A model generated the notes under the pieces. The model searched no databases. It was given only the letters and a program-made list of their open reading frames with translations, and was not told the origin of the DNA. A stretch of DNA of 33,443 nucleotides from Oscillospiraceae bacterium. GTDB taxonomy: Bacteria > Bacillota > Clostridia > Oscillospirales > Oscillospiraceae. Within the stretch, counting starts at the first letter, position 1. Each line of letters opens with the position of its first letter. The position numbers were made by a program, and so were the translations under genes. The DNA lies in the NCBI GenBank assembly GCA_021202795.1, contig JAJQCH010000184.1, positions 1 through 33,443 on the forward strand, given 5' to 3'. This document shows positions 1 to 33,443 of the stretch, in pieces.

Positions 1-153
1 ATCACTATGGATTTTCTTTTTCAAGTGTCCATCTTCATTATGCAATCAACCCAAATTTAAAAATATGTATAATACGCGAAAACTCCAGGCGGAACGCAAA
101 ATCCGCCCACAACCACCATGGTAACACTTAACCGGCTGAAATGCAAGTTTCTG

Positions 154-182
154 TTTACAAAAAAACTGCCTTCGTTTATAAT
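154..182 (+). promoter_or_regulatory. sigma-A type promoter for XRE regulator-lepA
   Basis: TTTACA (154-159), 17-nt spacer, TATAAT (177-182). Confidence 0.75.
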
Positions 183-218
183 ACTAAATGTTATCGAACG
201 AATCAGGAGGAAATAGGC

Positions 219-521
219 GTGGATCAGCGGAAGTTTTGTGAAAACCTGGCCAGGCTGCGCCGGGAGAAGGGAGTGTCCCAGCGAAAGGCCGCCGGGGATC
301 TGCAAATATCCCAGGCGCTGCTGAGCCATTATGAAAACGGCGCAAGAGAGCCGGGTCTGGCCTTCGTGTGCCGGGCCTGTGACTATTACGGTGTGACGGC
401 GGACTTTCTTTTGGGCCGAACGAACGACCGGGAGGAAACGGATTCCAGTGCGGCCTGTCTGGGCCGTCTGACCCAGCAGCTTCGGAAGCTGGCAGAGGAG
501 GCAGAGCAGTATATAAAATGA
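219..521 (+). CDS. XRE-family helix-turn-helix transcriptional regulator
   Basis: GTG start at 219 with AGGAGG at 205-210; protein [46 protein letters not shown] is a classic HTH_3. The ATG at 141 in the ORF track lies upstream of the promoter. Confidence 0.88.
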
Positions 522-2305
522 AGCAGGAGAATATTCGGAATTTTTCCATCATCGCCCATATCGACCACGGAAAATCCACCCTGTCCGACCGGCTCATCGA
601 GCTGTGCGGCGCGGTGGAGGCCCGGCAGATGGAGGATCAGATCCTGGACAACATGGATCTGGAGCGAGAGCGGGGCATCACCATCAAGGCGCGGGCCGTC
701 ACCCTCTACTGGAAGGACTATCAGCTCAATCTCATCGACACGCCGGGTCATGTGGATTTCAACTATGAGGTCAGTCGCTCCTTGGCCGCCTGCGAGGGGG
801 CTGTGCTGGTGGTGGATGCCTCCCAGGGCGTAGAGGCCCAGACCTTGGCAAACACCTATCTGGCCATGGAGCATGACCTGGAGATCCTGCCGGTCATCAA
901 CAAAATCGACCTGCCTGCCGCCGACCCCGCCCGCGTGAAGGCGGAGGTGGAGGACATCATCGGCATCCCGGCCATGGACGCCCCGGAGATCTCCGCCAAA
1001 AACGGGGTGAACATCCCGGCGGTGCTGGAGGGGATTTTAAGCTCTGTTCCCGCCCCCAGCGGGGACGAGTCCGCCCCCCTGAAGGCCCTGGTGTTCGACA
1101 GCCAGTATGACAGCTATCGCGGCGTCATCGTCCTAGTGCGCTTAAAGGACGGCATTCTGGAAAAGGACATGGACGTGATCTTTATGGCCACCGGCGCGTC
1201 CTATAAGGTGGTGGAGGTGGGCCATCTGCTCCCCACCCATCTGGAGCCGTGCCAGCGGCTGACCGCCGGAGAGGTGGGCTACTTTACCGCCAGCATTAAA
1301 AACGTGGCGGACACCCGCGTGGGCGATACCGTCACCGGCACGGCCCGGCCTGCGGCAGAGCCGCTCCCCGGCTACCGCCCCGCCCGGAGCATGGTCTACT
1401 GCGGCATTTACACGGAGGACGGCTCCAAATACCCCGACCTGCGGGACGCTCTGGAAAAGCTGCGCTTAAACGACGCCTCCCTGGCCTTTGAGCCGGAATC
1501 CTCCGCCGCTCTGGGCTTCGGCTTCCGTTGCGGTTTTCTGGGGATGCTCCACCTGGAGATCGTCCAGGAGCGGCTGGAGCGGGAGTTTGACCTGGATCTG
1601 GTGACAACACTGCCCTCCGTGGTCTATGAAATCGAGATGACGGACGGCACGGTCAGACACGTATCGAACCCCCACGACTACCCTGAGGTGTCCTCTATCC
1701 TGGAGGCCAGGGAGCCGTATGTGAATATGACCATCATCACCCCCTCGGAATTTGTGGGGAATATTATGCCCCTCTGCCAGGAGCGGCGGGGGGAATATAA
1801 GGGGATGCAGTATCTTGATCAGCGCCTGGTGGAGCTGACCTATGAGATGCCTCTGGGGGAGATCATCTATAACTTCTTCGACACCCTGAAGGCCCGCACC
1901 AAGGGCTATGCCTCCATGGACTATGAATACTCCAGCTATAAGCCATCGGAGCTTGTGAAGGTGGATCTGCTCTTAAACGGCGAGCCGGTGGACGCCCTGA
2001 GCCTGATCGCCCACAAGGACAAGGCGTACCCCAGGGCAAGAAAGCTGTGCGAGAAGCTGAAGGAGAACATCCCCCGCCAGCTTTTCGAGGTGCCGATCCA
2101 GGCGGCTATCGGGGGCAAGATCATTGCCAGGGAAACGGTGAAGGCCCTGCGGAAGGACGTGCTGGCCAAGTGCTACGGCGGCGACATCACCCGGAAAAAG
2201 AAGCTGCTGGAAAAGCAGAAGGAGGGCAAAAAGAAAATGCGCTCCCTTGGCAGCGTCCAGCTCCCCACCGAGGCATTTCTCGCCGTCCTAAAGCTGGACG
2301 AGTGA
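518..2305 (+). CDS. lepA: elongation factor 4 (LepA GTPase)
   Basis: [35 protein letters not shown] and the LepA C-terminal region; start overlaps the XRE stop (ATGA). Confidence 0.98.
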
Positions 2306-2439
2306 CAGTCAGACCGCTGGACGGCACCTTTTGCCCTTAAAAAAATCTTAAGGCCCCCTTTTGTGGAGTTTAAAACACTTTTCCGCCCTCTGATGCTATA
2401 CTTTTTTGACAGAAAAAGCGAACAGGGGGCGTGAGGAAT

Positions 2440-3138
2440 ATGAAGGTACAGCGGCGGGTGCGGCTGGAGCTGATACTACTGGCGGGACTGGTTGTGTGTC
2501 TGGCCTATGTCAGCCGATGGGCCTGGGGGAGCAGTTATGGAAACGGCGTTTATGTGACAGACGCCGGGGAGACCATCCGGGTGGAATACGGCTCCTCTAC
2601 CGGCACGGAGATCGACGTCAGCCTTTTTTCCGATCCCTATGTGAAAACCGGTGGGGATCTGGCGGTTTGGGTGCAGATCGCCTGGGAGAACCAGTGGGGC
2701 TATGTGTGGGGAACCTTTGGAAACGTTTTGACCATGGATGAGTATGCGTCGAAGCTTGCCCAGTACCCGGATAATGTGGGGCGGTACAGCAGCTTTATCC
2801 TGCAAAACTGGATAGGCCGCCGGACGGCGGACTGCGTGGGGCTGATAAAATCCTACGGCTGGTATGACCCGGACACGGGGAGCATTGAATATGGTTCCAA
2901 CGGCATGGAGGACGTGGACACAGAGGGAATGTATGAGGCCGCCACGGTGAAGGGGGAAATCGACACCCTGCCGGAAACGCCCGGCCTGGTGGTCTATATG
3001 CCCGGCCATGTGGGGGTATATATCGGCGGCGGCTATGTCATCGAGTCCATCGGTACAGAGGGCGGCGTGGTTAAAACCAGGCTGGATGGCCGGGGATGGA
3101 CGGATTGGTTCCAGTGTCCCTATATTGTCTATGAATGA
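2440..3138 (+). CDS. membrane-anchored/secreted NlpC/P60-like cysteine peptidase domain protein
   Basis: N-terminal hydrophobic anchor LELILLAGLVVCLAYVSRWAW; ADCVGLIKSYGW (Cys) and GHVGVYIGGGYVIES (His) resemble the NlpC/P60 core; start chosen at the internal ATG 10 nt after AGGGGG. Confidence 0.6.
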   Translation: MKVQRRVRLELILLAGLVVCLAYVSRWAWGSSYGNGVYVTDAGETIRVEYGSSTGTEIDVSLFSDPYVKTGGDLAVWVQIAWENQWGYVWGTFGNVLTMDEYASKLAQYPDNVGRYSSFILQNWIGRRTADCVGLIKSYGWYDPDTGSIEYGSNGMEDVDTEGMYEAATVKGEIDTLPETPGLVVYMPGHVGVYIGGGYVIESIGTEGGVVKTRLDGRGWTDWFQCPYIVYE

Positions 3139-3152
3139 CCAATCGGAATATA

Positions 3153-3187
3153 AAGCATCCCGCCCCATTTTTCAGGGCGGGATGCTT
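3153..3187. terminator. convergent-gene terminator hairpin
   Basis: 13-bp perfect stem AAGCATCCCGCCC / GGGCGGGATGCTT, 9-nt loop, between convergent genes. Confidence 0.85.
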
Positions 3188-3202
3188 GTATTTGAGAAGC
3201 TT

Positions 3203-3886
3203 TTATAAATACAGGCTAACGAAAATGGTGCTGTTCAAAATGGCGGGGGAGAGCCAGCTTACGGAGAGGAAGGAGGCCAGCAGGGACAGGACGTAGGCGT
3301 AGATATACCCGACGATCAGGGCCTCCAGTGCGCCCAGGGCGCCGCCCAGAAGGCGGTTGGTGCGGTTGAGGATGCCGCCGCCCCTCCTGCGGGAGGAGGT
3401 CAGCCGGGCCAGCAGGCCGAACAGCAGAAGAGAAACAATCAAAATCAGGATCGACAGCAGGATTTGAATCACCACCAGCAGCACCGGCTCCAGAATGGCC
3501 TGAACGATGGCCTGGGCCAGGGTGGTTCCGTCTGTGCGGAGAAGAGAGGTAATGGTTTCCAGATCCGAATCGCTGACGACCTGACCGCCCAGCAGTCCGC
3601 CCAGGTTGTCCAGCACCTCCTGCACGTCGTCCAGGGCCTCTGCGCCGTTGTTCATGGCGGTGATGGCGTCTGCCGGAATGGCGGATTCCACCGCCGAGAC
3701 CACCGGGGCCTCCACATAGTTGTCATAGACGGTCTGCGACCAGGAAGCGCCCCAGGTGGCGATCAGCACCAGGGCCACGGCCCAGCCCAGCATACGCAGC
3801 AGGGCAGATAACATTCCGTGCCGCCAGCCCTTCCAAATCATGGAAAGAAACAGGGCGACCAGTATTAAATCGTATATCCAGTTCAT
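3203..3886 (-). CDS. CvpA family membrane protein
   Basis: MNWIYDLILVALFLSMIWKGWRHGMLSALLRMLGWAVALVL plus later TM helices; CvpA-like layout; internal Met start. Confidence 0.75.
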   Translation of the reverse strand: MNWIYDLILVALFLSMIWKGWRHGMLSALLRMLGWAVALVLIATWGASWSQTVYDNYVEAPVVSAVESAIPADAITAMNNGAEALDDVQEVLDNLGGLLGGQVVSDSDLETITSLLRTDGTTLAQAIVQAILEPVLLVVIQILLSILILIVSLLLFGLLARLTSSRRRGGGILNRTNRLLGGALGALEALIVGYIYAYVLSLLASFLSVSWLSPAILNSTIFVSLYL

Positions 3887-3923
3887 GGATTCGCTCCTTT
3901 GCTTGTAAAGTCTGTTGGGCCTG

Positions 3924-6050
3924 TCAGCCAAACAGATAGCGGTAATAGTCCTTGTCGATGACCTGGCCGGAAAAGTTCAGCTTGTTGGAGACGAGCTGCT
4001 TGATGCGGCTGATATAGTCCTCGTCCTCCGTATAGCCCTCGTTGGGGTAATAGGTGCCGGTGGTGGAGTCGTATTTTCCCTGCTCCGTTACCCAGCTATA
4101 GTTATTCCAGAGAACCAGGGCCTCTGCATCGGAGAACACGTCCCGTCCCACCAGAAGGCGGGAGTCAAATTCCAGGCCGAACAGGTTCGAGAGGGTGGGG
4201 ACGATGTCCAGGCTGTAGGTGGGAGAGGAGATCTCGCAGGCCATATCCTGGTATTCGTTTTCCAGGCAGCCCGACCAGATGATCAGGGTGTTGTGATCCT
4301 GCTCCCAGCTATTGGTGTATGTGTAGCCATAGAGATCTGCCACATAGTCCTCGCTGTTTCCGAAGGTGGCGGAGTTTTCCAGTCCGTAGGGATAGTGGTC
4401 GGCAGTCAGGCAGATGACGGTGTTGTCGGCAATGCCTGCCTCCTCCAGCGCCTCTACCATATAGGTCAGGGCCTCCTCCAGAACCATCTGATAGCAGATA
4501 TAGTACAGGGTCGTGTCCTTATAGCTGTCGCCCAGCACCTCCTTGACCCGGTCGAGATAGGTGTAAACCTGGGGGTAGTTGGACAGATAGGTACAGTGAT
4601 CGCTGATAGTCATATAATAAATGCTGAAGGGCTGATTGTCAATATAGGTTTGCAGCGTGGTCTGGAACATGACCAGGTCGTTGGCGCTGCTGGCGCCGAC
4701 GATGTCCTCCAGTCCGTTTCCAAAGCCCAGGTACACGTCGTAGCCAAGATTTTCATGGGTCAGGTTCCGGCTGTAAACGGAGTAGACGCCGTTGTGGAAG
4801 GCGGCGCTGTAATAGCCCAGCCGCTGAAGCTGGGAGCCAAGGGTGAAGTAATTTCGGGTATACTGGGTGTCCCGCATACTCTGCACGCCGTTGATGGGAG
4901 CCAGCCCCATCAGGAAGGAAAACTCCCCGGTGGAGGTGCTGCCGCCCCAGGAGGGCTGATAGTAGTCGGAGAAATAAAAGCCGTTGTGGGCCAGCCGGTA
5001 CAGGGTGGGGGTCAGCTCCTCGTTAATGACGCAGTCGGAAAACGCCTCGGCGCAGATGAGGATCAGGTTCATCCCCTCGAACAGACCGGTGTATTCGTTT
5101 TTGCTGCTGGCGGTCAGGGAGGAGACGTATTCGTTCAGCGCCAGATATTCCTCGTCCGTGGTGAGAACATTATAAGACTCAAAGTCAATGTCCATCATGT
5201 TCAGGCCATAGTCCTCCGCTGCCTCCTCGGTCTCCTCCGTGGCCTCGGTCGATTCCTCCGTCTCCGATTCCGTTTCCTCGACGGTCTCCAGCACAAAGCT
5301 GGTGGTGGAGCGGGAGCGGGAGACGTTCAGCCGCAGACTGGTGACAAGGCCGAAGGTCTGGGTGGCGGTGTTGAACTCATAGCTGTTGCTGTATTTGTCG
5401 CTCTGTCCCCCGTGGCTGGCGGCCAGCGCGCCCACGCCCTGCACCATCAATGCCAGTACCAGCAATATGCCCACAAAGGCGGGGCGGTATCGTCTGGCCG
5501 GGATGTGCCGCCGCCCGGCGAAGATATAAAACAGCGTCGGAAGGAAGAACAGGAATATCTTCGGCAGGCCAAAGAAGATGGCCCGGAGCAAATCGGATGT
5601 GAAGGTTCCCACCACGTTTCCCGTGCCGCTGATAATGGAGCCGATGGTCATATAGACCTGATAGCTGTACTCCACCAGACATTCCACCGTGAACAGCAGT
5701 CCGATCAGAAACAGCAGGATGATGCTGATGACGCGGCTGATTTTTGCCCGGAAAAGGGACGTCAGACAGGCGGCAACCAGCCCAGCGGCCAGTCCAAACA
5801 GGACGGGATAAATCAGGCTCTGAAAAAAGCCCGCGCTGCCGAACAGCCGCAGAAGAACCTCCTCATAGACCATTACCGCAGGGAACAGGGCCAGATGGGG
5901 CAGCGTCCAGGTTTGCTCCCGGCTCCAGCGCCGCAGTCTCTGCCAGCTTCCCCGCAGAATGAAAAGAATTGCCCCGAAGCGGGCCTTCAGCTCCCCACGC
6001 CGGCGCTTGCGCTTGGGCGGAGGCGGCTCCTTCAAATGAGCAGGTGCCAT
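3924..6050 (-). CDS. LTA synthase / phosphoglycerol transferase-like membrane sulfatase-superfamily protein
   Basis: N-terminal TM helices, Thr/Glu-rich linker, then NLILICAEAFSDCVINEELTPTLYRLAHNGFYFSDYYQPSWGGSTSTGEFSFL...LTADHYPYG, typical of LtaS/MdoB-type enzymes. Confidence 0.9.
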   Translation of the reverse strand: MAPAHLKEPPPPKRKRRRGELKARFGAILFILRGSWQRLRRWSREQTWTLPHLALFPAVMVYEEVLLRLFGSAGFFQSLIYPVLFGLAAGLVAACLTSLFRAKISRVISIILLFLIGLLFTVECLVEYSYQVYMTIGSIISGTGNVVGTFTSDLLRAIFFGLPKIFLFFLPTLFYIFAGRRHIPARRYRPAFVGILLVLALMVQGVGALAASHGGQSDKYSNSYEFNTATQTFGLVTSLRLNVSRSRSTTSFVLETVEETESETEESTEATEETEEAAEDYGLNMMDIDFESYNVLTTDEEYLALNEYVSSLTASSKNEYTGLFEGMNLILICAEAFSDCVINEELTPTLYRLAHNGFYFSDYYQPSWGGSTSTGEFSFLMGLAPINGVQSMRDTQYTRNYFTLGSQLQRLGYYSAAFHNGVYSVYSRNLTHENLGYDVYLGFGNGLEDIVGASSANDLVMFQTTLQTYIDNQPFSIYYMTISDHCTYLSNYPQVYTYLDRVKEVLGDSYKDTTLYYICYQMVLEEALTYMVEALEEAGIADNTVICLTADHYPYGLENSATFGNSEDYVADLYGYTYTNSWEQDHNTLIIWSGCLENEYQDMACEISSPTYSLDIVPTLSNLFGLEFDSRLLVGRDVFSDAEALVLWNNYSWVTEQGKYDSTTGTYYPNEGYTEDEDYISRIKQLVSNKLNFSGQVIDKDYYRYLFG

Positions 6051-6202
6051 GATAAACGCCTCTCTTTTGTAAAATTTTGTAAATTCTTGTAAAATGAATG
6101 ATAAGATTTAATAATGATTATAACACAATTTTTATATCACGCAACAAAAATCGACAAAACAGGGGGAATATCCCAGGCGTTCGCCTTTGCGTATGGGAGG
6201 TT

Positions 6203-6231
6203 TTGACAGCCCTTTCCCTTTGCTGTATAAT
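6203..6231 (+). promoter_or_regulatory. consensus sigma-A promoter
   Basis: TTGACA (6203-6208), 17-nt spacer, TATAAT (6226-6231). Confidence 0.85.
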
Positions 6232-6267
6232 AAAAGGCACTATGATTTACAGGAGAGAATGTCAGCT

Positions 6268-6702
6268 ATGAGCGAACGAAGCGAACGGGCGCTGGCCAAG
6301 CATAAGGAGGGCTGCAACTGCAGTCAGTCCGTGGCCTGCGCCTATTGCGACCTGGTGGGGCTGGACGAGACCCAGGCCCGCCGGATCATGGGAGGCTTTG
6401 GCCTTGGCATGGGCTGCATGGAGGGTACCTGCGGTGCGCTGTCCGGGGCCGTGGTGATTGCCAGCCTGAAATTGAGCGATACCCTGCCGGATGGCCCCGC
6501 GAAGAAAAAGCAGATCTATGATGTCTGCGGTCAGATCCTTCGCGCCTTTCAGGAGAAAAACGGCTCTGTGATATGCCGGGAGCTGAAGGGCGTCGGCAGC
6601 GGAAAGGTTCTCCGCTCCTGCGACGGATGTATTCAGGACGCGGCGGAGCTGCTGGAGGCCGCGCTGTTTGCCCCGGACGGGGAGAAGGAGGGCGGCGCAT
6701 GA
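6268..6702 (+). CDS. C_GCAxxG_C_C family (putative redox) protein
   Basis: GCNCSQSVACAYCDLVGLDETQARRIMGGFGLGMGCMEGTCGALSGAVV; start placed after AGGAGAG at 6251-6257. Confidence 0.85.
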   Translation: MSERSERALAKHKEGCNCSQSVACAYCDLVGLDETQARRIMGGFGLGMGCMEGTCGALSGAVVIASLKLSDTLPDGPAKKKQIYDVCGQILRAFQEKNGSVICRELKGVGSGKVLRSCDGCIQDAAELLEAALFAPDGEKEGGA

Positions 6703-7721
6703 CCTATGAGGAGATCTTGGCGGCCTCCCGGAACGAGCTTGGCCCCCACTGCAAGGGCTGCCCGGTGTGCAACGGCCTGGCCTGCGGCAATTCCATGCCC
6801 GGCCCTGGGAGCAAGGGGCCGGGAAATGCCGCCGCCCGGAACTATTCCAAGTGGCAGGAGATCTGCGTCAACATGGACACCCTATGCGAAAACAGACCGG
6901 TGGACATCTCCGTGGAGCTGTTTGGCCATCGATTTTCCGCCCCCATTTTTGCCGCGCCCCTGGGGGCCGTGAATCTGCACTACGGGGACAAGTATGACGA
7001 CCTGACCTATAACGACGTGCTGGTACCCGCCTGCGCGGACTACGGCATCGCCGCCTTCACCGGGGACGGGGCCGACCCCGGCGTTATGCGGGCCGCCGGG
7101 GAGGCCATCAGCCGCTGCGGCGGCATGGGCATCCCCACGGTAAAGCCCTGGAACAAGGAGGCCATTTTTGAAAAGCTGGACTACATAAAGTCCAAGGGCG
7201 GCTCCTTTGCCGTGGCCATGGACGTGGATGCGGCGGGCCTGCCCTTTTTGAAGGCCCTGAACCCCAACGCGGGCAGCAAATCCGTGGCGGAGATGAAGGA
7301 GATCATCGCCTATGCCGACGCCCCCTTCATCATCAAGGGAATTATGACCCCCGCCGGGGCGGAGAAGGCCATCCAGGCCGGGGCCGCCGCCATTGTGGTC
7401 TCCAACCACGGGGGCCGGGTGCAGGGCGGCGTACCGTCCACGGCGGAGGTGCTGCCCGGCATTGCCAGGGCGGCGGCCGGTCGCATCCCCATTCTGGTGG
7501 ACGGCGGCATCCGCAGCGGCCTGGACGTGTTCCGCGCCCTGGCCCTGGGGGCCAGCGCTGTTTTGATTGGCCGTCCCATCGTCCCCTTTATCTACGCCGC
7601 CGGTCGGGAGGGTGTTCAGGTCTATCTGGACAGAATCACCGACGAGCTGCGCTCCACCATGACCATGTGCGGAACCCCCGCGCTGAAGGACATTGGGGAG
7701 AATAATATTTTCCGGGGATGA
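6699..7721 (+). CDS. FMN-dependent alpha-hydroxy-acid oxidizing/dehydrogenase family protein with N-terminal Cys cluster
   Basis: ATG overlaps upstream stop (ATGA); SNHGGR, DGGIRSGLDVFRALALGASAVLIGRP; N-terminal CKGCPVCNGLAC. Confidence 0.88.
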   Translation: MTYEEILAASRNELGPHCKGCPVCNGLACGNSMPGPGSKGPGNAAARNYSKWQEICVNMDTLCENRPVDISVELFGHRFSAPIFAAPLGAVNLHYGDKYDDLTYNDVLVPACADYGIAAFTGDGADPGVMRAAGEAISRCGGMGIPTVKPWNKEAIFEKLDYIKSKGGSFAVAMDVDAAGLPFLKALNPNAGSKSVAEMKEIIAYADAPFIIKGIMTPAGAEKAIQAGAAAIVVSNHGGRVQGGVPSTAEVLPGIARAAAGRIPILVDGGIRSGLDVFRALALGASAVLIGRPIVPFIYAAGREGVQVYLDRITDELRSTMTMCGTPALKDIGENNIFRG

Positions 7722-7758
7722 AGGGGATATATAGATAAAACCTTTATATATTATATAA

Positions 7759-7817
7759 ATATGTTCCCCTGGGAGGGACAGTGGAAAAAACCGCTGTCAA
7801 ACACAGGGGGAATATAT
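7759..7817. terminator. long bipartite hairpin between convergent genes
   Basis: outer arms ATATGTTCCCCTG / CAGGGGGAATATAT, inner hairpin GACAGTGG-AAAAAA-CCGCTGTC. Confidence 0.55.
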
Positions 7818-7842
7818 TTTTGGGAATGGGCTTCCGCTTAAA

Positions 7843-8991
7843 TTAAAGGTCGGCGAAGAAGCTTTCGATCTCCGCCCTGGTTCCGGCGCAGCGGCCGGAG
7901 ATCATGCACTCCTGGCCGCCGCCGCGGGCTTTTAGGGCTGGGCCGTGGGCTTTGATGAAGGCCCGCATATTGACGGCGCGGCTTGCCATGACGAACTGAT
8001 AGGCCCCCTCCTGGCCGGAGAACACGGCGCAGACGCCGCCGCATTTTTCCATTCCGGCGTTGGCCAGGATCCGCATGGCGGCGTCGTCCCCCTGGACGAA
8101 CAGGGCCAGATTCCCCTCCGTCTCCTCCAGGGCGGCGGCCTGAGCCTCGATTTGTTGGCGCTGAAGACCGATGAGCTGGTGCTTCAGCTCGTCCCGCTGG
8201 GCCAGAAGCTTTTCCACGGCGGGAACCAGCCTGTCCTGGGGTGCGTTCAGCAGGGCGGAGAGGGCGGCTGTGTCCTCATACCGGCGGCGGTAGTCGGAAA
8301 GGGCGTCCCGCCCGGCCCGCATCCAAAGCCGTATGCCGCCCCGGTGGCGCATGAAGTCCAGGATTTTGACAAGCCCAATCTGCCCGGTGCCGGACACATG
8401 GGGGGCGCAGCAGGCGCACATATCTATGCCGGGGATGGTGACGATCCGCACGTTTTCCGTCAGCTCCAGTTTGCTGCGGTAGGGGAGGGCGGTCAGCTCC
8501 ACTGCCGGGGGGAAAGTAGCGGTCACGGGCAGATCGGCCCACACGGCGGCGTTGGCCTCGTCCTCGATTTCATCGAGCTGGGCGCGGGTCAGCTCCCCGC
8601 TGAAATCCACGGTGCAGCCGTCCTCTCCCAGATGGAAGCCCACGTTTTCATAGCCATACCGGCTGTGAACCAGGCCGGAGACGATATGCTCCCCGGAGTG
8701 GTTCTGCATCTTGCGGAAGCGGTCGGGCCAGTCAATGCGGCCCTCCACGGTATCTCCCACCGGCAGGGGGGCGTCCGTGCGGTGATAGACGAGGCCGCCC
8801 CGCTCGTGGACGTCCAGCACCACCGCATCGCCCAGGCGGCCTGTGTCCGCCGTCTGGCCCCCGCCCTCCGGGAAAAAAGCGGTCTGGTCAAGAACAATAT
8901 CCCAGCCGTCCCCGGCGGCCTCGCAGGAGAGAACGGCGGCCTGGAAGGACTGGGTAAAGGCATCTTCGTAGTACAGCTTTCGCGTGGGCAT
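7843..8991 (-). CDS. alanyl-tRNA editing protein, AlaX-like (AlaRS second additional domain plus DHHA1-like C-terminus)
   Basis: FFPEGGGQTADTG, NHSGEHIVSG, CACCAPHVSGTGQIG, C-terminal RGGGQECMISG. Confidence 0.9.
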   Translation of the reverse strand: MPTRKLYYEDAFTQSFQAAVLSCEAAGDGWDIVLDQTAFFPEGGGQTADTGRLGDAVVLDVHERGGLVYHRTDAPLPVGDTVEGRIDWPDRFRKMQNHSGEHIVSGLVHSRYGYENVGFHLGEDGCTVDFSGELTRAQLDEIEDEANAAVWADLPVTATFPPAVELTALPYRSKLELTENVRIVTIPGIDMCACCAPHVSGTGQIGLVKILDFMRHRGGIRLWMRAGRDALSDYRRRYEDTAALSALLNAPQDRLVPAVEKLLAQRDELKHQLIGLQRQQIEAQAAALEETEGNLALFVQGDDAAMRILANAGMEKCGGVCAVFSGQEGAYQFVMASRAVNMRAFIKAHGPALKARGGGQECMISGRCAGTRAEIESFFADL

Positions 8992-9030
8992 GGTTGACCT
9001 CCTGAAAAAAAGAGTGTATACTAAACATCT

Positions 9031-9312
9031 ATGGATACATTTTCTGTTTTATTGATATACTTTGAGCTTGTGAATCTGCTGGCCCTGGCCGCGATGGGCA
9101 TTGACAAGCACCGGGCCAGAACCAACCGGGAGCGGATTCCGGAGGCGGCGCTGATGACCCTGGCCGTGATTGGCGGGAGCATTGGGGCCTTGGGCGGGAT
9201 GTACCTGTTCCGCCACAAGACAAGAAAGCCAAAATTCACCGTCGGCATCCCTGTGATTTTGGGGATGCAGGTATTTTTCGCCCTGCTTTTGTTTTTTGCG
9301 GTGGGCTATTAA
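9031..9312 (+). CDS. DUF1294 family membrane protein
   Basis: LVNLLALAAMGIDKHRARTNRERIPEAALMTLAVIGGSIGALGGMYLFRHKTRKPKFTVGIP. Confidence 0.85.
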   Translation: MDTFSVLLIYFELVNLLALAAMGIDKHRARTNRERIPEAALMTLAVIGGSIGALGGMYLFRHKTRKPKFTVGIPVILGMQVFFALLLFFAVGY

Positions 9313-9348
9313 ATTAAAGTATAAGAGCATTTTGGAGGTACGTCAAGT

Positions 9349-10269
9349 ATGAATCAGCGATTGGATATTAAGCCGGAGGTGGCTCAGGCCCTGGCAGAGG
9401 GCAGGCCGGTGGTGGCCCTGGAAAGCACCATCATCTCCCACGGTATGCCCTGGCCCCAGAACGCGGAGACCGCCTTTGCGGTGGAGGACGTTATCCGGGC
9501 CCACGGGGCCGTTCCGGCCACTGTTGCCATCATTGGAGGCCGCCTGAAGGCCGGGCTGGATAAGGAGCAGATCGAGCACCTGGCCAAAAAGGGTCAGGCC
9601 GTGACCAAGGCCAGCCGCCGGGATCTGCCGGTGCTGTGCGCTCGCGGCCAGGATGGAGCCACCACCGTGGCCTCCACCATGATTGTGGCGGCCATGGCGG
9701 GCATTTCCGTGTTTGCCACCGGGGGCATCGGCGGCGTACACCGGGGGGCCGAGGTGACAATGGATATCTCTGCCGACCTGGAGGAGCTGGCCCGCACCCC
9801 TGTGCTGGTAATCTGCGCCGGGGCCAAGTCTATTCTGGATCTGGGACTGACCCTGGAATACCTGGAGACCAAGGGGGTTCCCGTCTGCGGCTATCAGACC
9901 GACGAGCTGCCCGCCTTCTATACCCGCGTAAGCGGCTTCGGGGTGGACTTCCGGGCGGACACGCCGGAGGAGCTGGCCGCCGCCTTCGCCGCCCAGCGGG
10001 ATCTGGGCTACCCCGGCGGTATGCTCTGCACAAACCCCATCCCGGAGGAGTACTCCATGGATCCGGCGGTAATCAACGCCGCCATCGACCAGGCCGTGGC
10101 CGACAGCGTGGCCCGGGGTATTAAGGGCAAGCAGGTGACGCCCTACCTCCTGGCCCGCGTCAAGGACATCACCGGCGGGGACAGCCTGGAGGCCAACATC
10201 AAGCTGGTGCTGAATAACGCCGCCCTGGCCGCCGACACCGCCGCCGTGCTGGCGGAAAAAAACACTTGA
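9349..10269 (+). CDS. psuG: pseudouridine-5'-phosphate glycosidase
   Basis: VALESTIISHGMPWPQN, FATGGIGGVHRGAEVTMDISADLEEL, GAKSILDLGLTLEYLETKGVPVCGY. Confidence 0.95.
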   Translation: MNQRLDIKPEVAQALAEGRPVVALESTIISHGMPWPQNAETAFAVEDVIRAHGAVPATVAIIGGRLKAGLDKEQIEHLAKKGQAVTKASRRDLPVLCARGQDGATTVASTMIVAAMAGISVFATGGIGGVHRGAEVTMDISADLEELARTPVLVICAGAKSILDLGLTLEYLETKGVPVCGYQTDELPAFYTRVSGFGVDFRADTPEELAAAFAAQRDLGYPGGMLCTNPIPEEYSMDPAVINAAIDQAVADSVARGIKGKQVTPYLLARVKDITGGDSLEANIKLVLNNAALAADTAAVLAEKNT

Positions 10270-10294
10270 CAATCCCCACTAAGGCGTGTAAAAT
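10266..10294 (+). promoter_or_regulatory. promoter of the trp uptake operon
   Basis: TTGACA (10266-10271) overlapping the psuG stop codon, 17-nt spacer, TAAAAT (10289-10294). Confidence 0.75.
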
Positions 10295-10314
10295 TATAGC
10301 CAAATTGAATCTTA

Positions 10315-10595
10315 AACCGATGATGGAGAGCAAGTAGCCCTTCCTTGTGTGGCACAGAGAGCCGCAGGCGCTGGAAATGCGGGACAGACAGGATCGTGTG
10401 AATGGACTCCTGAGGGCAATCGGAAAGCGGGGCGTATGGGTTCCGCTCTATGTGCGACGGAGAGGGCGCTCCGTTATCAACGCCGCCGTATGACCGTACG
10501 GAGCAAAGCGGGCGCGAAAGCGTCAAGCCGGGTGGCACCGCAGGATATGTTATTTCATCCTGTCCCAGCAGTTTTATGCTGGGACAGGATTTTTT
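10315..10595 (+). ncRNA. T-box leader, tryptophan-specific (UGG specifier)
   Basis: AGTA ... GAA-TGG-ACTCCTGAG specifier loop (TGG 10403-10405), AGAGAGCCG distal element, T-box AGCCGGGTGGCACCGC (about 10526-10541), intrinsic terminator after it; downstream genes are Trp-related. Confidence 0.92.
10557..10595 (+). terminator. T-box intrinsic terminator
   Basis: 14-bp stem ATCCTGTCCCAGCA / TGCTGGGACAGGAT with 6-nt loop and T-tract. Confidence 0.92.
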
Positions 10596-10687
10596 CATCC
10601 CCCTGAGGTGTGGATCGCCGTAGAATATCACGTTGGCAATAATTTTTATTGTTATAAAACCCAAAAACTGAAAAGGAGAACAAAACC

Positions 10688-11821
10688 ATGAAAAACCTGA
10701 AAAAGCTCTTGTGCCTGGTGCTGGCCCTGGCGATGATTTTCGCCCTGGCCGCCTGCGGCAGCTCCGCTGACACCGAGGAGGAAGAAACCACTTCTGAGGC
10801 TGAGACCGAGACCGAAGCCGCCGAGACCGAGGACGCCGCCGAGGCGGAGGAGGAAGAGGAGGCCGAGGCTGTTGTCTACAAGGTCGGCATCTGCAACTAT
10901 GTGGACGACGCCAGCCTGAACCAGATCGTGGAGAACATCCAGACCCAGCTTGAGACCCTGGGGGAGGAGTACGGCGTGACCTTCGAGATCTCCTATGACA
11001 ACTGCAACGCGGACGCCACCGTCCTGGAGCAGATCATTGCAAACTTCATCGCCGATGAGGTTGACCTGATGGTGGGCGTGGCTACCCCCGTGGCCATGGC
11101 CATGCAGGCCGCTACCGAGGATAACCAGATCCCCGTGGTCTTCGCCGCCGTCTCCGATCCCGTGAGCGCTGGCGTGGTGGACTCCCTGGAGGAGCCGGGC
11201 AGCAACATCACCGGCACCTCTGACTATCTGGACACCGCCGCTATTATGAATCTTATCTTTGCTGCCAACCCGGACGCTGACAAGATCGGTCTGCTGTATG
11301 ACGTGGGCCAGGACTCCTCCACCACCGCCATCGCCGAGGCCAAGGCCTATCTGGATGAGCTGGGCATCGAATATGTGGAGCGCACCGGCACCACCGTGGA
11401 CGAGGTCATGCTGGCCGCCGAGGCCCTGGTGGCCGACGGTGTGGACGCCGTGTTCACCCCCAGCGACAACACCGTTATGACCGCCGAGCTTTCCATCTAT
11501 GAGACCCTGGCCGAGGCGGGCATCCCCCACTACACCGGGGCTGACTCCTTCGCCCTGAACGGCGCCTTCGTGGGCTACGGCGTGGACTACGCGAACCTGG
11601 GCGTGGAGACCGCCAACATGATCGCTGACATTCTTGTGAACGGCTCCGACCCCGCCACCACCGCCGTTATGACCTTCGACAACGGCACCGCCACCGTCAA
11701 CACCGAGATCTGCGAGGTTCTTGGCTTTGACTATGACGAGATCGTGGAGGCGTTCTCTCCCCTCTGCACCCAGGTCGTGAGCATAACCACAGCTGAAAGC
11801 TTTGATGATCTCGAAGGTTAA
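10688..11821 (+). CDS. trpX: ABC transporter substrate-binding lipoprotein, TrpX-like
   Basis: lipobox LAACGSS, acidic linker, periplasmic-binding fold motifs (VGICNYVDDASLNQIVENIQTQL, ITGTSDYLD); Trp T-box upstream. Confidence 0.82.
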   Translation: MKNLKKLLCLVLALAMIFALAACGSSADTEEEETTSEAETETEAAETEDAAEAEEEEEAEAVVYKVGICNYVDDASLNQIVENIQTQLETLGEEYGVTFEISYDNCNADATVLEQIIANFIADEVDLMVGVATPVAMAMQAATEDNQIPVVFAAVSDPVSAGVVDSLEEPGSNITGTSDYLDTAAIMNLIFAANPDADKIGLLYDVGQDSSTTAIAEAKAYLDELGIEYVERTGTTVDEVMLAAEALVADGVDAVFTPSDNTVMTAELSIYETLAEAGIPHYTGADSFALNGAFVGYGVDYANLGVETANMIADILVNGSDPATTAVMTFDNGTATVNTEICEVLGFDYDEIVEAFSPLCTQVVSITTAESFDDLEG

Positions 11822-11836
11822 GCGTTTTAACGCACA

Positions 11837-11950
11837 GGGCGGGTCTTTTGCCCGCTGGACTTCGTTGGGCCTCCTTGACGTACTCACGGTACGCCTGCGT
11901 CGGCCCGCCTCGCCAGCGGACAAAATCCCTCGCCCGGCATAATCTGACAT
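11837..11950 (-). repeat. imperfect-palindrome intergenic repeat, copy A (core 11837-11935)
   Basis: shares ends, inner CGTAC..GTACG hairpin and TCAAGGAGGC with copy B at 20427-20539 in the opposite orientation. Confidence 0.8.
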
Positions 11951-11997
11951 AAAATAGGTATAGTCTTCCGCCGCTGGCGGGGAAAGGAATTGAAATT

Positions 11998-13371
11998 ATG
12001 AGCGACATCCCCTATAAAATTTATCTGGACGAGAACGACCTGCCGACCGAATGGTATAACGTCCGGGCGGACATGAAAAACAAGCCCGCGCCCCTGCTGA
12101 ACCCCGGCACCGGCCAGCCCCTGACGGCGGAGGAGATGGGCGGCATCTTCTGTGAGGAGCTGGTGGCCCAGGAGCTGGACGACGACACCGCCTATATCCC
12201 CATCCCGGCGGAAATTCGGGAGTATTATAAAACCTACCGCCCCAGCCCCCTGGTGCGGGCCTATAACCTGGAAAAGCGCCTGGGTACCCCCGCGAAGATC
12301 TATTATAAATTCGAGGGCAACAACACCAGCGGCAGCCATAAGCTGAACTCCGCCATCGCCCAGGCCTATTACGCCAAAAAGCAGGGTCTGAAGGGCGTCA
12401 CCACGGAGACCGGCGCCGGACAGTGGGGCACCGCCCTGTCCATGGCCTGCGCCTACTTCGACCTGGACTGCAAGGTGTATATGGTGAAGGTCTCCTACGA
12501 GCAGAAGCCCTTCCGCCGGGAGGTCATGCGCACCTACGGCGCGTCCGTGACCCCGTCCCCCTCTATGGAGACCGAGGTGGGCCGGAAGATCCTGGCCGAG
12601 CATCCCGGCACTACCGGCAGCCTTGGCTGCGCCATATCCGAGGCTGTGGAGGTAGCCGTCACCAATCCCGGCTACCGCTATGTGCTGGGCAGCGTTCTGA
12701 ATCAGGTGCTGCTCCATCAGTCCGTGGTGGGCCTGGAGACCAAGACCGCCTGCGATAAATTCGGCATCGTGCCGGACGTGATCATTGGCTGCGCCGGGGG
12801 CGGCAGCAACCTGGGCGGCCTGATCGCCCCCTTCATGGGGGAGAAGCTCCGCGGGGAGCGGGATTACCGCATCGTCGCCGTGGAGCCGGCCTCCTGCCCC
12901 AGCTTTACGAGAGGCAAATTCGCCTTCGACTTCTGCGACACCGGGAAGATCTGCCCCCTGGCCAAGATGTACACCCTGGGCAGCGGGTTCATCCCCTCCC
13001 CCAACCACGCCGGGGGCCTGCGCTTCCACGGCATGAGTCCCATTTTGAGCCAGCTCTACCATGACGGCCTGATGGAGGCCGTGGCCGTGGAGCAGACCGC
13101 CGTGTTCCAGGCGGCGGAGGAGTTCGCCCGTGCCGAGGGCATCCTGCCCGCGCCGGAGAGCAGCCACGCCATCAAGGTGGCCATGGACGAGGCCATGCGC
13201 TGCAAGGAGACCGGCGAGGAGAAGACCATCCTCTTTGGCCTGACCGGCACCGGCTATTTCGACCTGGTGGCCTATCAGTCCTTTAACGACGGCACCATGA
13301 CCGATTCCATCCCCACGGACGAGGATCTGGAAAAGAGCTTTGCAACTCTTCCCGTAGTGCCGGGAACCTGA
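11998..13371 (+). CDS. trpB: TrpB-like PLP-dependent tryptophan synthase beta chain (TrpB2 type)
   Basis: 457 aa; FEGNNTSGSHKLNSAIAQAYYAKKQGLKGVTTETGAGQWGTALS, GCAGGGSNLGG; extended N-terminus typical of TrpB2. Confidence 0.92.
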   Translation: MSDIPYKIYLDENDLPTEWYNVRADMKNKPAPLLNPGTGQPLTAEEMGGIFCEELVAQELDDDTAYIPIPAEIREYYKTYRPSPLVRAYNLEKRLGTPAKIYYKFEGNNTSGSHKLNSAIAQAYYAKKQGLKGVTTETGAGQWGTALSMACAYFDLDCKVYMVKVSYEQKPFRREVMRTYGASVTPSPSMETEVGRKILAEHPGTTGSLGCAISEAVEVAVTNPGYRYVLGSVLNQVLLHQSVVGLETKTACDKFGIVPDVIIGCAGGGSNLGGLIAPFMGEKLRGERDYRIVAVEPASCPSFTRGKFAFDFCDTGKICPLAKMYTLGSGFIPSPNHAGGLRFHGMSPILSQLYHDGLMEAVAVEQTAVFQAAEEFARAEGILPAPESSHAIKVAMDEAMRCKETGEEKTILFGLTGTGYFDLVAYQSFNDGTMTDSIPTDEDLEKSFATLPVVPGT

Positions 13372-13400
13372 AAAACACACCCGTTTACCGGGGACGAGGC

Positions 13401-13430
13401 TTGACGCCCCGCCCCCGGCTTGTGTATAAT
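13401..13430 (+). promoter_or_regulatory. candidate internal promoter for trpYZ
   Basis: TTGACG (13401-13406), 18-nt spacer, TATAAT (13425-13430) in the trpB-trpY gap. Confidence 0.6.
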
Positions 13431-13496
13431 TATACTCAACGCGAAGCATTGAGGCGGGATTTCCACCGCCCTCAATCGAAGGAGGAACCTACACCT

Positions 13497-14438
13497 ATGT
13501 CCATATCAACCATATTAAGCCTGACTCAGACGGCGCTGGAGCTGGGACTTTTGTGTTCCCTGACGGTGCTGGCCCTGTTTTTAAGCTATTCCATGCTGAA
13601 CGTCTGCGACCTGTCCACCGACGGCTGCTTCACCCTGGGCGCGGCGGTGGGGGCTATGGTGGCGGTCGCCGGCCATCCCTGGCTGTCCATCCCGGCGGCT
13701 ATGGCGGCGGGCATCGTCTCCGGCTTCATCACCGCCCTTTTGCAGACCCGCATGGGAGTGGAGAGCCTGCTTGCCGGCATCATCGTCAATACGGGGCTGT
13801 ATTCCATCAATATCGCCGTCATGGGAAACTCCTCTCTGGTGAATATGAATAAAACCGAGACCGTGTTCACCATGATGAAGGACGCCCTGTCCGGCACCTT
13901 CCTGTCCGGGCAGTATAAGTTGGTGGTGGCCCTGATCGCCGTGGCGCTGGTGGTGGTGTTTCTGTCCCTGTTTCTCCGCACCCGCCTGGGCCTTGCCATC
14001 CGGGCCACGGGGAACAACCCGGACATGGTGCGTTCCTCCTCCATAAACCCGGTGTTCACCACCACCGTGGGCCTGTGCATTGCAAACGCCTTCACCGGCC
14101 TGTCCGGCTGCCTCCTGGCCCAGAGCCAGAAGTCCGTGAACATCGACATCGGCTCCGGCATGGTGACGATCGCGCTGGCCTCCCTGCTCATCGGCGGCAC
14201 GTTCATGGGCAAGGGCGGCGTGACCCTCCGGGCCATCGGTGTGGTGCTTGGATCCTTCATCTTCCGGCTGGTGTATACCATCGCCCTGCGGTTCAATATG
14301 CCCGCCTCCATGCTGAAGCTGGTGTCCTCCGTTATCGTCGTCATCGCCATCGCCGGGCCGTACTTCAAAACCCAGTGGCCCATGCTGAAGCGCCGCCTGG
14401 AGCGTCGGCCCCAAAAGGCGGGAAGGGGGGAGAAGTGA
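13497..14438 (+). CDS. trpY: ABC transporter permease, TrpY-like
   Basis: MSISTILSLTQTALELGLLCSLTVLALFLSYSMLNVCDLSTDGCFTLGAAVGA; ATG after GGAGG. Confidence 0.82.
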   Translation: MSISTILSLTQTALELGLLCSLTVLALFLSYSMLNVCDLSTDGCFTLGAAVGAMVAVAGHPWLSIPAAMAAGIVSGFITALLQTRMGVESLLAGIIVNTGLYSINIAVMGNSSLVNMNKTETVFTMMKDALSGTFLSGQYKLVVALIAVALVVVFLSLFLRTRLGLAIRATGNNPDMVRSSSINPVFTTTVGLCIANAFTGLSGCLLAQSQKSVNIDIGSGMVTIALASLLIGGTFMGKGGVTLRAIGVVLGSFIFRLVYTIALRFNMPASMLKLVSSVIVVIAIAGPYFKTQWPMLKRRLERRPQKAGRGEK

Positions 14439-14439
14439 T

Positions 14440-15225
14440 ATGCTGACCCTTTCCCATATCTCCAAAACCTTCAACCCCGGCACGGTGAACGAAAAAACCG
14501 CCATAGAGGATTTGTCTCTCCACCTGGACAAGGGGGAGTTCGTCACCATCATCGGCGCAAACGGCGCGGGAAAATCTACCCTCTTTAACGCCATCGCCGG
14601 GAGCTTTTACGCCGATACCGGCTCCATCGTTCTGGACGGGCAGGACATTACCTTCCTCCCGGAGTATAAGAGGGCCAGGGAGATCGGGCGTCTGTTCCAG
14701 GATCCAATGCGGGGCAGCGCCCCCGGTATGACCATCGAGGAGAACATGGCCCTGGCCGCCGGCAGCGGCGGCTGGCTCAGCCATATCACCAAGGAGGATA
14801 AGGCCCGCTTCCGCGACCGGCTTGCGCTGTTGAATATGGGGCTGGAGGATCGGATGCGCCAGCCCGTGGGGCTGCTCTCCGGCGGTCAGCGCCAGGCCCT
14901 GACCCTTATGATGGCCACCATGGTGGAGCCGAAGCTCCTGCTGCTGGACGAGCATACCGCCGCCCTGGATCCCGCCACGGCGGACAAGGTGCTGGAGCTG
15001 ACGGAAAAAATCGTCCGGGAGGGCAATCTGACCTGCCTGATGATCACCCACAATATGTCCTCCGCCCTGGCCCTCGGCACCCGCACCCTGATGATGGACG
15101 CCGGACATATCATCTACGACGTAGGCGGCTCGGAACGGGAGGGCCTCACCGTGGATGACCTCCTGGAACGCTTCAAGGCCGGGGTGGGCAAAGCCCTGGA
15201 TAACGACAGGATGCTGCTGTCATAA
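14440..15225 (+). CDS. trpZ: ABC transporter ATP-binding protein, TrpZ-like
   Basis: Walker A GANGAGKST, signature LSGGQRQ, Walker B LLLLDEHTAALDP. Confidence 0.88.
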   Translation: MLTLSHISKTFNPGTVNEKTAIEDLSLHLDKGEFVTIIGANGAGKSTLFNAIAGSFYADTGSIVLDGQDITFLPEYKRAREIGRLFQDPMRGSAPGMTIEENMALAAGSGGWLSHITKEDKARFRDRLALLNMGLEDRMRQPVGLLSGGQRQALTLMMATMVEPKLLLLDEHTAALDPATADKVLELTEKIVREGNLTCLMITHNMSSALALGTRTLMMDAGHIIYDVGGSEREGLTVDDLLERFKAGVGKALDNDRMLLS

Positions 15226-15370
15226 AAACCGGCCAGCGTCGGAGGCGGACACGGGGATCATTCCCGCCGCCCCTGCTGCTGATGGTCAGGGGATGCTTGG
15301 CTCGATATTGATAATTTGGCGGAATTATGACTTAATAACGCCAGAATCATAAAAACGGAGGGCGGGGCCA

Positions 15371-15640
15371 ATGATTGCGATCAGACCTGTATCTGACCTG
15401 AGAAATAAGTTTACGGAAATTGAAAACACAGTCAAATCAGGGCAGCCGGTTTATCTGACGAAAAATGGGTATGGATCCATGGTGGTACTTAGCCTGGAGC
15501 AATACGCCGAGCTGACGGATGATGTAGAGCTGAAGTTGGACGAGGCGGACAAAGCCGCCGTTGCTGATGGTTTGCGCTATACGGAGGAAGAGGTCTTTCA
15601 CAGAGTGAAGGGACGAATTCATGAACGGAAGACAGTATAA
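15371..15640 (+). CDS. type II antitoxin, Phd/YefM family
   Basis: AIRPVSDLRNKFTEIENTVKSGQPVYLTKNGYGSMVVLSLEQY. Confidence 0.9.
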   Translation: MIAIRPVSDLRNKFTEIENTVKSGQPVYLTKNGYGSMVVLSLEQYAELTDDVELKLDEADKAAVADGLRYTEEEVFHRVKGRIHERKTV

Positions 15641-15665
15641 GCTGCGATTCCTGCCCTTGATTTGA
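15621..15665 (+). pseudogene. truncated RelE/ParE toxin remnant
   Basis: ATG overlapping the antitoxin 3' end encodes MNGRQYKLRFLPLI then TGA; resembles the N-terminus of RelE/ParE toxins paired with Phd-type antitoxins. Confidence 0.65.
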
Positions 15666-15676
15666 CAGGTTATGAA

Positions 15677-15716
15677 AAAACCCGCCGCTTCTCCAAACGG
15701 AGAAGCGGCGGGTTTT
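15677..15716. terminator. bidirectional terminator, rplA 3' end / TA remnant
   Basis: 18-bp perfect stem AAAACCCGCCGCTTCTCC / GGAGAAGCGGCGGGTTTT, AAAC loop. Confidence 0.92.
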
Positions 15717-15734
15717 ATATATGCTGTTTTTGGA

Positions 15735-16427
15735 TTACACAGCCTTCTGGGCGTTGACCTTAATGCCAGGACCCATGGTGGAGGCGGTGACGCAGGTGCG
15801 GATATACTGACCCTTGGCGGCGGCGGGCTTGGCCTTGATGATGGCGCCGATAAGAGCTTCATAGTTCTCCTGGAGCTTTTCGGGGCCGAAGCTGACCTTG
15901 CCGATGGGGCAGTGGATGATGTTGGTCTTGTCCAGGCGGTACTCGATCTTGCCGGCCTTGACCTCGTTGATGGCCTGAGTCAGGTTGGGGGTGACGGTGC
16001 CGGCCTTGGGGGAGGGCATCAGGCCCTTGGGGCCAAGGACTTTACCGAGACGGCCCACAACGCCCATCATATCCGGGCTTGCGATGACGACGTCGAAGTC
16101 GAACCAGTTCTCGGTCTGAATCTTCTGAACCAGCTCCTGGCCGCCGGCGTAATCGGCGCCAGCCGCCTTGCACTCCTCCTCGCGCTCCGGCTTGCAGAAC
16201 ACCAGAACGGTGCGGGTCTTGCCGGTGCCGTGGGGCAGCACGATGGCGCCGCGTACCTGCTGGTCGGCGTGACGACCGTCCACGCCCAGCTTGACGTGCA
16301 GCTCGACGGTCTCGTCAAACTTGGCCTTGCTGGCCTTGCACACCAGGTCGAAGGCGTCCTTGGGGTCGTATATGGTCTGTTTATCAATGAGCTTGGCGCT
16401 CTCTTTATAATTCTTGCCTCTGAACAT
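15735..16427 (-). CDS. rplA: 50S ribosomal protein L1
   Basis: full-length L1: [30 protein letters not shown]. Confidence 0.98.
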
Positions 16428-16484
16428 TCAAAAATTCCTCCAATAATGTGGTTAAGCGGAAGTTTTCCTCCCACATGAACGGGC

Positions 16485-16910
16485 TTAGTCGCCCACCAGA
16501 ACGCCCATACTGCGGCAGGTGCCGGCGATCATGCTCATAGCCGACTCCAGGCTGGTGCAGTTCAGGTCGGGCATTTTCTGCTCCGCGATCTTTTGCAGAT
16601 CCGCCTTCGAAATGGTGGCTACCTTGTCCCGCTGAGGCACGCCGGAGGCGTGTTCAATGTTGCAGGCCTTCTTGATGAGCAGGGCCGCCGGGGGCGTTTT
16701 GGTGATGAAGGTGAAGCTGCGGTCGGCATACACGGTGATGACCACGGGGATCATCATGCCCATGTCGCCCTTTGTGCGCTCGTTGAAGTCCTTGGTGAAC
16801 TGGCCGATGTTGATGCCGTACTGGCCAAGGGCGGGGCCAACGGGAGGCGCAGGAGTGGCCTTGCCCGCCGGAACCTGGAATCTAACGTATCCAACAATTT
16901 TTTGAGACAT
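16485..16910 (-). CDS. rplK: 50S ribosomal protein L11
   Basis: [38 protein letters not shown]. Confidence 0.98.
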
Positions 16911-16957
16911 TTTTCATTACTCCTATTTGACCCTCTGTATATAGAGGCTGTAAATAA

Positions 16958-17485
16958 TCAATCTTCCTTCACCGATTCGATCTGATCCATATCCAGATCC
17001 ACCGGCGTCTCCCGCCCAAACATGGAGACGATGACCCGCACGCGGTCTTTTTCCGGCTCCAGCTCGTCCACTGTGCCGAGGAAGCCCTCCAGCGGGCCTT
17101 CCATGACTTTGACCGTGTCGCCAAGGTTAAAGCCTGTGACGATTTCATGCCGCTCTACGCCAAGACTCAAAACCTCCTCCTCGGTCAGGGGGACGGGCTT
17201 GCCGTCCATGGACACGAAGCCGGTGGAGCCGCGGGCGTTGCGAACGATATGCCAGGTGTCGTCCGTCAGAATCATTTTCACCAGGACATAGCCCGGAAAA
17301 ATCTTGCGGTCATAGGTCTTGTCGCCTTTGTCGGTATGTTCGGTGACGGTCTCCATGGGGATCTTGACCTCCAGGATCAGATCCTCCATATGGCGGTTCT
17401 CTGCCGATTTCAGGATGGAGGCAGAGACAGTATTTTCATAACCGGAGTATGTGTGAACCACATACCATTTCGCATCTTCAGCCAT
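16958..17485 (-). CDS. nusG: transcription termination/antitermination factor NusG
   Basis: KWYVVHTYSGYENTV, FPGYVLVKM, KOW motif GDTVKVMEGPLEGFLGTV. Confidence 0.97.
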   Translation of the reverse strand: MAEDAKWYVVHTYSGYENTVSASILKSAENRHMEDLILEVKIPMETVTEHTDKGDKTYDRKIFPGYVLVKMILTDDTWHIVRNARGSTGFVSMDGKPVPLTEEEVLSLGVERHEIVTGFNLGDTVKVMEGPLEGFLGTVDELEPEKDRVRVIVSMFGRETPVDLDMDQIESVKED

Positions 17486-17489
17486 GACG

Positions 17490-17762
17490 TTATGCGAAAA
17501 TGTTGATCAGCGCCTTTACAAGCGCCTGAGCCGCGCTGTCAAAGCCCCAAAGGACAATGGCGCACACCACGATCATGACCACGGCAATGCCGGTGTTCTT
17601 GGCGGTCTGCTTGCGGGTGGGCCAAACCACCTTTTTCAGCTCGCTCTTCATGTCCCGGAACCACTTGCCGATGCGCTTGAAGAAGCCAAGCTTTTCCGAG
17701 GTCTTCTTGACGGCGACCTTCGAGGTGGTGGGAGCGGTGTTGTTTTTCTTTTCCTCTGCCAT
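17490..17762 (-). CDS. secE: preprotein translocase subunit SecE
   Basis: FFKRIGKWFRDMKSELKKVVWPTRKQTAKNTGIAVVMIVV; position next to nusG. Confidence 0.95.
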   Translation of the reverse strand: MAEEKKNNTAPTTSKVAVKKTSEKLGFFKRIGKWFRDMKSELKKVVWPTRKQTAKNTGIAVVMIVVCAIVLWGFDSAAQALVKALINIFA

Positions 17763-17777
17763 AATTGCGGCCTCCCT

Positions 17778-17939
17778 TTACTTGGTTTCCTGATGCAGCG
17801 TGTGCTTCCGGCAGAAGGGGCAATACTTGTTCAGTTCCAGCTTTTCCGTGGTGTTCTTCTTGTTTTTGAACGTATTGTAGTTCCTCTGCTTGCATTCGCT
17901 GCAGCGTAGCACGACCTTGATTCTCGCTTCTGCTGCCAT
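17778..17939 (-). CDS. rpmG: 50S ribosomal protein L33 (Cys-containing form)
   Basis: not in ORF track (53 aa): [53 protein letters not shown]. Confidence 0.96.
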
Positions 17940-18018
17940 ATTTTCGGCACCTCCTTGTTATATTGCCTCCCTGTTCCGGCCATAACGGGTTCTCCCGCCC
18001 GGACGGCAGGTGAAACCT

Positions 18019-18047
18019 ATGTTATCACACTTCTATGAAGATTGCAA
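18019..18047 (-). promoter_or_regulatory. promoter of rpmG-secE-nusG-rplKA
   Basis: minus strand TTGCAA, 17-nt spacer, TAACAT. Confidence 0.55.
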
Positions 18048-18105
18048 CCCTTTTTCTCTCTCCGGGATAAAGTGTTTTTCCTATTTTCCCGCTGAGCTGC
18101 GCAAA

Positions 18106-18132
18106 GGCCGGGGCCTGCTTCTGGCCCCGGCC
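18106..18132 (-). terminator. terminator of acyltransferase-like gene
   Basis: GGCCGGGGCC / GGCCCCGGCC 10-bp hairpin downstream of the minus-strand gene. Confidence 0.6.
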
Positions 18133-18153
18133 CCGTAAATTTGCCGGTATGCT

Positions 18154-19011
18154 TTATTTTACGACCTTCAGATGGCGGGTGCTGACGGGATGCTCCATGA
18201 TTTCCGGGTTTGCCAGCAGTTCCTTCAGCCGGGCGAAGGCCAGGGCAAAGTAGTGACCGGAGCAGATGCGCTCGTCCATGACGACGCCGATGGGCAGGCA
18301 GCGGACAAGCTCGATCTCTCCGCCCTTGCCCCGCTTTGGCACGTCCCGCATATTGCCCATGGCCAGGGCGATGGAGGTGGTGCCGAAGTCGTATACGTGG
18401 TGATAGATGTGGTTTGTGCGGATGCTGGTCAGGTTCGTCATCAAAAGGCTTGCGTGGAAGGGGCTGACGTCCACCAGGGCCTTTGGCAACATTCCATGCT
18501 TATCCATGAATCGAAGCAGCCATCCGGCTACGTCCACCAGGCCGCCCAGCTTGCACAGCATATTCATGATATTATCCAGGCCGTTTGCATCCTCCTCTGC
18601 GGCGGAGGAGTTTTTCTCCACATATTCGTCCACCTTCCGCTGAACGTCGAAGACCGTGTCCTCCGGGTCGAAGTAAAGCTTGCCCATGGTGCCGTTGTTG
18701 GCCCGATCGCCGGGGCGCAGCACCACCAGGGAAACGGCTATGTCGTTGTGCTGAAACACCCGCCGCCGGGCCACGAAGCGGTTCAGGGAGGGGAACTCCG
18801 ATACCATCTGGACATACGCTGCCAGAATCAGCGTCATATTGTTGATGCGTATGCCCTCCCGCCGCTTGGCGTTCAGGTATTTCCGCATGGGTTCTACAGG
18901 AATATCAATCGTGGTCATGTTCATGGAATCATGGCGCTCGGTCAGAAGCTGGGGGATTAGGGTATACATCGGCCCCTCATCTGTTACACGTGTACCGTCA
19001 ACTCTACCCAT
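18154..19011 (-). CDS. 2-oxoacid dehydrogenase acyltransferase catalytic-domain protein (no lipoyl domain)
   Basis: MTTIDIPVEPMRKYLNAKRREGIRINNMTLILAAYVQMVSEFPSLNRF...TSIALAMGNMRDVP; start at MGRVDG preceded by TAAAGGAGG. Confidence 0.75.
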   Translation of the reverse strand: MGRVDGTRVTDEGPMYTLIPQLLTERHDSMNMTTIDIPVEPMRKYLNAKRREGIRINNMTLILAAYVQMVSEFPSLNRFVARRRVFQHNDIAVSLVVLRPGDRANNGTMGKLYFDPEDTVFDVQRKVDEYVEKNSSAAEEDANGLDNIMNMLCKLGGLVDVAGWLLRFMDKHGMLPKALVDVSPFHASLLMTNLTSIRTNHIYHHVYDFGTTSIALAMGNMRDVPKRGKGGEIELVRCLPIGVVMDERICSGHYFALAFARLKELLANPEIMEHPVSTRHLKVVK

Positions 19012-19147
19012 TGTATTTTCCTCCTTTAAGGACACCGGCTGCCGCCGAAAAAACTTAAATATATCTAAGCATATTTTAGCCTTAAATGCAATACCCCAGT
19101 ACATGAAAATGAAAATTTTAGCTATCATGCTATACTGTCCAGAACGA

Positions 19148-19180
19148 AAAAGGGGCCGGTTCCGAAAAACCGCCCCTTTT
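19148..19180 (-). terminator. terminator of secreted esterase gene
   Basis: AAAAGGGGCCGGTT / AACCGCCCCTTTT hairpin. Confidence 0.75.
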
Positions 19181-19204
19181 CTCAACTATATTGTTTTTTC
19201 GTCT

Positions 19205-20203
19205 TTACTCCTTCACCTGCTGGAACAGCCAGTCCCGGACGGCGCTGATCTTGTAAGCGTGGTCGAAGGAATACATATGCTCGCTGCCGGTGGAGGCGGC
19301 GTCCACGCCGTCGGGCAGGACGCTGCCCTCCTCCCAGGCGATGAAGTTTGCCAGATACCCCTCATCGATCAGGGCCTGGACGGACTCCTCGATGACTTCA
19401 GTCTCGTCCTTGGCGTTCAGCCGGGCCTGACCATAGGCCACGCCGTCCTCGTCGAACATGGCGATAACGTTGGCCATGCCCTGGGAGGCCTTTTCGTCGC
19501 CCTCCGCAGCGAAGTAGAAGAAGGGCTGCTCCTCCAGGGCGGCGAGAATCTCCACCGGCCACTGGCCGTCCACATAGAGGCTGGCGGCGAAAAGGTCGGG
19601 ATAGGTGCCGTTGAGATACAGGGCCGTCATGCAGCCCATGGACTGCCCTGTGATGTAAAGACGGTTTTCGTCGATGCTGTAGGTCTCCTGCAGGGCAGTG
19701 AGCAGGTTCAAGGTGGCCGCCACATAGTCCGTCACGTCCTCCTCCCCGTCCAGGATGTTCTCCGGGTACTCCGGGGCCAGAACGAAGCAGGGATGCTTCT
19801 CCTGATCCTCCTCCGTGGCCCATACCAGTGCGCCATAGCCCTGCTCCAGCGCGTCCGTGGTCTCGCCGCCTACCACGCTGGAATCGGGGATGAACAGCAC
19901 CAGGGGATAGGCCTGGGTCTCGTCATAGTCCTCCGGCACGAACAGGTTATAGGAAAAGCTCCTGCCGGTCTCCTCGTCCTGATAGTCGAGCTGCTGGAAT
20001 TTTTCCTCTACCTCCGCCAGCAGGGCGGACAGTTCCTCGTCGCCGCTCTTGTCCACAGAGCCGCCGCCTGTCCGACCGGTATCCCGCCCGGTCAGGGTCA
20101 TCTCCCCGGAAGCGGACGGCCCCTCCGATGCGGCCCAGGCCCCCAGCGCCAGGCCGGAAAGGCACAGGGTCAGCGCCAACGCGGTCGCAATGATTCGTTT
20201 CAT
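19205..20203 (-). CDS. secreted alpha/beta-hydrolase (PHB depolymerase/esterase-like)
   Basis: signal peptide MKRIIATALALTLCLSGLALGAWA; YPLVLFIPDSS, nucleophile elbow ITGQSMGCMTALYL, C-terminal H in GSEHMYSFDHAY. Confidence 0.82.
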   Translation of the reverse strand: MKRIIATALALTLCLSGLALGAWAASEGPSASGEMTLTGRDTGRTGGGSVDKSGDEELSALLAEVEEKFQQLDYQDEETGRSFSYNLFVPEDYDETQAYPLVLFIPDSSVVGGETTDALEQGYGALVWATEEDQEKHPCFVLAPEYPENILDGEEDVTDYVAATLNLLTALQETYSIDENRLYITGQSMGCMTALYLNGTYPDLFAASLYVDGQWPVEILAALEEQPFFYFAAEGDEKASQGMANVIAMFDEDGVAYGQARLNAKDETEVIEESVQALIDEGYLANFIAWEEGSVLPDGVDAASTGSEHMYSFDHAYKISAVRDWLFQQVKE

Positions 20204-20324
20204 ATGATAGCCTCCTAAGTTCATTACTTTTTTAACAGGATAGGGTCAGTATACCACAAACCGAAAAAAGATGCTAAGGGAAAAATGAGAATCATAGAAA
20301 AAAGTATTATGCCCAGTATTAAAA

Positions 20325-20441
20325 TGTCCGATTATGCCAAGCGAGAAATACCACCCGTCAACCCCAAATTAAGGTTGTCCGATGATGCAGGGTCAATAAT
20401 ATTGCCCGCCAATCTACAATTTAAGGTTGTCCGACAATGCA
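20325..20441 (+). repeat. three degenerate tandem units (~51-52 bp) leading into repeat copy B
   Basis: TGTCCGA at 20325, 20376, 20428; shared TTAAGGTTGTCCGAnnATGCAGGG. Confidence 0.65.
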
Positions 20442-20539
20442 GGGCGAGGGATTTTTTCGTCAGGTCGTGATGTGACGACGCGGGCGTACATAGGTACGTC
20501 AAGGAGGCACAGCGCGACCTGGCGGAAAAAGACCCGCCC
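20427..20539 (+). repeat. imperfect-palindrome intergenic repeat, copy B (core 20442-20539)
   Basis: GGGCGAGGGATTTTTTCGTCAGGTCG ... CGACCTGGCGGAAAAAGACCCGCCC; matches copy A on the other strand. Confidence 0.8.
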
Positions 20540-20549
20540 CGTCCGAAAG

Positions 20550-20587
20550 AAGGCCCCTGCCAAAACGGGCGTTTTGGCAGGGGCCTT
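20550..20587 (-). terminator. terminator of sulfotransferase-cysD-cysNC operon
   Basis: 17-bp perfect stem AAGGCCCCTGCCAAAAC / GTTTTGGCAGGGGCCTT, 4-nt loop. Confidence 0.85.
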
Positions 20588-20599
20588 CGGTATGCGCCA

Positions 20600-22471
20600 T
20601 TATATCGTCTTATCTTCTAGGCGGGCTAGTATGGCGGCGGTCAGGGCCTCCACACATTCTTCCTCGTTCCACTTCTCCGTGTCCAGCACCAGGTCGGGGT
20701 TTGTGGGCGGCTCATAGGGAGAGGACAGCCCGGTGAAGTTGGGAATGTGGCCCTCCAGGGCCTTTTTATAAAGCTTCTTGGGGTCGCGGGATTTGCACGT
20801 CTCCACGCTGGCCTTCACATAGACCTCCAAAAAGTCCTTGCCCACGATTTTGCGGGCCTGCTCCCGGCTGGCGGCGAAGGGGCTTATGAGCGTCACCAGC
20901 GTCACCATGCCCGCGTCACGGAACAGGTTTGCGATCTCGCCCACCCGGCGGATATTCTCCGTCCTGTCTGCGTCGGAAAAGCCCAGGTCGGCGCACAGGC
21001 CCCGGCGTACCTTGTCCCCGTCCAGGATATAAGCCAGCACGTCCGCGTCCAGCAGGCGGCGTTCCACCTCCTGGGCGATGGTGGTCTTGCCCGCGCCGGA
21101 AAGGCCGGTCATCCACACCACCAGGCCCTTCATGCCGGACATACGGCGGCGCTCCTCCCCGGTGACGCCGCCGGAGGACCAGCGGATGTTCCGGGTGTTG
21201 TAGTCGTATTCCTCCAGGGCCTGGGTGATGATGCCACCGCCGGCGATCTCATACCCGTCCACGATGACGAAGCGGCTGGTGGCCTCCACCGTCCCGGCCA
21301 GGTCGAAGGCCACAGGCCGTTCCAGGGTGATGACGCACTCGCACACCTCGTTTTTCTCGCAGTATTGCCGCTGTCCGGCGGACAGGGTGGAGGCGTTCAC
21401 AATGCGCTCGATGCTCTCCAGGGCCATCTCCACCTTGGCGGTGCCGCATTTGAAGTAGTACCGCCGGTTGCGGTCGAAGGGCTGCTTGCCCAGCCAGAAG
21501 ACGTTTGCCTTCAGCCGCACCCCCACCTGGGGGGCGGGTTCGTCCCGGCGGCAGGCGATCTCGCCCCGGTGGACGAATATCTGCTCGTTCATGGTGAAGC
21601 CCGCGGCCATGCCCGCCTCGAAGGCCGTCGGCGTGGCGGCGTTGAATACCTCCAGGCTCTTGACGCTGGTCTTTTTGCCGGAGGGATAGAACACGATCTC
21701 GTCCCCGGCCCGGACGGAGCCGGATTCCACGGTTCCCACCACGATGCGGCGGCTGTCGTTGTTGGCGGTGAATTTATATACCCCCTGCACCGGCATACGG
21801 AAGCTGGCCCACTCCGGCGCGGGGACGGAGGCGAAATCGTCCATCTGCTGGAGCATGGTGGGGCCTGTATACCAGCTCATCCGCTGGGAACGGTTCGCGA
21901 TGTTGTCCCCCTCCATGCCGGAGACGGGGATGAAGGACAGGGGGTGTATGTCTACTTTTTCCAGGAAGGTGGACATCTCGGCCTTGATGTCCTCAAAAAT
22001 CCGCTGGTCGTAGCCCACCAGATCCATCTTATTCACCAGCACGGCGATCTGGCGGATGCCCAGCATGGAGAGAAAGTAGCCGTGGCGGCGGGTGTTCTCT
22101 TCCACGCCGCGGGCCGCGTCTATGACCATCAGAGCGGCCTCTGCGCGGGAGGCGCCTGTCACCATGTTCTTTAAAAATTCGATGTGGCCCGGCGCGTCGA
22201 TGATGATGTACTGGCGTTTGTCCGTGTGGAAGAAGCAGCGGGCGGTGTCGATGGTGATGCCCTGGGCCTGCTCGTTTTTCAGCGCATCCAGCAAAAAGGC
22301 GTATTCAAAGGGCTTGGAGTTGCGGCGGCAGTTTTCCCGCACCGCCTCCAGCTTTCCGTCCGGCAGGCCGTGGGCGTCTGCCAGCAGACGGCCCACCACC
22401 GTGGATTTTCCGTGATCCACATGGCCCACGGTAACAATATTCAGGATTTCCTCGTTGTCCAAAGCAGTCAC
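20600..22471 (-). CDS. cysNC: bifunctional sulfate adenylyltransferase subunit 1 / adenylylsulfate kinase
   Basis: [33 protein letters not shown]-terminal [21 protein letters not shown]...[21 protein letters not shown]. Confidence 0.97.
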
Positions 22472-22478
22472 CTCCGTC

Positions 22479-23357
22479 TCACATATAGCCGTTGCGGCGA
22501 AGGGTCTCTAAGCCGCCGTCCTCGGCGTCCTGGGCGCGGCCTGACCGCTCCGCGATGGAGGACAGGGCGCCGGTGCGAAGCTCCTCGATGATCTCATGTA
22601 CGTTGTGGGATTCCGATTTGATGGGCTTTGTGCAGGGCGCGCAACCCAGGCTGCGGTAGCGGGTGCCGTCTCCCTGGTTATAGTAAAGGCTCACGGTGGG
22701 GATGTTCTCCCGCTCGATGTACTCCCACACGTTCAGCTCCGTCCAGTCCAGCAGGGGATGGATGCGCACATGGGTGCCGGGGGCAAAGTCGGTTTTGAAC
22801 TGATTCCAGAACTCCGGGGGCTGGTCGTCCAGATCCCAGTCGTTTTTCTGGTCGCGGGGGGAGAAATACCGCTCCTTGGAACGGCTGCCCTCCTCGTCCG
22901 CCCGCGCCCCCACGATGACGCCGGTGTAGCGGTCGGTGTTGGTGTCCCGCTCGTACTCCCCGGTTTGAAGATTCAGCCGGTAGCGGGGCCAGGAGCCGTC
23001 CAGGGTGTGGGCCAGGGCCTCCGTCTTCAAAAGGCGGCAGCACTCCACATGGGATACGTTCCCGTCAGGGAAGGTGGTTTTGCTGTCCAGGGCTTCCTTG
23101 TTTTCGCCGTAGATCATATAAAGGCCCATTTCCTTGGCAAGCCTGTCCCTGTATTCGATCATTTCCGGGATTTTGTAGTGGGTGTCTATATGCACCAGGG
23201 GAAAGGGTACATGGCCATAAAACGCCTTCCGTGCCAGCCACAGCAGCACGGTGGAGTCCTTCCCGATGGACCAGAGCATACACATATTGTCAAAGGCGGC
23301 GTAGGCCTCCCGCAGGATGTGGACGCTTTTTGCCTCCAGCTTGTCCAGATGATCCAT
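22479..23357 (-). CDS. cysD: sulfate adenylyltransferase subunit 2
   Basis: [57 protein letters not shown]. Confidence 0.97.
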
Positions 23358-23359
23358 AA

Positions 23360-24526
23360 TTACAATCCCTCCACGGCCTTCATGGGTTCGCCCTGTACCA
23401 TTTCATAGCCGTAATGCTCAAAGTAAAAGCCCAGGTTCTGGTTGACCTTCTCCCGCAGCCGGGGGCGAATGGCGTGACGGTCGGTCTGATAGGATTTCTG
23501 CCCGGCGATGAAGGAACGCAGACGGGGCAGGGCGTCCTCAAAGCCGCCCAGCTCCAGCTCCTGGTAGATGTACCGCAGATACCGCTCCGGGTCGGTGACG
23601 AAGTCCTCATACTTCACGCTGACGAAGTGGTGGGGCTTGAAGGTGGGTTCCTCGGCAATCAGCTTTTTATACATGGGAACGGCCATGCGGTGGATGACCA
23701 TATCCTCCAGCAGATCGTCCACATCCACGTCCGGGAGCTTTGTCAGCATGACAAGGTTTATCTGGCTTTTTATCATGTTTACCGTGCTGTCCACCACGGC
23801 GTAGGGGTCGCGGTAGATGTTCACAAATTTGGCGTCCGGGTAAAGCTCCCGGAGCATATCCGTCCGGGCGGTGTTGTCCGGGCTTTTCAGCACCAGGCGT
23901 TTGCCGCCGCCGGTCATGGTCTTCTTTTTCAGAATGTGCTGATAGGCCCGGCGATAGCGCCGCTGCTGCCGGGGCGGAAGCTGGTCGACAAATACATAGG
24001 GGACGTATTTTTCCCACACCAGGGGGAAGGCCAGCAGGTGATCCAGAATAAAGGGGGTGAAATTCCCCAGGGCAAAGGTCTCCTCCATGGGCAGATCCAT
24101 GGTGTACTGGACGTTATCCATGGGCCGGGCGTTCTTGATGCCGCTTTTTACGCCGCCCCGCAAAAGCCAGCCCAGCAGCACATAGTTGGAGAACATGGCT
24201 GTGTTCATGGGGCTGAACCAGTCGAACTGGGGATCCCGGCTCATCAGGTTTTGAAGATAAGTGGTGCCGCTGCGCCAGTGGCCCAGGATGAACACTGGAT
24301 CCTTTATGATTTTTGCGCGGTGCAGGGGAATGGCGCACACCAGCCCCTCCAAAATGGCGAAGGGGAACAGGATAATGCTGATGACGGTGATGAACAGCGC
24401 CTGCGGGATCTTGCTGGGCTGGATGCGGAACCGGCACCGCCACAGCAGACGGAGCCAGTTGTCCAGCCGGACGCCCAGCAGATAGTGAGATAGATTGAAA
24501 ATCTTGGTTCGTTTCTTGTTACTCAT
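23360..24526 (-). CDS. PAPS-dependent sulfotransferase family protein, putatively membrane-associated
   Basis: 5'-PSB-like [17 protein letters not shown]; 3'-PB-like [39 protein letters not shown]-terminal hydrophobic segment [24 protein letters not shown]. Confidence 0.9.
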
Positions 24527-24721
24527 GGAAGCTCCGGCGCAGGAACAGCCCGCGCATTTTTTATTTAGCCGTAATAGGCGTATAATATGTTACAAATATG
24601 GTATACTGGAAACCTAAACTCAACCTAAACCCCATCGGATGAAAAACATTCTCATTTGCTCTTTGGATATATACCATGGAATGAAGGGGTTTGTCAATTC
24701 CCGGTATATGGCGGTACGACG

Positions 24722-25507
24722 CTATATGGCCAAGCCGCACTTGGTCAGAACCCAGCAGATTAAAATGGGCAAAAACAGGGCGGGGAGATAGTCCACCGTT
24801 TTCAGCTTTCGGATGCCCAGCAGATTCATGGCGATGGCCATCAGGATAAGCGCACCCACACAGTCGATGACGGGTAGCGCCCCGATGGATTCCAGAAAGG
24901 GCTGGATGGCGGCGGCCAGTGTTACCAGCGTCCCCTCGACCAGCAGGATAAATCCGACGGACAGCAGCACCGACACGCCATAGGTGGCGGCCAGACAGGT
25001 GGAGGAGACAAAGTCCATCATGGATTTTATCAGAAGCGTGGTGTGGCAGTCGATCTGAAGGGAGCCGGCAGGATTCGCCGCGCTCTCAAAGGAACCCAGG
25101 ACGGTCATGGAGCCGATGCAAAACAGCATACAGGCGGTGACAAGCCCCTCCGCCGGGCTGTTTTGTCCGTCTCCGCCGCCGAAGCGGGCCACCACCCGGT
25201 CGCCCAGCCGATTCAGCCGGTCGTCCAGGCGCAGCAGCCAGCCGACGAGATACCCACCCACCAGGGAGGCCACGGTGATCAGAGCCTGAACGCCGCTCTC
25301 TATGCCGACCAGCCCGGAGGCCCCGGCGAAGATGGTGCAAAGGCCCAGACAGACCATCATGGAGTCCGTCAGCTTCTCCCGCTCCGGCAGACCCGCTGGA
25401 GCCGGCTTCGGCTTCGCGCCCCGGCGGCGTAGGAAAAGCCCGATGCTCCCGCCCAGCAGGACGGTCGCGACGTTCAAAAAACGCCAAAATATTTCCACAC
25501 GGCTCAA
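24722..25507 (-). CDS. DUF554 family membrane protein
   Basis: GTVATVLLGGSIGLFLRR-like N-terminus (NVATVLLGGSIGLFLRRR), LGLCTIFAGASGLVGIESG, C-terminal TM helices. Confidence 0.85.
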   Translation of the reverse strand: MSRVEIFWRFLNVATVLLGGSIGLFLRRRGAKPKPAPAGLPEREKLTDSMMVCLGLCTIFAGASGLVGIESGVQALITVASLVGGYLVGWLLRLDDRLNRLGDRVVARFGGGDGQNSPAEGLVTACMLFCIGSMTVLGSFESAANPAGSLQIDCHTTLLIKSMMDFVSSTCLAATYGVSVLLSVGFILLVEGTLVTLAAAIQPFLESIGALPVIDCVGALILMAIAMNLLGIRKLKTVDYLPALFLPILICWVLTKCGLAI

Positions 25508-25700
25508 ACCACTCCCAGCAAAGGCGCGGCGGGCCGGGACAGCAGATGTCTGTTCATACTCTCTCCCAGGTGACGATAGTTTTATGGTTTAGGATACTTG
25601 CGATTACAGCACAATCTCTTATATTATAGCACACAATTTGACCTTTGCACACCGATTTTTGCCCATAATCAGATTTTGCGAAAATTTTTCCCGAAAATGT

Positions 25701-25729
25701 TTGACAGGGGCGAAATGGTGTGTTATAGT
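25701..25729 (+). promoter_or_regulatory. promoter of leu-ilv operon
   Basis: TTGACA (25701-25706), 17-nt spacer, TATAGT (25724-25729). Confidence 0.85.
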
Positions 25730-25766
25730 AACAAAAGTTATTACTTAATGAGCTGACAGAGGTTTC

Positions 25767-25883
25767 ATGTTTATGAGTACCGTTTCCGTCCTCAACAGCA
25801 TCCTGCTTATTGGCGTTATTATTGTACGACTGTGGGTCTTCAATAATAGCGCGAAAAGTCATGCTGTAAAAGCCGGATGCTGA
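25767..25883 (+). CDS. branched-chain amino acid operon leader peptide (38 aa)
   Basis: not in ORF track; AGAGG upstream of ATG; MFMSTVSVLNSILLIGVIIVRLWVFNNSAKSHAVKAGC, residues 6-24 contain 13 V/I/L. Confidence 0.85.
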   Translation: MFMSTVSVLNSILLIGVIIVRLWVFNNSAKSHAVKAGC

Positions 25884-25919
25884 AATCGCTGGACGCCCAG
25901 CCAATAACCCGCAGCTAAC

Positions 25920-25960
25920 GCCGTATGGACTGACTTTTCAGACCATACGGCTTTTGTTTT
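25920..25960 (+). terminator. attenuator terminator upstream of leuA
   Basis: GCCGTATGG-A-CTGA-CTTT-TCAG-A-CCATACGGC followed by TTTTGTTTT. Confidence 0.9.
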
Positions 25961-26011
25961 GCGAATTAAAGCGCGGAAAATTTCTTGCATTTAGAAAGGA
26001 AGGCAAGACTC

Positions 26012-27547
26012 ATGGATAAGATCGTAATTTTCGACACCACCCTCCGGGACGGGGAGCAATCCCCCGGCTGCTCCATGAACCTGAAGGAGAAGATCGAGGT
26101 AGCCAAATGCCTGGAAAAGCTCCATGTGGACGTGATCGAGGCGGGCTTCGCCATCTCCTCGCCGGGAGACTTTGAGAGCGTCAGCACCATCGCCTCCACG
26201 GTGAAGGACTGCACCGTGGCGTCCCTGGCCAGGGCCAGCGTCCTGGACATCGACACCGCCTGGGACGCGGTGAAGCACGCCGCCGACCCCCGCATCCACC
26301 TGTTCCTGGCCACCTCCCCTCTGCACATGGAATACAAGCTGAAAATGACGGAGCAGGAGGTGCTGGAATCCGCCGCCGCCATGACCGCCCACGCGAAAAA
26401 ATACTGCGACAACATCGAGTTTTCCGCTGAGGACGCTACCAGAAGCGACTGGGATTTCCTCGTAAAGGTAGTGGACGCGGTCATCCGGGCCGGAGCCACC
26501 ACGGTGAACATCCCGGACACGGTGGGCTATACCTCTCCGGCGGAGATGACCGCGCTCATCCAGTACCTGCGGGAGAAGGTTCCCGACAGCGACAAGGCCA
26601 TCTTCTCCGTCCACTGCCACAACGACCTGGGCCTTGCTACAGCAAACTCCCTGGCCGGCGTTCAGGGCGGCGCACGGCAGATCGAGTGTACCGTGAACGG
26701 CCTTGGCGAGCGCAGCGGCAACACCGCCCTGGAGGAGGTCGTTATGGCCATGCGCACCCGGCCCACGGTCTACCCCTATGAGACGGGCATCGACACCACC
26801 CAGATCGCCCGCGCCAGCCGGACGGTGTATAGCATCATCGGCCAGAGCGCGCCCCTGAATAAGCCCATCGTGGGCCGGAACGCCTTCGCCCATGAGGCGG
26901 GCATCCACCAGCACGGCGTCCTGGCGAACAAGCAGACCTATGAGATCATGACCCCGGAGTCCATCGGCGTGCAGACAAACAGCATCGTCCTCGGCAAGCA
27001 CTCCGGCAAGCACGCCGTGGACGAGCGGCTTCGGGCGCTGGGCTATACCCTCTCCAAGGAGGAGCTGGCCGCCTGCTTTGAGGAGTTTAAGATCCTCTGC
27101 GACAAGAAAAAGACCGTCACGGACGCGGACTTGGAGGCCCTGGCGGAGCATCGGGCCGTCACGGAGGACACAGAGACCGAGAAGGGCTACAAGCTGGACT
27201 GGTTCTCCGTTCACACCAGCAACTTCACCACCGCCACCTGCACCGTCAGCCTGGAGAAGGACGGGGAGAAGCGGGAGGACGTGTGCCTGGGCGACGGGCC
27301 TATCGACGCGGCCTTCAAGGCGGTGGACAAAATCGTCCAGCCGGCGGAGCATACCTTTGATATTTATAACATCCATTCCGTGTCCCAGGGCAAGGACACC
27401 CTGGGCGACGTCACCGTGAAGCTGATGAGCGGCGGCAGAACCTATACCGGCAAGGGCCTCTCCACGGATATTATCCAGGCCAGTATTACCGCTTATATTA
27501 ACGCCGTGAACAAGCTTTGCGCCGCCACGGAAAAGAAGGAGGCTTAA
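26012..27547 (+). CDS. leuA: 2-isopropylmalate synthase
   Basis: [55 protein letters not shown]. Confidence 0.97.
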
Positions 27548-27551
27548 ACCC

Positions 27552-28811
27552 ATGGGAATGACCATGACCCAAAAGGTGCTGGCGGCCCATGCGGGGCTTG
27601 ACAGCGTAAAGGCCGGGGATCTGATCGAGGCGAAGCTTGACCTGGTGTTGGGAAACGACGTCACCACCCCCGTGGCCGTCACCGTGTTCGACGAGGCGGG
27701 ACTGGAGAGCATCTTTGACAAGGACAAGATCGCCATCGTCCTGGATCACTACACCCCCTGCAAGGACATTAAATCCGCCCAGCTCTGCAAGCAGGCGCGG
27801 GAATTTGCACACAGATTCAACATCACCCATTTCTACGATGTGGGCCAGGTAGGGATAGAACACGCACTCCTGCCGGAAAAGGGCCTGGTCGGCCCCGGCG
27901 ACTGCGTGATCGGGGCGGACAGCCATACCTGCACCTACGGCGCTCTGGGGGCCTTCTCCACCGGCGTCGGCTCCACGGATATGGCCGCCGGGATGGCCAT
28001 GGGGGAGAACTGGTTCAAGGTTCCCGCCGCCATCCGAGTGACGCTGACCGGCTCCCTGCCTCCCTATGTCAGCGGCAAGGACGTGATTTTGCATCTCATC
28101 GGCCTCATTGGGGTGGACGGGGCGCTGTATAAATCCCTGGAATTTCAGGGGGAGGGGGTGGCTAGCCTCTCCATGGACGACCGCTTCACCATCGCCAACA
28201 TGGCCATCGAGGCCGGGGCCAAAAACGGCATCTTCCCCGTGGACGAGAAGACGGTGGAATATGTCACGGGCCGCCTGGACAGACCCTACACGGTTTATGA
28301 GGCCGACCCGGACGCCGAGTATGACCAGGAGGTGGTCATCGACCTGAACAGCCTCCAGCCCACGGTCTCCCTGCCCCACCTGCCCAGCAACACCAAAACC
28401 ATCGACGAGGTGAAGGGCCTGCTCATCGACCAGGTGGTCATCGGCTCCTGCACCAACGGACGCATCTCTGACCTGCGTATGGCGGCCAGCATTTTGCAGG
28501 GCCGCCGTGTGGCGGAAAACGTCCGCTGCATCGTCATTCCTGCCACCCAGGAGATCAGCCTCCAGTGCGCCAGAGAGGGCCTGACGGAGATATTCATTCA
28601 GGCTGGCTGCGCCTTTTCCACCCCCACCTGCGGGCCGTGCCTGGGCGGACATATGGGCTGCATGGCGGAGGGGGAGGTGGCCGTGGCCACCACCAACCGC
28701 AACTTTGTGGGCCGCATGGGTCACACGGAGAGTAAGGTAATCCTGGCCTCTCCCGCTGTGGCCGCCGCCAGTGCCCTGGCCGGGTGTCTGGCCTCGCCCC
28801 TGGATCTGTGA
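27552..28811 (+). CDS. leuC: 3-isopropylmalate dehydratase large subunit
   Basis: [50 protein letters not shown]. Confidence 0.97.
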
Positions 28812-28823
28812 GGAGGAGAGAAC

Positions 28824-29321
28824 ATGGTAACAGGAACTGTATTTAAATATGGAGACAACGTGGACACGGATGTGATCATCCCGGCCCGATATCTGAACGC
28901 CCCCTCCCCGGCGGAGCTGGCAAAGCACTGCATGGAGGACATCGACGCGGCCTATGCCGCCTCGGTGAAGCCGGGGGACATCATGGTGGGGGGCTGGAAC
29001 TTCGGCTGCGGCTCCTCGCGGGAACACGCACCCATGGCCATCCAGGCCAGCGGAGCCTCCTGCGTCATTGCGGCAAGCTTCGCCCGCATTTTCTATCGAA
29101 ATGCTATTAACATCGGCTTTCCCATTCTGGAATGTCCCGAAGCGGCCCAGGCCATCGGAAACGGGGACACCGTTTCCGTGGATTTCTCCACCGGCGTCAT
29201 CGAGGACAAGACCACCGGCCAGACCTTCCAGGCCGCGGCCTTCCCGGCGTTTATCAATAACATTATCGAAAAGGGCGGCCTTCTGCCTTATCTGAAGGCC
29301 CGCCAAGACAAGAAAGGATAA
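28824..29321 (+). CDS. leuD: 3-isopropylmalate dehydratase small subunit
   Basis: [33 protein letters not shown]. Confidence 0.97.
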
Positions 29322-29335
29322 AAGAGGTACAGAAC

Positions 29336-30409
29336 ATGGAGCTTAACATTGCCCTGATAAAGGGAGACGGCATTGGGCCGGAGATCGTGGAATCCGCCGT
29401 GGCCGTATTGGAAAAGACCGCAGCCAAGACAGGCCACACCTTCCACTTCACGGAATATCTGGCGGGCGGCTGCGCCATCGACGCCACCGGCGTTCCCCTG
29501 CCCCAGGAGACGGTGGACGGCTGCCTTGCCAGCGACAGCGTGCTGCTGGGCGCGGTGGGCGGCCCCAAGTGGGACACCCTGCCGGGGGACATCCGCCCGG
29601 AGAAGGCCCTGCTGGGCCTGCGCGCTAAGCTGGGCCTGTTCACGAACCTGCGCCCGGCCAAGCTCTATCCCGCCCTGGCGGGGAAATGCCCCTTGCGGGC
29701 GGACATCATAGAGCAGGGCTTCGATCTGCTGATGGTGCGGGAGCTGACCGGCGGCATTTACTTCGGTGAGCGGGGCCGCCGGGAGGGGCCGAACGGCCCG
29801 GAGGCCTACGACACGGAGGCCTATTCCGTCATGGAGATCGAGCGCATCGCCCGCGTGGCCATGGCCGCCGCCCAGAAGCGGCGGGGCAGCGTCATCAGCG
29901 TGGACAAGGCAAACGTCCTGGAGTCCTCCCGTCTGTGGCGGGAGACCGTACACCGCATTGCGGAGGAGTATGAGGGCGTCACCGTGACGGATATGCTGGT
30001 GGACAATACCGCCCAGCAGCTTATCCGCAATCCCTCCCAGTTTGACGTCATCGTCACCACCAATATGTTTGGGGACATCCTCTCGGACGAGGCCAGCCAG
30101 ATCACCGGCTCCATCGGTATGCTGCCCTCCGCCTCTCTGGGAGCGGGCAGCAGGGGTATGTACGAGCCGATCCACGGCTCCGCTCCCCGGCTCACCGGCA
30201 CGGGCCGAGCAAACCCCATCGCCACCATTCTGTCCGGGGCCATGATGCTGCGGTATTCCTTCGACCTGGGCGCGGAGGCGGACATCATCGAAAAGGCGGT
30301 GGACACCGCCCTGAATGACGGCTGCCGCACGGCGGATCTGGCCCCCGCCGGGACGGAGCATACCCTCAACTGCACGGAAATGACCAAGGAGATTTTGGCA
30401 AGAATCTGA
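29336..30409 (+). CDS. leuB: 3-isopropylmalate dehydrogenase
   Basis: IALIKGDGIGPEIV, VTTNMFGDILSDEASQITGSIGMLPSASLG, EPIHGSAPRLTG. Confidence 0.97.
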   Translation: MELNIALIKGDGIGPEIVESAVAVLEKTAAKTGHTFHFTEYLAGGCAIDATGVPLPQETVDGCLASDSVLLGAVGGPKWDTLPGDIRPEKALLGLRAKLGLFTNLRPAKLYPALAGKCPLRADIIEQGFDLLMVRELTGGIYFGERGRREGPNGPEAYDTEAYSVMEIERIARVAMAAAQKRRGSVISVDKANVLESSRLWRETVHRIAEEYEGVTVTDMLVDNTAQQLIRNPSQFDVIVTTNMFGDILSDEASQITGSIGMLPSASLGAGSRGMYEPIHGSAPRLTGTGRANPIATILSGAMMLRYSFDLGAEADIIEKAVDTALNDGCRTADLAPAGTEHTLNCTEMTKEILARI

Positions 30410-30432
30410 ATCTGATTGAAAGGAGCCGGCCT

Positions 30433-30456
30433 ATGGCCGGGCATAAGCAAGTATGA
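30433..30456 (+). CDS. candidate 7-codon mini-ORF (MAGHKQV) coupled to ilvB
   Basis: AAAGGAG at 30418-30424 is 8 nt from ATG 30433; stop TGA (30454-30456) overlaps ilvB ATG (30453-30455). Confidence 0.35.
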   Translation: MAGHKQV

Positions 30457-32159
30457 AAGAAACCGGCGCGAAAATACTGCTGGACTGTCTGCTGGAGCAG
30501 GGCGTGGACACCGTCTTCGGCTACCCCGGCGGCACCATTTTGAACGTCTACGACGCCCTGTATGACTATAGGGACAAGATCACCCACATCCGTACCGCCC
30601 ACGAGCAGGGGGCGAGCCACGCGGCGGACGGCTACGCCCGCTCCACCGGCAAGGTGGGCGTGTGCTTCGCCACCTCCGGGCCGGGGGCTACCAACCTGGT
30701 GACGGGCATTGCCACCGCCTATATGGACTCCTCCCCCGTGGTGTTCATCACCTGCAACGTGGGGAAAAACCTGATTGGCCGGGACTCCTTCCAGGAGGTG
30801 GACATCACCGGCATTACCATGCCCATCACCAAGTGCAACTATCTTGTGAGCCATGCGGATCAGTTGGCGGACGTGGTGCGGGAGGGCTTCGCCATCGCCC
30901 GCAGCGGACGGCCCGGCCCGGTGCTGATCGATATTCTGAAAAACGCCACGGCGGAGGAGGCGGAATATGAATACCTCCCCCGCGAGCTGCACCACACCCA
31001 GGGCCGCCTGGCCGCCCTGATCAGCCGGGCCAGTCACGACCTGAAGGCCCCAGAGCCGGACATCGCAGACATTGAAACGCTGGTGGAGCTGATAAACGGC
31101 GCGGAAAAGCCCCTGCTCATCTGCGGCGGCGGTATCGTCCGTGGCCGGGCGGACAAGGAGTTTGCGGAGTTTGCCCAGCGGCTGGACGCGCCGGTGGCCA
31201 TCACCGTCATGGGCGGCGGCGGCTTCAACGGGCGCAACCCTCTGACCACCGGAATGATCGGGATGCACGGCTCCCAGGCCAGCAACATGGCTGTGGACAA
31301 CTGCGATCTGCTGATCGCCTTCGGCTGCCGATTCTCCGACCGGGTGGCCCTGAACCCCGCCACCTTCGCCCAGAACGCGAAGATCGTCCAGGTGGACATC
31401 GACCGCTCGGAGATCAACAAAAACGTCCAGACCGACCACCACATTGTGGGGGACGCGAAGCGTGTCTTGCAGCTTTTGAACGAGCGGGTGGAGCAGAAGG
31501 AACACGAGGCGTGGAAGAAATACGTCTTCTCCTTCCCCACGGAGACGGAATATTCCCTCGCCGGGGACACCCTGACCCCCAAGCAGATCTCCGATGCCGT
31601 GGCCCGGATCGCCCCCTGGGACACCATCGTGGCCACGGACGTGGGCCAGCATCAGATGTGGGCCATCCAGCACTTCCACTTTGACTATCCCGGTCAGCTT
31701 CTCACCTCCGGGGGCTTCGGCTCCATGGGCTTCGGCCTGGGGGCCGCCATCGGGGCAAAGGTCAGCCACCCGGATAAGACCGTCCTGCACATCACCGGAG
31801 ACGGCAGCTTCCGCATGAACTGCCATGAGCTGGCTACGGTGGCCTATTATCATCTGCCCATCATCACCATTATCTATGACAACCGCACCCTTGGCATGGT
31901 GCGCCAGTGGCAGACGCTTATTTATGACAAGCGCTACTGCGAGACGGACATCGCCGTGGAGCCGGACTATGTGAAGCTGGCGGAGGCCTACGGCCTTTCA
32001 GGCCGCCGCGTCACCACCGTTCAGGACTTCGAGGACGCCCTGAAGGAGGCCCTGGCCTGCGGCCACGGCTATGTGATCGACTGCGCCATCGACGTGGACG
32101 AGAAGGTTCGCCCCATGGTCAACGGCGGCGATCATATCACCAAGTTTTTGCTGAATTAA
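30453..32159 (+). CDS. ilvB: acetolactate synthase large subunit
   Basis: VDTVFGYPGGTILNVYDALYD, HEQGASHAADGYARSTGKVGV, GDGSFRMNCHELATVA. Confidence 0.97.
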   Translation: MKETGAKILLDCLLEQGVDTVFGYPGGTILNVYDALYDYRDKITHIRTAHEQGASHAADGYARSTGKVGVCFATSGPGATNLVTGIATAYMDSSPVVFITCNVGKNLIGRDSFQEVDITGITMPITKCNYLVSHADQLADVVREGFAIARSGRPGPVLIDILKNATAEEAEYEYLPRELHHTQGRLAALISRASHDLKAPEPDIADIETLVELINGAEKPLLICGGGIVRGRADKEFAEFAQRLDAPVAITVMGGGGFNGRNPLTTGMIGMHGSQASNMAVDNCDLLIAFGCRFSDRVALNPATFAQNAKIVQVDIDRSEINKNVQTDHHIVGDAKRVLQLLNERVEQKEHEAWKKYVFSFPTETEYSLAGDTLTPKQISDAVARIAPWDTIVATDVGQHQMWAIQHFHFDYPGQLLTSGGFGSMGFGLGAAIGAKVSHPDKTVLHITGDGSFRMNCHELATVAYYHLPIITIIYDNRTLGMVRQWQTLIYDKRYCETDIAVEPDYVKLAEAYGLSGRRVTTVQDFEDALKEALACGHGYVIDCAIDVDEKVRPMVNGGDHITKFLLN

Positions 32160-32172
32160 GGGGGAGAAGAGC

Positions 32173-32724
32173 ATGGAAAAGAAAAGATATACCCTGGCCG
32201 TGCTGGTGGACAACTCCTCCGGCGTGCTGAGTCAGGTGTCCCGGCTGTTTTCCCGGAAGGGCTATAACATCGAATCCCTGGCCGTGGGTACCACGGACGT
32301 GCCGGAGATCAGTCGCATTACCATCGAGGTGCTGGCGGAGAAGGAGGCAAACGTGGTTCTCCTCTGCAACCAGCTCCGCAAGCTGCTGCCCGTCCATTCC
32401 GTGAAAATGCTGACCGCCAGCCACGCCATCCGGCGGGAGCTGGTGCTGATCAAGGTGAAGGCGGAGACCAGCGAGGCCCGCAATGAGATCATCCAGATCG
32501 CCAGCGTGTTCCGGGCCAACATCATCGACGTAGCCCCCGCCAGCCTGACTCTGGCCGTCATCGGGGAGGAGGAGAAGACCGTCGCCATCCAGAACCTGGT
32601 GGAGAAAAACGGCATCCTGGAACTTGTCCGCACCGGCGTGGTGGCCCTGGAGCGGGGCGCGTATACCATCGACGAGGACACCAAGGAAAAGGGCGAATTT
32701 AACTACGGCAAAAACGTGCTATAA
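32173..32724 (+). CDS. ilvN: acetolactate synthase small subunit
   Basis: ACT-domain start YTLAVLVDNSSGVLSQVSRLFSRKGYNIESLAVG. Confidence 0.95.
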   Translation: MEKKRYTLAVLVDNSSGVLSQVSRLFSRKGYNIESLAVGTTDVPEISRITIEVLAEKEANVVLLCNQLRKLLPVHSVKMLTASHAIRRELVLIKVKAETSEARNEIIQIASVFRANIIDVAPASLTLAVIGEEEKTVAIQNLVEKNGILELVRTGVVALERGAYTIDEDTKEKGEFNYGKNVL

Positions 32725-32755
32725 TAGGCACATACACAAAAAATTACAATTTTAA

Positions 32756-33443
<688 letters not shown>

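Follow-up and report, generated by a model that had tools for sequence, protein, structure and literature searches.

A putative sulfotransferase-CysD-CysNC sulfation operon in an Oscillospiraceae bacterium, related to but distinct from the steroid-sulfating cluster of Bacteroides

Organization of the operon

The window analysed here, a 33,443-nucleotide contig from the draft genome (2.25 Mb, 97% complete, 195 contigs) of an uncultured, gut-type Oscillospiraceae bacterium, harbours three consecutive minus-strand genes, which encode a sulfotransferase (designated here as SULT), a CysD protein and a CysN-CysC fusion (CysNC). The following features were assigned to this operon:

23360..24526, minus strand: operon gene 1, SULT, a PAPS-dependent sulfotransferase (PF13469, 388 aa)
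22479..23357, minus strand: CysD, ATP sulfurylase catalytic subunit of the Clostridia type (292 aa)
20600..22471, minus strand: CysNC, a CysN-CysC fusion
approximately 21224-22450, minus strand: GTPase subunit of CysNC
approximately 20681-21130, minus strand: APS kinase part of CysNC
20549..20588, minus strand: intrinsic terminator at the operon end, formed by a 19-bp inverted repeat without mismatches and followed by a T-rich stretch

A preliminary description of this DNA had presented the locus as a tightly spaced three-gene operon closed by a terminator. The ORF coordinates bore out the order, the strand and the intergenic gaps of 2 nt (SULT/CysD) and 7 nt (CysD/CysNC), and a strong terminator was indeed found, its arms lying at 20549-20567 and 20570-20588. 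Profile searches matched SULT to Sulfotransfer_3 (E=3e-30; 106 bits versus a cut-off of 27), CysD to PAPS_reduct (E=2e-40; PP-loop SIGKDS) and CysNC to both GTP_EFTU (E=2e-45) and APS_kinase (E=8e-62). In CysNC, the CysN GTPase motifs, the APS kinase P-loop and DGD/NFTG are intact, and translation may start at an internal TTG after GGAGGTGA instead of at the listed GTG. CysD passed the PRK05253 profile and did not pass TIGR02039. Across the window and two congeners, dN/dS values were 0.08-0.10 for SULT, 0-0.01 for CysD and 0.04-0.12 for CysNC, and all three genes are thus under purifying selection.

Sequence and predicted structure of the sulfotransferase

The deduced SULT protein sequence and its predicted structure revealed the following elements:

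24260..24283, minus strand: 5'-phosphosulfate loop G82-H-W-R-S-G-T-T89, kept in 41 relatives, with most positions invariant
24083..24085, minus strand: E148, an invariant residue of the PxEE motif that may act as catalytic base
23786..23812, minus strand: R239 and S247, 3'-phosphate-binding pair spaced 8 residues apart, invariant
24317..24418, minus strand: N-terminal helix of residues 37-70, long and hydrophobic, which probably attaches the protein to the membrane

The motifs resembling a PAPS-binding site, which had been pointed out in the first gene, were present and conserved across relatives: G82, W84, R85, G87, T88, T89, D137, E148, K214, R239, P241, S247 and Y321 were invariant among 41 bacterial and archaeal relatives. 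In human SULTs, the Arg and Ser that bind the 3'-phosphate are likewise 8 residues apart. E148 is a candidate for the catalytic base.

Structure prediction using AlphaFold yielded a SULT model with a pLDDT of 91.8 and a pTM of 0.91, for which the best solved folds were those of the mycobacterial Sulfotransfer_3 proteins STF9 (2z6v) and STF1 (2zq5), followed by tyrosylprotein sulfotransferases. STF9 and STF1 were also the closest solved proteins in sequence, although identity in the structural alignment was only 17%. The hydrophobic N-terminal segment mentioned in the preliminary description was recovered, as the peak hydropathy of 2.51 (best 19-residue mean) falls within the predicted helix 37-70. 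This helix fits a membrane-bound enzyme with a membrane-partitioned acceptor. A large extra helix was also remarked upon for the model of BT_0416, from Bacteroides thetaiotaomicron, in a paper on Sutterella sulfotransferases (PMC10932419).

Genome content and proposed function

A search of the whole draft genome with PF01507 revealed no cysH, the sole match being the operon CysD, and a search with PF01077 (sulfite/nitrite reductases, DsrAB included) gave no match, while most control genomes did give matches; this search for reduction genes covered PF01507 and PF01077. Gene absence from a draft in 195 contigs carries a small residual doubt. As neither cysH nor a sulfite-reductase domain was found, PAPS would have no visible outlet except sulfation. 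The operon SULT is the single PF13469 protein of the genome.

It had been stated that the window holds neither a PAPS/APS or sulfite reductase gene nor a PAP phosphatase gene. For the reductases, this absence now extends genome-wide (no PF01507 protein beyond CysD and no PF01077 protein), but for PAP removal it does not: two DHH-family proteins are encoded elsewhere in the genome, one adjoining truB, whose best match is NrnA at scores below the NrnA cut-off, and these are possible PAP phosphatases. Four TauE-family transporters were found in the genome, none of them beside the operon, and no gene was assigned as a sulfate importer.

The operon could in principle supply sulfate reduction instead of sulfation, given that other Clostridia carry the same CysD type beside a CysH with APS-reductase motifs. 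However, this genome is devoid of cysH and sulfite reductase, and the operon encodes an APS kinase domain and a sulfotransferase; a role in sulfate reduction was rejected on the basis of the whole-genome searches (PF01507, PF01077) and is regarded here as extremely improbable.

The claim that the operon is dedicated to sulfation is accordingly well supported, as genes for APS and PAPS synthesis lie beside a SULT with an intact PAPS site in a genome without cysH or sulfite reductase. SULT, CysD and CysNC very probably constitute a self-contained, dedicated sulfation unit that moves activated sulfate to a hydroxyl acceptor. From what is known of these families, CysD and the GTPase half of CysNC would convert sulfate and ATP to APS, the kinase half of CysNC would phosphorylate APS to PAPS, and SULT would transfer the sulfuryl group to the acceptor hydroxyl with release of PAP, which a general NrnA-like enzyme would then remove. 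The acceptor is most likely, though on weak grounds, a hydrophobic, membrane-partitioned alcohol, because SULT possesses the N-terminal helix and its closest operon-linked relatives are the steroid-sulfating enzymes of Bacteroidales; this class assignment is based on analogy and hydropathy only.

A conserved cysteine set in CysD

Two cysteine pairs were identified in CysD:

23037..23042, minus strand: C106-C107, aligned to the CC pair that ligates the [4Fe-4S] cluster in APS reductase
22632..22643, minus strand: C239-x-x-C242, aligned to the CxxC motif that ligates the [4Fe-4S] cluster in APS reductase

All four cysteines were found in each of the Clostridia-type CysD proteins (48/48), whether these came from sulfation or from assimilation loci, and the CC pair and the second cysteine of CxxC were absent from all ten Bacteroidota-type CysD proteins compared. 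In HMMER alignments, the cysteines fell in register with the cluster-binding motifs ECC and GCxPCT of the Pseudomonas APS reductase (2goy); at the same positions, canonical CysD (1zun) displays a gap and GCYPLT, respectively. The window CysD therefore matches the CC...CxxC cluster ligands of APS reductase, but lacks its catalytic ECGLH tail and is otherwise a CysD. The neighbouring CysH proteins of other Clostridia carry the same cysteine motifs together with the catalytic ECGLH.

The simplest reading of these alignments is that Clostridia-type CysD binds a [4Fe-4S] cluster, which we infer with caution, because the CC-to-CxxC distance in the window CysD (131 residues) exceeds the APS reductase spacing and the CysD model is only moderate (pLDDT 75). 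To our knowledge, CysD-type ATP sulfurylases are otherwise without an iron-sulfur cluster, and no description of such a CysD was found among the titles and abstracts returned by searches of open-access papers. The four-cysteine CysD is the most unusual element of the operon and, if a cluster is bound, would represent an iron-sulfur form of the enzyme. In a more far-reaching scenario, which we deem unlikely, Clostridia would possess an oxygen-sensitive [4Fe-4S] CysD that links the enzyme to APS reductase in evolution and is coupled here to regulated sulfation of the cell's own membrane lipids, in a hitherto undescribed gut-Clostridia sulfolipid system.

Distribution and phylogeny of the cassette

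SULT homologues were identified in 18 of 301 genomes of the family, and the SULT-CysD-CysNC order was observed in 15 of these 18; together with the purifying selection described above, this shows that the arrangement is not due to chance. Beyond the genus, identity to the window proteins was 34-51% for SULT, 57-76% for CysNC and 77-91% for CysD, and Clostridia SULTs differ from one another by 50-65%. The distance matrices of SULT, CysD and CysNC were correlated (r 0.77-0.83, Mantel p 1e-4), as expected of a jointly inherited cassette, with species phylogeny contributing in part.

A scan of named genomes for SULT returned Oscillospiraceae, Lachnospiraceae and other Clostridia, many of them sampled from the guts of ruminants or other animals (including goat, buffalo, yak and rumen), with Thermoplasmata, Asgard archaea, planctomycetes, cyanobacteria and Bacteroidota as the next matches. 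Eubacterium oxidoreducens DSM 3217, a named strain, encodes a SULT homologue (42% identity) and carries an APS kinase gene at a different genomic site. An APS kinase match was obtained in all 20 other SULT-bearing genomes tested (17 strong and 3 weak), those with an unlinked SULT included. At two loci, L092 and L110, a Clostridia SULT lies with or near a second, non-orthologous CysD and CysNC, this CysD being Bacteroidota-like (64-69% identity to an Alistipes protein and only 36-37% to the window CysD), which indicates that the link of SULT to PAPS supply arose more than once. Separately, the same sulfotransferase family was observed to be greatly expanded in Thermoplasmata, Asgard archaea and planctomycetes (L105-L166), where PAPS genes are mostly not nearby.

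To place the window SULT relative to the Bacteroidales enzymes, whose identification as orthologues of BT_0416 is based solely on gene order, phylogenetic trees were compared. The Clostridia SULTs formed a clade with support of 100/99 and the Bacteroidales proteins one of 100/100, and a topology joining the two was rejected (AU p=0.0063); as the trees are unrooted, this result means that the clades are not exclusive sisters among the sampled sequences. Judged by these trees, the window SULT, with ~31% identity to the Bacteroidales type, is not an orthologue of the BT_0416-type steroid enzymes.

These results bear on the possibility that the acceptor is a sterol, bile acid or plant sterol encountered in the gut, by analogy with the action of BT_0416 on cholesterol. 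The homology to the Bacteroidales type, the presence of PAPS genes in the same operon, the production of cholesterol sulfate by BT_0416 (PMC9417993) and the ruminant origin of some named relatives (goat, buffalo, yak and rumen samples) are all consistent with such an acceptor. Nevertheless, the separate clade (AU p=0.006 against joining), the divergence among the Clostridia enzymes themselves, the occurrence of non-gut archaea and planctomycetes in the wider family, and a two-component system upstream of SULT in related loci, which fits envelope control better, make a gut sterol a somewhat unlikely acceptor.

Neighbouring genes and regulation

Neighbouring genes were counted across 29 non-redundant Clostridia SULT loci. 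In the window, the operon is flanked by the following features:

24609..24631, minus strand: direct repeat GGTTTAGGTTGAGTTTAGGTT upstream of SULT, with a period of 11 bp, candidate OmpR-type operator
18154..19185, minus strand: CAT/E2-fold acyltransferase-like protein, true start near 19011; a recurrent, optional neighbour
19205..20224, minus strand: secreted esterase-like protein, past the terminator; co-located in this genus only

CysD was found near SULT in 16 of the 29 loci, TauE or chromate-transporter-type genes adjoin several SULT cassettes, and an OmpR-type response regulator and a histidine kinase are encoded directly upstream of SULT in six loci (6/29); no two-component system was found beside the window operon. 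OmpR/PhoB-type regulators often bind direct repeats with an 11-bp period. The repeat GGTTTAGGTTGAGTTTAGGTT is identical in a congener, though the surrounding spacer has diverged, and the SULT site was the only copy found in its own genome when up to two mismatches were allowed. A less strict motif, GGTTN7RGTT, precedes SULT in 6/29 loci, compared with a background frequency of 0.9% per stretch, an enrichment that is suggestive only, because the six include two congeners and the motif was defined once some of the loci had been viewed. Together, these findings weakly suggest that the operon is regulated by an OmpR-type two-component system.

A CAT-like gene is located beside SULT in six of the 29 loci. 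Such genes adjoin SULT in the window, L024, L028, L092, L093 and L097, and the L024 protein carries an N-terminal membrane domain. In the CAT-like proteins, the HxxxDG motif, catalytic His included, is replaced by an invariant DERI, so that CAT-like catalysis may be lost or altered. The CAT-like gene was rejected as a fixed part of the operon, as it lies past the terminator and its homologues occur in 221 of 301 family genomes, mostly without SULT; the esterase gene was likewise rejected, being past the terminator and having matches restricted to this genus. In a congener without SULT, DUF554 and CAT-like genes directly adjoin (L240, 6811-8550), and this junction may mark a site of cassette gain or loss. 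The stretch that separates the esterase gene from the cysNC terminator also contains three 28-nt direct repeats (20314-20444) with a spacing of 51-52 and the core TGTCCGAnnATGC.

This neighbourhood is consistent with an acceptor from the cell's own envelope (a lipid, an isoprenoid or a glycolipid) that would be sulfated under the control of an OmpR-type two-component switch, sometimes with the participation of a CAT-like acyltransferase homologue. The hydrophobic SULT helix, the regulator and kinase directly upstream in six loci, the genome-unique 11-bp-period repeat at the SULT promoter that is unchanged in the congener, and the CAT-like gene beside SULT in 6/29 loci (in one case with a membrane domain) argue for such an acceptor. 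Set against these are the wide and mostly SULT-free occurrence of CAT-like genes and the loss of their catalytic His, the window operon being without an adjoining two-component system, and the post hoc definition of the repeat pattern common to relatives. We therefore put forward an envelope acceptor tentatively, as a reading that may well apply but that we stop short of calling probable.

A capsule, an exopolysaccharide or a peptide natural product was also considered as acceptor, as CysD-CysNC pairs of other Clostridia occur in different settings. At L084 (1-9944), a different sulfotransferase-like gene directly precedes CysD-CysNC in a glycosyltransferase/flippase locus that, judged by eye, probably specifies a sulfated surface glycan, and at L085 (2294-9270) CysD-CysNC lies beside HPr-kinase-like, asparagine-synthase-like and different sulfotransferase-like genes in what looks, again by eye, like a sulfated lasso-like peptide cluster. 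However, both sulfotransferases differ from SULT, and the window operon has neither glycosyltransferase nor peptide genes next to it, which renders a glycan or peptide acceptor quite improbable. Of the two hydrophobic candidates, a lipid or lipid-linked molecule of the cell's own envelope is somewhat favoured over a sterol of host or plant origin.

Comparison with known systems

Among systems of sulfate metabolism, the assimilatory cysH-cysD-cysN operons of Clostridia (L075, L076, L078, L079, L080 and L082) share the CysD subtype of the window, with 73-75% identity and all four cysteines. In these operons, the neighbour of CysD is a CysH that carries APS-reductase motifs, and a SULT-family sulfotransferase was not recognised, whereas the reverse applies to the window.

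Knowledge of how microbes sulfate gut metabolites stems chiefly from Bacteroides. With a second sulfation operon, which branches separately and occurs in Oscillospiraceae and Lachnospiraceae, the range of organisms that may make sulfated gut lipids or steroids would be extended. The preliminary description had suggested that a Clostridia version would be of interest; such a version is not unheard of as such, since Firmicutes homologues of the Bacteroides enzyme were earlier noted by Yao et al. 2022, according to a review (PMC12667688).

In the Bacteroides cluster, BT_0416 produces cholesterol sulfate, BT_0412 is a proposed sulfate importer and BT_0413-0415 are proposed to make PAPS (PMC9417993). 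The Bacteroidales SULT homologues identified here display the gene order cysQ-permease-cysC-cysD-cysN-SULT, which matches the published BT_0411-0416. In Bacteroidales, a PCMD-domain protein is encoded after the BT_0416-type sulfotransferase (L220, 5685-6680; L130, 7981-8931) and is a possible partner in steroid sulfation.

The comparison with this cluster drawn in the preliminary description is apt as an analogy, as in both cases a PF13469 sulfotransferase, homologous and of similar length, is clustered with genes for APS and PAPS synthesis; it does not extend to orthology, given the separate clades (AU p=0.0063). Furthermore, cysQ and a gene for an SLC13/CitMHS-type permease are present in the Bacteroidales clusters, in which cysC, cysD and cysN are separate genes, whereas the window operon has neither cysQ nor a permease, encodes a fused CysNC and a CysD of a different subtype, and possesses a SULT that belongs to another clade. 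The window operon thus resembles the Bacteroides steroid cluster in its logic, yet is distinct from it in lineage and parts.
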